In this document: positions 1 through 64,000 of the stretch, piece after piece
Layout: every line of letters starts with the position of its first letter
Numbering within the stretch: position 1 is the stretch's first letter
The notes under the pieces: model-generated
The model's database searches: none
Told to the model about the DNA's origin: nothing
Seen by the model: the letters and a program-made list of their open reading frames with translations, nothing else
DNA from: Stutzerimonas urumqiensis
GTDB taxonomy: Bacteria; Pseudomonadota; Gammaproteobacteria; Pseudomonadales; Pseudomonadaceae
NCBI RefSeq assembly: GCF_003640395.1
Contig: NZ_RBZQ01000007.1
Span: 1-64,000 of the forward strand
Direction: 5' to 3'
Length of the DNA: 64,000 nt
Position numbers and translations under genes: made by a program

Positions 1-128
1 TGCTGCGCTACCTGACGAACTACTACAACCATCAGCGACCACACAGTTACAACGGATACAGAACGCCAGCGCAAGCCGAATCGCTGGCCGGATAAACCTA
101 AACCAGTGTCCAGATTTTGTTGACCACA
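1..128 (+). mobile_element. 3' end of an IS3-family transposase (OrfB) and its right terminus
   Basis: The window opens inside a reading frame (codons from base 3, stop TAA at 93-95) whose 30 residues include YYNHQRPHSYNGYRTPAQAE. This is the C-terminal end of the DDE integrase core typical of IS3-family OrfB transposases. About 30 bp further, TGTCCAGATTTTGTTGACCA followed by CA (107-128) has the form of an IS3-group terminal inverted repeat ending in CA. The rest of the element lies outside the window, so its completeness is unknown. The element ends only about 38 bp before the first CRISPR repeat, so it may have replaced the leader or cut the array. The exact right boundary is inferred. Confidence 0.75.
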
Positions 129-166
129 ACACCTGCGGCCTGCTCGGTTCATTCAATCCAGAGAGC

Positions 167-621
167 GTGTTCCCCGCAGGCGCGGGGATGAACCGCACAC
201 CTTGTCCGCCAGTCGCCTTGCAGTAGCGTGTTCCCCGCAGGCGCGGGGATGAACCGCGACCTGTCGGGCCTGCAGCGCGGCGACTTCGGTGTTCCCCGCA
301 GGCGCGGGGATGAACCGCCTGCGGCCCGGAACTCGGCCGCGACGTGTTCGTGTTCCCCGCAGGCGCGGGGATGAACCGGACGCCCAGGGCAACCCGCTTG
401 TGCAGATCAAGTGTTCCCCGCAGGCGCGGGGATGAACCGCCGAACACGGCGTGCTGGGTGTCCTGATGCACGTGTTCCCCGCAGGCGCGGGGATGAACCG
501 AACAGCGACGTACGGCCGTGCTCGATGCAGTAGTGTTCCCGCAGGCGCGGGGATGAACCGCGGATCACGCCTTCACGTTGGCAGTAGCCGTAGTGTTCCC
601 CGCAGGCGCGGGGATGAACCG
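167..621 (+). CRISPR. Type I-E CRISPR array 1: 8 repeats, 7 spacers
   Basis: Repeats of 29 bp start at 167, 228, 289, 350, 411, 472, 533 and 593. They read GTGTTCCCCGCAGGC followed by GCGGGGATGAACCG, and spacers are 32-33 nt. The CCCCGC/GCGGGG hairpin and GATGAACCG end are the Cas6e-type repeat of subtype I-E. The loop is AGGC, where array 2 has ACCC. The repeat at 533 has lost one C of the CCCC run and is 28 bp. By analogy with E. coli the array is transcribed rightwards, so the leader should lie before 167. Only about 38 bp separate the first repeat from the IS end, so the leader appears truncated or missing. Confidence 0.97.
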
Positions 622-653
622 TGTAATAGCGTTGAGTACCGGAGGATGTATCC

Positions 654-908
654 GTGGCAGATTCCAACAAGCTCGGCGATGAGCTGAAAAGCCGCCTTCG
701 GTAACTGGCCAGCCTGCGCCAAGGCTCGTCTCGCTGGAGCGTGGGTGATGCCCCGCATTTTGTAGAGCGGGGTGAAGCGCATGAGAGCTTCAAGCAAGAA
801 GCCCTGGCGGCGTGGATGGCGTATCAGGAAGCCGGTCGGCATTTGTCCGGGCAAGAGACTCGGTTTTGGCTAAGTACCTGGGGGATGGCGCAGAGGCGGC
901 GCTTCCAG
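654..908 (+). pseudogene. Decayed CopG/RHH-family antitoxin remnant
   Basis: From GTG 654 the frame reads VADSNKLGDELKSRLR, then a TAA at 702-704, then continues in the same frame with LASLRQ, HFVERGEAHESFKQEALAAW, MAYQEAGRHLSGQE and LSTWG. This matches the ribbon-helix-helix antitoxin family I recall (VKLDDELKSR...ESFKQEALA...TGLHxT...WLxTWG). The TAA most simply reflects CAA to TAA. A further frameshift near 880-890 moves the expected C-terminus (GDGAEAALP) into another frame. I infer a dead antitoxin. Translation could restart at GTG 741, giving a 96-residue chimeric frame, but it would lack the DNA-binding N-terminus. Confidence 0.7.
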
Positions 909-1006
909 GTGCCACGATTGATTGTCACCGAAGATGCCGAGCGTGGCTGGAGCGTTGCCGTCGGTGCCTTGCCGGTAACGACCCGCTGGTCGGGAGAAGT
1001 GGCTGA
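909..1006 (+). pseudogene. RelE/ParE-type toxin 5' fragment, frameshifted
   Basis: Immediately after the antitoxin remnant, GTG 909 gives VPRLIVTEDAERG. After a one-base loss near 945-947 the adjacent frame continues LERCRRCLAGNDPLVGR and stops at 1004-1006. RelE/ParE toxins of this antitoxin family start MPRLIVTExAxRGLERCRRFLAxKDP, so this is the first third of such a toxin. The remaining 60 or so residues, including the catalytic or gyrase-binding part, are absent. I infer a non-functional relic. Its position between array 1 and cas3 suggests a former plasmid- or island-borne addiction cassette. Confidence 0.65.
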
Positions 1007-1030
1007 CGCCTGGCTCGTATCTGCGACCTG

Positions 1031-1198
1031 AATATGCGCGCTTAGCTGACACATTTTTCTGCACGGTGCCTCCTGAATGGCTTTAGAAACGGCCCGGATG
1101 CCCGCTAATGTGACCGAAAAATTCACCTGTCTTTACATACAGACTTCCGTCTTTCACCTTCTGGTGATTAGCTGCCTCGCAGGCAAGGACGCGAGCAG
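1031..1198 (+). promoter_or_regulatory. Upstream region of cas3 with three small inverted repeats
   Basis: This gene-free stretch leads to the cas3 start. It carries three consecutive short hairpins: AGAC-ttcc-GTCT at 1141-1152, CACC-ttct-GGTG at 1156-1167 and TGCCT-cgc-AGGCA at 1173-1185. The last lies in TTAGCTGCCTCGCAGGCA (1168-1185). I see no confident -35/-10 pair. The segment must contain the cas operon promoter or 5' leader unless transcription comes from array 1 or the IS. The operator role of the inverted repeats is inference. Confidence 0.4.
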
Positions 1199-3886
1199 GT
1201 GCGAAAAATGAAGGAGCAGTTGCGGTTCTCGCAGTTGTCGACGCAGGCACGGACGATTTGGGCAAAAAGCGGCGAAGGAGCGGGGCATGGTTTGTTGGCC
1301 CATCTGCTCGATGTTGCTGCAGTGACCGAAACCCTTCTGACGCTGGAACCCGAGACCACTCGCGGCTGGCTGACCGGGTCATTCGGTTTGCCTCAAGCGA
1401 GCATCTCACGCTGGATAGCTGCACTGGCCGGGCTGCATGACTACGGCAAGGCGATTCCCGGCTTTCAAGCCAAGTGGGAAGAAGGCCAGGATGCCGATCG
1501 GAATGCTGGCCTGCCGTTCGATAGGCGTGCCTGCGATGTGACCAACCACTCCTGCGCAACCGCGGCGTTGCTGGGCGCTGGCTTGCAGCGGTGCAGCGGT
1601 GCAGAGACTGACTGGGTCCGGCATGTGTTGCAGGCGATCAGCGCCCATCACGGCTACCACTTCCTGCGGCCCGAGATTGAACAGGCGCGTCCTGATGACG
1701 GGCGCCAATGGGCGGATGCGCGACAGGCGATCCTCGACGCGTTCTGGTCCGTTTTGGCTCCCGAGGGGACTCCCGTGCTCGACGAGCTCGATCTGCCAGC
1801 GGTGAACTGGCTGGCAGGGATTACCAGTGTGGCCGACTGGATTGCGTCGAACCCAGAGTGGTTTTCCCTCGGCGAACGGCAAGTTGACCTTCATGACTAC
1901 TACCGTAACGCTCAGGAACTTGCTGAAGGTGCTCTCCAGCGGATCGGTTGGGGGGAGATGCGGCCGTTGCTGACCGGTCATTGGTCTGCCGACGCGTTGC
2001 TGGCGCGTATCGTCAACCGGCAGGGTGTGTCGGCCCGGCCCTTGCAGCAGTCGGGTGATCGCCTGCTCGGCGATGTGAGAGGGCCTGCGCTGCTGTTGGT
2101 GGAAGCGCCAATGGGGGAGGGCAAGACGGAGTTGGCCTTTCTTGCCCATCTTCGGCTACAGGCGGCGAACGGACATCGGGGCTTGTATATGGCGCTGCCG
2201 ACCCAGGCGACCGGCAATGCGATGTTCAAGCGGACGTTGACGTTTCTTGAGGGCTTCGCGGACGGCCCGCTCGACGTGCAGCTTGTACACGGTGGCGCCA
2301 CGCTAAATGAGGATGTTCAGCACCTGCGAGGTGTCGATCATTCAAGCGGAGCGAGTCTTTCCGCGTCTGCCTGGTTTTCCCAGCGTCGGCGACCACTGCT
2401 TTCACCCTATGGCGTCGGTACGGTCGACCAGGCGCTGTTCTCCGTTCTCAACGTGAAACACCACTTCGTGCGACTCTGGGGCTTGAGCAACCGGGTCGTG
2501 GTGCTGGATGAGGTGCATGCGTACGACACCTATACCCACGGGCTGATCGAGTCCCTGCTGTGCTGGCTCAAGGCGCTGGGCAGTTCAGTCGTGCTGATGA
2601 GCGCCACCCTGCCGGAGCGGCGGCGGACTTCCTTGCTGAAAGCCTGGGGCATTCCGGCTGGCGGCGCCCCGGAGCTGCCCTATCCACGTGTGATGCTCGC
2701 TGATCAGAAAGGCGCGCGTGGCGAGCATTTTGAGGCGCGCCCACTCGCTCCGATCCGCCTGGCGGCCATGGGCGAGACGCTGGAGGCCCTGGCTGCACGT
2801 GCCTGTGAGCTGCTGGACGGTGGCGGGTGCGGCGCGCTGATCGTCAATACGGTCGATCGGGCCCAGGCGTTGTACCGGACGCTAAGCGAGCGCCTTGATG
2901 GCTCGGTCTGCCTGTTGCTTTTCCACGCACGCTTTCCGGCCGACGAACGTAACGATCGGGAGCGCAGGGTGCTCGGGCTGTTCGGTCCGGATGGCCAACG
3001 GCCGGAGAAGGCGCTATTGATCGCCACCCAGGTCGTAGAGCAATCGCTCGATCTGGATTTCGATTTCATGCTCAGTGACCTTGCGCCGGTCGATCTTCTT
3101 TTGCAGCGGGCCGGGCGGCTGCATCGGCACATGAGAGAGCGGCCCCCCATGCATCAGGGCGCCTGCTTGCATGTTGCCGGCTTGGATGGCGCCAAGCTGC
3201 CAGACCTCAAGGAAACCGCCTGGCAGTACGTCTACGACGCCTACATTCTCGGTCGGACCTGGGCGTTGCTGTCTCGTGAGCAGGAGCTGCATCTGCCGGG
3301 CGATATCGATCGACTGGTCCAGGTGGTGTATGACCTGGACGGGCCGCTGCCAGACGACCTGGAGGAAAAGGCGAGGCAGTTCATCGAGGTCGACACGTTC
3401 GGTGAGTATCTTGCTAAGTCGGGTGATCAGCGCATGCGCTCAGTGAACATCGCCATAGATCCCTTGGCCGAGCCGCAGCATGCCTATGCGGGGAAGCCCC
3501 ACGGCAACGAGGAGGGCGACGGCATCGGCCTTACCAACCGCACCCGCCTGGGGCTGGAGTCGGTCACGCTGATCCCGGTGCGGGTAGGTCTGCATGGATG
3601 GCAAGTCGATGCTGGCGCACCCTGCTTCCAGCCGGATCAGCCGGTGGATGACGACACGGCTCGCCGGCTATACGCCCGGCAATTCAAGCTTTCACGCAAG
3701 GCCGTGGTCGCGCATTTCCGAGCGGGCGAAGCGCCGCTGGCGTTCACCGGACATGCGCTGCTGAAACACTGCTATCCCTTGCCGCTGAAGGATGGGCGCT
3801 ATGAGTTGGATGGTTTGAGTATGCGGCTGGATGAGGAGCTGGGGCTTGTTTATGAGCACCAGCAAGCGCAAGAGGGAACCCTATGA
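1199..3886 (+). CDS. cas3: CRISPR-associated helicase/nuclease Cas3, type I-E
   Basis: This is the effector nuclease-helicase recruited by Cascade to nick and unwind target DNA processively. The 895-residue protein has an N-terminal HD nuclease domain (AGHGLLAHL near residue 28, the metal-binding LHDYGKA with H80-D81, NHSCATA near 116, ISAHHGYH near 148). An SF2 helicase follows: Walker A APMGEGKT near 303, DEVH near 437, SATLP near 473 and QRAGRLHRH further on. The length fits E. coli Cas3 (about 890). GTG 1199 is preceded by AAGGAC at a good distance; ATG 1208 is the alternative. It overlaps cas8e by 4 bp (ATGA), so it is translationally coupled to the Cascade genes, unlike E. coli where cas3 is separate. 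All core motifs look intact. Confidence 0.97.
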   Translation: MRKMKEQLRFSQLSTQARTIWAKSGEGAGHGLLAHLLDVAAVTETLLTLEPETTRGWLTGSFGLPQASISRWIAALAGLHDYGKAIPGFQAKWEEGQDADRNAGLPFDRRACDVTNHSCATAALLGAGLQRCSGAETDWVRHVLQAISAHHGYHFLRPEIEQARPDDGRQWADARQAILDAFWSVLAPEGTPVLDELDLPAVNWLAGITSVADWIASNPEWFSLGERQVDLHDYYRNAQELAEGALQRIGWGEMRPLLTGHWSADALLARIVNRQGVSARPLQQSGDRLLGDVRGPALLLVEAPMGEGKTELAFLAHLRLQAANGHRGLYMALPTQATGNAMFKRTLTFLEGFADGPLDVQLVHGGATLNEDVQHLRGVDHSSGASLSASAWFSQRRRPLLSPYGVGTVDQALFSVLNVKHHFVRLWGLSNRVVVLDEVHAYDTYTHGLIESLLCWLKALGSSVVLMSATLPERRRTSLLKAWGIPAGGAPELPYPRVMLADQKGARGEHFEARPLAPIRLAAMGETLEALAARACELLDGGGCGALIVNTVDRAQALYRTLSERLDGSVCLLLFHARFPADERNDRERRVLGLFGPDGQRPEKALLIATQVVEQSLDLDFDFMLSDLAPVDLLLQRAGRLHRHMRERPPMHQGACLHVAGLDGAKLPDLKETAWQYVYDAYILGRTWALLSREQELHLPGDIDRLVQVVYDLDGPLPDDLEEKARQFIEVDTFGEYLAKSGDQRMRSVNIAIDPLAEPQHAYAGKPHGNEEGDGIGLTNRTRLGLESVTLIPVRVGLHGWQVDAGAPCFQPDQPVDDDTARRLYARQFKLSRKAVVAHFRAGEAPLAFTGHALLKHCYPLPLKDGRYELDGLSMRLDEELGLVYEHQQAQEGTL

Positions 3887-5424
3887 GCAAGGCCATCAAT
3901 CTTCTGGACGAGCCCTGGCTACCGGTACAGCTGGCGGGTGGTGGCGTTACTCGGCTCGGCTTGCTGGAACTGTTCGAGCGGTCTGGGGAGATCGTCGCGC
4001 TGGCCGAAACGGCGCCGCCCAGCCTGATCGCCGAGTATCGACTGTTGCTGGCGATCACCCATCGGGCGCAGGGTCGGGCCTTCGGCGGCTGGAAGGACAT
4101 GGATCGCCGCCGTTGGTACCGCGACGGACTGCCGGTGGCTGAGATTCATGAGTATCTCGAGCATTGGCGCGAACGGTTCTGGCTGTTTCATCCAGAACAT
4201 CCATTCATGCAAGTGGCGGCGCTGGCCACGGCTGATGAAACGCGGGACAAGCGCAAGCCCTGGACGCAAATTGCGCTGGCGAGTGCCAGCGGCAACACAC
4301 CGGTAGTGTTCGACCACTCGCTGGACGATGCGCCGCTTGAGATCACGCCTGCCGATGCGCTGGGAACCTTGCTCGGTTTTCTGCAATTCACGCCGGGCGG
4401 ATTGGTGAAGGTTGTGCGTGGTTCCGATAAAGCCGGCGCGCTGGTTAACACCGCTGCGGTATTGCCTGTTGGGGCAACGCTACAACAGACGCTGTGCCTG
4501 GCATTGCACCCAGAGCCAAAGGGAGGCATAGATGACCTGCCTGCCTGGGAGCGGGACGCTCTGAGCATCACCGAGCTAAGCGGTGATCCCGTGCTTGCGA
4601 CAGGGCCCAATGACCGTTACACCCGCCAGAGCCGTGCCGTTCTGTTGCTGCGCGAGGCCAGTGGCAATATTCGGTGGCTGCGTTTCGCCGCCGGGTTCGC
4701 GCTGGGGGACGATCCGAACGCGCCGGACCCTATGGCCAGCTATCGAGCCGGAAGCAATGGCCTTGTTCGGCTGAGCTTCACGGAAGGGCGTTCACTCTGG
4801 CGTGATCTCCCGGCGCTGGTTCCGGACATCAGCGGTACGGCGGCCAGGCCGGCGGCTGTCCTCACGCATGCGATGAGCCTGCACGACAGCTTTGACGGTG
4901 TTTACCAACCGGTTCTCGTGGCCGGCCTGGCCAGCGACCAAGCCAAGCTACTGCGCTGGCGTTCGGAACGGGTTGCCCTGCCCGCCGTGTTGCTGGCCGA
5001 TGCGAACAAGGCCAACCGGTTACGGAAACTGGTTGCCGAGGCTGAAGCGCTCTTCAGTGAACTGCGCAAAATCGCGACGGGCCTGCTGGCCGACACCTTG
5101 CCGGACCCATCCAGCAAAGACACCCGCGCTCGCGCCCGTGCGCTGGTTGATAACGGGCCGTTGTCGGCCACCTTCTTTGCCCATGCCGAACGCTCCCTGC
5201 ACGCAGTGCTCCTTGCGCTGGGTGAAGGGCGGGGCGACATCGCCGACGCTTTCTGGAGCGAGGCATTGCGCACCAGCGCCCGGCAGGCCTGGACGGCCGT
5301 GCAAAACGGCATCGGACGCTCCCCGCTGGCTTTGCGTGCGATTGCCCGACACGAGCCGCGCGTAGCAGCGTTGCTGAACAAACTCCTGCCGAATCTAGAA
5401 AACCCACCTGCCAAGGAGGCATGA
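3883..5424 (+). CDS. casA: Cascade large subunit Cas8e (Cse1/CasA)
   Basis: Large subunit of the type I-E surveillance complex. It reads the PAM, helps open the duplex and recruits Cas3. The 513-residue protein begins with the characteristic Cse1 opening INLLDEPWLPVQ and keeps the SLHDSFDGVYQPV and long C-terminal helical region expected of the four-helix bundle. The length matches the family (about 500). The ATG overlaps the cas3 stop by 4 bp, and the stop is one base from the next start. The position second in the operon, followed by cse2, cas7, cas5 and cas6e, is canonical for I-E. Confidence 0.95.
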   Translation: MSKAINLLDEPWLPVQLAGGGVTRLGLLELFERSGEIVALAETAPPSLIAEYRLLLAITHRAQGRAFGGWKDMDRRRWYRDGLPVAEIHEYLEHWRERFWLFHPEHPFMQVAALATADETRDKRKPWTQIALASASGNTPVVFDHSLDDAPLEITPADALGTLLGFLQFTPGGLVKVVRGSDKAGALVNTAAVLPVGATLQQTLCLALHPEPKGGIDDLPAWERDALSITELSGDPVLATGPNDRYTRQSRAVLLLREASGNIRWLRFAAGFALGDDPNAPDPMASYRAGSNGLVRLSFTEGRSLWRDLPALVPDISGTAARPAAVLTHAMSLHDSFDGVYQPVLVAGLASDQAKLLRWRSERVALPAVLLADANKANRLRKLVAEAEALFSELRKIATGLLADTLPDPSSKDTRARARALVDNGPLSATFFAHAERSLHAVLLALGEGRGDIADAFWSEALRTSARQAWTAVQNGIGRSPLALRAIARHEPRVAALLNKLLPNLENPPAKEA

Positions 5425-5425
5425 C

Positions 5426-5971
5426 ATGAGCGAGTGTGCGCTGCGATTCGTCGATCATTTGAAGGCGCTTGGCCAGGCCAACCGCGGCGCCATGGCTGCG
5501 CTACGTCACAGCCTTGCGTTCGAACCTGGCACCTACGAGAAGGCATACCCCTACGTTGAACGTTTCGCCAGTGCCGAGCAGTCGCCGCGTTCGCCGTGGC
5601 GTCTGGCGCTGTACCTGACGGCGGGACTCTACGCACGCCATCCGCAAAACGCCGCGCAGAGCTTCGCCGCTGCCTTTGGTGAGCTGTGGCGTGCGCGCGA
5701 AAGTTCGCCCAGCGTGGAGAAGCGTTTCATCGCCTTGCTGGGAGCCGATGCAGAAAACGTCGCCGAGTATCTGCGCCAGGCCATCAGCCTGCTGGCAGCC
5801 GAGGACATCGGTTTCGACTTTGCCCGGTTGCTGGATGATCTCAAGTACTGGCTGAACGCCTACGCCCCCGAACAGCGCGACCGGGTCCGCCAGCAATGGG
5901 CACGCGATTTCTACCGCGCCAATATTTCTGATAACGCCAACAACACCAACAGCCAAGAAAAGGACGACTGA
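5426..5971 (+). CDS. casB: Cascade small subunit Cse2 (CasB)
   Basis: Small subunit, present as a dimer in Cascade, which stabilises the R-loop by holding the displaced strand. The 181-residue, mostly helical protein is slightly longer than E. coli Cse2 (160). Visible family features are the N-terminal LGQANRGAMAALRHSL segment and the RHPQNAAQSF stretch followed by a helical C-terminus (WLNAYAPEQRDRVRQQWARD). A short polar tail (NANNTNSQEKDD) is extra. It begins 1 bp after the casA stop and ends 2 bp before casC, so the genes form one transcript. Identification rests largely on position plus these weakly conserved motifs. Confidence 0.92.
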   Translation: MSECALRFVDHLKALGQANRGAMAALRHSLAFEPGTYEKAYPYVERFASAEQSPRSPWRLALYLTAGLYARHPQNAAQSFAAAFGELWRARESSPSVEKRFIALLGADAENVAEYLRQAISLLAAEDIGFDFARLLDDLKYWLNAYAPEQRDRVRQQWARDFYRANISDNANNTNSQEKDD

Positions 5972-5973
5972 GC

Positions 5974-7107
5974 ATGGGCCTGTTCCTCGAATTCCACCTG
6001 ATCCAGAACTTCGCGCCTTCCAACCTCAACCGTGACGACACCGGCGCACCCAAAGACGCTATTTTCGGTGGCCAGCGGCGGGCAAGGGTCAGCAGCCAGT
6101 GCTTCAAGCGGGCCATACGCCTTGCGGCGAGCGAGCACGAGCTGATCCCGGTTGCTCATCGCGGCGTGCGCACCAAGAAACTGAGGTCGTTGCTGCTGGA
6201 ACGCCTGACCAACCGCGATGCAGAAGAAGCGGCCGGCAAGATCGAGGTCGCCCTGGGGGCCGCCGGGCTGAAGCTCAAGGACGACGGCAAGACCGAATAC
6301 CTGCTGTTCCTTGGTGAGAATGAAATTAACGGCTTTGCCGCGTTGATCGAACAGCACTGGGAAGAACTGGCTGCCGGGGGCGACAAGAAAAGCAAAAAGG
6401 ACGCCAAGGCCAGTTTGCCGCTGGAAGTCGTAAAGAAGGCCAAGTCCTTGCTCGACGGTGGCAAGGCTGTGGATGTCGCCCTGTTCGGTCGAATGCTGGC
6501 GGATATGCCGGAAGCCAACCGGGATGCGGCATGCCAGGTCGCCCACGCCATTAGCACTCACCGGGTCGAGCGCGACTTCGATTACTTCACTGCGGTGGAT
6601 GACATGGGCGGGCCGGAAGAAAGCGGCGCGGGCATGATCGGACAGGTCGAGTTCAATTCGGCCACGCTGTATCGCTACGCAGTGCTGGATGTCCGTAAGT
6701 TGCTGAGCAACCTGCAAAGCGACCGAGACCTGACCCTTGCTGCGCTAGAGGCCTTTGCCCAAGCCATGGTGCGGGCAATCCCCACGGGCAAGCAGAACAG
6801 CTTTGCTGCGCATAATGCCCCTGAGTTCGTGGGTGTGTGCCTCCGGCACGAGGCTCCGCTCAACCTGGCCAATGCCTTCGAGAAACCGGTGGCGCCACGC
6901 CCCGACAAGTCGCTCACCGGGCAGTCGGTAGAAAGGCTCGCCGAATACGAAGGCAAGCTTTCGAGCTATTACGCCGCGTCGACCGATCAGTGGGCCTGCC
7001 TCGACCTGACTGGCGGGTGGCCTGCCGAAAAAGGCGGCCAATTGCCGTCGTTGGCTGCGCTGGCCGGTTGGGTGCGCGAATCGGTCGCTTCCGAACTGGA
7101 GGCCTGA
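5974..7107 (+). CDS. casC: Cascade backbone subunit Cas7e (Cse4/CasC)
   Basis: Six copies of this RAMP protein coat the crRNA spacer in Cascade. The 377-residue product opens with FLEFHLIQNFAPSNLNRDD and GAPKDAIFGGQRRARVSSQ, the hallmark Cas7e N-terminus, and has the conserved SSQCFKRAIR segment. The length is near E. coli CasC (363). A lysine-rich internal stretch (KKSKKDAKA, about residue 137) lies in the variable region. The ATG follows casB by 2 bp, and its stop lies 2 bp before the cas5e ATG. Confident from sequence and context. Confidence 0.96.
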   Translation: MGLFLEFHLIQNFAPSNLNRDDTGAPKDAIFGGQRRARVSSQCFKRAIRLAASEHELIPVAHRGVRTKKLRSLLLERLTNRDAEEAAGKIEVALGAAGLKLKDDGKTEYLLFLGENEINGFAALIEQHWEELAAGGDKKSKKDAKASLPLEVVKKAKSLLDGGKAVDVALFGRMLADMPEANRDAACQVAHAISTHRVERDFDYFTAVDDMGGPEESGAGMIGQVEFNSATLYRYAVLDVRKLLSNLQSDRDLTLAALEAFAQAMVRAIPTGKQNSFAAHNAPEFVGVCLRHEAPLNLANAFEKPVAPRPDKSLTGQSVERLAEYEGKLSSYYAASTDQWACLDLTGGWPAEKGGQLPSLAALAGWVRESVASELEA

Positions 7108-7109
7108 CT

Positions 7110-7781
7110 ATGCCCACCTTGCTGCTGCGCCTGCAGGGGCCGATGCAGTCCTGGGGCACCACCAGCCGCTTCGACGAGCGCGATACCGGGCTCGAGCCGT
7201 CCAAGTCCGGCGTGGTCGGCCTGCTATGCGCCGCGCTCGGCCGGGATCGCAAGGAACCAGTGGAGGACCTGGCTGCCTTGCGGATGGGCGTGCGAGTCGA
7301 CCGGGAAGGCGTGCCGATGCGTGATTACCAGACGGCCACTGGCGTGGTCGTGGCCGCAACAGGCAAGGCCGATCTCGGGCGTACTGTGGTCAGCCCGCGT
7401 TATTACCTGTCCGATGCGGTGTTTTTGGTCGGTCTGGAAGGCGAAGATCAAGCGTTGCTCGAGCGTTTGCATGCTGCCGTAAGGAATCCAGTTTGGCCGC
7501 TCGCATTGGGCCGAAAGGGATTCGTGCCCGGGTTGCCCGTACATCTTCCGGATGGATTGGTTGCCTCGCCCCTGTTCGAAGCATTGGAGTGCTACCCCTT
7601 CCTGCCTGGGCATGGAGAGCGTCCGATTTCGCTACGTGGCGCGATCGAGCATGCCAGCGAAGGCTCGATCCGTTTGGATCAGCCGGTAGCACCCTTCGCA
7701 GAGCGCCGCTTCGGTCCTCGCTTCGTCAAGTCCGTTTCGTTCGCAGGAGGCGAGCATGTTTCTGACCCGATTGGCGCTTGA
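7110..7781 (+). CDS. casD: Cascade subunit Cas5e (CasD)
   Basis: This subunit caps the 5' handle of the crRNA and links the Cas7 backbone to Cas8e. From ATG 7110 the protein is 223 residues, as in E. coli CasD (224). It begins MPTLLLRLQGPMQSWG, the classical Cas5 N-terminal strand, followed by SRFDERDTGLEPSKSGVVGL. The frame is open further upstream, but the ATG just after the cas7e stop fits the family start. The 3' end overlaps cas6e by 26 bp, implying translational coupling. Confidence 0.95.
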   Translation: MPTLLLRLQGPMQSWGTTSRFDERDTGLEPSKSGVVGLLCAALGRDRKEPVEDLAALRMGVRVDREGVPMRDYQTATGVVVAATGKADLGRTVVSPRYYLSDAVFLVGLEGEDQALLERLHAAVRNPVWPLALGRKGFVPGLPVHLPDGLVASPLFEALECYPFLPGHGERPISLRGAIEHASEGSIRLDQPVAPFAERRFGPRFVKSVSFAGGEHVSDPIGA

Positions 7782-8370
7782 CCCGCGCAGCGCCCAGGCG
7801 CGTCGCGATCTGAGCAGCCCGTACGACTTGCATCGCACTTTGGTTCGAGCCTTTGTCCGCGACGCTGAACAGACGCCTCCGCGTTTTCTTTGGCGGCTCG
7901 AGCCAGGTGGGGCTTGGGATGCACCGGTTGTGCTCGTCCAGGCACAGGCAGAGCCTGACTGGTCGGCACTTACGGCGTTGCCGGGTTATTTGAAAGGCGC
8001 GCCCGAGACTAAGCATGTCGATGTCGAGCGGTTCGTCCAGGCGGGCGGTCGCTACCGGTTCCGGCTGCTGGCTAACCCTACGGTAACCCGCGAAGGCAAG
8101 CGCTACGGGTTGGCTACCGAGACGGCACAGCTCGACTGGCTGGGTCGGCAGGGGGCTCGCTTGGGTTTTGCGGTCGAGAGTGTGCTGGTTACCAGTAGCG
8201 ATTTGCTGGAGACCCGCAAGCGCGATATGCGCATCAGCCTTCAACGGGCCTGCTATGAAGGCCTGCTCTGGCCGAACGATGTCTCGCTCCTGGCCGGTGC
8301 ACTCCAGTCGGGCATCGGCCCCGGCAAGGCATTCGGTTGCGGCTTGCTCAGCCTGGCAAGGATTGGCTGA
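7756..8370 (+). CDS. casE: crRNA endoribonuclease Cas6e (CasE)
   Basis: Cleaves the pre-crRNA at the base of the repeat hairpin and stays bound to the 3' stem-loop. The product is 204 residues, close to E. coli Cas6e (199). The N-terminal ferredoxin-like fold starts MFLTRLALDP and contains YDLHRTL with H26, the likely catalytic histidine. The C-terminal glycine-rich loop GIGPGKAFGCGLLS is the Cas6 signature. The start lies 26 bp inside cas5e. Both arrays keep the same six-base-pair repeat stem, so one Cas6e should process both. The next gene, a KilA-N protein rather than cas1, begins 23 bp downstream. Confidence 0.95.
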   Translation: MFLTRLALDPRSAQARRDLSSPYDLHRTLVRAFVRDAEQTPPRFLWRLEPGGAWDAPVVLVQAQAEPDWSALTALPGYLKGAPETKHVDVERFVQAGGRYRFRLLANPTVTREGKRYGLATETAQLDWLGRQGARLGFAVESVLVTSSDLLETRKRDMRISLQRACYEGLLWPNDVSLLAGALQSGIGPGKAFGCGLLSLARIG

Positions 8371-8393
8371 CATAACTGACAGAGAAGAAACCG

Positions 8394-9218
8394 ATGAAAG
8401 CCAAACTCCAGGTCCTCGACCAGCAGATCGGCACCACCACCAAGGATGGTATCGAGTACATCAACATCACCGACATCGCCCGCTTCAAGAACAACGAGCG
8501 GACCGATGACCTGATCCGCAACTGGCTGCGCAACCGCAACACCATCGAGTTCCTCGGCATCTGGGAGCAGCTCAACAACCCGGTGTTTAAACCCGTCGAA
8601 TTCGACGGGTTTAGAAAACAGGCCGGCTTGAACAGCTTCACCCTCACGCCCAAACAATGGATCGAGCAGACCGGCGCCATTGGCCTGATTTCCCGAGCCG
8701 GCCGCTACGGTGGCACCTTCGCCCAGAAAGATATCGCCTTCGAATTCGCCAGCTGGATCTCGGTGGAATTCAAGCTCTACCTCATCAAGGAATTCCAGCG
8801 CCTCAAGGAACAGGAGTTCCAGCAGCTGGGCTGGGACATTCGGCGCAATCTGGCCAAGGTGAACTACCTGATCCACACCGATGCCATCCGCGAGAACCTG
8901 ATTCCGGACACCCTGACCAAGCAGCAGACCAGCCAGGTCTACGCCAGCGAGGCCGACCTGCTGAACGTGGCGCTGTTCGGGGTCACCGCGCGCGAGTGGC
9001 GGGACGCCAATCCGGCGCTCAAGGGCAACATCCGCGACCACGCCAACGTGCACCAACTCGTCTGCCTGGCCAACCTGGAGTCGATGAATGCGCATTTCAT
9101 CGAGCAGGGCGTCGTCCAGGCGGAGCGGCTGCAAAAGCTGAACGAACTGGCCATCCGGCAGATGCGTGTCCTGGTTGGGCAAGGGCTGTCGCGGCTGTCC
9201 GCAGGCGAGGCCGAGTGA
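8394..9218 (+). CDS. KilA-N domain DNA-binding protein embedded in the cas operon
   Basis: The 274-residue protein has an N-terminal KilA-N domain (about 1-135): a strand pair with YINITDIARFKN, NWLRNRNTIEFLGIW, TLTPKQWIEQTGAIGL, then the hallmark GRYGGTFAQKDIAFEFASW and VEFKLYLIKEFQRL. The C-terminal half (about 145-260) is helical and contains ASEADLLNVALFG, AREWRDANP and GNIRDHANVHQLVCLANLES, a conserved extension I recall from bacterial KilA-N proteins of unknown function. KilA-N domains bind DNA and are common in phages and large DNA viruses. The gene lies 23 bp after cas6e with AGAGAAG as a possible ribosome site. Its stop is 1 bp before the cas1 ATG, so it is coupled to the adaptation genes. 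It is not a known I-E component. A regulator, an adaptation accessory or captured phage cargo are all possible; I do not know its role. Confidence 0.9.
   Translation: MKAKLQVLDQQIGTTTKDGIEYINITDIARFKNNERTDDLIRNWLRNRNTIEFLGIWEQLNNPVFKPVEFDGFRKQAGLNSFTLTPKQWIEQTGAIGLISRAGRYGGTFAQKDIAFEFASWISVEFKLYLIKEFQRLKEQEFQQLGWDIRRNLAKVNYLIHTDAIRENLIPDTLTKQQTSQVYASEADLLNVALFGVTAREWRDANPALKGNIRDHANVHQLVCLANLESMNAHFIEQGVVQAERLQKLNELAIRQMRVLVGQGLSRLSAGEAE
8588..8613. repeat. 26-bp perfect palindrome inside the KilA-N gene
   Basis: The left arm TAAACCCGTCGAA (8588-8600) is followed directly by its exact reverse complement TTCGACGGGTTTA (8601-8613), with no spacer. It encodes part of FKPVEFDGF in the KilA-N protein. 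There is no T-run after it on either strand, so it does not look like an intrinsic terminator. An operator or an RNA cruciform/hairpin is possible. Confidence 0.9.
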
Positions 9219-9219
9219 C

Positions 9220-10146
9220 ATGGCCTCGACGCTATTGCCGCCGCTCAAGCCGCTGCCCATGAAGGACCGCATCTCCATGGTGTTCGTCCACTACGGACAG
9301 ATCGACGTGCTCGACGGCGCCTTCGTGGTCATCGACAAGAACGGCGTGCGCAAGCACATCCCGGTCGGGGCGGTGGCTTGCATCATGCTCGAGCCGGGCA
9401 CGCGCATTTCCCATGCGGCAGTGAACCTGGCAGCGACCGTCGGCACCTTGCTGGTCTGGGTCGGTGAGTCGGGCGTGCGGCTGTACTCCAGCGGCCAGCC
9501 GGGCGGCGCGCGGGCCGATCGTCTGCTCTACCAGGCCAAGCTGGCGCTGGATGACGACCTGCGGCTAAAGGTGGTGCGCAAGATGTACGAGGTGCGCTTC
9601 GGCGAACCGGCGCCGGCCAGACGCAGCGTCGAGCAATTGCGCGGCATCGAGGGCGCGCGCGTGCGCGGTACCTACAAACTGCTGGCGCAGCAGTACAAGG
9701 TGAACTGGCGCGCGCGCAATTACGACCGCAACCAGTGGGACGCGGCGGATATTCCCAACCGCTGCCTGTCCGCAGCCACGGCGTGCCTATATGGGATCAC
9801 CGAAGCAGCCGTACTGGCCGCAGGCTATGCGCCGGCCGTCGGCTTCATCCACACGGGCAAGCCGCTGTCGTTTGTCTACGACATTGCGGACCTGTTCAAA
9901 TTCGAAACCGTGGTGCCGCTGGCTTTTCGCATTGCCGCCAAGTCGCCGGCCGAGCCTGAGCGAGAAGTACGGATCGCCTGCCGCGACCTGTTCCGTTCGG
10001 ACAAATTGCTCGGCCGTATCATCCCGCTGATCGAGGAAGTGCTGGCAGCCGGTGGTATCCATCCACCCGAAGCACCGCCAGAGTCCGTCCCGCCAGCCAT
10101 CCCAAACCCCGAAAGCCACGGCGATGCCGGGCACAGGGCGAAGTAA
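9220..10146 (+). CDS. cas1: CRISPR integrase Cas1, type I-E
   Basis: Catalytic subunit of the Cas1-Cas2 spacer integration complex. From ATG 9220 the product is 308 residues (E. coli 305) and starts after a short MASTLLPPLKPLPMKDR extension. Metal-binding residues are visible: the glutamate in RGIEGARVRGTYKLL, the histidine in VGFIHTGKPLSF and the aspartates in VYDIADLFKFE. The start is 1 bp after the KilA-N stop, so translation is probably coupled to that gene. The stop abuts the cas2 ATG exactly. The proline-rich C-terminal tail (HPPEAPPESVPPAIPNP) is typical of Cas1e. Confidence 0.97.
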   Translation: MASTLLPPLKPLPMKDRISMVFVHYGQIDVLDGAFVVIDKNGVRKHIPVGAVACIMLEPGTRISHAAVNLAATVGTLLVWVGESGVRLYSSGQPGGARADRLLYQAKLALDDDLRLKVVRKMYEVRFGEPAPARRSVEQLRGIEGARVRGTYKLLAQQYKVNWRARNYDRNQWDAADIPNRCLSAATACLYGITEAAVLAAGYAPAVGFIHTGKPLSFVYDIADLFKFETVVPLAFRIAAKSPAEPEREVRIACRDLFRSDKLLGRIIPLIEEVLAAGGIHPPEAPPESVPPAIPNPESHGDAGHRAK

Positions 10147-10446
<300 letters not shown>

Positions 10447-10511
10447 CAAGAAAACCCGGTAGAGTTCTTGTAGCCGATTTTCTTCTTTATGAACAAACGG
10501 TTACGTTTGGT
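10447..10511 (+). promoter_or_regulatory. Leader of CRISPR array 2
   Basis: This 65-bp AT-rich segment lies between the cas2 stop and the first repeat at 10512, in an otherwise GC-rich region. It contains a perfect 6-bp inverted repeat CAAACG-gtta-CGTTTG at 10494-10509, ending 2 bp before the repeat. The same bases include GAACAAACGGTTA (10491-10503), which matches the CAANNNNTTR core of the IHF consensus but misses two of the preceding bases. The leader function follows from position and orientation. The IHF site is a tentative reading. Confidence 0.8.
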
Positions 10512-13500
10512 GTGTTCCCCGCACCCGCGGGGATGAACCGTCGATGCTCAGGCGTTCAGTGAGGGCAGGGTGGTGTTCCCCGCACCCGCGGGGATGAACC
10601 GGCCTTGGTTGTGTCGCCAAACGATTCGCGCTCGTGTTCCCCGCACCCGCGGGGATGAACCGGTTGACCCGTTTGAGGATTGATCCTGAATCCCGTGTTC
10701 CCCGCACCCGCGGGGATGAACCGGGTGCCGCGACCGGTGGGGCGGGTGCGTACGTGTGTTCCCCGCACCCGCGGGGATGAACCGGGTGAGCAGCAGGCAG
10801 GCGGCGATGATCAGGCGTGTTCCCCGCACCCGCGGGGATGAACCGCGATCGACACGCATATCGAGGCGGGTGGCGGTGTGTTCCCCGCACCCGCGGGGAT
10901 GAACCGTCGGGTCACGGCAGGCATGGCGTTACTCGTTCGTGTTCCCCGCACCCGCGGGGATGAACCTGCTTGCCTTGTACGGCCTGCCGCCATTCACGCG
11001 TGTTCCCCGCACCCGCGGGGATGAACCGCCCTGAAGGACGCTTGCATAGGTGTCATCGCCGTGTTCCCCGCACCCGCGGGGATGAACCGCCCGTTGAAAC
11101 ACTGAACGGGTGCCTGGGTGCGTGTTCCCCGCACCCGCGGGGATGAACCGGCGCACAATGTCTGCCCAAAACGTATGAACCCGTGTTCCCCGCACCCGCG
11201 GGGATGAACCTACACCGAGAGCACGGCCTACGGCGTGCGGCAAGTGTTCCCCGCACCCGCGGGGATGAACCGGTTGTTTTTATCAATTCTACTGGCTCAG
11301 AGGCGTGTTCCCCGCACCCGCGGGGATGAACCGCGCAGGGTGCCGATCTTGTAGCCGGCCGAGGTGTGTTCCCCGCACCCGCGGGGATGAACCGCTTGGC
11401 CTCGAATCAGGTCACATTGGCCACTCGTGTTCCCCGCACCCGCGGGGATGAACCGGATGGTATCGGCCACAGCCATTCGCCCGAATAGTGTTCCCCGCAC
11501 CCGCGGGGATGAACCGGAACGGAAGGAATTATGGACAACGTGATTCAGGTGTTCCCCGCACCCGCGGGGATGAACCGCCTTATAAATCAGGCATTTAGGT
11601 GTAACGCTTGTGTTCCCCGCACCCGCGGGGATGAACCGACGGAATCCGCAAACACGTTTCAGTCGGCTACGTGTTCCCCGCACCCGCGGGGATGAACCGC
11701 TCGCTGTCCTTCATGGGCATTCGGCCTTGTTGTGTTCCCCGCACCCGCGGGGATGAACCGACCGGCGAGCGGATGACGCAGAAGATGTACGCGTGTTCCC
11801 CGCACCCGCGGGGATGAACCGATGGTGTCCTTGTTCGGCCTTTCTCCAAGGTCGTGTTCCCCGCACCCGCGGGGATGAACCGGCCGACAGCCTAGCTGGC
11901 GTGCTGGAAGAGCAGTGTTCCCCGCACCCGCGGGGATGAACCGATGATTATGAACGTGCTACAGGCCGAACGGTCGTGTTCCCCGCACCCGCGGGGATGA
12001 ACCGGCCGACACGAACCGGATCGCGGTTCTGTCCGTGTGTTCCCCGCACCCGCGGGGATGAACCGCGTAGGGCGCATGAGCGGGCGATGTGTGAGGGGTG
12101 TTCCCCGCACCCGCGGGGATGAACCGCATCGCCATCTTCGGCAGGGACGGAATATGTGGTGTTCCCCGCACCCGCGGGGATGAACCCTCAGCTCGTTCAG
12201 CCAGTCCAGCCGAACCATCGTGTTCCCCGCACCCGCGGGGATGAACCGGAGTACGTCGAGCAGCGATCACCGAGGCTCACGTGTTCCCCGCACCCGCGGG
12301 GATGAACCGCGATGGATTGGGAAGGCAACAAACAACAGGTCGTGTTCCCCGCACCCGCGGGGATGAACCGCTGGCAGAGGCGCGCGACGGAGTAGACGTT
12401 TTCGTGTTCCCCGCACCCGCGGGGATGAACCGGCCCGGAACTGATGGTTTCGGGGCCTGCCCGCGTGTTCCCCGCACCCGCGGGGATGAACCGTTTTCAT
12501 CGGCTATTCCTTAGAAACAGAGGGCGTGTTCCCCGCACCCGCGGGGATGAACCGAACCTTACGCCGCCTGCTTGGTATCAGCGAGCGTGTTCCCCGCACC
12601 CGCGGGGATGAACCGCGACTAATCGCCCGTTGGGCGAGGTCGAGGCCGTGTTCCCCGCACCCGCGGGGATGAACCGTTAAAAAACACGGGGGTACGACGG
12701 TTGATGGCGTGTTCCCCGCACCCGCGGGGATGAACCGGTCGATCACAGCGCGGTTGACCTTGCCGTAGGGTGTTCCCCGCACCCGCGGGGATGAACCGTA
12801 CTGCGCGGCCTGGCCAGACAGCGCCATCAGGTGTTCCCCGCACCCGCGGGGATGAACCGTACCAGGCCAGTATTACGCCAAACGTATCGGCGTGTTCCCC
12901 GCACCCGCGGGGATGAACCGCGGACGCTGTAGCGATGGCCGTCGATCTCGTAGTGTTCCCCGCACCCGCGGGGATGAACCGGCCAGCGAGATGCAGGCGC
13001 GCCTTAACCGTTCGTGTTCCCCGCACCCGCGGGGATGAACCGGAGTGCCGCTAATGCCTGTTTCAGATTTTGGTGTGTTCCCCGCACTCGCGGGGATGAA
13101 CCGCATCGGAGGCTGTGCACATGTACTACTGCCACGTGTTCCCCGCACCCGCGGGGATGAACCGGTCCGCGAGAGACGGCTCGGAGCCAGGCTTGTGTGT
13201 TCCCCGCACCCGCGGGGATGAACCGGGCAGTGCGGCTACGTTGGCGCCGAATGGCAGGTGTTCCCCGCGCCCGCGGGGATGAACCGTACATCAGCCGGAA
13301 GGTCGGCGCTGTCATCCAGTGTTCCCCGCGCCCGCGGGGATGAACCGCGCGATTTCGGCGGACGCTGACCCTTGGCGGCGTGTTCCCCGCGCCCGCGGGG
13401 ATGAACCGACCCACATACGCATCAATGGCCATAGGTCACCGTGTTCCCCGCGCCCGCGGGGATGAACCGTCCGCCGAGGGTAATCCAGCTGTATACCCAC

Positions 13501-13710
13501 AGTATTCCCCGCGCCCGCGGGGATGAACCGCGGCCCAGCTCGCTGCCGAAATGTTCCAGGTCGTGTTCCCGCGCCTGCGGGGATGACCGCCATTGAGGGA
13601 GCGACTATGAACGATCGAGTGGTGTTCCCCACCCCGCGGGGATGAACGGTCTGGCAGCTCTGGCAATCGGGCACCTGCCACGCATTCCTCGCAGAAGCGG
13701 GGATGAGCCG
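10512..13710 (+). CRISPR. Type I-E CRISPR array 2: 50 conserved plus 3 degenerate repeats
   Basis: Repeats of 29 bp, GTGTTCCCCGCACCC then GCGGGGATGAACCG, recur every 61 bp from 10512. I count 50 well-conserved copies to 13502 and three eroded ones at 13563, 13622 and 13682. Spacers are 32 nt except one of 33 nt (12371-12403). I saw no duplicated spacer. The leader-proximal part is uniform; from 13258 onward copies carry GCGCCC instead of GCACCC, the 13502 copy starts GTATT, and the last three have deletions and substitutions. A further vestige in phase may lie at 13743-13770. Three repeats end in T, T or C instead of G (10967, 11211, 12187). The crRNA direction is left to right. Confidence 0.98.
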
Positions 13711-13874
13711 AATAACCCTGTACTGGTAGCGCACGAGCTGTCGTACTCCGCACCACCCACAAGGAACTCGCCTCACGGCCTCCGCGTCTATCGCGCAGTG
13801 GTTGCGCGGGTGCTATCTCCCGTCATGCGCGGCGGGCAAGATAGGCGCAGGAATCCAGACGGAAACGCCAGAAC
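13711..13874. other. Gene-free tail between array 2 and amn
   Basis: No gene is seen. At 13743-13770, exactly 61 bp after the last recognisable degenerate repeat, GTACTCCGCACCACCCACAA still resembles the 5' half of the repeat. This suggests the array once extended further. The rest contains the 5' untranslated region of the AMP nucleosidase gene. Confidence 0.5.
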
Positions 13875-15347
13875 GTGAAGATCGACTCGAAAGTCTTTGT
13901 CGTAACGCAGACCGCCGAGGAGGCGGTTGATCGGCTCGAGGCCTTGCACAAACAGGCCACCTCCGCGCTGAGCCAGGCGCTCAAGCGCTATGTGAAGGAG
14001 CGGCTGGAGCCGACGGCGCAGGAGCGGGCGCTGTTTCGCTACCCGCAGTTGCGGCTGAATTACCGCAGCCATGCCGACGCGCCGCCGAGCACGCGGGCCT
14101 ATGCCAAGGTGCAGACGCCGGGGCTTTACAGCGTGACCATCACGCACCCGGCGGCGTTTCGCGGTTACCTGCTCGATCAGTTACGGCCGCTGATGAAGGA
14201 TTTCGCCGTGCAGGTCGAGGTCGGCCTGAGCGAGCAGGCCATTCCCTATCCCTACGTGGTCGAGCAGGGCGACGAGCTGGCCGGCACCGGTGTGACCGCG
14301 GCGGAGCTGGCGCGGGTATTCCCGAGCACCGACCTCTCGGCGGCGACCGATGACATCGCCGACAGCCTGTACGACTGGGAGCATGCCGATCCCTTCCCGC
14401 TGGCGCTGTTCGACGCCGCGCGGGTGGATTTCTCGCTGCGCCGGCTGGTGCACTACACCGGCAGCGACTGGCGCCACGTGCAGCCGTGGATCTTGCTGAC
14501 CAACTACCACCGCTACGTCGACCAGTTCATCCAGCACGGGCTCGAGCAGCTGCACAGCGATTCGCGCTTCGTGCGCCTGGTCCTGCCGGGCAACGTCAGC
14601 ATCGAGCGCGGCACCGACGAGGCGACCGCGCAGAGCATCGTCAACGGCGTGCTCTGGCATCGCTATCAGATGCCGGCGTATCACCTGATCGCCGAGGACG
14701 GTCACGGGGTGACGCTGGTGAACATCGGCGTCGGGCCGTCGAATGCGAAGAACATCACCGATCACCTCGCCGTGCTGCGCCCGCATTGCTGGCTGATGAT
14801 CGGCCACTGCGGCGGGCTGCGTCAGTCGCAGACGATCGGCGACTACGTGCTGGCGCATGCCTACATGCGTCGCGACGGCATCCTCGATCGTGCGCTGCCG
14901 CCGCACATTCCGCTGCCGGCCCTAGCCGAGGTGCAGCAGGCATTGCAGGAAGCCGCCGCGCAGGTCACGGGCGAGAAGGGCGAAGCGCTCAAGCGCCGCC
15001 TGCGCACCGGCACCGTGCTGACCTACGACGACCGTAACTGGGAGCTGCGCTGGGCGCAGGAGCGGCCGCTGATCAACCTGTCGCGCGCGGTGGCGGTGGA
15101 CATGGAAAGCGGCACCATTGCCGCCCAGGGCTATCGCCTGCGCGTGCCCTACGGCACCTTGCTGTGCGTGTCGGACAAGCCGCTGCACAGCGAGATCAAG
15201 CTGCCGGGCTCGGCGAATGCCTTCTACGAACGCGCGGTGAGCCAGCATCTGAAGATCGGCATCACCGCCGTGGACCTGCTGCGCAGCCAGCTCAACTCGC
15301 TGCACTCGCGCAAGCTGCGCAGCTTCGACGAGCCGCCGTTCCGCTAG
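13875..15347 (+). CDS. amn: AMP nucleosidase
   Basis: Hydrolyses AMP to adenine and ribose 5-phosphate, adjusting adenylate pools. The 490-residue protein matches the E. coli enzyme in length (484). It has the N-terminal AMP nucleosidase-specific domain (YPQLRLNY, STRAYAKVQTPGLYS) and a C-terminal phosphorylase-like domain with NIGVGPSNAKNITDHLAVL, MIGHCGGLR and AVDMESGTIAAQGYR. The VDMES motif is the substrate-binding signature of nucleoside phosphorylase folds. The start is GTG 13875. It is the first chromosomal backbone gene after the CRISPR locus. The neighbouring PQQ dehydrogenase gene is convergent. Confidence 0.95.
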   Translation: MKIDSKVFVVTQTAEEAVDRLEALHKQATSALSQALKRYVKERLEPTAQERALFRYPQLRLNYRSHADAPPSTRAYAKVQTPGLYSVTITHPAAFRGYLLDQLRPLMKDFAVQVEVGLSEQAIPYPYVVEQGDELAGTGVTAAELARVFPSTDLSAATDDIADSLYDWEHADPFPLALFDAARVDFSLRRLVHYTGSDWRHVQPWILLTNYHRYVDQFIQHGLEQLHSDSRFVRLVLPGNVSIERGTDEATAQSIVNGVLWHRYQMPAYHLIAEDGHGVTLVNIGVGPSNAKNITDHLAVLRPHCWLMIGHCGGLRQSQTIGDYVLAHAYMRRDGILDRALPPHIPLPALAEVQQALQEAAAQVTGEKGEALKRRLRTGTVLTYDDRNWELRWAQERPLINLSRAVAVDMESGTIAAQGYRLRVPYGTLLCVSDKPLHSEIKLPGSANAFYERAVSQHLKIGITAVDLLRSQLNSLHSRKLRSFDEPPFR

Positions 15348-15385
15348 CGGCTCGCCGACACTGCGCCGGGCGCGGCCGTGGTACG

Positions 15386-17452
15386 TCAGTCCTTGAGAAA
15401 GTCCGGCAGCTTCGGGTCGCCCTTGGCCGGGAGGCTGTAGGCGACCACGTAATCGCCCGCCGGCGTCTCCATGAAGTGGTGGCCCCCGGCGACGATCACC
15501 AGGAACTGGCGCCCGTTCACCTCATAGGTCATCGGCGTGGCCTGGCCGCCGGCGGGCAGTACGTCTTGCCATACGACCTCACCGGTATCGATGTCGATGG
15601 CGCGGATGAGGTTGTCAGTCGCCGCCGCGATGAATATCAGCCCGCCCGCCGTAATCACCGGACCGCCGTTGTTCGGCGTGCCGATGGTGAGCGGCAGGTG
15701 CGACGGGATGCCGAACGGCCCGTTACGGCGGGCCGTGCCGAGCGGCTCGTTCCACAGTACTTCGCGCGTCTTGAGATCGATCGCCATGATGCCGCCGAAG
15801 GGTGGTCGGGTGCAGGGAATGCCGGTGAATCCGTTGCGCCAGGCCGAGATCGACACCGCATAGGGCGATCCCGCCTGCGGCACCGAACCGCCGGACGAGG
15901 TGGTGCCGCCGGGCACGCCCAGCGGCACCATGCCCTTTTCGTTGGCTTTCTCGCGCGGAATGAGCTGGTCGTGCATGGCGATGCGGTTGTAGTTGAGCAC
16001 CAGAATGTTGCGCGCCGTATCGACGGCCGCGCCGCCCCAGTCGTTGCCGCCGTTGTAGCTCGGGTACTGGATGAAGGGGCGGTCCGCGCTCGGCGGCGTG
16101 TACATGCCCTGGTAATTGGCGCGCTTGAATTGGATGCGGCACCAGAGCTGGTCCAACGGCGTGACGCCCCAGGCGTCGGCCTCGGTGAGGGTTTCGCGCG
16201 GCAGCGAGGGCATACCGACGGAAAACGGTTGCGTCGGCGACAGCGTTTCGTCGGGCAGCGGGCTGGCCGGCACCGGGCGCTCCTCGACCGGCGTCAGCGG
16301 CTCGCCGGTGCGGCGATCGAGCACGTAGATGTCGCCCTGCTTGGTCGGCAGGATCACCGCGGGCACCGTGCGGCCGTCTTCGACCGGGAAGTCGACCAGC
16401 GTGCCCTGCGAACCCAGGTCATAGTCCCAGACGTCGTTGTGCACCGTCTGGAAGACCCAGCGCACCTCGCCGTCGGTGACGTCGATGGCCACCAGCGCGG
16501 TCGAGTAGGGCTTCTCGAACGGGCGGCGGTTGCCGCTCCAGTAGTCGACCGCGGAGTTGCCCATCGGCACGTAGACCAGCCCCAGCGCCTCGTCGCCGGT
16601 GAAGGTCGTCCAGGCGTTCGGGGTGCCGCGGGTGTACACCTCGTCGCCTTCCGGCAGGCCGCTTTCGCCGGGGCGGCCCATGTCCCAGGCCCAGACCAGC
16701 TCGCCGGTAACCGCGTCGTAGCCGCGAATCACGCCGGACGGCGCGTCTTCCTTCTGCCCATCGAGGACCTGATGGCCGACCACCGCGACACCACGGACGA
16801 TGGTCGGCGGCGATGTCACCGCGACGTAGCCGGGTACCGAGTCGCCCATGCCCTCCATCAGGTCGACGTGCCCGCCGTTTCCGAAGCCCGCGCAGGGCTG
16901 GCCGGTATCGGCATCGACCGCGACCAGCTCGGCGTCCAGCGTGCCTTCGATGATGCGCCGCTTGCAGGGTGCGCTCTGGGGTGCGTCCGGCACCTCGTAG
17001 TAGCTGACGCCGCGGCAGGTCGCCGAATAGGGGATGTGATCGGTCGACACCCGCGGGTCGTAGCGCCAGCGCTCGCGGCCGGTGCTGGCATCGAGCGACA
17101 CCAGCACGTTCAGCGCGTCGCACAGGTAGAGGTTGTCGCCGATCTTCAGCGGCGTCGTTTCCGGCGCCCACTTCTTCTCGACCACTTCCTGATCGGGCAG
17201 GTGGCCGGTACGGTAACCCCACACCGGGCGCAGGTTGGCGACGTTGTCCCGGTTGATCAGGTCGAGCGGCGAGTAGCGGGTCGCGGCGATATCGAGCCCA
17301 TAGGCCATCCAGTCGGCCGGGCCGGGTTCGCCACCGGTGGTGGCGGGCGCCACCGTCGTAGCCGGCTCCAGCGACGGGTCGGCGGGCGTCTGGGCGTGCG
17401 TGACTGGCAACCAGGCAAGGGCGAGGCAGAGCAAGGCGAGCGAACGAATCAT
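15386..17452 (-). CDS. PQQ-dependent dehydrogenase, periplasmic catalytic subunit (mGDH/quinate-type)
   Basis: Quinoprotein that oxidises a polyol or sugar in the periplasm and passes electrons to ubiquinone. From ATG 17452 the product is 688 residues, beginning with a Sec signal (MIRSLALLCLALAWLPVTHA). The eight-bladed propeller follows, with tryptophan-docking repeats, WMAYGLDIAATRYSPLDLIN, NLRPVWGYRTGHLPD, GRERWRYDPRV, VHNDVWDYDLGSQGTLVDFP and SGGSVPQAGSPYAVSISAW. This sequence class is the membrane glucose/quinate/inositol dehydrogenase group, but the five-helix membrane domain normally fused in front is encoded by the separate gene just upstream, overlapping by 4 bp. The substrate cannot be decided from sequence. 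No pqq biosynthesis genes are in the window. Confidence 0.88.
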   Translation of the reverse strand: MIRSLALLCLALAWLPVTHAQTPADPSLEPATTVAPATTGGEPGPADWMAYGLDIAATRYSPLDLINRDNVANLRPVWGYRTGHLPDQEVVEKKWAPETTPLKIGDNLYLCDALNVLVSLDASTGRERWRYDPRVSTDHIPYSATCRGVSYYEVPDAPQSAPCKRRIIEGTLDAELVAVDADTGQPCAGFGNGGHVDLMEGMGDSVPGYVAVTSPPTIVRGVAVVGHQVLDGQKEDAPSGVIRGYDAVTGELVWAWDMGRPGESGLPEGDEVYTRGTPNAWTTFTGDEALGLVYVPMGNSAVDYWSGNRRPFEKPYSTALVAIDVTDGEVRWVFQTVHNDVWDYDLGSQGTLVDFPVEDGRTVPAVILPTKQGDIYVLDRRTGEPLTPVEERPVPASPLPDETLSPTQPFSVGMPSLPRETLTEADAWGVTPLDQLWCRIQFKRANYQGMYTPPSADRPFIQYPSYNGGNDWGGAAVDTARNILVLNYNRIAMHDQLIPREKANEKGMVPLGVPGGTTSSGGSVPQAGSPYAVSISAWRNGFTGIPCTRPPFGGIMAIDLKTREVLWNEPLGTARRNGPFGIPSHLPLTIGTPNNGGPVITAGGLIFIAAATDNLIRAIDIDTGEVVWQDVLPAGGQATPMTYEVNGRQFLVIVAGGHHFMETPAGDYVVAYSLPAKGDPKLPDFLKD

Positions 17453-17820
17453 GTCCGGGCCTCCCTGCCGACCGGGCGGCGCAGCATCGGCACGAAGGCG
17501 AGGCTGAGCAGGGCGATCACGGCCAGCGCCAGCAAGCGCGGCAGCAGCGACCAGGGCTCGAGCCCGACTTCCCACAGCGCCCAGACGAGGGTGCCGGCGA
17601 ATACCAGCCAGTACAGCCAGACCCCGCTGATGCGCTGCATGAACATCAGCGCGCCGGAAACCAGCATGCCGGCGCCGGCGAGCAGGTAGTACCAGGAGCC
17701 GCCCAGCGCGATCAGCCAGAGCCCGCCCGCGGCGAGTGCCAGGCCGATCAGCGCGACGATGACGGCGAAGAGTTTGAGTGCCCAATAGGCGAAGCCGTGG
17801 GCGTTTGGAGACGCAGACAC
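17449..17820 (-). CDS. Membrane-anchor subunit of the split PQQ dehydrogenase
   Basis: This 123-residue protein is almost entirely hydrophobic, with about four to five membrane segments (WALKLFAVIVALIGLALA, LLAGAGMLVSGALMFM, VWLYWLVFAGTLVWALWEVG, LLALAVIALLSLAFVPML). The GVWLYWLVFAGTLVWALWEVG stretch is the signature of the N-terminal membrane domain of mGDH-type quinoproteins. It ends with a stop that overlaps the start of the catalytic gene (ATGA, 17449-17452), so the two are coupled. It probably supplies the membrane and quinone-docking part in trans. Confidence 0.85.
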   Translation of the reverse strand: MSASPNAHGFAYWALKLFAVIVALIGLALAAGGLWLIALGGSWYYLLAGAGMLVSGALMFMQRISGVWLYWLVFAGTLVWALWEVGLEPWSLLPRLLALAVIALLSLAFVPMLRRPVGREART

Positions 17821-18015
17821 GTAGCGCTTCCTCCCTTGTGACCGGTGGATGAGCGGCCGCCAGCAGACTGGCGGGGTGACTCAGGTTTGGGGTCGCAGGG
17901 CGCGCTCGGGTTCCATGAATGTTTCGATTTATTTCGTCGCTCCGGCAGGCGTCTGGCCCGACGACCTGGCGGAGGGCGATCTGTAGCGTCGCAGGGCCAG
18001 CGGTGTGCGCGTCGC
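17821..18015. other. Intergenic region upstream of the PQQ dehydrogenase pair
   Basis: This 195-bp gap holds the promoter side of the leftward PQQ dehydrogenase operon and the 3' side of the leftward acetyltransferase gene. I see no convincing promoter, terminator or repeat in it. Confidence 0.4.
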
Positions 18016-18519
18016 TCAGTCGTGCAGCGCGCGCACCATGTAGACCGCCGGGATGCGGTATGACGCCAGGTTCTTCGCCTGCGGCTGCTCCAGCTCGTCG
18101 TGCCGGCGATAGCCCAGGCGCGACCAGAAGCCGTGCGAGTCCTGTACCGAGACCAGCGCCGAATAGCGCATGCGGCGGGCCTTGGCCTGGCCGAGGTTGT
18201 GCTGCACCAGCGCCGGGCCGATGCCGCGGCCGCCGGCGCGGCGGGCGACGGCCAGGTCGTGGAGGTACAGGCAGTCGGCCTGCGGGTGCGGCTGGAAGGC
18301 GCCGTCGAGCGGCGTCACCTTGCCGACCCGCGACTGGTAGGCGAACAGGTAGCCGCAGACGCCGTCGGCATCTTCGGCGATCAGCGCATGCTCGCCGGCT
18401 TCGCTCAGGCGGGCGCGGATGACCGCTTCGGTTTCCAGGATGTCGGAGGAATAGGATTCGTGCTGGATGGCAAGCACGTGCGCAATGTCGCGCGCGTGCA
18501 TCTTTCGGACGGTGAACAT
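18016..18519 (-). CDS. GNAT family N-acetyltransferase
   Basis: A 167-residue GNAT protein with the acetyl-CoA binding motif A visible as LYLHDLAVARRAGGRGIGPALVQ (strand 4, then R-x-x-G-x-G). Motif B follows as the AKARRMRYSALVSVQDSHGFWSRLGYRR segment ending in the GFWSRLGY hallmark. It starts MFTVRKMHARDIAHVLAIQ. The substrate is unknown; single-domain GNATs of this size acetylate small amines, antibiotics or protein N-termini. It is transcribed leftwards between the PQQ dehydrogenase pair and an envelope lipoprotein gene, with no clear operon partner. Confidence 0.85.
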   Translation of the reverse strand: MFTVRKMHARDIAHVLAIQHESYSSDILETEAVIRARLSEAGEHALIAEDADGVCGYLFAYQSRVGKVTPLDGAFQPHPQADCLYLHDLAVARRAGGRGIGPALVQHNLGQAKARRMRYSALVSVQDSHGFWSRLGYRRHDELEQPQAKNLASYRIPAVYMVRALHD

Positions 18520-18618
18520 GAAACGGGCTCGAACGACACCGGGCGGGCTGGCCGACCGGCAGGGGCGCGGATCATACCCGAAGGCTCATGACGGCTAGAA
18601 GCGAGCCGACGAGCCGCC

Positions 18619-19335
18619 TCAGAACATGGCGTGCACCAGGCTGAGCTTCCAGAAATCCTGGCAATAGGCGTTCTGCCCGGAATAGGCGGCGCAGCCCGCG
18701 CCCTGCAAGCTGGTGCCGCTGTAGGAGAGGTCGAGCCGCGCGCCATTCCAGGGACGCGACAGGCTCAGCGACCAGTCCTCGAATGCGTCGATCGGTCGCG
18801 TGCCGATCATCACCGGCTGCTCGAGCAGGTGGGTGCCGAGCTTGACGCGCAGGTCCAGCCCGAACGGGTTCGCCAAGGCGAGATCGAGCAGCAGCGTGCC
18901 GTCGGTGCGGTCGGCCGCATAGGTCACGGCGGCGCCGAGCTGGTGGTCGTTCAGGGTCAGGCCGCTGTAGAACTGGTGTCGCTCGACGTCGATCTCGGGA
19001 AGGCTGTACTGGATCACGCCGAGTTCGTAGCCGAAGCGCTCGTCCAGTGGCTGGAAGACGCCGGCGTAGGCATTGAGCTCCAGCAATGATTCGTCGCGCA
19101 CGCCCATGCTCGGCGCCCAGCCGCCGACGTACCAGCCGTCGGCGTGAGTCAGGTCGAATCCGCCGTGAAAGGCGCCGATGCGCGCTGGCTGAATGAGGCC
19201 CTGCGCCATGCTGCGCGAGGGGCTCGTGCCCAGCGTCAGGTCGAAGTCGCCGAGCTCGCGTTCCATGCGTTGGGGCTGGGCGCAGCCGGTGATGAGCAGT
19301 GGCAGCAGAAGAAGCGGGGTCAAGAGCCGGGTCAT
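18619..19335 (-). CDS. TorF-like putative porin / envelope lipoprotein
   Basis: From ATG 19335 the 238-residue product has a lipoprotein signal ending LLPLLITGC, so it is probably lipidated on Cys18. The mature part consists of alternating beta-strand-like stretches (GAFHGGFDLTHADGWYVGGWAPSM, LELNAYAGVFQPLDERFGYELGVIQYSL, FYSGLTLNDHQLGAAVTYAA, WSLSLSRPWNGARLDLSYSG). This is the pattern of the TorF/Gcw_chp family of putative porins found in Pseudomonas and relatives. A lipobox on a putative barrel is unusual. The function is unknown. An upstream ATG would add residues without a signal, so the internal start is preferred. Confidence 0.7.
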   Translation of the reverse strand: MTRLLTPLLLLPLLITGCAQPQRMERELGDFDLTLGTSPSRSMAQGLIQPARIGAFHGGFDLTHADGWYVGGWAPSMGVRDESLLELNAYAGVFQPLDERFGYELGVIQYSLPEIDVERHQFYSGLTLNDHQLGAAVTYAADRTDGTLLLDLALANPFGLDLRVKLGTHLLEQPVMIGTRPIDAFEDWSLSLSRPWNGARLDLSYSGTSLQGAGCAAYSGQNAYCQDFWKLSLVHAMF

Positions 19336-19616
19336 GAGGGGTTCCGATCGTCGCGGCGGCGCGCGGGCGTCCTTGCCTGCCGAGCCTTTGGCGCGGCCGT
19401 GATGAATGAGCAATCGGGAGGATAGCCAGCCAAGCGCGGTGGCCGCGTCCGTTCGTCGGTTTCTGAGCTTTTGGCGCCTGCTTCTTGACGGGCGGTTCCG
19501 GGCGAATTCGAATAGCGGGCGCGACTCGCCGGTGGCGCCGGCCCGTCGCGACGTCGGGCATTTGCCGACCGACGTCGGTAAACTTAGCCGGCTAACTAAT
19601 TCGCCTGGATATCTTT
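19336..19616 (+). promoter_or_regulatory. Divergent intergenic region with two 12-bp palindromes
   Basis: Between the leftward lipoprotein gene and the rightward DMT transporter lie two perfect 12-bp palindromes, ACCGACGTCGGT (19568-19579) and TTAGCCGGCTAA (19584-19595). Their centres are 16 bp apart, and the second ends about 21 bp before the transporter TTG. They look like operator half-sites for a dimeric regulator. No regulator gene is adjacent. Confidence 0.45.
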
Positions 19617-20471
19617 TTGATCGCTCACCGACCGCTTCTCGGCATTTTGCTCATCCTGACCGCCACGCTGCTGCTGGCCTGTCACGACGGGCTGGCCAAG
19701 CACCTGACCGCCGGCAATCCGCTGCTGGTGGTGATCTGGGGCCGTTACATGATGCAGACCCTGCTGCTGCTCGCGGTGTTCGGGCCGAGCATGCGCGGCG
19801 GCCTGGTGCGGACCGGCCGCCCGCTGGCGCAGCTGGCGCGGGGCCTGAGTCTGGTGGCGATCAGCCTGCTGTTCGTCACCGGGCTGCGCTACATCCCGCT
19901 GGCCGAGGCGACCGCGGTGATCTTCCTGACGCCGGTGCTGGTCACCCTGGCCTCGGCCTGGCTGGGCGAGCCGATTCGCCGCGGCCACTGGGTCGCCGTC
20001 GGGCTGGGGCTGGCCGGTGTGCTGGTGATCGTCCGGCCCGGTGGCGCGCTGTTCACGCCGGCGATCCTGTTCCCGCTGGCGGCGGCGCTGTGCTTCACCG
20101 TCTATCAGATACTGACGCGCCGACTGGGCGGCACCGACCACGCCGTGACCAGCAACTTCCTGACCGCCGTGATCGGCAGCGTCACCCTGGGCACGGCGCT
20201 GCCGTTCCAATGGCAGGCGCCGTCGCTGGTCGACGGGCTGTCGATCGTCCTGCTCGGCCTGTTGGCGACGGTCGCGCACCTGCTGCTGACCCATGCGTTC
20301 CGCTTTGCCAGCGCGGCCACCCTGGCGCCGTTCACCTATGCGCAGATCGCCTTCGCCGCGCTCGTCAGCCTGGTCTTCTTCGGTCACGTGCCGGACGCCA
20401 CGGCGCTGCTCGGCATGGCGATCATCGCCAGCAGCGGCTTGTACATGGCCTACCTGCAACGCCAGGCCTGA
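19617..20471 (+). CDS. EamA/DMT-superfamily membrane transporter
   Basis: A 284-residue inner-membrane protein with ten predicted hydrophobic segments arranged as two EamA repeats. The first contains LEVEL-like [21 protein letters not shown] at its end, and the second the matching [18 protein letters not shown]. Members export amino acids, purines or other metabolites; the substrate cannot be read here. The start is TTG 19617, chosen because the first membrane helix ([19 protein letters not shown]) begins at once. It lies 71 bp before a PEP-mutase-like enzyme gene and an MFS exporter gene in the same direction, which may form one unit. Confidence 0.87.
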
Positions 20472-20542
20472 CCCGGATCGAACCCGGCCTTCGCCCTGTC
20501 CGAAGGGAGAAGGCCCGAACGAATCACTCGAGGGATACCGAC

Positions 20543-21406
20543 ATGCAACCCATCTCGCACAACACCTTGCGCCGCGAATTCCGCCGTCTGATGGCGTCCG
20601 GCGACTGCTATGCCACCGCCTCCGTGTTCGACCCGATGTCGGCGCGCATCGCCGCGGACCTCGGCTTCGAACTCGGCATTCTCGGCGGCTCGGTCGCCTC
20701 GCTGCAGGTGCTCGCCGCACCGGACTTCGCGCTGATCACCCTCAGCGAGTTCGTCGAGCAGGCCGTGCGCATCGGCCGCGTCGCGCGGCTGCCGGTGATC
20801 GCCGATGCCGACCACGGCTACGGCAACGCGCTCAACGTGATGCGCACCATCACCGAACTGGAGCGCTCCGGCATCGCCGCGCTGACCATCGAGGACACCT
20901 TGCTGCCGGCCAAATTCGGCCACAAGTCCACCGACCTGATCGAAACGCCCGAGGCGGTCGGCAAGATCCGCGCGGCGCTCGAGGCGCGGGTCGATGCGGA
21001 CATGGCGATCTTCGCCCGCACCCACGCCGGCGTGATCGGCCCGGACGAGGTCATCGCCCGCACCCGCGCCTATGAAAAGGCTGGCGCCGACGGCATCTGC
21101 CTGGTCGGCATCGAGGATTTCGACCACCTGGAGCGGGTCACCGGCCACCTCGCCATCCCGCTGATGCTGGTCACCTACGGCAACCCCAAGCTGCGTGACC
21201 GGGAGCGCCTGGCGCGGATGGGCGTGCGGGTGGTGGTCAACGGCCATGCGGCCTACTTCGCCGCGATCAAGGCGACCTACGACTGCCTGCGCGAGCAGCG
21301 CCAGATCGACGCCTACGACCTCAGCGCCTCGGAGCTGTCGGTGAAATACTCGACCGCCGAGGAGTACATGGTCTGGGCCGAAAAATACATGCGGGTCATG
21401 GAGTGA
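20543..21406 (+). CDS. Oxaloacetate decarboxylase, isocitrate lyase/PEP mutase family
   Basis: A 287-residue TIM-barrel enzyme of the PEP mutase/isocitrate lyase superfamily. It resembles the P. aeruginosa oxaloacetate decarboxylase PA4872, which converts oxaloacetate to pyruvate and CO2. Visible features are [25 protein letters not shown], the metal-binding [23 protein letters not shown] and AIFARTHAG. The KKCGH motif of true isocitrate lyases and PEP mutases is replaced by FGHKST, as in the decarboxylase group. ATG 20543 follows an AGGGA ribosome site. The stop overlaps the MFS gene start by 4 bp. Confidence 0.85.
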
Positions 21407-22605
21407 CGGCCTCGCTGCCGGCCGCGCAGCGCGGCATCACCCTGCTGGTCGGCGTCGCCGCCTTCCTCGGCCCCTTCACCCAGACGGTCTACGCGCCGAT
21501 CCTGCCGGAGCTGGGCAGCGCGCTGTCGACCACGCCGTTTTTGATCAACCTCAGCATCTCGATCTTCACGCTGGTGCTGGCCTGGATGCAGATCGTCTAC
21601 GGCCCGCTGGTCGACAGCCGCGGCCGCCGACCCATCCTGCTGCTGGGGTTGGCGATCTACGTGGCGGCGTCGCTGGGCTGTTTTCTCTCGGATAGCATCG
21701 AGGCGCTGCTGGTGTTCCGGGCGTTGCAGGCCGTGGGCATCGCGGCGGGTGCGGTGGTGGCGGTCACCGTCATCGGCGACTGTTTCGAAGGGCCTGCCCG
21801 TGGCCGGGCGATGGGCAGTTTCCAGATGATGGTGGCGCTCGGCCCGGTGCTCGGGCCGGTGGCGGGTGGCTTCGTCGGCGAGCACTTCGACTATCACCAT
21901 GTCTTCCTGCTGCTGGTCGTCGTCGGCCTGGCCGTGCTCGCGCTGGTCGCCTGGCGGCTGCGCGAGACGCGCCCGGCGCAGGTGCAGGCGCGCGCGTTCC
22001 ATCCGCGCCAGTACCTCGACATCCTCGCCGACCGGCAGGGCCTGGCGATCATCCTGCTGAGTTTCGTGCAGTACTACGCCTTCTATAACTACCTGGTGTT
22101 CATGCCGCGCGTGCTGGATGACGTCTACGGCCTGAGCGCCAGCGAGAAGGGGCTGGTGTTCCTGCCGCTGTCGCTCGCGGTGGTGCTGGGCACCTTCAGC
22201 GGCGGACGGATTCTGGCGCATTGGCGTGCGCGGCCGATGCTGCTGGCGACCGCCACGCTCAACGCGCTGAGCCTGCTGCTGTTCCTGCTGGTGGCCGAGT
22301 GGTCGCTTGCCGCGCTGGTGGTGGCGGTGACGGTGTTCGGGCTGTTCCTCGGCCTGTCCCTGCCGGTGCAGACCAGCCTGCTGATGGATCTCTACACCGA
22401 CAACCGGGCCACCGCGGTCGGTGCCTACAACTTCTTCCGCTTCATGGGCATGGCCACCGGGCCGGTGCTCGGCTCCTGGCTGTTCGACGGCGGCGGGCTG
22501 GGCCTGCTGTACGGCTTCGGCGCGGCGTTCTTCCTGCTGGCGGTGGCGAACGCGGCGCTGCGGTTTCGCACGGCGGGCCGGAAGGCGACGGTCGTCCAGG
22601 ACTAG
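21403..22605 (+). CDS. MFS transporter, Bcr/CflA-like
   Basis: A 400-residue membrane protein with twelve hydrophobic segments. The MFS motif between helices 2 and 3 reads [17 protein letters not shown], and motif C in helix 5 reads [18 protein letters not shown], the antiporter signature of 12-TM drug/H+ exporters such as Bcr/CflA. The start is GTG 21403 overlapping the upstream stop as GTGA, so it is translationally coupled to the decarboxylase gene. That coupling suggests a shared metabolite or a stress role. The substrate is unknown. Confidence 0.87.
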
Positions 22606-22678
22606 CGGCGTCCGGGCCGTGTGAACCTCGCCCCGGCGGCAGGTCTCATGAACAGGCACGGGTGAAACGAGGTGCGAC

Positions 22679-22945
22679 ATGGCCAACGGCTGGGCGGGCG
22701 AGGGCGCGGTGCAGGAGCAGATCGACAGCACCGTGGAAGACGGCATCCGGCGTGCGCGCAGCCGATTGCGCGACGGCGAGGGTCTGACGCACTGCGAAGA
22801 CTGCGGCGAGCCGATCCCGGAGGCCCGGCGAGCCGCGGTCAGAGGCGTGCGGCTGTGCGTCGCCTGCCAGCGCGAGCGTGACCGCGACGAGGCCGTCTCC
22901 AGCGGCTACAACCGTCGCGGCAGCAAGGACAGTCAGCTGCGCTGA
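22679..22945 (+). CDS. DksA/TraR C4-type zinc finger protein, YbiI-like
   Basis: An 88-residue protein with a four-cysteine zinc finger CEDCGEPIPEARRAAVRG then CVACQRE (about residues 39-64), as in DksA/TraR proteins. It lacks the long coiled coil of DksA, so it is of the short YbiI class. Such proteins may act on RNA polymerase, but YbiI function is unknown. ATG 22679 has an ACGAGG ribosome site upstream. Its last 13 bp overlap the 3' end of the convergent histidine kinase gene. Confidence 0.85.
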   Translation: MANGWAGEGAVQEQIDSTVEDGIRRARSRLRDGEGLTHCEDCGEPIPEARRAAVRGVRLCVACQRERDRDEAVSSGYNRRGSKDSQLR

Positions 22946-24126
22946 TCCGGCGCCAGCGGCATGACGAAGGTGAACGTGGTGCCGGCCGCTTCGGTCGACT
23001 CGACCTGCATCGCGCCGCCATGCGAGCGGGCGATCTCGGCGGCGATGTAGAGCCCGAGCCCCAGCCCGCTCTTGGGCGCCTCGTCGCTCGATCGCCAGAA
23101 GGGCTGGAACAGGCCCTGCAGCCGCTCCGGCGGAATCGGCGTTCCCTCGTTGCTCACCGCCACCGTCAGCAGGTCGCCTTCACGAAGCGCGACGACCTCG
23201 ATGCGACCCGTCCTGGCGCCGTGTGCAACGGCGTTGGCCAGCAGGTTCGACAGGAGCTGCGCCAGTCGGTCGCGGTCGCAGCGCAGTGAACCGAGCGCGC
23301 CGATATAAGCGGTGATCGAGCGGTCCGGGTACGCCGCCTGGATTTCCGCCACCACCTGGCGCAGGGTCAGGTGCAGGTCGTCGCATTGGCTGACGGCGAG
23401 CGGCACGCCGTTGCCGAGGCGACCGCGCGCGAAATCGAGCACGTCGTCCACCAGCCGCGATGCACGCAGGGCGGCCGACAGAATCTGGCTGGCGATGTGG
23501 TTGATCGTCGGGTTTTCGCTGCGCCGCAACAGCAGCTCCGAACCGGAGGTGATCGCCGAGAGCGGATTGCGCAGGTCGTGCCCGAGCAGGGCGATGAACT
23601 GCTCGCGCAGATCGGCCGTGGCGCGGGCGTCGGTCAGCGCCGCCTCGGTTTCGCTGAAGGCCTCCTCGCGTTCGAGCTGCAAGGCGAGCAGCCGCGCGAA
23701 GGACTCCATCATGGGCAGGGTGGTGGGCGTGTCGAGGTTGCGAGGCAGCGGGTCGAGCGCGCAGAGGGTGCCGAAGAAGGTATTGTCGGTGCGATAGACA
23801 GGCACCGATATATAGCTCTGGAAGCCATACATCCGCGGCGTGTGGTGACCGCAGTAGTCCGGGTCCTCGCTCACGTTGCCGATGATGATCGGCCGGTGCG
23901 CCAGATGGACTTCCTTGCACAGCGTGGTGGCGATGTCGAGCTCGCTGCCGGCCTGGAGGCCAAAGTCGAGCCGGTCGTACACCGCGCAGGCGGTCCATGA
24001 ATCTTCGGTGACACGCGCGACGGCGGCGAAGCGCATGCTTGTGGTTTCGCTGATGACCTGCAAGATGGCGGGCACGGCGCTGATGCGCGCAACCGCGGCC
24101 AGATCCTGGCCGACCGAACGTTCCAT
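22933..24126 (-). CDS. GAF-domain sensor histidine kinase
   Basis: A 397-residue soluble kinase. Residues about 20-155 form a GAF domain (SMRFAAVARVTEDSWTACAVYD, YISVPVYRTDNTFFGTLCALDP). A short helical linker and the HisKA domain follow, with LGHDLRNPLSAI (H183 is the likely phosphate acceptor). The C-terminal HATPase domain shows LLSNLLANAVAHG (N box), VAVSNEGTPIP and SGLGLGLYIAAEIARSHGG (G2 box). There is no membrane segment and no adjacent response regulator gene, so it is an orphan kinase sensing a cytosolic signal. It is transcribed leftwards and converges on the zinc finger gene. Confidence 0.9.
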   Translation of the reverse strand: MERSVGQDLAAVARISAVPAILQVISETTSMRFAAVARVTEDSWTACAVYDRLDFGLQAGSELDIATTLCKEVHLAHRPIIIGNVSEDPDYCGHHTPRMYGFQSYISVPVYRTDNTFFGTLCALDPLPRNLDTPTTLPMMESFARLLALQLEREEAFSETEAALTDARATADLREQFIALLGHDLRNPLSAITSGSELLLRRSENPTINHIASQILSAALRASRLVDDVLDFARGRLGNGVPLAVSQCDDLHLTLRQVVAEIQAAYPDRSITAYIGALGSLRCDRDRLAQLLSNLLANAVAHGARTGRIEVVALREGDLLTVAVSNEGTPIPPERLQGLFQPFWRSSDEAPKSGLGLGLYIAAEIARSHGGAMQVESTEAAGTTFTFVMPLAPDQRS

Positions 24127-24201
24127 CCTTAACCGAGCTCCGAATCGGTAAGCGGGCCGGCGACTTTAACATGCGAGGGCGCGACCCTGGCCAGCCGGCG
24201 A

Positions 24202-24714
24202 TCAGGGCGTCTTGCGCCCCGGTGTCAGTACCAGCTGCATGAAGGTGAGGTCGAGCCAGCGGCCGAACTTGCAGCCGACCTGGCGCATCTGCCCGACGTG
24301 GATGAAGCCCAGCTGCTGGTGCATGTGCACCGAGGCGCGGTTTTCGCTCTCGATGGCGCCGACCATTACGTGCTTGCCGAGCTGGCGAGCGCGGTCGATC
24401 AGCGCCTGCATCAGTTGGCGACCCAGGCCGCTGCCGCGCTGGCCGTCACGCACATAGACCGAGTGCTCGACCGTGTGCCGGAACCCGTCATGCGGGCGCC
24501 ACGGGCCGAAGCTCGCGTAGCCGCAGACGTGTTCGTTGTCGCCGAGCGCGACCAGCACCGGATAGCCCTGCTCGCGTCGCTCGGCGAGCCAGGCACGGCG
24601 GTTGTCGAGGTCGACGGGGTGGTCGTTCCAGATCGCCGTGCCATTGAGCACCGCATCGTTGTAGATCTCCAGGATTCCGGCGAGATCGGCGTCCTGGGCA
24701 TCGCGTATCTGCAT
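24202..24714 (-). CDS. GNAT acetyltransferase, phosphinothricin acetyltransferase (PAT)-like
   Basis: From ATG 24714 the protein has 170 residues, opening MQIRDAQDADLAGILEIYNDAVLNGTAIWND, which is typical of the PAT/MnaT group (YNxAV...T...). Acetyl-CoA motif A is VYVRDGQRGSGLGRQLMQALID, and motif B is HVMVGAIESENRASVHMHQQLGF. E. coli and Pseudomonas relatives acetylate methionine sulfone and sulfoximine and phosphinothricin-like amino acids. The substrate here is inferred from the family. A longer upstream frame exists but lacks homologous sequence. Confidence 0.87.
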   Translation of the reverse strand: MQIRDAQDADLAGILEIYNDAVLNGTAIWNDHPVDLDNRRAWLAERREQGYPVLVALGDNEHVCGYASFGPWRPHDGFRHTVEHSVYVRDGQRGSGLGRQLMQALIDRARQLGKHVMVGAIESENRASVHMHQQLGFIHVGQMRQVGCKFGRWLDLTFMQLVLTPGRKTP

Positions 24715-24831
24715 GGAAAACCCTTGCTGTGAGGTGAAGCTGGGCGAGGCGGCCGCGCATGGACCGCCGCGAAGCGGGCCGGTCGAGCGCGCCGCCCCGC
24801 GCATGCCAAGCAGCGGGAGCCGGCGCGGCCC

Positions 24832-25919
<1,088 letters not shown>

Positions 25920-26783
25920 TTGAATCTACTTTTCCAGCAGGTGCTCAACGGCCTGACGCTCGGCAGCATCTACGGGCTGGTCGCCCTCGGGCTCACGCTG
26001 GTCTACGGCATCCTGCACATCCCCAACTTCGCCCACGGTGCGCTGTACATGGTCGGGGCCTTCGCCTCGTACTTCTTCATGACTGACCTGGGCCTGCACT
26101 ACTGGATCGCGATGCTGCTGTCGGGCGGCGTGGTCGCCGTGCTGGCAATGCTGTGCGAGCGGCTGGTGTTCCACCCGTTGCGCAACGCACCGCCAATCCA
26201 CGACAAGATCGCCGCGATCGGCATCCTGCTGTTCCTCGAGGCGGTGGTGCAGATGTTCTGGGGCTCGGACTTCCGCCGCATGGCCTCGCCGTTCGGCGGC
26301 ATCCTGCGCTTCGACGGGCTGATCATCCCCGAGCAGCGCCTGTTGATCATCGTCGGCGCCTTCACGCTGATGCTGGCGCTGCACCTGTTCCTGCGCAAGA
26401 CGATGCTCGGCTCGACCATCATCGCCATGGCCCAGAGCCGCGAGGGCGCCTTTCTCGTCGGCATCGACGCCAACCGGGTGGCGATGCTGACGTTCGCCAT
26501 CTCCGGCATGCTCGCCGCGTTCGCCGCGACCCTCTATGCGCCGATCAACCTGGTGTACCCGGCGATGGGGCACCTGGTGATCATGAAGGCCTTCGTCATC
26601 ATCGTGCTCGGCGGCATGGGCAGCATTCCCGGTGCGATCGTCGGGGCGATGATCCTCGGGTTCGCCGAGAGCTTCGGCGGCTTCTACCTGTCGTCGGACT
26701 ACAAGGACATCATCGCCTTCAGCCTGCTGGTGGTGATCCTCTCGTTCCGGCCGACCGGGCTGTTCGCCAAGGGGGCTCACTGA
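25920..26783 (+). CDS. Branched-chain amino acid-type ABC transporter permease (LivH family)
   Basis: First gene of a five-gene Liv-type import operon. The 287-residue polytopic membrane protein contains NLLFQQVLNGLTLGSIYGLVALGLTLVYG, IPNFAHGALYMVGAFASY and the cytoplasmic loop RNAPPIHDKIAAIGILLFLE typical of LivH. The EAA-like segment is FVIIVLGGMGSIPGAIVGAMILGF. The start is TTG 25920 with GGAG 11 nt upstream. The next gene overlaps its stop by one base. The ligand is not defined; the set could transport branched-chain amino acids, urea, amides or aromatic acids. Confidence 0.9.
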   Translation: MNLLFQQVLNGLTLGSIYGLVALGLTLVYGILHIPNFAHGALYMVGAFASYFFMTDLGLHYWIAMLLSGGVVAVLAMLCERLVFHPLRNAPPIHDKIAAIGILLFLEAVVQMFWGSDFRRMASPFGGILRFDGLIIPEQRLLIIVGAFTLMLALHLFLRKTMLGSTIIAMAQSREGAFLVGIDANRVAMLTFAISGMLAAFAATLYAPINLVYPAMGHLVIMKAFVIIVLGGMGSIPGAIVGAMILGFAESFGGFYLSSDYKDIIAFSLLVVILSFRPTGLFAKGAH

Positions 26784-27808
26784 TGCGCCGCTTCGCTTCG
26801 CTGTTCACCCATCCCGCCGCCCGCTGGGTGCTGCTCGCCCTGGCGCTGGGCTTTCCCTTCGTGGCCAGCAGCGAGTATCAGGTCTATGTCATGGCCACCG
26901 CCTTCATCTGGGCGATCGCGGTGTACGGGCTGAACATCATCACCGGCTACTGCGGCCAGCTGAACTTGGCGCACGGCGGGTTCTTCGCCGTCGGCGCCTA
27001 CGCCCTGGCGATCCTGACGAGCGATCACGGCTGGAACTTCTGGCCGGCGTTTCTCGCCGCCGGGCTGGTCTCGGCGGCGCTCGGGGCGGCGGTGGGGGTC
27101 GTCTCGCTGCGGCTGAAGGAGCACTACTTCGCGATCTTCACCCTCTGCGTGGGCTTCATCATCTACCTGCTGATCGACAAGTGGGAGGCGCTGACGCACG
27201 GCGCCATCGGCATCCGCGGCATCGCCGCGCCGGATGGCTTCGGGCTCGTCGACTTCAGCCAGACGCGCCCGTTCTACTACCTGGCGCTGGGCTTTCTGGT
27301 GCTGGCGATCTGGTTTGCCGGCCGACTGGCGTCCTCGCTGCTCGGCCGCACCTTCATGGCGATCCGCAATGGCGACGCGCTGGCCCAGTCGCTGGGCATC
27401 GACCTGATGCGCAACAAGGTGCTGGCCTTCGTGCTGTCGACTACCTACGCCGGCGTCGCGGGCGCGCTCTACGCCTCGATGATCCGCTTCATCGGCCCGG
27501 AGGAGGCCAACCCCAACCACACCTTCGACATGATTACCTACCTGCTGATCGGCGGGTTCGGCACGCTGTTCGGGCCGCTCGCCGGCACCGTCGGCGTGGT
27601 GTGGATCACCCAATCGCTGCAGTTCCTCGAGGATTACCGCATGGTGATCTTCGGCCCGCTGATCGTGGTGCTGGTGATCTTCATGCCGCGCGGGGTGGTC
27701 GGCACCTTCCTCGGCTGGAAGCTGCGCAAGGACGCCGAAGCGGCGCGCGCCGATGCGCGGCCGGGCGTCGATGGGATGTCCGGCACGGAGGTGAAGCCCC
27801 ATGCTTAA
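26783..27808 (+). CDS. Branched-chain amino acid-type ABC transporter permease (LivM family)
   Basis: Second permease of the importer, 341 residues with about nine membrane segments. LivM features are LNIITGYCGQLNLAHGGFFAVGAYALAI near residue 52, RNGDALAQSLGIDLMRNKVLAFVLS and the domain-interaction loop MITYLLIGGFGTLFGPLAGTVGV. The ATG overlaps the livH stop (TGATG), and the 3' end overlaps the first ATPase gene by 8 bp. The C-terminal 25 residues are hydrophilic (KDAEAARADARPG). Confidence 0.9.
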   Translation: MRRFASLFTHPAARWVLLALALGFPFVASSEYQVYVMATAFIWAIAVYGLNIITGYCGQLNLAHGGFFAVGAYALAILTSDHGWNFWPAFLAAGLVSAALGAAVGVVSLRLKEHYFAIFTLCVGFIIYLLIDKWEALTHGAIGIRGIAAPDGFGLVDFSQTRPFYYLALGFLVLAIWFAGRLASSLLGRTFMAIRNGDALAQSLGIDLMRNKVLAFVLSTTYAGVAGALYASMIRFIGPEEANPNHTFDMITYLLIGGFGTLFGPLAGTVGVVWITQSLQFLEDYRMVIFGPLIVVLVIFMPRGVVGTFLGWKLRKDAEAARADARPGVDGMSGTEVKPHA

Positions 27809-28568
27809 GGTCGAGAAACTGACCAAGATGTTCGGCGGACTGGCGGCGGTGCACGACGTCAGCGTCGAGTTCGAGGCGCGAAAGATCAACGCCATCATCG
27901 GGCCGAACGGCGCCGGCAAGAGCACCTTCTTCAACCTGATCTCGGGCCTGCGCAAGCCGACCTCCGGACGCATCCTGATCGACGGCCATGACGTGTCGCG
28001 CCTGCGCTGCGACCGCGTGGCGCGGCTGGGCGTCGGCCGTACCTTCCAGACCACGCACCTGTTCGAGCAGGCGACCGTGCTCGACAACCTCATCGTCGGT
28101 CACCGGTTGCGCACGCGCTCCGGGCTGTGGGACGTGCTGATCAACTCCAGCCGCTTGCAGCGCGAAGAACGCGAGTGCCGGGAAAAGGCCCGCGAGGCGC
28201 TGGACTTCGTCGGGCTGGCGCACCTGGAGAACCGGGTGGTGCTCGACATCTCGCAGGAGGAGCGCAAGCGCGTCGCCTTCGCCCTGGCGCTGGCCACCGA
28301 GCCGAAGCTGGTGCTGCTCGACGAACCGGCCGCCGGCGTCAACCCGGAGGAGACCGAAGGCCTCGCCCGGCTGATCCGCAAGATGGCCGAGCACGGGCTG
28401 ACCGTGTGCCTGATCGAACACAAGATGGACATGATCATGGGCCTGGCCGACAAGATCATGGTGCTCAACTACGGCGAGAAGATCGCCGAAGGCACGCCGG
28501 CCGAAATCAAGGCGAACCCGGCCGTCATCGAGGCCTACCTGGGGAGCGATCACGATGCTGCAGCTTGA
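27801..28568 (+). CDS. ABC transporter ATP-binding protein (LivG family)
   Basis: A 255-residue ATPase. Walker A is GPNGAGKST (about residue 34), the Q-loop region is [16 protein letters not shown], and Walker B is [16 protein letters not shown] with H-loop CLIEHKMDM. The ABC signature is not LSGGQ but [18 protein letters not shown], a diverged motif. LivG proteins often have a relaxed signature, yet this one lacks both glycines. The C-terminal [14 protein letters not shown] is the usual LivG ending. It overlaps livM by 8 bp and the next gene by 14 bp. Confidence 0.9.
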
Positions 28569-29262
28569 GGCGGTCGAGGTGTGCTACGGCAGTTTCAAGG
28601 CGCTCAAGGGCGTCTCGATGCAGGTCGGTGCCGGCGAGCTGGTGGTGCTGCTGGGCGCCAATGGCGCGGGCAAGACCACGCTGTTCAACACCATCAGCGG
28701 GTTGCTCAAGCCGACCGCCGGCCGCGTTACGCTCGAAGGCCAGCGGATCGACGGGCTCAAGCCCTCCCGGCTGGTCGGTGCCGGCGTGGTGCAGTGCGCC
28801 GAGGGGCGCAAGCTGTTCCCGCAGATGTCCGTGCAGGAAAACCTCTCGCTCGGTGCCTACCTGCACCGGCGCGACCGCGAGGGCAACCGGCGCAACCTGC
28901 GCGAGGTGTACGCGCTGTTCCCGATCCTCGAACAGAAGAAGGACGAACCGGCCGGCTCGCTCAGCGGCGGCCAGCAGCAGATGGTCGCGATCGGCCGCGC
29001 GCTGATGAGCCGGCCGCGCCTGCTGATGCTCGACGAACCCTCGCTCGGGCTGGCGCCGCTGGTGGTCAACCAGATGTTCGAGGTCATCACCCGCATCAAT
29101 CGCAGCGGCACCAGCGTGCTGCTGGCCGAACAGAACGCCTTCGCGGCGCTGAAGATCGCCCACCGCGCATACGTCATCGAGGGCGGCAGCCTGGTGATGG
29201 AAGGCGATCAGCAGGCGATGCTCGGCAACGAGGCGGTGCGCAAGGCTTATATCGGCGCCTGA
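28555..29262 (+). CDS. ABC transporter ATP-binding protein (LivF family)
   Basis: A 235-residue ATPase pairing with the LivG-like subunit. All motifs are canonical: Walker [10 protein letters not shown], signature [16 protein letters not shown], Walker [15 protein letters not shown] and H-loop-region [10 protein letters not shown]. The LivF-specific [22 protein letters not shown] is present, with CAEGR where most have VPEGR. It overlaps livG by 14 bp. Because the partner has a degenerate signature, the dimer may have one canonical and one weakened ATP site. Confidence 0.92.
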
Positions 29263-29294
29263 CGGCGACCCGCGAATCAGCACAGGAGACCCAC

Positions 29295-30443
29295 ATGAAG
29301 AACCTCAAGGCACTGGCCGTGGCCACCGCACTGGCGCTGGGCATCGGAGGCCCGGCGCTGGCGGCAGACAAGACGCTGCACATCGGCTTCACCGGCCCGC
29401 TGAGCGGCGGCGCCGCCCTGTATGGCGAGAACACCCTCTCGGGGCTGCGCATGGCGGTCGAGGACGTCAACGAGGCCGGCGGCTTGAAGATCGGCGAGGA
29501 CACCTATCAGGTCGAGCTGATCAGCCTGGACGACAAGTACTCGCCCAGCCAGGCGGCGACCAACGCCAAGCGGCTGGTGAAGGAATCGGGCGTCGAGGCG
29601 GTGTTCGTCCCGCATACCGGCGGCGTGTTCGCGCTGCAGGATTTCAACGTCGACGACGACTTCCTGATCATGGCCTACACCAGCGTGCCATCGGTCACCG
29701 CGCAGAAGAACCCGCTCACGGTGCGCATTCCGCCGGAGTTCAGCAACTACGTCGATTCCTTCTCCGACTACGCGCTCGAGCACTACGGCAAGCGGCTGGG
29801 CGTGGCCGGCGCGACCCATGAATACGCCAAGATCTGGACCGACATGATCACCGAGGCGTGGAAGGAGAAGGGCGGCGAGATCGTCGCCAGCAACCCGATG
29901 GACTACAACAAGTCGACCGACTTCTACACCGGCGTCAGCCGTGTCATCGCCGAAGGGCCGGACGTGATGTTCGTCGGCGGGGCGTCCGAGCCGACCGGGC
30001 TGGTCATCCAGCAGGCGCGTCAGCTCGGCTTCGGCGGCGGCTTCATCGTCATGGATCAGGCCAAGCTCGACGAGATCGCCGAGGTCACCGGCGGGCTGGA
30101 CATGCTCGAAGGCGCGGTCGGCGTGGTGCCGCTGTCCGAGTACGACAGCGAGGTCGCGCAGGCCTTCGTCGATCGCTACAAGCAGGCGCACGGCAAGGTG
30201 CCGGGCTCCGAGGCGGCCTACAACTACCTGGCCTTCCACGTGCTGGCCAAGGCGATGCAGCTGGCCGGCAGCACCGAGCCCAAGGCGGTGCGGGCGAAGA
30301 TGGGCGAGGCCATCGCCGCGCTGGAGCCGAAGTACAACCTCTACGCCATCCAGGGCATCACCGAGGACGGCGGCTTCATCACCCCGACGACGATGGCGGT
30401 GGTCGAAGACGGCAAGATCGTTCGCAAGCGGGTCGAAGAGTGA
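29295..30443 (+). CDS. Periplasmic substrate-binding protein, Liv/amide-type
   Basis: A 382-residue type I periplasmic binding protein with a Sec signal (MKNLKALAVATALALGIGG, cleavage after ALA). The mature protein begins DKTLHIGFTGPLSGGAALYGENTLSG, the Peripla_BP_6 opening, and keeps DDKYSPSQAATNAKRLVKE in the first hinge lobe. The ligand-contact segments (VPHTGGVFALQDFN, MAYTSVPSVTAQ, GASEPTGLVIQQARQLGF) differ from LivJ/LivK, so the ligand is probably not simply leucine, isoleucine or valine. It is the last gene of the operon, 32 bp after livF with a CAGGAGA ribosome site. Confidence 0.88.
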   Translation: MKNLKALAVATALALGIGGPALAADKTLHIGFTGPLSGGAALYGENTLSGLRMAVEDVNEAGGLKIGEDTYQVELISLDDKYSPSQAATNAKRLVKESGVEAVFVPHTGGVFALQDFNVDDDFLIMAYTSVPSVTAQKNPLTVRIPPEFSNYVDSFSDYALEHYGKRLGVAGATHEYAKIWTDMITEAWKEKGGEIVASNPMDYNKSTDFYTGVSRVIAEGPDVMFVGGASEPTGLVIQQARQLGFGGGFIVMDQAKLDEIAEVTGGLDMLEGAVGVVPLSEYDSEVAQAFVDRYKQAHGKVPGSEAAYNYLAFHVLAKAMQLAGSTEPKAVRAKMGEAIAALEPKYNLYAIQGITEDGGFITPTTMAVVEDGKIVRKRVEE

Positions 30444-30532
30444 GGCGATCGCCCTCGTGCATCGCGCCGGCGCGGCTTGCGAGGCGCGCCGGGGCTGCCT
30501 AGCATGACCGGCCTTCAGCCGGTCAGCCGTCC

Positions 30533-31159
30533 ATGCCTCGTACGCCCCGCCCCCCTGCCAAGCGTCGCCCACCCGTCCGGGGCGCGTCACGCCCGCTCAA
30601 GCCGCCACCCGCGACGCCGCGGCTGCTGGTGTTCAACAAACCCTTCGATGTGCTGACGCAGTTCAGCGACGCGCAAGGCCGGGCGACGCTCAAGGATTTC
30701 ATCGAGGTGCCCGGCGTCTACCCCGCCGGGCGGCTGGATCGCGACAGTGAGGGCCTGTTGCTGCTGACCAACGACGGCCAGTTGCAGGCGCGCATCGCCG
30801 ATCCCAGGCACAAGCTGCCCAAGACTTACTGGGTGCAGATCGAGGGCGAGCCGAGCGACGAGCAGCTGCAACGCCTGCGCGACGGGGTCCAGCTCAACGA
30901 CGGGCCGACGCGGCCGGCCGAGGCGCGCCGGCTGGACGAGCCGGCCCTATGGCCGCGCAACCCGCCGGTGCGTTTTCGCAAGTCGGTGCCGACCCACTGG
31001 TTGGAGCTGGTGATCCGCGAGGGGCGCAACCGTCAGGTGCGACGCATGACCGCCGCGGTCGGCCTGCCGACGCTGCGGCTGGTGCGGGTGCGGATCGGCG
31101 ACTGGACGCTCGATGACCTGGCGCCCGGCGAATGGCGCGAGGTCGAGGCGCGAAGGTGA
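30533..31159 (+). CDS. rluE: 23S rRNA pseudouridine synthase RluE
   Basis: Isomerises a uridine of 23S rRNA (U2457 in E. coli). The 208-residue RsuA/RluB/E/F-family enzyme has a basic, proline-rich N-terminus without an S4 domain. The core is [15 protein letters not shown], the catalytic-Asp motif [28 protein letters not shown] and the C-terminal [27 protein letters not shown]. The TQFSD variant after NKP is the RluE pattern. An 8-bp hairpin (TGACCGGC, loop CTTCA, at 30505-30525) ends 7 bp before the ATG, and no clear ribosome site is present. Confidence 0.92.
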
Positions 31160-31164
31160 GTGGC

Positions 31165-31575
31165 GCCGGTTGGCCGTACCGCCCCGTCACAAGATCAGGG
31201 GGAGTCCGTAGGAGCCAGCTTGCTGGCGAAGCTTTTGTCTTCTGGTTTTGCGGTCTGGAGTTCCAGACGCCGCGTTTTCCTCGGCCTGGCTTCTAGACGT
31301 CCGCCGGTTGGCCGTACCGCCCCGTCCAAGATCAGGGGAGTCCGTAGGAGCCAGCTTGCTGGCGAAGCTTTTGTCTTTTGGCTTTGCGATCAGGAGTTTC
31401 AGACGCCGCGCTTTCCTCGGCCCGGCTTCTAGACGCCCGCCGGTAGGCCGTACCGCCCCGTCACAAGATCAGGGGAGTCCGTAGGAGCCAGCTTGCTGGC
31501 GAAGCTTTTGTCTTTTGGCTTTACGGCCTGGAGTTTTTGACGCCGCGCTTTCCTCGGCCCGAACTACCGATTGCG
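31165..31575. repeat. Three tandem copies of a 136-138 bp unit
   Basis: The unit begins GCCGGTTGGCCGTACCGCCC at 31165, 31303 and 31439. Each copy contains AAGATCAGGGG, then GTAGGAGCCAGCTTGCTGGC (a REP-like hairpin), TTTTGTCTT, GACGCCGCG and TTTCCTCGGCC. Copies are more than 85% alike by eye; the third merges into the longer module described next. The GTAGGAGCC...GGCGA motif is a common intergenic repeat in Pseudomonas. No coding potential is apparent. Confidence 0.85.
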
Positions 31576-32345
31576 CCCTGCACGGCGCGTCACTTTCTCT
31601 TGTCTCGCCAAGAGAAAGTAACCAAAGAGAAGGCGACCCCTGCATCCGGCCCCGGCTTTGCCGGGGTTCCCTCGCTCCGGTGCCGCTCCATGGGCACGCC
31701 ACGAAGGGCCATCCATGGCCCTCGCGGCTCTCGCGGCATCCATGCCGCTCAACCCCTTCCACGGCACCTGCGCTCGGCCTGCTGAAGGGGCGAGTGGTGT
31801 GGCCTGATGGTTTGGGTGTGAAGAGCAAGAAGCAAAGCTGAAAAAGAGAAAGCGCAGCGTTGTGGTCTCGAGCGGGGGCAACCACGCGTAGGGTGCATTC
31901 GCGAAGCAATGCACCGGTTTCGCATCGGCGGCGGCCCCGGCGGATTGTTCGCTTCGCTCCGGAATCCGCCCTACGTCTGTTGCAGGTTGACGCAGCAATC
32001 ACTCGAACATCAGGCGTTGCGCGGTGCCGGGCCTGGCGGATTGTTCGCTGCGCTCGTGAATCCGCCCTACGGTTCGGCGCCGCCGGGTGATCTGATCGCC
32101 AGCAAGCTGGCTCCTACAGGTGGGCTGTGCTGAGCCGTTGGCGCGAGGGTGGAGTCCGAACGCCTGCCAGCCGTAGGGTGCATTCGCGAAGCAATGCACC
32201 GGTTTCGCATCGGCAGCGTCGTTGGCGGATTGTTCGCTTCGCTCCTGAATCAGCCCTACGTCTGTGATGCAGCAATCACTCAAACATCAGCCAACGTAGG
32301 GTGGAAAACGCGCAAAGCGCTTTTCCACCTTGCTGCCCGGACGGA
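31481..32345 (+). repeat. Composite intergenic repeat, copy 1
   Basis: This gene-free stretch is built of modules: GTAGGAGCC; an 11-bp hairpin ACTTTCTCTTG-tctcgc-CAAGAGAAAGT near 31603; a GC-rich block ending in GGCCTGATGGTTT near 31812; GTAGGGTGCATTCGCGAAGC with its partner GGATTGTTCGCTTCGCTC and CCGCCCTAC (31889-31976, again 32174-32261); a lone second half (32038-32073); and GTAGGGTGGAAAACGCGC near 32297. The same modules recur in the same relative order but opposite strand at 42785-43350. The function is unknown; no gene is supported here. Confidence 0.8.
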
Positions 32346-32400
32346 CGTCCAGGATTGATTCGCCGATGAACAAGGCCGCGCCGTCGTTCACCGGAATGGC

Positions 32401-32619
32401 TCAATGGGGAATGCCGCGCGTCATCTCGACGATGTAACCGATCACCGGCTTGGCGATGAAGGCGAACAGGCACAGGCCAAGACCCAGGAAGAGAATGGCC
32501 GTACCGAGCTTGCCGGCTTTGGACTTCTTCGCCAGGTCCCAGATGATGAAGGCCATGAAGGCGATCAGCCCGCCCACCAGGATGATCATCATCCACTTCT
32601 CGAAAACTTCCGGATCCAT
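32401..32619 (-). CDS. DUF2788 family small membrane protein
   Basis: A 72-residue protein with two membrane helices (MIILVGGLIAFMAFIIWDLA and GTAILFLGLGLCLFAFIAKP) separated by a basic KKSKAGKL loop. This matches the small DUF2788 family of Pseudomonas and relatives, of unknown function. The start at 32619 (MDPEVFEKW) was preferred over an upstream ATG four codons earlier because family members begin this way and an AGTGTG/ATGGAG segment precedes it. In P. aeruginosa the homologue also neighbours an Lrp-type regulator, as here. Confidence 0.8.
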   Translation of the reverse strand: MDPEVFEKWMMIILVGGLIAFMAFIIWDLAKKSKAGKLGTAILFLGLGLCLFAFIAKPVIGYIVEMTRGIPH

Positions 32620-32719
32620 CGCACACTCCATCGAAGGCTATGTCAGGTATGACCGGCGCGGGCGTCGTCCGCTCCATCGCGGCGACGCCTTGCCGCAGCG
32701 CGGCGCAGTATACGCGCGC

Positions 32720-33199
32720 CTAGCTGCGCAGGTGCTCGAGCGGCAACTGGGTGCTGGACAGGATCTGCTGCAGGACGAAGCTCGAACGCACGCTGGTGAC
32801 GCCTTCGATGCGGGTCAGGGTGCCGAGCAGGAACTGCTGGTAGTGGTCCATATCGGGCACCACCACCTTGAGCTGATAGTCGGCGTCCATCCCGGTGACC
32901 AGGCTGCATTCGAGCACCTGCGGGCATTTGCGGATAACCGACTGGAAGTGCTCGAAGCGCTCGGGCGTGTGCCGATCCATGCCGATCAGCACGTAGGCGG
33001 TCAGCGTCAGGCCGATCTTCTTGCGGTCGAGCAGGGCGACCTGGCGCGCGATGTAGCCGTCGTCTTCCAGCTGCTTGACGCGCCGCGAACAGGGCGACGG
33101 CGACAGCCCGATGCGCTCGGCCAGCTCCTGGTTGGAAATGCGGGCGTCGCGTTGCAATTCATCGAGAATCTTCAGGTCGTAGCGGTCCAGCTTGCTCAT
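32720..33199 (-). CDS. Lrp/AsnC family transcriptional regulator
   Basis: A 159-residue regulator. The N-terminal winged helix-turn-helix covers LDRYDLKILDELQRDARISNQELAERIGLSPSPCSRRVKQLEDDG (residues 3-47). The C-terminal RAM/AsnC ligand-binding domain shows TAYVLIGMD, CSLVTGMDADYQLKVVVPDMDHYQQF and VRSSFVLQQI. The TGxxDxxL motif indicates an amino acid-sensing octamer. It most resembles general Lrp-like regulators of amino acid catabolism. Its target is not obvious: no amino acid gene is adjacent. Confidence 0.93.
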   Translation of the reverse strand: MSKLDRYDLKILDELQRDARISNQELAERIGLSPSPCSRRVKQLEDDGYIARQVALLDRKKIGLTLTAYVLIGMDRHTPERFEHFQSVIRKCPQVLECSLVTGMDADYQLKVVVPDMDHYQQFLLGTLTRIEGVTSVRSSFVLQQILSSTQLPLEHLRS

Positions 33200-33565
33200 C
33201 GAGAGTGCCTTTGGAGTCCTGGTTGCGCGTTAGCTTGCGCTGGCGACGATAAATTGCGCAAGGCGCACGTTCCTCGGCAGTTTTAGCAAGCGCCTGCCGC
33301 TCGGTCGGGCGTAGCCTGGCTTCATCTTCCCGCCCAGGACATCGAAGCCGGCCCGCCGCCATTCGGCCACCCCGGCCAGGCTTCCTTCGACCTTACCGAG
33401 GTCGTCGCTCCGGGCACGCGGCGCTCATGAGGCGCGGCGAGAAGGGGCAGCGACCCGCTGCATGATGGCCCGGCCATGCGGACAGGCTGGACAGTGACGA
33501 CCCAGGTCGTGTGGTCACTGTCCAGCCTGTTTCGTTTCCGGGGGTTGGCCTCGGCGAGCGGCCCG
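33200..33565. other. Gene-free region with a 17-bp-stem hairpin
   Basis: Nothing codable is supported. ACAGGCTGGACAGTGAC (33482-33498) and GTCACTGTCCAGCCTGT (33514-33530) form a perfect 17-bp stem around a 15-nt loop. The flanks show no strong T-run, only TTCGTTT on the right. It lies downstream of the cation exporter gene (leftward) and could be a terminator-like structure. A short stretch at about 33357-33430 reads like the end of a protein (FGHPGQASFDLTEVVAPGT) but has no recognisable beginning. Confidence 0.6.
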
Positions 33566-34465
33566 TCAGCGCCGCGCGCGGGCGCGCTCGACCACGTCCT
33601 GCGGATCGGGATGCACCAGCACCTCGGCCTTTGGATAGGCCCGCTCGATCGCCTGTTCGACGGCCTCGCAGAGGTCATGCGCGCGGGCCAGCGACAACTC
33701 GCCGGGCAACTCCAGATGCAGCTGGACGAACCAGCGCGTGCCGGACATGCGGGTGCGCAGGTCATGGCAGCCGATCACGCCTGGCACCGCGCAGGCGAGG
33801 CGGTGCATTTCTTCGGCGACCGCCGGGTCCAGCTCCTGATCCATCAGCACCGAACAGGCCTCGCGCAGAATGCCGAGCGCGCTCCAGAAGATGTACAGCG
33901 CAATGAGGACGCCGAACACCGCATCGAGGCGGTCCCAGCCGTACCCGGCGAGTACGAGCGCCAGCAGGATGCCGCTGTTGAGCAGCAGGTCCGAGCGGTA
34001 ATGCAGCGAGTCGGCGCGGATCGCCGTGGACCCGGTGACCCGCACCACATGGCGCTGGAACGCCAGCAGGCCCAGCGTTGCGCCCAGCGACACCACCATC
34101 ACGGCGATGCCCAGGCCGGGTGCGGACAGCGGTTGGGGGTACAGCAGGCGGTCGATGCCTTGGAGCCCGACCAGCACGGCGCTGACGCAGATGAACGCCG
34201 ACTGGCCCAGCCCGGCGAGCGCTTCGGCCTTGCCGTGACCGTAACGGTGGTCGTCATCGGCGGGGCGAAGCGAGTAATGCACCGCCAGCAGATTGAGCAG
34301 CGAGGCGGCGCCATCGAGCAGCGAATCGGTCAGCCCGGCGAGCAGGCTGACCGAGCCGCTTAGCCACCAGGCCACCGCCTTGGCCGCGGCCAGCAACAGG
34401 GCGACCGCCAGTGCGGCGCCGGTTGCCTGCCGCATCAGCCGGGCGTGGCTCGGGTGGGTGTTCAT
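33566..34465 (-). CDS. Cation diffusion facilitator, FieF/CzcD family
   Basis: A 299-residue inner-membrane metal exporter (Fe2+/Zn2+/Cd2+ class) driven by proton exchange. Six membrane helices are visible. Helix 2 has LLAGLTDSLLDGAAS with the D-x-x-x-D metal site, the cytosolic loop HRYGHGKAEALAGLGQ is diagnostic, and helix 5 has IRADSLHYRSDLLLNSG with the H-x-x-x-D partner. The cytoplasmic C-terminal domain binds metal (GCHDLRTRMSGTRWFVQLHLELP, LVHPDPQD). The D-H combination is the FieF pattern. It follows a small lipoprotein gene and hrpB as in Pseudomonas genomes. Confidence 0.93.
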   Translation of the reverse strand: MNTHPSHARLMRQATGAALAVALLLAAAKAVAWWLSGSVSLLAGLTDSLLDGAASLLNLLAVHYSLRPADDDHRYGHGKAEALAGLGQSAFICVSAVLVGLQGIDRLLYPQPLSAPGLGIAVMVVSLGATLGLLAFQRHVVRVTGSTAIRADSLHYRSDLLLNSGILLALVLAGYGWDRLDAVFGVLIALYIFWSALGILREACSVLMDQELDPAVAEEMHRLACAVPGVIGCHDLRTRMSGTRWFVQLHLELPGELSLARAHDLCEAVEQAIERAYPKAEVLVHPDPQDVVERARARR

Positions 34466-34565
34466 CGTCTGGTCGACGAGCTATCGACGCCGGCTGCACG
34501 GCGGAGCCGACCCGGCCCCTGCGACGCTGCGCAGCGACCGGACCGCTCGCCGACACGTGCGTGCA

Positions 34566-34982
34566 TCACGCGGCGGGGCGCAGGCCGTACGCCGCCAGCT
34601 GCTCGAGGCTGCCCTGGTGGCGGATCAGGCGCGGATCGTCGAGCGGCAGGCTGCGACCGGTGTCCGCTTCGATGATGGCTTTCAGGCGCGCCGTGTCGAT
34701 CTGCCCGTCTTCGCCGACCGCTTCCTGCAGGCGCTCGGGCGCCACGCTGTATTCGCCCTCGGGCAGGTAGATGGCGCCGGTGGCGAAGTCGATGCCGAAG
34801 GCGATCAGCCCCGGGATCACATAGAACAGCAGGCCGATGGCATCGAGCACGGCGACCGCCGGGTCGATGCGCCCTTCGATCTGGCCACGGCGGTCCGGGT
34901 AGAGGAGCGTGCCGCAGGCCGACAGCTGGGTGAACAGCGCAGCGGCCAGGACGCCGCCGATGACACGAGTACGGGTACGCAT
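34566..34982 (-). CDS. Small YceK-like lipoprotein
   Basis: A 138-residue predicted lipoprotein. The signal MRTRTRVIGGVLAAALFTQ ends in a lipobox LSAC (Cys23). The mature part has YPDRRGQIEGRIDPAVAVLDAIGLLFYVIPGLIAFGIDFATGAIYLP, a pattern like the YceK/YidQ lipoproteins. A C-terminal acidic helical part follows with LDDPRLIRHQGSLEQL. Homologues next to hrpB in Pseudomonas have often been annotated polyribonucleotide nucleotidyltransferase, which nothing in this sequence supports. The function is unknown. It is divergent from hrpB. Confidence 0.75.
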   Translation of the reverse strand: MRTRTRVIGGVLAAALFTQLSACGTLLYPDRRGQIEGRIDPAVAVLDAIGLLFYVIPGLIAFGIDFATGAIYLPEGEYSVAPERLQEAVGEDGQIDTARLKAIIEADTGRSLPLDDPRLIRHQGSLEQLAAYGLRPAA

Positions 34983-35122
34983 GGTGGTTCTCCTTGAAGA
35001 ATCGCGCCGACTATACAAGGCGCCGAGGGCATTGCTCCATATCGGACCCCGCGCCCGCAGCGGCCGTTCGCCGCGGCCTCGGGGCCTTACGTCCGCTGCG
35101 CTCGCGACCGGGCGGCGGCGCC

Positions 35123-35128
35123 TATAAT
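35123..35128 (+). promoter_or_regulatory. Candidate -10 element of hrpB
   Basis: A perfect TATAAT sits 26 bp before the hrpB ATG, conspicuous in GC-rich surroundings. No good -35 hexamer is seen at 16-18 bp, so the promoter call is tentative. Confidence 0.45.
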
Positions 35129-35154
35129 GCCGGCCCGCCGTTCCGGAGCCTCGC

Positions 35155-37671
35155 ATGCAGCCGCTACCCATCGATGACGTCCTGCCCGCCCTGCGCGAGG
35201 CCCTGCGCCAGCGCGACGACGCGGTGCTCGAAGCGCCGCCCGGCGCCGGCAAGACGACGCGGGTGCCGCTCGCCTTGTTGGACGAGCCGTGGCTCGCGGG
35301 GCGCTCGATCCTGATGCTCGAGCCGCGCCGGCTGGCGGCCCGCGCCGCGGCGGAGCGGTTGGCGAGCGAGCGTGGGGAGGCGGTCGGGCAGACGGTGGGG
35401 TATCGCATCCGGCTTGACAGTCGGGTCGGGCCGAACACGCGGATCGAGGTGGTCACCGAAGGCATCCTCGCGCGGCGCTTGCAGGACGACCCTGCGCTCG
35501 AGGGGGTCGGGCTGGTCATCTTCGACGAATTCCACGAGCGCAGCCTCGACGCCGACCTCGCACTGGCGCTGACCCTCAACGCCCGCGACCTGCTGCGCGA
35601 CGAGCCGCTGAAGGTGCTGCTGATGTCGGCGACGCTGGAGGGCGAGCGCCTGTCGCGCCTGCTCGGCGATGCGCCGGTGGTGCGCAGCGAAGGCCGCCTG
35701 CACCCGGTCGAGGTGCGCTGGGGCGCGCCATTCCAGCCGGGCGAGCGGATCGAGCCGCGGGTGGCGCAAACGGTCATGCAGGCGCTCGCCGACGAGACCG
35801 GCAGCGTGCTGGTGTTCCTCCCCGGCCAGGCCGAGATTCGCCGGGTCCAGGCGCTGCTCGACGACGCGCTGGCCGGGCGCGACGAGGTGCTGCTCTGCCC
35901 GCTGCACGGCGACCTGACGCTCGCGGCCCAGCGCACCGCCATCGAGCCGGCACCGACCGGGCGACGCAAGGTCGTGCTGGCGACCAACATCGCCGAGACC
36001 AGCCTGACCATCGACGGCGTGCGCGTGGTGATCGATGCCGGACTGGCGCGAGTGCCGCGCTTCGACCCGGGCAGCGGCATGACGCGGCTGGACACCCGGC
36101 GCATCTCGCGCGCCTCGGCCACGCAGCGGGCCGGACGTGCCGGACGCCTGGCGCCGGGCGTGTGCTACCGGCTGTGGTCGCAGGCGCAGCACGACCAGCT
36201 CGTAGCCTACGGCGAAGCGGAAATCCTCCAGGCCGACCTCGCCGGACTCGCCTTGCAGCTCGATCGCTGGGGCGCGACGCCGGAGGAACTCGTCTGGCTC
36301 GATGCGCCACCGCCGGCGGCCTACGCCCAGGCCCAGGCGTTGCTGGAACGGCTGGGTGCCGCGCGGCGGAGCGACGCGGGCCAGTGGCAGCTGACCGCGC
36401 ATGGCCAGGCCATGGCCGAGCTGCCGGCCCATCCGCGCATCGCTCACCTGTTGCTGCGCGGCCAGGCGCTGGGACTCGGTCGACTGGCGGCGGATCTCGC
36501 TGCGCTGCTGGTCGAGCGGGACATCCAGCGCGGTGGCGGCGCGGACCTGGCGTCGCGGCTGGCGCTGCTCGAATCGCAGCCGCGCGACGGTGGCGTGCAG
36601 CGCGTGCGGCAGCTCGCCCGGCAATTCACCGGCCTGTTGCGCTCGCCGGCCGGGCGGCCACCGTTCGCGGCGGACGACCCCCGCTGGCTCGGCGCGTTGC
36701 TGGCCTTCGCCTATCCCGACCGGGTGGCTCGCCAGCGACGCGAGGACGGCGACGACTATCGGCTGGCCAACGGTCGCGCGGCACGCTTCGGCGAGCCGGA
36801 CGCCCTGATGAAGTCGCCCTGGCTGGTGATCGCCGAGCTCGGCAGCCGCCAGGGACAGCGGGATGAACGCATCTACCGGGCGGCAGCACTCGACCCGGCG
36901 CTGTTCGACGGCGTGCTGGCCGAACAGCTCAGCGTGGTCGACGCGCTGGAATGGGACGAGCGTGAAGGTGCCCTGCGGGCCGAGCGGCAGCGGCGGGTCG
37001 GCGAGCTGGTGGTCGCCTGTGAACCGCTGCCCGGCCTGGATGAAGCGGCGCGCTGCCAGGCCCTGGTCGGACTGGTCCGGCGCAAGGGCCTGGCGCTGCT
37101 GCCCTGGACGCCGGAGCTGCGCCAATGGCAGGCGCGGGTGATGCTGCTACGCCAGCTGGATCGTGCCGCGGACGGCGACAGCCGCTGGCCGGACGTGAGT
37201 GACGACGCGCTGCTGGCATGCCTGGAAGACTGGCTCGCGCCCTACCTCGGGCGGGTCACGCGGCTGGCGCACTTCGCCCAGCTTGATCTGGCCGCCATGC
37301 TCGCCACACGGTTGCCCTGGCCCTTGCCGCGCGAACTCGACGCCCTCGCGCCGACGCACGTCGAGGTGCCGTCCGGTTCGCGCATTCGCCTCGACTACAG
37401 CGAGACGCCGCCGGTGCTCGCGGTGCGCCTGCAGGAGCTGTTCGGCCTGTCGGACACGCCGCGCATCGCCGGCGGGCGGCAGGTCGTCCTGCTGCATCTG
37501 CTGTCGCCGGCGCGGCGGCCCGTGCAGGTCACCCAGGACCTGGCCAGCTTCTGGCGCAGCACCTATGCCGAGGTGAAGAAAGACCTCAAGGGCCGCTATC
37601 CCAAGCATTACTGGCCGGACGATCCGCTGATCGCCGAGCCCACCGCCCGCGCCAAGCCGCGCGGGACCTGA
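35155..37671 (+). CDS. hrpB: ATP-dependent helicase HrpB
   Basis: A DEAH-type RNA helicase of 838 residues (E. coli 809). Motif I is EAPPGAGKTTRVPLALL, motif II reads DEFH (VIFDEFHERSLDADLALAL), motif III is LLMSATLEG, motif V is ATNIAETSLTIDGV, and motif VI is SRASATQRAGRAGRLAPGVCYRLW. The HA2 and HrpB-specific C-terminal domains follow (LPAHPRIAHLLLRG; near the end PVQVTQDLASFWRSTYAEVKKDLKGRYPKHYWPDDPL, which is diagnostic). The role in bacteria is ill-defined. The gene order lipoprotein-hrpB with the cation exporter is conserved in Pseudomonas as I recall it. Confidence 0.96.
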   Translation: MQPLPIDDVLPALREALRQRDDAVLEAPPGAGKTTRVPLALLDEPWLAGRSILMLEPRRLAARAAAERLASERGEAVGQTVGYRIRLDSRVGPNTRIEVVTEGILARRLQDDPALEGVGLVIFDEFHERSLDADLALALTLNARDLLRDEPLKVLLMSATLEGERLSRLLGDAPVVRSEGRLHPVEVRWGAPFQPGERIEPRVAQTVMQALADETGSVLVFLPGQAEIRRVQALLDDALAGRDEVLLCPLHGDLTLAAQRTAIEPAPTGRRKVVLATNIAETSLTIDGVRVVIDAGLARVPRFDPGSGMTRLDTRRISRASATQRAGRAGRLAPGVCYRLWSQAQHDQLVAYGEAEILQADLAGLALQLDRWGATPEELVWLDAPPPAAYAQAQALLERLGAARRSDAGQWQLTAHGQAMAELPAHPRIAHLLLRGQALGLGRLAADLAALLVERDIQRGGGADLASRLALLESQPRDGGVQRVRQLARQFTGLLRSPAGRPPFAADDPRWLGALLAFAYPDRVARQRREDGDDYRLANGRAARFGEPDALMKSPWLVIAELGSRQGQRDERIYRAAALDPALFDGVLAEQLSVVDALEWDEREGALRAERQRRVGELVVACEPLPGLDEAARCQALVGLVRRKGLALLPWTPELRQWQARVMLLRQLDRAADGDSRWPDVSDDALLACLEDWLAPYLGRVTRLAHFAQLDLAAMLATRLPWPLPRELDALAPTHVEVPSGSRIRLDYSETPPVLAVRLQELFGLSDTPRIAGGRQVVLLHLLSPARRPVQVTQDLASFWRSTYAEVKKDLKGRYPKHYWPDDPLIAEPTARAKPRGT

Positions 37672-38409
37672 TCAGCGCGATGGGACGCGGAGATCGACGC
37701 CGGCCGCATCCAGCGCGTCATAGGCCTGGTCGAGCCGTTCGAGCAGAGCGGCCGCATCCGGCGCATAACGCGAGGCGATGAAGCGGATGGGCAGCGTGCG
37801 CACCGGCAGCGACGGCAACTCCGGCACGCCCAGCGCCCGGCGCGCCTGGCTCGCGGGCATGCCGTAGTCGAGCAGGTAGTCGCCGCGGCCGTGCAGCAGC
37901 ATTTCCAGCGCGGCGACGTGGCTGCTCGCCTTGTGCAGGCGCATGCCCGGCCGTCGCAGGCGTTCGAGAACCTGCGGCGCATAGTTGTAACCGTTGAGGA
38001 CGATCAACCCCTCGCCCGGCAGCGCGTCCAGGCTGTGCGGCAAGGCGCTGCCCGGTCGCAGGTAGAGGTTGATGTCCACCTCGCCAAGCAGGTTGCGCCC
38101 CTCGAGCGTATGCGGCGCCAGCTCCGGCTTGCCGGTCGCGCCGGGCCAGACGTCGACGCTGCCATCGCGCAGGGCGGCGTACAGGCGGGCGCTGGGCAGG
38201 GCGCGGAAGTACGGCTCGTAGCCCGCCTGATGAGCCACCTTGCGCATCACCTCGGCGGTCGGCCCGTGGGTGGCGCCGGCCGCGTCGGTGTAGATCGACG
38301 GCGGGAAATCGTAATAGCCGATCCGCAGGACCGGCAGTTCGGCGTGCGCGGGACGCCAAAGCGATACCAGCAGTGTCAGCGCCATCAGCAGGCGAGGTGA
38401 GCGGATCAT
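37672..38409 (-). CDS. Periplasmic substrate-binding protein, SBP_bac_3 family
   Basis: A 245-residue secreted protein with a Sec signal (MIRSPRLLMALTLLVSLWRP, cleavage after AHA). It has the amino-acid-binding-protein fold opening LPVLRIGYYDFPPSIYTDAAG, GPTAEVMRKVAHQAGYEP and LYAALRDGSVDVWPG. No permease or ATPase gene is near, as with many orphan Pseudomonas binding proteins. The ligand-binding Arg/Asp set of true amino acid transporters is not clear. It is convergent with hrpB: its stop directly follows the hrpB stop. Confidence 0.8.
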   Translation of the reverse strand: MIRSPRLLMALTLLVSLWRPAHAELPVLRIGYYDFPPSIYTDAAGATHGPTAEVMRKVAHQAGYEPYFRALPSARLYAALRDGSVDVWPGATGKPELAPHTLEGRNLLGEVDINLYLRPGSALPHSLDALPGEGLIVLNGYNYAPQVLERLRRPGMRLHKASSHVAALEMLLHGRGDYLLDYGMPASQARRALGVPELPSLPVRTLPIRFIASRYAPDAAALLERLDQAYDALDAAGVDLRVPSR

Positions 38410-38518
38410 GAGCGGCTCCGAAGCAAGACAAGGCTGGCGTCCACCTCGGATGCCGGCCAGGTGCCAGCATGGCGGATTTCCGTCCTCGGAGCAGCTTCGA
38501 CGCGATGACCGGCCGGTC

Positions 38519-39190
38519 TCAGGTCTCGCCTGCGGCCAGGCTCAGCATGAAGCAGCGAAACATCACCACCGTCGCGAACAGTTGCACCACGCCCAGCAGG
38601 GCGTCGAGCGCGAGGGTCGGCAGCAGTGCCCGGCCGGCGTCCGGCAGGCTGGCCGCGAGCCAGATGTCCAGCGCCCAGAGCGGCACCAGCACCGCCAGGG
38701 CGCAGCCGAGCACCAGCAGGAAGCGGCCCTGGGTCAGGCGCATGCTGTCGGCCAGGGCGCGCAGGGGTGTGCGGCCTTCGAGGACCAGCAGGTACTCGGC
38801 GAAGGCGATCTTGACCATGATCCAGATGCCCGGCAGAACGAACAACGACGCACCGAACAGGATCAGCAGGCTGGCGATCGCGCTCAGCAGCGCCATGCGC
38901 GGCCACAGGGCCAGCGCACGGCTGTAGAGCTGGCCGGCCGTGGGTGAATGGCCCCGGCTGCGCGCGTCGAGATAGAGGATCAGCGCCGCGCTGTAGAGCG
39001 GGTAGAACAGCAGGCCGATGAGCAGGTCCTGCATGGCGAGCCGTTCGGTGACCAGTTCGCCGGTGAGGTGGCGGGCCAGGCTCTCGGCCAGAATCAGCGG
39101 CATGCAGAGCATGGCGATGCGCAGGAAGTGACGGCGGTAGAAGAACCAGGCATCGCGCAGGATGGTGACGACGGTCATCGGCGTGGGCAT
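38519..39190 (-). CDS. YciC family membrane protein
   Basis: A 223-residue protein with about five to six hydrophobic segments. It begins MPTPMTVVTILRDAWFFYRRHFLRIAMLC and contains LLFYPLYSAALILYLDARSRG, LFVLPGIWIMVKIAFAEYLLVLEG, and LRALADSMRLTQGRFLLVLG. This is the pattern of the YciC/UPF0259 inner-membrane family. The function is unknown. It is divergent from the rhlE helicase gene with about 107 bp between starts. Confidence 0.8.
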   Translation of the reverse strand: MPTPMTVVTILRDAWFFYRRHFLRIAMLCMPLILAESLARHLTGELVTERLAMQDLLIGLLFYPLYSAALILYLDARSRGHSPTAGQLYSRALALWPRMALLSAIASLLILFGASLFVLPGIWIMVKIAFAEYLLVLEGRTPLRALADSMRLTQGRFLLVLGCALAVLVPLWALDIWLAASLPDAGRALLPTLALDALLGVVQLFATVVMFRCFMLSLAAGET

Positions 39191-39297
39191 GTCGAAAAAA
39201 TGGCCGCCACTCTAGCCCAAGCGCCGCCCCGATGGCAGCACCGACGGCCGGGGCGGCTGCTAGAATCGGCGCCCTTTATCGGATCCGGGCTGCCGCC

Positions 39298-40620
39298 ATG
39301 AGCTTTTCCTCGCTGGGCCTGATCGAGCCGCTGCTGCGCACGCTCGACAGCCTCGACTACCACACGCCGACGCCGGTCCAGCGCGCTGCGATACCGCCCG
39401 TGCTGAAGGGCCGTGACCTGATGGCCGCGGCCCAGACCGGCACCGGCAAGACCGCCGGGTTCGCCCTGCCGCTGTTGCAGCGACTGACGCTCGAAGGCCC
39501 GCGCGTCGCCGCCAACAGCGTGCGCGCCCTGGTGCTGGTGCCGACGCGCGAGCTGGCCGAGCAGGTCCAGCAGAGCTTTCTCGCCTATGGCCGCGACCTG
39601 CCGCTGCGCAGCTACGCCGTCTACGGTGGGGTCAGTCTCAACCCGCAGATGATGGCGCTGCGCAAGGGCGTCGACGTGCTGGTCGCGACACCCGGCCGGC
39701 TGCTCGATCTGTATCGGCAGAACGCAGTGACGTTCGGGCAGTTGCAGGCGCTGGTGCTCGACGAGGCCGACCGCATGCTCGACCTGGGTTTCGCCCGTGA
39801 ACTGGACGAGCTGTTCGCGGCGCTGCCGAGGCGGCGCCAGACGCTGCTGTTCTCGGCGACCTTCTCCGATGCGATCCGGCAGATGGCTGGCGAGTTGCTG
39901 CGCGATCCGGCGCGCGTCGAGGTCAGCCCGCGTAACGCCGCCGCCAGCAGCGTGCGCCAATGGCTGATCCCGGTGGACAAGAAGCGCAAGGCCGAGCTGT
40001 TCCTGCACCTGCTGTCCGCACACGGCTGGCCGCAGGTGCTGGTGTTCGCCAAGACCCGCAAGGGCACCGATGTGCTGGTCGAGGAGCTGCAACAGCAGGG
40101 CGTCGCCAGCGAATCGATCCACGGCGACAAGCCGCAGCCGTCCCGCCTGCGCGCACTGGAGCGCTTCAAGGCCGGCGAGCTGCGGGTGCTGGTGGCCACC
40201 GACGTGGCGGCCCGTGGGCTCGACATCCACGACCTGCCGTGCGTGGTGAATCTCGACCTGCCCACGGTGGCCGAGGATTACGTGCACCGTATCGGCCGTA
40301 CCGGGCGCGCCGGGGCGACCGGCGAGGCGATCTCGCTGGTGGCGGCGGATGAGGTCGAGCTGCTCGCGGCCATCGAAACGCTCATCGGCAAGACCCTGCG
40401 CCGCGAGGAGGAGCCGGGCTTCGTGCCGGATCACCGCGTGCCGGAGACGGCGCCGGGCGGGGTCGTGCTGAAGAAACCGAAGAAGCCCAAGCAGAAAACC
40501 GTGCCCGGCGCGGGCAAGGGCAAGATCCACCTCGGCAACTGGTTCGAGGAAGGCGAGAAGCCCAACGTCAAAACCGTGCGCAAAACACCCGGCTTCGGAA
40601 ACAAGCCCAGGAAGGGTTGA
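39298..40620 (+). CDS. rhlE: DEAD-box ATP-dependent RNA helicase RhlE
   Basis: A 440-residue RNA helicase. The Q motif region is FSSLGLIEPLLRTLDSLDYHTPTPVQ, motif I is AAQTGTGKT, Ia is PTRELAEQV, II is DEADRML, III is SATF, V is ATDVAARGLDI, and VI is YVHRIGRTGRAG. The RhlE-type tail is lysine-rich and ends NWFEEGEKPNVKTVRKTPGF. ATG 39298 is preceded by TAGAAT (39261-39266), a possible -10. RhlE acts in ribosome maturation and mRNA turnover. Confidence 0.94.
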   Translation: MSFSSLGLIEPLLRTLDSLDYHTPTPVQRAAIPPVLKGRDLMAAAQTGTGKTAGFALPLLQRLTLEGPRVAANSVRALVLVPTRELAEQVQQSFLAYGRDLPLRSYAVYGGVSLNPQMMALRKGVDVLVATPGRLLDLYRQNAVTFGQLQALVLDEADRMLDLGFARELDELFAALPRRRQTLLFSATFSDAIRQMAGELLRDPARVEVSPRNAAASSVRQWLIPVDKKRKAELFLHLLSAHGWPQVLVFAKTRKGTDVLVEELQQQGVASESIHGDKPQPSRLRALERFKAGELRVLVATDVAARGLDIHDLPCVVNLDLPTVAEDYVHRIGRTGRAGATGEAISLVAADEVELLAAIETLIGKTLRREEEPGFVPDHRVPETAPGGVVLKKPKKPKQKTVPGAGKGKIHLGNWFEEGEKPNVKTVRKTPGFGNKPRKG

Positions 40621-40814
40621 TGGCTTGTGCGTAGGCCGCGCCGCCTTTGCGGGTGCACGCAGGCCGTGACGCTGTCCGCTTGGCGGGTTGTTCGCTGCGC
40701 TCCTGAACCCGCCCTACGTTGTTGCTGTGAAACCGTGCCCTGCAGGGTGGCGCTCAAGTCTTCCGCTTGAAGCGGCCGAGGCGGGTTGGTCCCGCACCGA
40801 CCGTGGCGGGTCGA
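40621..40814. repeat. Intergenic region with a REP-like hairpin
   Basis: Between the convergent rhlE and gdhA genes, GGCGGGTTGTTCGCTGCGCT (from 40682) and the matching AACCCGCCCTACG (to about 40718) form one half-unit of the GTAGGG...CCGCCCTAC repeat family seen near 31.9 and 42.9 kb. Nothing else is recognisable. Confidence 0.65.
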
Positions 40815-43562
<2,748 letters not shown>

Positions 43563-43571
43563 AAGCCAAAA

Positions 43572-43601
43572 AAGCCCCGCACTGCTTCCAGTACGGGGCT
43601 T
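43572..43601 (-). terminator. Rho-independent terminator of ettA
   Basis: On the minus strand, AAGCCCCGTACTG, loop GAAG and CAGTGCGGGGCTT form a 13-bp stem with one mismatch, followed by TTTTT. It sits 20 bp after the ettA stop. Confidence 0.9.
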
Positions 43602-43621
43602 CGGTTACAACCAGGCGACCC

Positions 43622-45286
43622 TCAGGCCAGCTTCTTGTGCTTCACCCGCTTGGGCTGCGCGGCCGCCTCGCCCAGGCGCTTCTTCCGGTCGGCTTCGAAC
43701 TCGGTGTAGTTGCCCTCGAAGAACACCACCTTCGAGTCGTCCTCGTAGGAGAGGATGTGCGTGGCGATCCGGTCGAGGAACCAGCGGTCGTGGGAGATCA
43801 CGATCGCCGCGCCGGGGAAGTCCAGCAGCGCCTCTTCCAGCGCCCGCAGGGTTTCCACGTCGAGGTCGTTGGACGGTTCGTCGAGCAGCAGCACGTTGGC
43901 GCCCTGCTTGAGGGTCAGCGCCAGGTGCAGGCGGCCGCGCTCACCGCCGGAGAGGTCCTTGACTAACTTCTGCTGGTCGGCGCCCTTGAAGTTGAAGCGC
44001 CCGACGTAGCCGCGCGACGGCACCTCGTAGTTGCCGACCTTGATCATGTCGAAGCCATCGGACACCTGCTCCCACACGGTCTTGTTGCCGTCGAGGTTTT
44101 CGCGGGTCTGGTCGACGCTGGCGATCTCGACGGTATCGCCGATCTCGATCACGCCCGAGTCCGGCTGCTCCTTGCCGGTGATCATGCGGAACAGCGTGGA
44201 CTTGCCCGCGCCGTTGCCGCCGATCACGCCGACGATGGCGCCCTTCGGCACGCTGAACGAGAGGTCGTCGATCAGCACGCGATCGCCGTAGCCCTTGGTG
44301 ACGTTCTTGAACTCGATGACCTTGTCGCCCAGGCGCGGGCCGGCCGGGATGTAGATCTCGTTGGTCTCGCTGCGCTTCTGGAATTCCTGCGATTGCAGTT
44401 CCTCGAAGCGCTGCAGGCGGGCCTTGGACTTGGCCTGGCGCGCCTTGGCGCCCTGGCGTACCCACTCCAGTTCGGCCTTCATGGCCTTGGCGTGGGACTG
44501 CTCCTGCTTGGCTTCCTGGGCCAGGCGGGCGGACTTCGATTCCAGCCAGCCGGAGTAGTTGCCCTCGTAGGGGATGCCGTGGCCGCGGTCGAGTTCGAGG
44601 ATCCAGCCGGCGACGTTGTCGAGGAAGTAGCGGTCGTGGGTGATGGCCACCACGGTGCCGGGGAAGTCGTGCAGGAAGTGTTCGAGCCAGGCCACCGAGT
44701 CGGCATCCAGGTGGTTGGTCGGTTCGTCCAGCAGCAGCATGTCGGGGGCCGACAGCAGCAGACGGCAGAGCGCGACGCGGCGCTTCTCGCCACCGGACAG
44801 GTGACCGATCTTGGCGTCCCACGGCGGCAGGCGCAGGGCGTCGGCGGCGACTTCCAGCTGGCGCTCGAGGTTGTGACCGTCGGAGGCCTGGAGGATGGCC
44901 TCGAGCTTGGCCTGCTCGGCGGCCAGCTTGTCGAAGTCGGCATCGGGTTCTGCGTAGGCGGCGTAGACCTCGTCGAGACGGGCCTGGGCATCCTTGATGG
45001 TGCTGACGGCCTCTTCGACGATCTCGCGCACGGTGCGGTCGGGATCGAGTTGCGGCTCCTGCGGCAGGTAGCCGACGTTCAGGTCCGGCATGGCGCGGGC
45101 TTCGCCATCGAACTCGGTGTCGACGCCGGCCATGATGCGCAGCAGCGTGGACTTGCCCGCGCCGTTGAGGCCGAGCACGCCGATCTTGGCGCCCGGGAAG
45201 AACGACAGGGAGATGTTCTTGAGGATTTCACGCTTCGGCGGAACGACCTTGCTCAGCCGGTGCATGGTGTAGACGTATTGAGCCAA
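43622..45286 (-). CDS. ettA: Energy-dependent translational throttle protein EttA (ABC-F)
   Basis: A ribosome E-site ATPase that gates entry into elongation according to ATP/ADP. The 554 residues (E. coli 555) hold two ABC cassettes without membrane segments: Walker A GLNGAGKST and GGNGAGKST, signatures LSGGEKRRVALCRLLL and LSGGERGRLHLALTL, and Walker B LLLDEPTNHLDADS and LLLDEPSNDLDVETL. The arm domain follows ILELDRGHGIPYEGNYSGWL, and the P-site linker contains KSKARLQRFEELQSQEFQKR. The stop is followed by a strong terminator. Confidence 0.96.
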   Translation of the reverse strand: MAQYVYTMHRLSKVVPPKREILKNISLSFFPGAKIGVLGLNGAGKSTLLRIMAGVDTEFDGEARAMPDLNVGYLPQEPQLDPDRTVREIVEEAVSTIKDAQARLDEVYAAYAEPDADFDKLAAEQAKLEAILQASDGHNLERQLEVAADALRLPPWDAKIGHLSGGEKRRVALCRLLLSAPDMLLLDEPTNHLDADSVAWLEHFLHDFPGTVVAITHDRYFLDNVAGWILELDRGHGIPYEGNYSGWLESKSARLAQEAKQEQSHAKAMKAELEWVRQGAKARQAKSKARLQRFEELQSQEFQKRSETNEIYIPAGPRLGDKVIEFKNVTKGYGDRVLIDDLSFSVPKGAIVGVIGGNGAGKSTLFRMITGKEQPDSGVIEIGDTVEIASVDQTRENLDGNKTVWEQVSDGFDMIKVGNYEVPSRGYVGRFNFKGADQQKLVKDLSGGERGRLHLALTLKQGANVLLLDEPSNDLDVETLRALEEALLDFPGAAIVISHDRWFLDRIATHILSYEDDSKVVFFEGNYTEFEADRKKRLGEAAAQPKRVKHKKLA

Positions 45287-45549
45287 GTTGAAGCCCTCGC
45301 AAGCAGTTGAATCAAAGGCGCGGAGTGTATGACAGCTGCCGGCCGATACCTATGGTCCCGGTACCGACGGGGCGAAATCGGCCAACCCCGGCCGGGCGAT
45401 GAGTGACGACAGCGCCCTGGACGCCTGGATGCCGGCGGGCCGGTCCGCAGAATCAGACGAGGCCGCCGTTACCGGCAGCCAGGACCGGTGCCCTGTGCGA
45501 TCGAACCCGCCGTGTGCCCTGTGAACAGGAGGCGAGGGCGGGTTCGTTC
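45287..45549. other. Intergenic region between opgH and ettA
   Basis: This 263-bp gap holds the ettA promoter side and the 3' end of the opgH transcript. GAACCCGCC (45503-45511) and GGCGGGTTC (45537-45545) could pair as a 9-bp stem with a 25-nt loop, a weak terminator candidate for opgH. No gene is seen. Confidence 0.4.
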
Positions 45550-48141
45550 TCAGGCCGGAGCGTCGAGGTGTTGCGCGGCGGCCGGTTGCGGCACCTCGCC
45601 CGAGCGCGCCTGATAGGCCTCGCGCCAGGTGCCGTGACGTGGGTCGGTCCAGATCGACAGGTGCAGCCGCGCCATGCCGTCGGGATCATTCAGCAGACGC
45701 CAGCGCGTCGCCTCGGCCGCCCCGTCCGGACCGGCGTCGAGCACTTCCTTCATGCGTGCTTCACGCAGCGCCTCGGCCGCCGGTACGACCTTGGCGTGCC
45801 GCGCCCGCGCCATCGCGCAGACCAGCGCGTTGTAGACCGGGTTCACGACGGCGGCGAGAAAGCCATGGTGCAGCGCGTTGGCCTGGTTGAGATGGAGGTA
45901 CTCGTCGGTCGCTGCCAGTTCGCGTGGCGGGGCGTATTCCTCGGGAATCAGGAACAGCTGGCGACGCTTGGCGGCCAGCCCCGGACGGGTCCGGCTGCTG
46001 AGCACCGAGACCGGCGCGGCGAGGATCAGCGACACCACGATCGGCGCCAGCCACCAGAGAAAGGCCGGGTCCAGCCAGGCGACGCCGGCGGTCCAGACGA
46101 CCCCGAGCAGCATCTGCGAGCCGTGCCGGCGGAAGGCTTCGCCCCAGGGCGTGGCGTTGTCGGCGCGCTGCGGCGAATTCCACTGCACCGACCAGCCCAG
46201 GAAGGCCGCGGTGACGAACACCGTGTGGAACAGCATGCGCACCGGCGCCAGCAATACAGAGAACAGCGTCTCGCCAAGCAGCGACAGGAACAGCCGAACC
46301 GGCCCGCCATACGCCTTCGAGCCCTTGATCCAGACCAGCACCACGCTCAGCAGCTTGGGCAGGAAGAGCAGGACCATGGTGGTGGAAAACAGCGCGATGG
46401 CCTCTTCCGGGTGCCAGCGTGGCCAGAGTGGATAGAGCTGGTTCGGCTGCAGGAAGTACTCCGGCACCATCAGCGTATGGATCGCCAGCAGCGCGGTCGA
46501 CAGCACCAGGAACAGGAACCACAGCGGCGCCGACAGGTAGGACATCACCCCGGTGAGGAACACGAAGCGGTGCACTGTGTGCATGCCCTTGACCAGAAAC
46601 AGCCGGAAATTCATCAGGTTGCCGTGGCACCAGCGGCGGTCGCGCTTGAGTTCGTCGAGCAGGTTCGGCGGCAGTTCCTCGTAGCTGCCCGGCAGGTCAT
46701 AGGCGATCCACACGCCCCAGCCGGCGCGGCGCATGAGGGCCGCTTCGACGAAGTCATGCGAGAGGATTGCCCCGGCGAACGCGCCGGTGCCGGGCAGCGG
46801 CGCGAGTGCGCAGTGCTCGACGAAGGGCTTCACGCGGATGATCGCGTTGTGGCCCCAGTAATGGGATTCGCCGAGCTGCCAGTAGTTGAGGCCGGCGGTG
46901 AACAGCGGGCCGTAGACGCGGGTGGCGAACTGCTGCATGCGCGCGTAGAGGGTGTCCATGCCCGAGGCCTTCGGCGCGGTCTGGATGATGCCCGCACCGG
47001 GATTGGCCTGCATCAGCCGCACCAGGCTGGTCAGGCAATCGCCGCTCATCACGCTGTCGGCGTCGAGCACCACCATGTAGCGGTAGCTGCTGCCCCAGCG
47101 CCGGCAGAAGTCGTCGATGTTGCCGCTCTTGCGCTTCACCCGGCGGCGGCGACGGCGATAGAAGATGTGGCCGAAGCCGTCGACATCGCGGCAAAGCTCC
47201 AGCCAGGCCTTCTGCTCGGCCACGCAGATGTCCGGGTCGTTGCTGTCGCTGAGCACGAAAATGTCGAAGTGCTGCGATTCACCGGTGGCCTTGAGCGATT
47301 CGTAAGTGGCGCGCAGGCCGGCGAAGACGCGCGGCACATCTTCGTTGGCAATCGGCATCACCAGCGCGGTGCGGGCGTCGGGCGGGATGGGCTCGTTGCC
47401 GGTGCTGCTGGCCGAGATGTTGTAGAGATCGCGTCCCTTGAGCAGCTGAACGAACCCCATCAGCGCCGTCCAGAACCCCACCGACACCCAGCAGAACAGC
47501 AGCGCGAACAGCGCCAGGATGGCGGTCTGCACGACATAGGGCAGGATCTGTCGCGCCGATTCGATCAGGGGCTGCTGGGCCACCATCTGGATGTCGACCA
47601 GCGACCAGCCCTGATAGGGCAGCACCGCCTTCATGTGCCAGGTGGCGATCACGGTCTGCACCAGCATCAGCGTCAGCAGGGCGAGGCGCCGGTAGCTGGC
47701 GACCTGTCGCCAGCGCGCCTCGGACATCGGTGGGGCGTCGGCGAGCCTGATTCGCTGCTTTTTCGGCTTGCGGCCGAACAGCTTGTGCCAGCCGCGGCTG
47801 AGGATGTTGGTGTGCCAGGGCTCGGGGACCATCCGCGTCCGCACGATCGGCGGGGTCGAGGTCAGGCAGAAGCGGCCCTGGTGGTCGGTGCTGCGGCCGT
47901 GATCGATCACATCGCCCCAGCCCAGGCGCAGGCGCGCCTCGACCGCGTCCAGCGCAGTGCGCGTCTCGGAGACCGGCGCCTCGTCCGGTGCATGGTCGCC
48001 GAGCGCCCGCAACACGTCGGACACGGCCGGCTGGCCGGCCTCGTCCGGCACCGCGTCGGCGACGGCGCTGCGCTGGGCCTCGGTCAGGCCCAGTTCGTCG
48101 AGATAGCTAGACGTAGGGTTCATACCCGTCGACTCGCTCAT
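45550..48141 (-). CDS. opgH: Osmoregulated periplasmic glucans glucosyltransferase OpgH
   Basis: An inner-membrane GT2 enzyme that polymerises the beta-1,2-glucan backbone from UDP-glucose. The 863 residues (E. coli 847) have an N-terminal cytoplasmic region, two helices ([38 protein letters not shown]), then the glycosyltransferase domain with [18 protein letters not shown], the DxD-like [33 protein letters not shown] and [16 protein letters not shown] (QRRW-type motif). C-terminal helices form the export channel. The start overlaps the opgG stop by 4 bp, so the two are co-translated. Confidence 0.96.
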
Positions 48142-49718
48142 TGGCCGGGCATCTGGTAGCTCCAGGTTTCCGAGAGCGTCTTGTCGCCCTCGACCAGGGC
48201 CGCCCGCATCTCGACCGGGCGCACCGGGTCCTTGATGCGGAAGCGCAGCGTCATGCGCCAGCCCTTGGTGACCGGGTTGTAGCGCAGGTTGTTCTCGACC
48301 AGCTCGGCGTTGTCATCGATGCTCATGCGCGTCGTCACCGGGGCGTCCTGCGGAAGCTTGGCCAGGGCCGGGCCGACGAAGTCGACGATCAGTGCGGTGG
48401 TGCCGTCCGGCTTGCGGATCAGGTTGGATTGCTTGACGTCGCCGACCGACAGCCGGGTCTGCGACACCCAGCCGAGCGACGGGTCCTGGAGCGCCGGCTC
48501 GTCCATGGTGAAGTGCAGGCGGTAGTTCAGCTCCAGCGCCTCGCCCGGCTTGGGCTGCTCTTCGGGCACCCAGAAGGCGACGATGTTGTCGTTGGTCTCA
48601 TCCGGGGTCGGGATTTCGATCAGTTCGACATGGCCCTTGCCCCAGTCGCCCTCGGTCTCGACCCAGCCGCTGGGGCGCAGCTCATAGCGGTCGTCGAGGT
48701 CCTGGTAGTGGGTGAACAGCCGATCGCGCTGCATCAGCCCGAAGCCGCGCGGGTTCTCCACCATGTAGCTGCTGATGGCCAGGCGCTTGGGGTTGTTCAG
48801 CGGACGCCAGATCCATTCGCCGTTGCCGGCATGGATGGCCAGGCCGTCCGAGTCGTGCAGTTCGGGGCGGTAGTTGACCTGCTTGCTGGGCTGGTTCTCG
48901 CCGAACAGGTACATGCTGGTCAGCGGGGCGATGCCGAGCTTTTCCACCGGCTCGCGCAGGTACACCTTGGCGTCGACGTCGACGGTGCTGTCCTTGCCGG
49001 GGTCGACTTCCAGGCGGTAGGCGCCGGTCGCCCGGGGCGAGTCGAGCAGGGCGTAGATCACCACGCTGCCGCGGTCAGGCTGGGGACGCTCGATCCAGAA
49101 CTCACGGAACGCCGGGAACTCTTCACCAGCCGCCACCGCAGTGTCGATGGCCAGGCCGCGTGCGGACAGGCCATACACCTGATCCTTGCCGACCACACGG
49201 AAGTAGCTCGCCCCGAGCAGGCTCATCAGCTCGTCCAGCTTGCGCTTTTCATTCAGGGGGTAGAGCACCTTGAAGCCGGCATAGCCGAGCCCTTCGAGCG
49301 ACTCGGGCGGCACCTTCACGCCGCCGAATTCGAACTGCTCGGGGTCGTATTCGATCTCCTTGACGTCGGTCGCGGTGACCTCGTGGATCTTCACCGGCAC
49401 GTCGAAGTGCATGCCCTGGTGGTAGAACATCAGCTTGAAGGGGGTTTTCAGGTCGCTCCAGTAGGCCTCTTCCTCCTTGAAACGCACCTGCTGATAGTCG
49501 GCGAAGGCCATGTCCCGGAACACGTCCGGCAGGTTGCTCTGCGGGGGTTCGTAGGGGCGTTCGGCCAGTTCCTGCGCCTTGTCGGCGACGTCTTCGAGGC
49601 TGAACGCCGAGGCCTGGCCGGCCAGCAGCATGAGCGCCGAAAACGCGCCTAGCCGCAGCCAGCGGTCATTCCATTTCGTACGGGTCGGGTGCAAGCGAGG
49701 CAAGTTCAAATCAGACAT
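48138..49718 (-). CDS. opgG: Periplasmic glucans biosynthesis protein OpgG
   Basis: A periplasmic protein that, with OpgH, builds osmoregulated periplasmic glucans, probably adding beta-1,6 branches. From ATG 49718 the product has 526 residues with a signal whose core is [16 protein letters not shown]. The family fold shows [68 protein letters not shown] and [16 protein letters not shown], all diagnostic of MdoG. Another ATG 63 bp upstream would lengthen the signal; neither start has an ideal ribosome site, so the start is uncertain. It overlaps opgH by 4 bp. Confidence 0.94.
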
Positions 49719-49838
49719 TCTCCGGAACTCGGGAAGACTGCGGTTAGTCCGTGACGAGCGGCGATTGTTTCCGCCCATCACGTTCGGGATTTAAAACGGG
49801 GAGATCGCAGACAAGGTGCGGGGGCGCATTCCAGGCGC

Positions 49839-52151
49839 TCAGAGAAGTTCGAAGCTGGCGTGCCGGACCGCCTCGGAGTCCAGGCCGATCTGCACGCTGA
49901 ATTCTCCCGGTTCGGCGACGCGCCGCAACTGGGCGTCGAAAAAATTCAGGTCGTTTCGATCGACTTCGAACCGCACCACCGTGCTTGCGCCGGGTTCGAG
50001 GTGCACCTTGCGGAAATCCTTGAGTTCCTTCACCAGCCGGATGACCGAGGCCGACTCGTCGCGGATGTACAGCTGCACCACGGTGGCGCCGGCGCGCGTC
50101 CCGGTATTGCGCAGCGTCACGCTGGCCTCCAGGGTGCCGTCGTGCGGCAGTGTGCGCTGCGACAGCCGTACCGGCGAGAGGCTGAAATCGGTGTAGCTCA
50201 AGCCGTAGCCGAACGGGTAGAGCGGCCCGTTGGGTTCCTCGAAATACTGCGAGGTGTAGTTGCCGGGCTTGCCTTCGATGAAGGGCCGCCCAACGCGCAG
50301 GTGGTTGTAGTACGTAGGAATCTGCCCGACCGAGCGCGGGAAGGAAATCGGCAGCTTGCCCGACGGGTTGTAGTCGCCGAACAGCACGTCGGCGATCGCA
50401 TGGCCGCCTTCGGTCCCGCTGAACCAGGTTTCCAGCATCGCATCGGCGTTCTGCTGCGCCCAGGTGAGCGCCAGCGGTCGGCCGTTCATCAACACCAGGA
50501 CCAGCGGTTTGCCGGTCTTCTTCAGCGCCTCGAGCAGCTTGCGCTGGCTGTCCGGGATCGTCAGGCGGGTGCGGCTGGACGACTCGTGCGACATGCCGCG
50601 CGATTCGCCGACGGCCGCGACGATGACGTCCGCCCGCTTCGCCGCCGCGACTGCCTCGGCAATCATGACCTCGGCCGGGCGTGGGTCCTGCTTCACTTCC
50701 GGGCGATCCCAGTTGAGGAAGTTCAGGTAGTCGACCACGTGCGCGTCGTCGGTGATGTTGGCGCCGCGGGCGTGGATCAGCGTGCCCTTGCCGTCCATCG
50801 CCTGTTGCAGACCCTCGCGCAGGGTGACCGATTGCCCGGCTACGCCAGCGGCCGACCAGCTGCCCATCATGTCGATCGGCGCGTCGGCGAGCGGCCCGAC
50901 GAGGGCGATGGTGGCGTGCCGGTCGAGGGGCAGGGTCCGGTTGCGGTTTTCCAGCAGCACCAGCGAGGTGCGCGCGACTTCCCGCGCGGCCTGGCGATGC
51001 AGGCGGCTCTCGGCATTGATGTCGGCCGGGTCGTCGGCCGCTTTGCCGATGCGAAGGTAGGGGTCGGCGAACAGCCCCAGGTCGTATTTCAGGCCCAGCA
51101 CGCGGCGCACGGCGGCGTCGATCGTGGCCTCGGCGACGTCGCCCGAGGCGACCAGTCCGGGCAGCTCTTGCAGATAGAGCGCGTCGGCCATGCTCATGTC
51201 GATGCCGGCCTCGATCGCCAGCCTGGCCGCCTCGCGTCCGTCGCGGGCGACGCCATGCTTGATGAGTTCGGCGATCGCGCCGTGGTCGCTGATGGCGACG
51301 CCGTCAAAGCCCCAGTCGTCGCGTAGCAGGTCCTGCAGCAGCCAGCGGTTGGCGCTGGCGGGCACGCCGTTGATCGAGTTGAGCGCGACCATCACCCCGC
51401 CGGCACCGGCCTCCACCGCGGCGCGGTAGGGCGGCAGGTAATCCTGGTACATGCGCATCGGGCTCATGTCGACCGCGTTGTAGTCGCGCCCGCCCTCCAC
51501 CGCGCCGTAGAGGGCGAAGTGCTTGACGCTGGCCATGACGCTGTCCGCGTCGCTCGTCGATTCGCCTTGCAGCGCATCCACCAGGGTGCGGGCGATCTCC
51601 GAAACCAGGTGCGGGTCCTCGCCAAAGCCTTCCGACGTGCGTCCCCAGCGCGGATCGCGGGTGATGTCGACCATCGGTGCGAACACCATGTCGAGCCCGT
51701 CGGCACTGGCTTCGATGGCCGAGACGCGGCCGCTGCGGGCGATGGCCTGCATGTCCCAGCTCGACGCGAGGCCGAGGCCGATCGGGAAGATGGTGCGGTG
51801 GCCGTGGATCACGTCATAGGCGAAGAACAGCGGAATGTGCAGCCGGCTGCGGCTGACTGCCGCGTCCTGCAGGGGGCGGTTGTCGGCCGGGGTGACGCTG
51901 TTGAAGATGCCGCCGATGCGGCCGGCGGCGATCTCGTCGGCGAGCCGCTCGCGGGTCATGTCGCCGCCGATGCTGATCAGCCGCAGCTGGCCGATCTTTT
52001 CCTCGAGCGTCATACGGTGCAGCAGGTCGTCGACGAAAGCCTGTTTGGCCTGCGCCGGTGCGGCGGTGGTGACCGGCGCCTCGGGAGCGGCGGTGCAGCC
52101 GGCCAACAGCGTCAATGCGGCGGCAGCACCGAAAAGATTCAGCGTGTTCAT
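49839..52151 (-). CDS. bglX: Periplasmic beta-glucosidase BglX (GH3), predicted lipoprotein
   Basis: Hydrolyses terminal beta-glucosyl residues. The 770-residue protein matches E. coli BglX (765). The signal MNTLNLFGAAAALTLLAGC ends in a lipobox, whereas E. coli BglX is soluble in the periplasm. The GH3 N-domain shows KIGQLRLISIGG, GGIFNSV, IPLFFAYDVIHGHRTIFPI, DPRWGRTSEGFGEDP, SVKHFALYGAVEGGRDYN and the nucleophile motif GVAISDHGAIAEL. The C-domain and fibronectin-III-like domain follow (YPFGYGLSYTDF, VTLRNTGTRAGATVVQLY). It lies 120 bp upstream of opgG in the same direction, hinting at a joint role in periplasmic glucan turnover. Confidence 0.94.
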   Translation of the reverse strand: MNTLNLFGAAAALTLLAGCTAAPEAPVTTAAPAQAKQAFVDDLLHRMTLEEKIGQLRLISIGGDMTRERLADEIAAGRIGGIFNSVTPADNRPLQDAAVSRSRLHIPLFFAYDVIHGHRTIFPIGLGLASSWDMQAIARSGRVSAIEASADGLDMVFAPMVDITRDPRWGRTSEGFGEDPHLVSEIARTLVDALQGESTSDADSVMASVKHFALYGAVEGGRDYNAVDMSPMRMYQDYLPPYRAAVEAGAGGVMVALNSINGVPASANRWLLQDLLRDDWGFDGVAISDHGAIAELIKHGVARDGREAARLAIEAGIDMSMADALYLQELPGLVASGDVAEATIDAAVRRVLGLKYDLGLFADPYLRIGKAADDPADINAESRLHRQAAREVARTSLVLLENRNRTLPLDRHATIALVGPLADAPIDMMGSWSAAGVAGQSVTLREGLQQAMDGKGTLIHARGANITDDAHVVDYLNFLNWDRPEVKQDPRPAEVMIAEAVAAAKRADVIVAAVGESRGMSHESSSRTRLTIPDSQRKLLEALKKTGKPLVLVLMNGRPLALTWAQQNADAMLETWFSGTEGGHAIADVLFGDYNPSGKLPISFPRSVGQIPTYYNHLRVGRPFIEGKPGNYTSQYFEEPNGPLYPFGYGLSYTDFSLSPVRLSQRTLPHDGTLEASVTLRNTGTRAGATVVQLYIRDESASVIRLVKELKDFRKVHLEPGASTVVRFEVDRNDLNFFDAQLRRVAEPGEFSVQIGLDSEAVRHASFELL

Positions 52152-52448
52152 GGATGGTTGTCCTGGTTCGCGGGCGTTCGCGAGTGTTCGAAGGCGCGAC
52201 CGGTCGCGGCTCTGGCCCAGGGGCGAGGCCATGCGCGTGGCGTGAGTCGTTTCCGGCAGCGTCGCGGCGCATAGTAAGCCGGCGCGAGGCGACGAGCGAG
52301 CGAACCGGGCTGGACGGACCCGGTCACAGTTGCGGCGACCGCGGGTGTGTGCGGTTGGTCGCCAAGTGCTGGCACTTTGATGGCTTCGAGGGCATCCTAG
52401 CGAGTCGGTGCCCGCCACCTTCGATCTTTCACTTCTTGGACCTCCAGC
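52152..52448. other. Divergent intergenic region between bglX and the PAS-GGDEF-EAL gene
   Basis: This 297-bp segment should contain both promoters. I see no gene and no clear -35/-10 pair, only moderately AT-richer sequence around 52370-52445. Confidence 0.35.
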
Positions 52449-55400
52449 GTGGCCAGACCTGACCACTCCCGCATGGACGAAACCCGCCCAGGATGGCCTT
52501 CGCGCGCGTGGACCGTGGCGCGCCGGCTGCTGATCCGGCTGCCTGGCATGCGCGGCCGGCTGGTCGCCCGACAGACCATGCGGCATGCCGCCCAGGCGCT
52601 GGACGGTATTGACGAGTGCGTGCTGATCACGGCACTCGACGGTCGTCTGTCCTTTCTCAACGCGCCGGCGCAAGACACCTTCGGCATCCGCCAGCGCGAG
52701 GCCTGCCATCACACGCTGGCCGATCTGCTGCCGGACGTCGATCCGCTGGCGCTGACGCCGGCCAACCCGGATGACGACTTCTGCCTGGAACCGATGTGGC
52801 TGACGCTGCGCGGCGAATCGCGTTGCTACACGCTCACGCGCCGTGCCTTGCACCCCGACGACGGGCAGGCTGCCGGGTTTCTCTGGGTGCTGCGCGACGT
52901 GACGGTCGAGCATCAGGCCCAGGAGGCGCTCGCCGAGCGCGAGCGATTCTGGGCGAAGGTGCTGGGGACGGTGCCCGACACCCTCTACGTCCACGACCTG
53001 GCGACCGCGCAGGTGCTGTTCAGCAACCAGAGCCTCGCCGCCCAGCTCGGCTACGATCCGGAGCAGAAGGCGCCCGGACCGAACGCCTTCTGGGAGCGGG
53101 TGACCCACCCGGACGACCGCGAATACGCCTGGCGCCTGGTCAATCTGCGGCGCTCCCTGCCCGATGGCCGTGAGCTCGAATGCCTGCTGCGCTGGCGGCA
53201 CAGCGACGGGCAATGGCGCTGGTTCAGCATCTCGGAGAAGGTCTTGGCGCGCGATGCGCAGGGGCGGGTGGCACAGTTGGTCGGCATCGCCCGCGATCGC
53301 ACCGGGCAGATCCACTCGAGCAATTCGCTGCGCGCCAGCGAGCGGCGCTACCGGATGCTCGCCGAAAGCCTGAGCGACATCATCTTCACCACCGACAACG
53401 AGCTGCGCATCGACTACATCAGTCCATCGGTCGAGCGCGTGCTGGGCTACACGCAGCGCTGGGCGGCGGAGAACGGGCTGGCCAGCATCGTCACCAACCC
53501 GCTGCAGGTCGAGCGCTTCAACGCGATCATTCGCGCCGCACGGCATGCCGCGGGCGATCCGTCGCGCATGGCCGAGCTGCGTCGACGCCTGGCCAGCGAG
53601 ACGCTGCATTTCGACTGCCAGACGCTGCACGGCCGCCCGGTGCCGGTCGAGCTGCGGATCATGCTGATCCCCGGCGAGCATCACCGTTTCGGCGGACTGC
53701 TGTGCATCGGTCGCGACGTCAGCTCGCAGCGCCGCGCCGAGAAGGACCTGCGCATGGCGGCGACCGTCTTTCAGAATTCGACGGCGGCCATCGTGATCAC
53801 CGATCCGGCCGGCTACATCGTCCAGGTCAACGATGCCTTCACCCGCATCACCGGGTACCGCGGCGACGAAGTGATCGACCAGACGCCCGACATGCTCAGC
53901 GCCGACCGGCAGCAGGTCGAGCAGCTGGGCTTCGTGTTCGGACGCTTGCAGCAGCGCGGCAGCTGGGAGGGCGAGCTGTGGCTCAAGCGGCGCGGCGGCG
54001 AGCCGTACCCGTGCTGGGTCGGGATCACGGCGGTGCGCGACGAAGAAGACGACCTGATGAACTACGTCTGCTTCTTCAGCGACATCAGCGAGCGCAAGGC
54101 CAGCGAACAGCGCATCCACCGCCTGGCCTACTACGACAACCTCACCCAGCTGCCCAACCGCACGCTGTTCCAGGATCGCCTGCACGGCAGCCTGCAACAG
54201 GCGGTGCGGCGCGGTGAGTGGGTCGCGATGATGTTTCTCGACCTGGACCGCTTCAAGCCGATCAACGATTCGCTTGGGCATGCCGCGGGCGATCGCATGC
54301 TCAAGGAAGTCGCCGTGCGGTTGTCCGGCTGCGTCGAGGTGGAGGATACGGTCGCGCGCATGGGCGGTGACGAATTCACGCTGCTGCTTCAGCCGTGCCG
54401 CGACCGCGATTCCGCCCTGACGCGCGCGGTGCATGTGGCCGAACGCATCCTGGAGAGCCTGTCGACGCCGTTCGTGCTGTCCGGGCGGGAGTTCTTCGTC
54501 ACCGCCAGCATCGGCATCGCGCTCGGTCCGCAGGATGGCGCCGAGCTGAGCCAGCTGATGAAGAACGCCGACACCGCGATGTACCACGCCAAGGAGCGCG
54601 GCAAGAATAACTTCCAGTTCTACCAGAGCGACATGAACGCCAGCGCGCTGGAACGGTTGGAGCTGGAAAGCGACCTGCGCCACGCCCTCGAGCAGCGTCA
54701 GTTCCTGCTGCACTACCAGCCTCAGTTCAGTGCCGATGGGCAGCGCCTGACCGGGGCCGAGGCGGTGCTGCGCTGGCAGCATCCGACCCGTGGCCTGCTG
54801 CTGCCGGGTGAGTTCATCCCGGTGCTGGAGGAAATCGGCCTGGTGGTGGAGGTCGGCGACTGGGCGCTCGGCGAGGCGTGCCGGCAGATCGGCGACTGGC
54901 AATCGCGCGGCGTGCCGGTGCCGAAGGTGTCGGTCAACCTGTCGGCGCGGCAGTTCAGCGATGGGCTGCTCGGCCAGCGCGTCGCCAAGATCCTCGAAGT
55001 CAGCGGCATTGCGCCCGAGTCGCTCGAGCTGGAACTGACCGAAAGCACCCTGATGCGCGACGTGGGCGAGGCGATGCGCATCCTCACCGGGCTCAAGCAG
55101 CTCGGGCCGTCTATCGCGGTGGACGACTTCGGCACCGGCTATTCATCGCTCAATTACCTCAAGCAGTTCCCGATCGATGTGCTGAAGATCGACCGCAGCT
55201 TCGTCGACGGCCTGCCCGAAGGTGAGCAGGACGCACAGATCGCCCGCGCCATCATCGCCATGTCCCATAGCCTGGGCATGTGCGTGATCGCCGAGGGGGT
55301 CGAGCAACGCGCGCAGCTCGATTTTCTGCGTGCACATGGCTGCGACGAGGTGCAGGGCTACCTGCTCGGCCGACCGATGCCGGCCGACCGGTTCGAGGCG

Positions 55401-55472
55401 CATGTGGACAGGCATTCGGCGGTGGGGTTTGCCGATGAGCGCGTCGATGAAAGCCATTCGTACACGCCATGA
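52449..55472 (+). CDS. PAS-GGDEF-EAL c-di-GMP signalling protein, MorA-like
   Basis: A 1007-residue cytoplasmic protein. Several PAS domains occupy about residues 40-560 (AQALDGIDECVLITALDGRL; FWAKVLGTVPDTLYVHDL; LAESLSDIIFTTDNELRI; FQNSTAAIVITDPAGYI with PAC-type ITAVRDEEDDLMNYVCFFSDI). A GGDEF domain follows (NLTQLPNRTLFQDRL, intact MGGDEFTLLL). The C-terminal EAL domain keeps NLSARQF, ELTEST, DDFGTGYSSLNYL and AEGVE, but its name motif reads EAV instead of EAL. Position beside glyA recalls P. aeruginosa morA (PA4601), a larger membrane protein; the membrane part is missing here. GTG 52449 is used; ATG 52473 is an alternative. Confidence 0.9.
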   Translation: MARPDHSRMDETRPGWPSRAWTVARRLLIRLPGMRGRLVARQTMRHAAQALDGIDECVLITALDGRLSFLNAPAQDTFGIRQREACHHTLADLLPDVDPLALTPANPDDDFCLEPMWLTLRGESRCYTLTRRALHPDDGQAAGFLWVLRDVTVEHQAQEALAERERFWAKVLGTVPDTLYVHDLATAQVLFSNQSLAAQLGYDPEQKAPGPNAFWERVTHPDDREYAWRLVNLRRSLPDGRELECLLRWRHSDGQWRWFSISEKVLARDAQGRVAQLVGIARDRTGQIHSSNSLRASERRYRMLAESLSDIIFTTDNELRIDYISPSVERVLGYTQRWAAENGLASIVTNPLQVERFNAIIRAARHAAGDPSRMAELRRRLASETLHFDCQTLHGRPVPVELRIMLIPGEHHRFGGLLCIGRDVSSQRRAEKDLRMAATVFQNSTAAIVITDPAGYIVQVNDAFTRITGYRGDEVIDQTPDMLSADRQQVEQLGFVFGRLQQRGSWEGELWLKRRGGEPYPCWVGITAVRDEEDDLMNYVCFFSDISERKASEQRIHRLAYYDNLTQLPNRTLFQDRLHGSLQQAVRRGEWVAMMFLDLDRFKPINDSLGHAAGDRMLKEVAVRLSGCVEVEDTVARMGGDEFTLLLQPCRDRDSALTRAVHVAERILESLSTPFVLSGREFFVTASIGIALGPQDGAELSQLMKNADTAMYHAKERGKNNFQFYQSDMNASALERLELESDLRHALEQRQFLLHYQPQFSADGQRLTGAEAVLRWQHPTRGLLLPGEFIPVLEEIGLVVEVGDWALGEACRQIGDWQSRGVPVPKVSVNLSARQFSDGLLGQRVAKILEVSGIAPESLELELTESTLMRDVGEAMRILTGLKQLGPSIAVDDFGTGYSSLNYLKQFPIDVLKIDRSFVDGLPEGEQDAQIARAIIAMSHSLGMCVIAEGVEQRAQLDFLRAHGCDEVQGYLLGRPMPADRFEAHVDRHSAVGFADERVDESHSYTP

Positions 55473-55506
55473 CCCGTGCTCATACCCGGCCGCCGTGCGA
55501 CTAGGG

Positions 55507-55512
55507 TAGAAT
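55507..55512 (+). promoter_or_regulatory. Candidate -10 element of glyA
   Basis: TAGAAT lies 80 bp before the glyA ATG in a GC-rich stretch. No clear -35 is visible. Tentative. Confidence 0.35.
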
Positions 55513-55592
55513 TCGCCGCCTCCGAATCGGGTCGCGCGACGGCCCGAGGATCGACACCTTACCTACCGCCCAGCTGACTCCAGGGGACCGCC

Positions 55593-56846
55593 ATGTTCAG
55601 CCGTGATTTGACCCTCGCCAAGTACGACGCCGAGCTTTTCGCTGCCATGGAGCAGGAAGCCAAGCGCCAGGAAGACCACATCGAGCTGATCGCCTCGGAG
55701 AACTACACCAGCCCGGCGGTGATGGAAGCCCAGGGCAGCGTGCTGACCAACAAGTACGCCGAAGGCTACCCGGGCAAGCGCTACTACGGCGGCTGCGAGC
55801 ACGTCGACGTGGTCGAGCAACTGGCCATCGATCGCGCCAAGCAGTTGTTCGGTGCAGACTACGCCAACGTCCAGCCGCACGCCGGCTCCCAGGCCAACGC
55901 CGCGGTCTATCTCGCGCTGTTGCAGGCCGGTGACACCATCCTCGGCATGAGCCTGGCCCACGGCGGTCACCTGACCCACGGGGCCAGCGTTTCCTCGTCC
56001 GGCAAGCTGTACAACGCCGTGCAGTACGGCATCAACGACCAGGGCCTGATCGACTACGACGAAGTCGAGCGCCTGGCCGTCGAGCACAAGCCGAAGATGA
56101 TCGTCGCCGGCTTCTCCGCCTACTCGCAGAAGCTGGATTTCCCGCGCTTCCGCGAAATCGCCGACAAGGTCGGTGCCTATCTCTTCGTCGACATGGCTCA
56201 CGTGGCTGGCTTGGTCGCTGCCGGTGTCTACCCGAACCCGGTGCCCTTCGCCGACGTGGTCACCACCACCACCCACAAGACCCTGCGCGGCCCGCGCGGT
56301 GGCCTGATCCTCGCGCGCAAGAACGAAGAGATCGAGAAGAAGCTCAACTCCGCGGTCTTCCCGGGCGCCCAGGGCGGCCCGCTGGAGCACGTGATCGCGG
56401 CCAAGGCGGTGTGCTTCAAGGAAGCGTTGCAGCCTGAGTTCAAGGCCTATCAGCAGCAGGTCGTGAAGAACGCCCAGGCAATGGCCGAGGTGTTCATCCA
56501 GCGCGGCTTCGATGTCGTCTCGGGCGGCACCCAGAACCACCTGTTCCTGCTCAGCCTGATCAAGCAGGACATCACCGGCAAGGACGCGGACGCCGCCCTC
56601 GGTCGCGCCCATATCACCGTCAACAAGAACAGCGTGCCGAACGACCCGCGCTCGCCCTTCGTCACGTCCGGTCTGCGCATCGGCACCCCGGCGGTCACCA
56701 CCCGCGGCTTCAAGGAAGCCGAGTGCCGCGACCTGGCCGGCTGGATCTGCGACATCCTCGACAAGATGGGCGACGAGTCCGTCATCGAGGCGGTTCGCGG
56801 CAAGGTCGAAGCTGTCTGCGCCAAGTTCCCGGTTTACGGCAACTGA
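55593..56846 (+). CDS. glyA: Serine hydroxymethyltransferase
   Basis: A PLP enzyme interconverting serine and glycine with tetrahydrofolate and supplying one-carbon units. The 417 residues equal E. coli GlyA in length. Features are [68 protein letters not shown] and the PLP-lysine motif [22 protein letters not shown] 55593 has a GGGGA ribosome site. A strong terminator follows the stop by about 17 bp. Confidence 0.98.
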
Positions 56847-56863
56847 GCAAACGGTGTCATCGG

Positions 56864-56887
56864 AAAGCCCGCGCAAGCGGGCTTTTT
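56864..56887 (+). terminator. Rho-independent terminator of glyA
   Basis: AAAGCCCGC, loop GCAA, GCGGGCTTT form a perfect 9-bp stem continued by a T-run (TTTTT up to 56887), just after the glyA stop. Confidence 0.95.
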
Positions 56888-56930
56888 GCTTTCTGGCCGG
56901 ACTAGGCGGACGCCTTCGAGGTAATCGACC

Positions 56931-57389
56931 ATGCGCATGACGTTCGGCGCGGTACTGCCGCCGCCACTGGTGTACCTGTTCTTTCTCGGGGCGGCCTATC
57001 TGAGCGACCGGCTCGTGGCTTTGCGGTTGCCGGCCGGGGCGTGGGGCGAGGCGCTCGGATGGCTGCTGATCGGCGGCGGGATCGCGTTGATGCTCTGGGC
57101 AGGCCTGTTCATGCTGCGTCGGCGCACGACGGTCAATCCCTATGGCACGCCGAGAAAGCTGCTGGTCGACGGACCTTTCCGCGTCTCGCGCAATCCCATC
57201 TATCTGGCCGACAGCCTGATCTACGGTGGCGTGGCCCTGCTGTGGGGCAGCCTGTGGCCCTGGCTTTTGCTGCCGGCGCTGGTTCTGGTGATGCAGCGGG
57301 GCGTGATCGTGCACGAGGAACGTCTGCTCGATCAGCTGTTCGGCGCGGATTACCGGGCCTATCGCAGCCGCGTCAGGCGCTGGCTCTGA
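56931..57389 (+). CDS. Isoprenylcysteine carboxyl methyltransferase (ICMT/PEMT)-family membrane protein
   Basis: A 152-residue protein with about four to five membrane helices. The C-terminal SAM-binding half shows [26 protein letters not shown], the RHPxY-like motif of bacterial ICMT/PEMT proteins (here SRNPIY), and [28 protein letters not shown] with the EE...Y...R pattern. These enzymes methylate small molecules or lipids; the substrate is unknown. The start ATG 56931 follows CGAGG. It precedes a PilZ gene by 34 bp. Confidence 0.85.
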
Positions 57390-57423
57390 TGCGGACTATA
57401 GTGAAGAGGGCGAGAGGGAGCTG

Positions 57424-57798
57424 ATGATGGGCGCAAATCAGAGTGATCGTCGACGCTTTCAGCGCATCGCGTTCGACGCCGACACCGAGCTGGTGCAGGG
57501 CGAGCGGCGCTGGACCGTGGCGCTACACGACCTGTCGCTCAAGGGATTGCTTGTTCACCGACCGGCCGACTGGGACGCCGAGCCGGATCGCCCGCTCGAA
57601 GCGCGGGTGCGGCTGGCCGACGATGCCCTGGTGCGCATGGAAGTGACCATCGCCCACGCGCACGAGGATCTGATCGGGCTTGCCTGCCAGCACCTCGACC
57701 TCGACTCGATCAGCCATCTGCGCCGCCTGGTCGAACTCAATCTCGGCGACGAGGCGTTGCTCGAGCGTGAGCTGGCGGCATTGGGGCAGCCCGACTGA
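57424..57798 (+). CDS. PilZ domain c-di-GMP receptor (PA4608/MapZ-like)
   Basis: A 124-residue single PilZ domain. The c-di-GMP-binding residues are present as RRRFQRI (RxxxR, residues about 9-15) and the later DLSLKGL (D-x-S-x-x-G). P. aeruginosa PA4608 (MapZ), of similar size and also next to radA, binds c-di-GMP and inhibits the chemotaxis methyltransferase CheR1. I infer orthology from size, motifs and position. TATAGT at 57397-57402 is a possible -10. It lies in a cluster rich in c-di-GMP proteins. Confidence 0.88.
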
Positions 57799-57844
57799 CC
57801 ATGCGGACGGCGCCACCGCGAGCGCTTCCGCTGCCTGGCGTGAA

Positions 57845-59206
57845 TTATTCGAACAAGGCATCCAGCGCCTGCTCCAGGCGCGTCACGGCGATGATCTGCA
57901 GCCCAGCGGGCGCCTCCTTCGGCGCGTTGCCCTTGGGCACGATGGCGCGCTTGAAACCGTGCTTGGCCGCTTCCTTCAGGCGCTCCTGGCCGCTCGGCAC
58001 CGGACGGATCTCGCCCGACAGGCCGACTTCGCCGAACACCAGCAGATCGGTATCCAGCGGGCGGTTGCGCAGGCTGGAGATGACCGCGGCCATCAGCGCC
58101 AGGTCCGCCGCGGTTTCCAGCACCTTCACGCCGCCCACCACGTTGATGAACACATCCTGGTCGTAGGTCGGGATGCTGCCGTGGCGGTGCAGCACGGCGA
58201 GCAACATGGCCAGACGATTCTGATCCAGGCCCAGGGTGACGCGGCGCGGGTTGGCCAGGTGGCTGGTGTCGACCAGCGCCTGGACTTCCACCAGCATCGG
58301 CCGGGTGCCTTCCCAGGTCGCCATGACCACGCTGCCCGGCACCGCTTCCTGCGCGCGGGTGAGGAAGATCGCCGAGGGGTTGGTGACTTCCTTCAGGCCC
58401 TTGTCGGTCATGCCGAACACGCCGAGTTCGTTGACCGCGCCGAAGCGGTTCTTCACCGCGCGCAGCAGGCGCAGGCGGCCATCGGACTCGCCCTCGAAGT
58501 AGAGCACCGTGTCGACCATGTGCTCGAGCACGCGCGGGCCGGCGAGGGCGCCTTCCTTGGTGACGTGGCCAACGAGAAAGATCGCCGTGCCGCTCTGCTT
58601 GGCGAAGCGCACCAAGAGTGCCGCGCTCTCGCGCACCTGGGCGACGCCGCCGGGCGCCGACTGCAACTGCTCGGTGAAGATGGTCTGGATCGAGTCGATC
58701 ACCATCACCTTGGGCTTTTCCAGTCGCGCGGTGGCGATGATGGCTTCGATGCAGGTCTCGGTCATCACCTTGAGCCTGTCCTGCGGCAGGTCCAGGCGGC
58801 GGGCGCGCATGGCGACCTGCTGTTGCGACTCCTCGCCGGTGACGTAGAGCGCCGGGAAGCGCTGGGCGATCGCGCACAGCGTCTGCAAGAGGATCGTCGA
58901 CTTGCCGATGCCCGGGTCGCCGCCGATCAGCACCACCGAGCCGTCCACCAGGCCGCCGCCCAGAACGCGATCCAGCTCGCCGGAGGCGGTGGAGAAGCGC
59001 GGCACTTCCTCGACGCTGACTTCGGCCAGGGTCTTGATGTTGGCCTGGTCGCCCGCCCAGCCAGCGCGCCCCGAGGGCGGCGCGGCGCCTTCGATGACGG
59101 TTTCCACCAGGGTGTTCCAGGCGCCGCAATCGCCGCATTGGCCGGCCCATTTGGGAAAGGTCGAGCCGCATTCGGTGCAGCCGTACATGCGCTTGGCCTT
59201 GGCCAT
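57845..59206 (-). CDS. radA: DNA repair protein RadA (Sms)
   Basis: A RecA-like helicase that promotes branch migration in recombination. The 453 residues (E. coli 460) start with the C4 zinc finger CTECGSTFPKWAGQCGDC. The ATPase part has Walker A GGDPGIGKST, Walker B-region VMVIDSIQTIF and the RadA-specific KNRFGAVNELGVF. The C-terminal Lon-like domain follows (DVFINVVGGVKV, ADLALMAAVISSLRNRPL). The start at 59206 gives the canonical MAKAKRMYGC; an upstream extension is not family-like. Confidence 0.97.
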   Translation of the reverse strand: MAKAKRMYGCTECGSTFPKWAGQCGDCGAWNTLVETVIEGAAPPSGRAGWAGDQANIKTLAEVSVEEVPRFSTASGELDRVLGGGLVDGSVVLIGGDPGIGKSTILLQTLCAIAQRFPALYVTGEESQQQVAMRARRLDLPQDRLKVMTETCIEAIIATARLEKPKVMVIDSIQTIFTEQLQSAPGGVAQVRESAALLVRFAKQSGTAIFLVGHVTKEGALAGPRVLEHMVDTVLYFEGESDGRLRLLRAVKNRFGAVNELGVFGMTDKGLKEVTNPSAIFLTRAQEAVPGSVVMATWEGTRPMLVEVQALVDTSHLANPRRVTLGLDQNRLAMLLAVLHRHGSIPTYDQDVFINVVGGVKVLETAADLALMAAVISSLRNRPLDTDLLVFGEVGLSGEIRPVPSGQERLKEAAKHGFKRAIVPKGNAPKEAPAGLQIIAVTRLEQALDALFE

Positions 59207-59317
59207 GGGAACTCCGGGCAGGAAAAAGGGCACGCATGATAACGCCTGCTCTTGATCGCGATCAGCCACCGCGACGAAGGCGCGCGCCAGACTGGTGCCA
59301 TCGGTTGGGAGATGAAC

Positions 59318-59752
59318 ATGCGCTATCTGTTGTTTCTGCATCTGTTAGGGGCGACCGTCTGGGTCGGCGGGCATCTGGTGCTGTTGCTCGGCATCCTGCC
59401 GGGCGCCTTGCGGTCGCGCGATGTCGCGCCGGTCCGCGGGTTCGAGGCGATCTACGAGCGGATCGGGATTCCCGCGCTGCTCGTGCAGATCGTCACCGGC
59501 TTCTGGCTCGCGACGCTCTGGCTGGCGCCGTCGCAGTGGCTGTCGGATGTGCCGGTCGCGCACCTGGTGCAGGCCAAGCTGGTGCTGCTGGCCATGACGG
59601 CCCTGCTCGGCGTGCATGCGCGTCTGGCGCTGATCCCGCGGCTGGATGGCCAGCGCTTGCCGCAGCTCGGTGTGCATATCGTGCTGATTACCCTGACGGC
59701 GGTTGCATTCGTCTGGGTCGGGACGGGGTTTCGTTACGGCGGGTTGTTCTGA
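59318..59752 (+). CDS. CopD-like small membrane protein
   Basis: A 144-residue protein with four membrane helices (YLLFLHLLGATVWVGGHLVLLLGI, IGIPALLVQIVTGFWLATLW, LVQAKLVLLAMTALLGVHARLALI, VHIVLITLTAVAFVWVGTGF). The histidines in LHLLGATVWVGGH and GVHAR are like CopD/YjhC-type putative copper or haem membrane proteins. Homologues sit beside radA in Pseudomonas. The function is unknown. ATG 59318 fits the GGGAG ribosome site better than ATG 59312. Confidence 0.75.
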   Translation: MRYLLFLHLLGATVWVGGHLVLLLGILPGALRSRDVAPVRGFEAIYERIGIPALLVQIVTGFWLATLWLAPSQWLSDVPVAHLVQAKLVLLAMTALLGVHARLALIPRLDGQRLPQLGVHIVLITLTAVAFVWVGTGFRYGGLF

Positions 59753-59800
59753 GGAAGGCAAGGCAGGACGGCGCCGGGGTGGCGCCGTCTTCGGTGACGC

Positions 59801-60061
59801 TTAGCCGCAGCAACCGCCGCAACAGGACCCGGACGCGCGCTTGAGCTGGCGGGCGAGGTCGCCTTTCAGGGCGGCGTGCTGGTCCTTCAGGGCGGTGAGC
59901 GAGGCGGGATCGAGCGTCTCCGAGCCTTGCTCGATCTGCGTCAGACGCTGTTCGAGGTCGGCGAACTGCTGTGCAAGACGGGCAAAGGCCGGGTCCTGCT
60001 GGCTCAGGCGCTGGAATTGTTCGGGGGTTTCGTTGCCGACGGCATGGTATTCGACGTGCAT
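59801..60061 (-). CDS. DUF465 (YdcH-like) protein with a Cys-rich C-terminal tail
   Basis: An 86-residue protein beginning MHVEYHAVGNETPEQFQRLSQ. A coiled-coil helix pair follows (FARLAQQFADLEQRLTQIE, LTALKDQHAALKGDLARQL), the usual DUF465/YdcH arrangement. The C-terminus is SGSCCGGCCG, a Cys/Gly tail suited to binding a metal ion or Fe-S cluster, which most DUF465 proteins lack. The function is unknown. The start at 60061 matches the family's MHVEYH opening. Confidence 0.75.
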   Translation of the reverse strand: MHVEYHAVGNETPEQFQRLSQQDPAFARLAQQFADLEQRLTQIEQGSETLDPASLTALKDQHAALKGDLARQLKRASGSCCGGCCG

Positions 60062-60216
60062 GAGGCGCTCCGTGGGGCGTGATTTAAGGGTGGCCCAAAC
60101 TAGCCTTCCGGGCACGGGCTCGACATGATGTCGATCAATTGTTGTTCACGTCGCGACGGCTCGAACAGCGGCCCATTCAACGCTGTCCAATGGCAGCATG
60201 CAGCGGAGTTCTTCAC

Positions 60217-60963
60217 GTGACCCATTCCACCGGACGCTGTTCGGCGTGCCTTGACGGTCAGGCACTCGATTTCTCCATCAGCATGGCGTTCCAGCCCATC
60301 GTCGACGTCGCCAACCGTCAGGTCTTCGCCCACGAGGCGCTGGTGCGCGGCGTGGCGGGGGAAGGCGCCGGACAGGTACTGGCGCGCGTGACCGACGACA
60401 ACCTCTACAGTTTCGACCAGGCCTGCCGCATCACGGCGCTGGAATGGGCCGCCCGGCTGGCGCTGCCGGCGCGGCTGTCGATCAACTTCATGCCCAACGC
60501 CGTCTACAAGCCGGAAACCTGCATCCGCGCGACGCTGGCGGCCGCCGAACGGGTTGGCTTCCCGCTCGATCGGATCATCTTCGAGGTGACCGAACAGGAG
60601 CGGGTGCGCGACACCGCCCATCTTCTCGATATCCTCCGTTCCTACCGCGAGATGGGTTTTCGCACGGCCATCGATGACTTCGGTGCCGGCTATGCGGGGC
60701 TCAACCTGTTGGCTGATTTCCAGCCGGACATCATCAAACTGGACATGCACTTGATTCGTGACGTGGATCGTGACCCCGTGCGCCAGGTGCTGGCACGGAC
60801 GATGATCGACCTCTGCCGGCAACTGAACGTCGAGGTGATCGCCGAGGGCATCGAGACGGCCGGCGAGTACCGTTACCTGAGCGAGCAGGGCGTCAGGCTG
60901 TTCCAGGGGTACCTCTTCACCAAGCCAGCATTCCAGGCGCTGCCCGAAATAAGCCTGCCCTGA
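60217..60963 (+). CDS. Stand-alone EAL-domain protein (putative c-di-GMP phosphodiesterase)
   Basis: From GTG 60217, preceded by CGGAG at 8-9 nt, the product has 248 residues. An N-terminal CSAC motif (residues 8-11) precedes the EAL domain: FQPIVD, HEALVRG (EAL intact), INFMPNAV, FEVTEQE, IDDFGAGYAGLN, KLDMHLI and AEGIET. The Asn, Glu, Asp-Asp and Lys residues that hold metal and catalytic water look present, so activity is plausible. There is no GGDEF or PAS part. TTG and ATG codons further upstream are open but lack ribosome sites. Confidence 0.88.
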   Translation: MTHSTGRCSACLDGQALDFSISMAFQPIVDVANRQVFAHEALVRGVAGEGAGQVLARVTDDNLYSFDQACRITALEWAARLALPARLSINFMPNAVYKPETCIRATLAAAERVGFPLDRIIFEVTEQERVRDTAHLLDILRSYREMGFRTAIDDFGAGYAGLNLLADFQPDIIKLDMHLIRDVDRDPVRQVLARTMIDLCRQLNVEVIAEGIETAGEYRYLSEQGVRLFQGYLFTKPAFQALPEISLP

Positions 60964-60984
60964 CCGGGAACCGCGCGCCGCGGC

Positions 60985-60990
60985 TATAGT
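60985..60990 (+). promoter_or_regulatory. Candidate -10 element of mscL
   Basis: TATAGT lies 43 bp before the mscL ATG. The -35 region is poor. Tentative. Confidence 0.35.
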
Positions 60991-61032
60991 CTGCAAGCCA
61001 GCGGCGCGGGGCGCGCCAATGAGGAGGGCATC

Positions 61033-61443
61033 ATGGGGTTGCTGAACGAGTTCAAAGCGTTTGCGGTACGCGGCAATGTGGTGGACATGGCAGTGGGCAT
61101 CATCATCGGCGCGGCATTCGGCAAGATCGTGTCGTCGTTCGTCGGTGACATCGTCATGCCGCCGGTGGGCCTGCTGATCGGCGGGGTCGACTTCACCAAC
61201 CTGGCGGTGGTGCTCAAGCCTGCGGTCGGCGAGGTGCCGGCGGTCACGCTCAACTACGGCAAGTTCATCCAGACCGTCATCGACTTCATCATCATGGCTT
61301 TCGCCATCTTCCTCGGCGTCAAGGCCGTCAACCGTCTCAAGCGCAAGGAGGCCGTCGCTCCCTCGGCGCCGCCGGCGCCCAGCAAGGAAGAGCTGCTGCT
61401 GACGGAAATCCGCGACCTGCTCAAGGCGCGCAACGAGTCCTGA
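61033..61443 (+). CDS. mscL: Large-conductance mechanosensitive channel MscL
   Basis: Pentameric inner-membrane channel that opens on hypo-osmotic shock. The 136 residues equal E. coli MscL. The N-terminal amphipathic segment and helix 1 are [37 protein letters not shown]. The periplasmic loop starts [14 protein letters not shown], helix 2 is [20 protein letters not shown], and the C-terminal bundle [13 protein letters not shown] follows. ATG 61033 has GAGGAG upstream. Confidence 0.97.
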
Positions 61444-61450
61444 CTGGGTG

Positions 61451-61486
61451 CGCCCCGGTCTCGGCAGGCAGGCCGAGACCGGGGCG
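61451..61486 (+). terminator. Terminator-like hairpin after mscL
   Basis: CGCCCCGGTCTCGGC and GCCGAGACCGGGGCG form a perfect 15-bp stem with loop AGGCAG, 7 bp after the mscL stop. The following bases (ACTCC) lack a T-run, so termination would be imperfect or need a factor. Confidence 0.6.
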
Positions 61487-61565
61487 ACTCCTTGCAGCCG
61501 ATCGGTGCCAGGGCCAGAATGGCCCGCATTTCCTGTGGCCTACGCCATCCATGCAAGGATCCCCG

Positions 61566-63989
61566 ATGCCCCAATCCGTTGCCGGCTCGCGCCTGGCGCC
61601 CGATGCGCTCACCCGTCCGTTCCACCCCCACCAGTTCAGCTTCCAGACCACCGACGAACTCGAGCCTTTCCTTGGCGTGCTCGGCCAGGAACGGGCGGTC
61701 GAAGCCTTGCAGTTCGGCGTGGCGATGCCGCGTCCGGGCTACAACGTCTATGTCATGGGTGAGCCGGGAACCGGCCGCTTCTCCTTCGTCAATCGCTACC
61801 TGAAAGCCGAAGGCAAGCGCCTGGAGACGCCCAGCGACTGGGTCTACGTGAACAACTTCGACGAGCCGCGCGAGCCACGCGTGCTGCGATTGCCAGCCGG
61901 TCAGGCCAGTGAATTCACCGCGGACATCGCCCAGCTCATAGGCAACCTGTTGGCGACCTTTCCTGCCGTCTTCGAGCATCCGAGCTTCCAGCAAAAGAAG
62001 AGTGCGATCGACCGTGCCTTCAACCAGCGCTACGACAAGGCGCTGGACGTGATCGAGAAGCTGGCGCTCGAAAAGGAGATCGCGCTCTACCGCGACAGCA
62101 CCAACATCGCCTTCACGCCGATGAAGGATGGCAAGTCGATGGACGAGGCCGAATTCGCCCAGCTGCCGGAGGCCGACCGGGAGCGCTATCACGCGGACAT
62201 TTCCGCGCTCGAGGTAAGGCTGAACGAGGAGCTGGCCAGCCTGCCGCAGTGGAAGCGTGAATCGAGCAACCAGCTCCGCCAGCTCAACGACGAGACCATT
62301 ACCCAGGCGCTCGAGCCGTTGTTGGCGCCGCTCATGGAGCAGTACGCGGGCAACGACGGTGTCGAGTCCTACCTGCGGGCGATGCAGGCCAACCTGCTCA
62401 AGACGGCGGCCGAGCAACTCGTCGACGACAACCGCTCCGAGGCCCAGAGCCGCTCGTTGCTCGAGGAGCAATACAGCCCGAGCCTGGTCGTCGGCCATGC
62501 CGCCGGCGGCGGGGCGCCCGTCGTGTTCGAGCCGCATCCGACCTACGACAACCTGTTCGGCCGCATCGAATACAGCACCGACCAGGGCGCGCTCTACACC
62601 AGCTACCGCCAGTTGCGCCCCGGTGCGCTGCACCGTGCCAACGGCGGCTTCCTGGTGCTGGAAGCTGAAAAGATGCTGAGCGAACCCTTCGTCTGGGATG
62701 CGCTCAAGCGTGCGCTGCTGTCGCGCCAGTTGAAGATGGAGTCCCCGCTCGCCGAGCTGGGCCGGCTGGCGACCGTGACGCTGACGCCCGAGGTCATTCC
62801 GCTACAGGTCAAGGTCATCATCATCGGCTCGCGCCAGCTCTATTACACGCTGCAGGAGCTGGATCCGGACTTTCAGGAGATGTTCCGCATCCTCGTCGAT
62901 TTCGACGATGACGTGCCGCTCGCCGAAGACAGCCTCGAGCAGTTCGCCCAACTGCTCAAGACCCGCACTTCGGAAGAGGGCATGGCGCCTCTCACCGCCG
63001 CCGCCGTGGCGCGCCTGGCGACCTACAGCGCGCGCCTGGCCGAACACCAGGGGCGGTTGTCGGCGCGTATCGGCGATCTGTTCCAGTTGGTCAGCGAGGC
63101 GGATTTCATTCGCCAGGTCGCCAAGGAAGAGGTCACCGACGTGGGCCACATCGAGCGTGCGCTCAAGGCCAAGGCGACGCGAACAGGCCGCGTCTCGGCG
63201 CGGATTCTCGAAGACATTCTCGCCGGCGTGATCCTGATCGACAGCGAGGGCGCGGCGATCGGCAAGTGCAACGGGCTGACGGTGCTGGAAGTCGGCGACT
63301 CGGCGTTCGGTATGCCGGCGCGCATCTCGGCGACGGTCTATCCGGGCGGCTCGGGCATCGTCGACATCGAACGCGAGGTCAACCTGGGGCAGCCGATCCA
63401 TTCCAAGGGCGTGATGATCCTCACCGGCTACCTCGGCAGCCGCTACGCGCAGGAATTTCCGCTGGCCATTTCGGCGAGCATCGCGCTCGAGCAGTCATAT
63501 GGCTACGTCGATGGCGACAGCGCTTCGCTTGGCGAGGTGTGCGCATTGATTTCCGCGCTGTCCCGTACGCCGCTCAAGCAGTGCTTCGCGATTACCGGCT
63601 CGATCAACCAGTTCGGCGAGGTGCAGGCGGTCGGTGGAGTCAACGAGAAGATCGAAGGCTTCTTCCGGCTGTGCGAAGCGCGCGGTCTCACCGGCGAGCA
63701 GGGTGTGATCGTTCCCTTCGCCAACGTCGCCACCCTGATGCTCGACGAGCGGGTGCTCGATGCGGTGCGTCGCGAGCAATTCCACGTCTATGCCGTGCGC
63801 CACGTCGACGAGGCGTTGGGGCTGCTCGTTGGCGAGCCCGTCGGTGAAGCGGATGACAAGGGGTGTTTCCCGTCCGGCAGCGTCAACGCCCGTGTCGTGG
63901 AGCGTCTTCGGGATATCGCCGAGATCGAGCTGGGCGAAGACGACCGCGAGGCGAAGGACAAGGCCGAGACGCCTGCATCGGAGCAATAG
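61566..63989 (+). CDS. Lon-type ATP-dependent protease, AsrA-like
   Basis: An 807-residue AAA+/Lon-family protease of the LonB-like group. It resembles P. aeruginosa AsrA (PA0779), linked to the aminoglycoside-induced heat-shock response. The N-terminal ATPase part has FLGVLGQERAVEALQFGVAM and the P-loop GEPGTGRFSF, in which Arg replaces the usual Walker Lys. A long helical insertion follows, then GALHRANGGFLVLEAEKML (Walker B region). The C-terminal Lon protease domain shows the catalytic Ser in GDSASLGEVCALIS and the catalytic Lys in VGGVNEKIEGFFRLC. The start is ATG 61566, and the frame ends just before the window edge. Confidence 0.9.
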   Translation: MPQSVAGSRLAPDALTRPFHPHQFSFQTTDELEPFLGVLGQERAVEALQFGVAMPRPGYNVYVMGEPGTGRFSFVNRYLKAEGKRLETPSDWVYVNNFDEPREPRVLRLPAGQASEFTADIAQLIGNLLATFPAVFEHPSFQQKKSAIDRAFNQRYDKALDVIEKLALEKEIALYRDSTNIAFTPMKDGKSMDEAEFAQLPEADRERYHADISALEVRLNEELASLPQWKRESSNQLRQLNDETITQALEPLLAPLMEQYAGNDGVESYLRAMQANLLKTAAEQLVDDNRSEAQSRSLLEEQYSPSLVVGHAAGGGAPVVFEPHPTYDNLFGRIEYSTDQGALYTSYRQLRPGALHRANGGFLVLEAEKMLSEPFVWDALKRALLSRQLKMESPLAELGRLATVTLTPEVIPLQVKVIIIGSRQLYYTLQELDPDFQEMFRILVDFDDDVPLAEDSLEQFAQLLKTRTSEEGMAPLTAAAVARLATYSARLAEHQGRLSARIGDLFQLVSEADFIRQVAKEEVTDVGHIERALKAKATRTGRVSARILEDILAGVILIDSEGAAIGKCNGLTVLEVGDSAFGMPARISATVYPGGSGIVDIEREVNLGQPIHSKGVMILTGYLGSRYAQEFPLAISASIALEQSYGYVDGDSASLGEVCALISALSRTPLKQCFAITGSINQFGEVQAVGGVNEKIEGFFRLCEARGLTGEQGVIVPFANVATLMLDERVLDAVRREQFHVYAVRHVDEALGLLVGEPVGEADDKGCFPSGSVNARVVERLRDIAEIELGEDDREAKDKAETPASEQ

Positions 63990-64000
63990 CGTGGTGGGTC

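Follow-up and report, generated by a model that had tools for sequence, protein, structure and literature searches.

A KilA-N gene with a conserved internal palindrome is embedded in the type I-E CRISPR-Cas operon of Stutzerimonas urumqiensis and some of its relatives

The window analysed here (a stretch of 64,000 nucleotides from Stutzerimonas urumqiensis, positions 1 to 64,000 of contig NZ_RBZQ01000007.1) contains a full type I-E operon in the order cas3, cas8e, cas11, cas7, cas5, cas6e, KilA-N, cas1 and cas2, in which a complete KilA-N gene, running from an ATG to a TGA codon, fills the space between cas6e and cas1, separated from them by 23 bp and 1 bp, respectively (Table 1). This position is not due to chance, since the same arrangement was found in nine of 24 comparable Cas1e loci of relatives. 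The gene belongs to a nomadic KilA-N family that is recurrently embedded in DNA-targeting defence operons, in the orientation of the surrounding genes and frequently with an overlap between stop and start codons, and whose members carry a palindrome inside their own coding sequence. The best explanation, which we put forward tentatively, is that this PDC-S22 member is an accessory defence gene embedded in the operon and works together with its own DNA element.

Table 1. Features of the type I-E locus and of the embedded KilA-N gene, in positions of the window
Feature	Positions	Strand	Basis
Short array upstream of cas3, variant repeat (GCAGGC)	167-621	+	
cas3	1199-3886	+	Pfam, NCBIfam
cas8e (cse1)	3883-5424	+	Pfam, NCBIfam
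cas11 (cse2)	5426-5971	+	Pfam, NCBIfam
cas7e	5974-7107	+	Pfam, NCBIfam
cas5e	7101-7781	+	Pfam, NCBIfam
cas6e	7756-8370	+	Pfam, NCBIfam
cas6e-KilA gap, 23 bp, with a purine-rich, ribosome-binding-site-like stretch; a creA unit would not fit	8371-8393	+	Sequence
KilA-N gene, PADLOC candidate family PDC-S22, 274 aa	8394-9218	+	
KilA-N domain, residues 20-139, predicted APSES/Mbp1-like fold	8451-8810	+	Pfam; AlphaFold2 model
Perfect 26-bp palindrome centred on GAATTC (8598-8603), within the KilA coding sequence	8588-8613	.	
C-terminal helical region (predicted), about residues 140-268	8811-9197	+	AlphaFold2 model; loose DdrC match
cas1e	9220-10146	+	Pfam, NCBIfam
cas2e	10147-10446	+	Pfam, NCBIfam
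Main CRISPR array, 50 repeats of 29 nt, after cas2	10512-13530	+	

All eight cas genes were assigned by Pfam and NCBIfam, and the NCBIfam models matched by cse1, cse2, cas7, cas5, cas6, cas1 and cas2 were those of type I-E. The coordinates and Pfam bear out the initial annotation, which had described a complete KilA-N gene between cas6e and cas1 with these two gaps. It had also held that the gene must be co-transcribed with its neighbours; co-transcription with the cas operon is likely, because no sigma-70-like promoter was found in positions 7700-10500, but "must" is too firm. The two arrays flanking the operon differ slightly in their repeat (GCAGGC in the short upstream array, GCACCC in the main one). 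A second KilA-N protein, only a distant relative, is encoded elsewhere in the same genome (G000:C13:41402-41710).

The family assignment rests on three profile collections. Pfam recognised the KilA-N domain (PF04383, E 4e-20, residues 20-139; 72.1 bits against a curated cut-off of 23.8), PHROG 2657, which is labelled as a transcriptional regulator, covers residues 2-260, and a PADLOC search returned PDC-S22 as the sole model (profile PDLC04962, E 9.8e-131, protein residues 3-263 on profile positions 5-267 of 281). Relative to PHROG 2657 and PDC-S22 the window protein is full length. PDC-S22 is a computed, single-gene defence candidate, and we know of no tested anti-phage activity for it. A literature search on PDC-S22, on KilA-N with type I-E, cas1 or hsdM, and on embedded anti-phage KilA-N genes returned no paper testing PDC-S22 and none placing this gene between cas genes; the available text of one survey lists PDC-S22 in S. 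suis (PMC12813430), and that of another study gives KilA-N and I-E proteins as separate clusters (PMC5571608). The initial annotation had called the locus a candidate for an undescribed system, which goes too far, as the family is catalogued in PADLOC and embedded defence genes are a described kind. What is new is the site of the gene and its conservation, the CRISPR-borne group with its probable move to type I-C (see below), and the conserved palindrome; the literature comparison behind this novelty covered the KilA-N gene and its place in the cas operon.

The AlphaFold2 model of the protein has a mean pLDDT of 91.5, and its N-terminal part resembles the APSES domain of Mbp1 (Z 7.5, rmsd 2.6, 84 residues). 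Over the whole model, the best match among solved structures was DdrC of Deinococcus radiodurans (Z 9.7, 194 residues, rmsd 11.9), a predicted and loose likeness, as helical proteins can reach such Z values by chance, identity is 10-11%, and no solved-structure relative was found by sequence profile at E up to 1, DdrC included. In the available text of its description, DdrC binds and protects DNA (PMC5436757).

A protein search of 194 related genomes gave matches at E 0.001 or better in 25, and all nine full-length matches lay between cas6e and cas1. The comparison set drawn from these genomes comprised 24 Cas1e loci at least 73% identical to the Cas1 of the window; KilA-N was intact in nine, truncated in place in three (G038, G050 and G121) and absent from 12. 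Half of the set (12 loci) came from the genus of the window, with eight intact copies, two truncated in place and two loci without the gene. G178 has a decayed copy, with cas6e on one side and, at the end of the contig, a fragment of cas1 on the other, and G046 has a KilA fragment upstream of cas3. A scan of 84,980 species genomes detected at least 581 relatives in many phyla, methanogens included. The best 80 of these by similarity, which are not a random sample, include four cas6e-KilA-cas1 loci distinct from the nine above (Gilvimarinus, two Halopseudomonas and an Alteromonas MAG; 78-84% identical) and a Thalassospirochaeta MAG (71%; L083) with KilA between cas3 and cas8e of a type I-E operon, overlapping both. 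The initial annotation had proposed this count and had named confinement to one strain as an outcome that would speak against its reading; the arrangement recurs in relatives, and an insertion private to one strain is ruled out, since nine related-genome loci and four others share it. In a class-wide sample of 369 genomes (cut-offs of 1e-60 and 1e-15), Cas1e was found in 25 and the KilA gene in 21, and the two were neighbours only in the window's genome; G453 has both, far apart. The cas6e-KilA-cas1 arrangement is a property of a lineage, and not of I-E systems at large.

One further copy, 84% identical and altered at its end after about residue 226, was found in a type I-C operon of G430, between cas3 and cas4. 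In the gene tree, built by a quick method without bootstrap, the 14 CRISPR copies formed one group (SH-aLRT 100); in the same quick tree the I-C copy was drawn inside the I-E copies (support 91 and 81), and it probably came by transfer from type I-E. A 72-residue fragment, 74% identical, in G002, where a cas gene was not found, speaks against a group restricted to CRISPR loci. The I-C operon (L171, positions 2894-12660) carries two embedded phage-type DNA-binding genes, KilA-N and a Bro-N gene (PADLOC PDC-S13) located between cas4 and cas1, together with a short remnant before KilA, which we take to be RhuM and which matches the gene upstream of KilA in L080 at 45% over 31 residues. In G150 (L172, positions 2663-5063), a KilA fragment and then a gene for a DUF1016/YhcG nuclease come after a Cas1 of another type, about 21% identical to that of the window.

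The loci without the gene show what the junction looks like when it is empty: the cas6e stop and the cas1 start touch or overlap in nine of 12, with gaps of 2, 8 and 22 bp in the other three. With Cas1 starts as picked by the script, the protein begins several residues earlier in 12 of the 13 loci with the gene (L075 is the exception) and in all three with a remnant, and the 12 loci lacking the gene show no such early start; in the window its N-terminus reads MASTLLPP, four residues longer than in the KilA-less relatives (MLPP). In G038 and G121 an internal stretch has been deleted in frame, and the reading frame that remains stops at the cas1 start; the remnant of G050 is frameshifted. The KilA-N gene is dispensable, since 12 of the 24 comparable loci lack it and remnants are common.

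Where it is intact, the gene is under purifying selection, with a median dN/dS across the 13 intact I-E copies of 0.12 for KilA (31 pairs) and 0.046 for Cas1 (25 pairs). Its third-position GC ranges from 0.42 to 0.87, as in cas1, and is matched to the host. A recent foreign insertion is ruled out for the intact copies, and the gene is a real, conserved part of the operon in this lineage. Its identity between loci is correlated with that of Cas1 (r 0.78, with none of 5000 permutations as high), while for Cas6e the value is r 0.48. Between L003 and L007, for instance, KilA is 93%, Cas1 98% and Cas6e 31% identical. The loci L007, L009, L072, L074 and L075 have Cascades very different from that of L003 and a similar KilA-cas1-cas2 end, and therefore this end recombines as a unit. 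On the Cas1 tree, gene presence changes five times (4-7 over bootstraps, at least three forced by starred branches; shuffled mean 9.4) and Cascade type, with labels set from Cas6e identity, changes seven times, which rules out simple vertical inheritance with Cas1. The comparison with Cas1 that the initial annotation had suggested showed co-divergence and repeated changes of presence.

In the wider family, Pfam identified N6_N4 methylase (6), ResIII (6), N6 methylase (5), HsdR N-terminus (4) and Cas6e (4) among 67 upstream neighbours, and type I specificity subunit (8), Cas1 (4), ResIII (4) and N6 methylase (3) among 63 downstream neighbours. A labelled restriction-modification or Cas gene directly adjoins 25 of the best 80 relatives, against 7 of 72 at three places away; without the five CRISPR loci, the values are 21 of 75 and 2 of 67. 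In a control set of 128 genes at distances above 3 kb, none of the PADLOC models among the 25 listed of 130 had more than three matches. Of the best 80, roughly two thirds adjoin no labelled restriction or Cas gene, and restriction genes may have been missed, because the neighbour-cluster labels rest on 20 scanned neighbours and counts; genes were called by a longest-ORF rule. Junctions are often tight or overlapping (e.g., L083, L091, L122, L146, L147 and L148). Three highly similar HsdR-KilA-HsdM/S operons in the class sample (L162, L164 and L169) represent another embedding. Other members are found on plasmids, ICEs, satellites and phages; in L070 and other Javan satellites, the gene adjoins the integrase of streptococcal phage satellites. 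The family occurs in 58 of 2.9 million viral contigs and in at least 581 stretches of the 84,980 species genomes, counts obtained with different queries and patterns, and the earlier description of KilA-N as typical of phages is too strong for it.

The palindrome surfaced as an inverted repeat while the gene borders were being checked for repeats. Its central GAATTC codes for E69-F70, and pairing extends beyond the perfect 26 bp to 8586-8615 with one T-G. It was compared in 168 family genes (the window, eight relatives, 90 loci from plasmids, phages and genomes, 11 from the class sample and 58 from viral contigs), which include near-copies and correspond to 149 distinct stretches. Complementary arm positions averaged 14.9 of 18 in the 168 genes, against 9.3 in codon-preserving shuffles, with P <0.05 in 165 genes and P <0.01 in 152. 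In the 149 distinct sequences, each of the 13 innermost positions is complementary in 82-99%, several of them through three or four different base pairs, and position 14, which is complementary in 50% and T-G in 48%, falls in a lysine or arginine codon, AAA or AGA. Protein and DNA vary together at the palindrome (KPVEFDGF, KVIEFDDF, KPLEFEGF and KLVEFDQF, among others). Perfect palindromes with arms of 13 bp were counted over the 816,613 bases of the 80 genome loci, giving 54 inside KilA and five elsewhere. This pattern indicates that the family preserves a palindrome in its own coding sequence through compensatory changes. A second palindrome near the gene, acting as an operator, was considered and rejected, as a copy with the same arms was found at one of 168 loci only. 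In L116, a GAATTC-centred palindrome with other arms, unlike the in-gene one, lies 76 bp upstream of KilA (about 5909-5940). The lone KilA fragment of G002 (L268, around 1501-1524) is an inverted duplication around the palindrome with perfect 22-bp arms, as if a hairpin had been copied.

The form in which the palindrome acts may be that of DNA, either a binding site or a cruciform, or, as an equal candidate, that of a hairpin in the mRNA. This brings in self-regulation, in which the protein or a nuclease would act on the palindrome, as a DNA site or in the mRNA, and set the level of its own gene or of downstream genes, with defence as a secondary matter. The regulator label of PHROG 2657, the location of the palindrome in the transcript upstream of cas1 and its predicted folding as RNA (-27.9 kcal/mol, z -4.5) are in line with such a role, and so is its single-copy state in the window's genome, where no other match was found with up to three mismatches. 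Nevertheless, RNA pairing is not specially indicated, because the G-T share of mismatches (0.49) is hardly above that of shuffles (0.44), and self-regulation leaves the exact viral copies and the repeated embedding in defence operons unexplained; we consider it quite unlikely as the main role.

These viral copies came from a wider search. Among 299 genomes of the phylum, three contain an exact copy of the 24-mer, namely in the window gene, in the G002 fragment and, outside any KilA match, in G246. Viral contigs were scanned with three natural and four control palindromes of our own choice, the window's type being searched as 25 letters (one extra). Exact copies numbered 11 for the window's type and 15 for the CCCCTC type, and 24 of the 26 lie outside KilA, in the sense that no KilA match overlaps them in the contig piece examined, these pieces covering part of most contigs. 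The third natural type (L007 and L011), found in several CRISPR-borne copies, had no viral match, and neither did the four controls, two of which have the same AAACCC or AAACCCC ends. The viral pieces with an exact palindrome outside KilA are L257-L262, L264-L267, L270-L282 and L284, in several of which it lies directly before a gene start or between genes. Compared with phage records, one viral palindrome stretch gave one partial match. Many viral copies fall between reading frames and could include many bidirectional terminators; a terminator reading leaves the exact core and the empty controls unexplained.

A bolder reading takes the gene as a one-gene self/non-self system, in which the KilA-N protein and its in-gene palindrome would co-evolve as lock and key across bacteria and archaea. 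Phages would carry the same palindromes outside the gene, and these copies would be either the feature that betrays the phage to the protein or stolen keys, decoys of the aba kind, with which the phage turns it off. In the CRISPR operon the gene would form an independent second layer of immunity. In this complete form we regard the idea as doubtful. The palindrome raised the lock-and-key and self-regulation readings, and slightly lowered those of spacer acquisition and CRISPR repression. The main reading, an embedded defence gene with its own DNA element, has to be set against the 12 of 24 Cas1e loci that lack the gene, the common remnants, the single genome of the class-wide sample in which it adjoins Cas1e, the two thirds of best relatives beside no labelled defence gene, the single-copy state of the palindrome, the palindrome type without viral matches and the looseness of the DdrC likeness.

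Repression by CRISPR was worth testing because of CrePA, CRISIS (CRISPR-suppressed embedded systems) and the C. rodentium CreTA. The gene would then be a toxin or guard held silent by Cascade and a crRNA-like guide as long as CRISPR is not inhibited. The spacer at 11456 offers a 10-nt seed with an AAG motif at 8445, 51 bp into KilA (19 of 32 identical), and 9-nt seed matches in the KilA region number 18 over 13 loci, one of them without detected spacers, against a mean of 6.7 (range 2-10) for shuffled spacers. This excess is not special to KilA, because two further stretches of the operon, as long as the KilA region, received 18 and 12 matches from these seeds, and the AAG motif accompanies one of the 18 matches. 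The search for a creA- or repeat-like element in positions 801-10500 gave a best match of 19 of 29, a value that the highest of 30 shuffles also reached. No CRISIS-type guide was found; the gene lies between cas genes, as in CRISIS. Moreover, the upstream gap measures 23 bp, no sigma-70-like promoter was found in positions 7700-10500, the L083 gene overlaps both of its neighbours, and repression would hit cas1-cas2 too. CRISPR repression has no special support, and we hold it to be very unlikely.

An accessory role in adaptation would have the protein bind or shield DNA for Cas1-Cas2 and so alter spacer uptake. In all 14 CRISPR copies, at the border between effector and adaptation genes, the next gene downstream belongs to the adaptation module (cas1 in the 13 I-E loci, cas4 in the type I-C operon of G430), and, as described above, KilA stays with cas1-cas2 when Cascade differs. 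Arrays beside cas2 have a median of 46 repeats with KilA (n = 13) and 19.5 without it (n = 12), a difference with p 0.014 when kinship is ignored. Longer arrays were not accepted as proof of more acquisition, because kinship was ignored, runs of N were counted as repeats (L152, L073, L239 and L249), arrays end with the stretch in L154, L159 and L075, and long arrays also accompany the three remnants. Neither the CRISPR-control nor the acquisition reading gains much from spacers and arrays. The constant presence with cas1-cas2 expected of an adaptation accessory was not observed, the gene being absent from 12 of 24 related Cas1e loci. Among the roles listed in the initial annotation, spacer acquisition is not specifically supported, because the same family sits in restriction-modification operons, which acquire nothing, and we judge it improbable; the co-expressed second defence layer came out as the best-supported reading.

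The gene could also be a passenger, that is, a nomadic, selfish gene riding often-transferred operons, with the palindrome serving its own spread or upkeep and CRISPR gaining nothing. Its scatter over phyla, plasmids, ICEs, satellites and phages, its frequent decay (the two in-frame deletions and the frameshift described above), the 14 changes of restriction context over 22 rows of the gene tree and the inverted duplication in G002 would all suit a mobile gene. Purifying selection on the intact copies and their long residence in CRISPR operons do not; in the window the neighbours are cas genes, and no direct repeat joining the two borders of the gene was found. We consider the passenger reading unlikely.

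If the embedded defence gene is the correct reading, KilA would be transcribed and translated with the cas operon, and its product would be a DNA-binding protein with a KilA-N domain and a predicted helical domain. It would act alone on phage DNA entering the cell, providing a second layer alongside CRISPR, and the palindrome would be the candidate cognate site that it reads. This site could either spare or switch off the protein at its own locus, by analogy with aba and BstA, or be a mark recognised on phage DNA. Were the second layer active, the CRISPR operon would carry a built-in partner that phages must also defeat. A protein, a candidate DNA key in its own gene and virus genomes with the same key make the idea directly testable, and natural pairs of loci with the same Cas1 and with KilA present, absent or broken allow a clean comparison.

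Among known systems, PDC-S22 matches over nearly the whole length of its profile. Genes embedded in restriction operons (rlo genes, PrrC, TgvAB and DarTG2), as described in the available text of four reports (PMC11411939, PMC12255303, PMC4996451 and PMC12707154), share the placement of an extra gene amid the subunit genes of a DNA-targeting defence operon. The gene described here likewise sits in a multi-gene defence operon, on the same strand, with gaps of 23 bp and 1 bp, and intact in nine of 24 loci; the difference is that its host is a CRISPR operon, at the cas6e-cas1 junction, with conservation over a lineage. CrePA, a CreP toxin with a KilA-N domain and a CreA RNA, shares the domain and the type I CRISPR locus, as far as its available description goes, but here neither a creA-like element nor a promoter of its own was found.

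The nearest model, by analogy, would be BstA with aba. In the available text of its report, BstA is a KilA-N-like abortive-infection protein that is switched off by a cognate DNA element, aba, in its own locus, and aba is 63 bp long, spans the gene start and has terminal direct, not inverted, repeats (PMC8585504). Both proteins have a KilA-N-like N-terminal domain and a second domain, and both loci contain a short conserved DNA element, here the in-gene palindrome. The likeness is one of logic only, because aba is a 63-bp element with direct repeats across the gene start, whereas the palindrome lies mid-gene; moreover, BstA is prophage-borne and the window gene is not. If the second layer is active, this would extend the BstA-aba idea from Gram-negative prophages to a family present across bacteria and archaea, in both restriction-modification and CRISPR operons.
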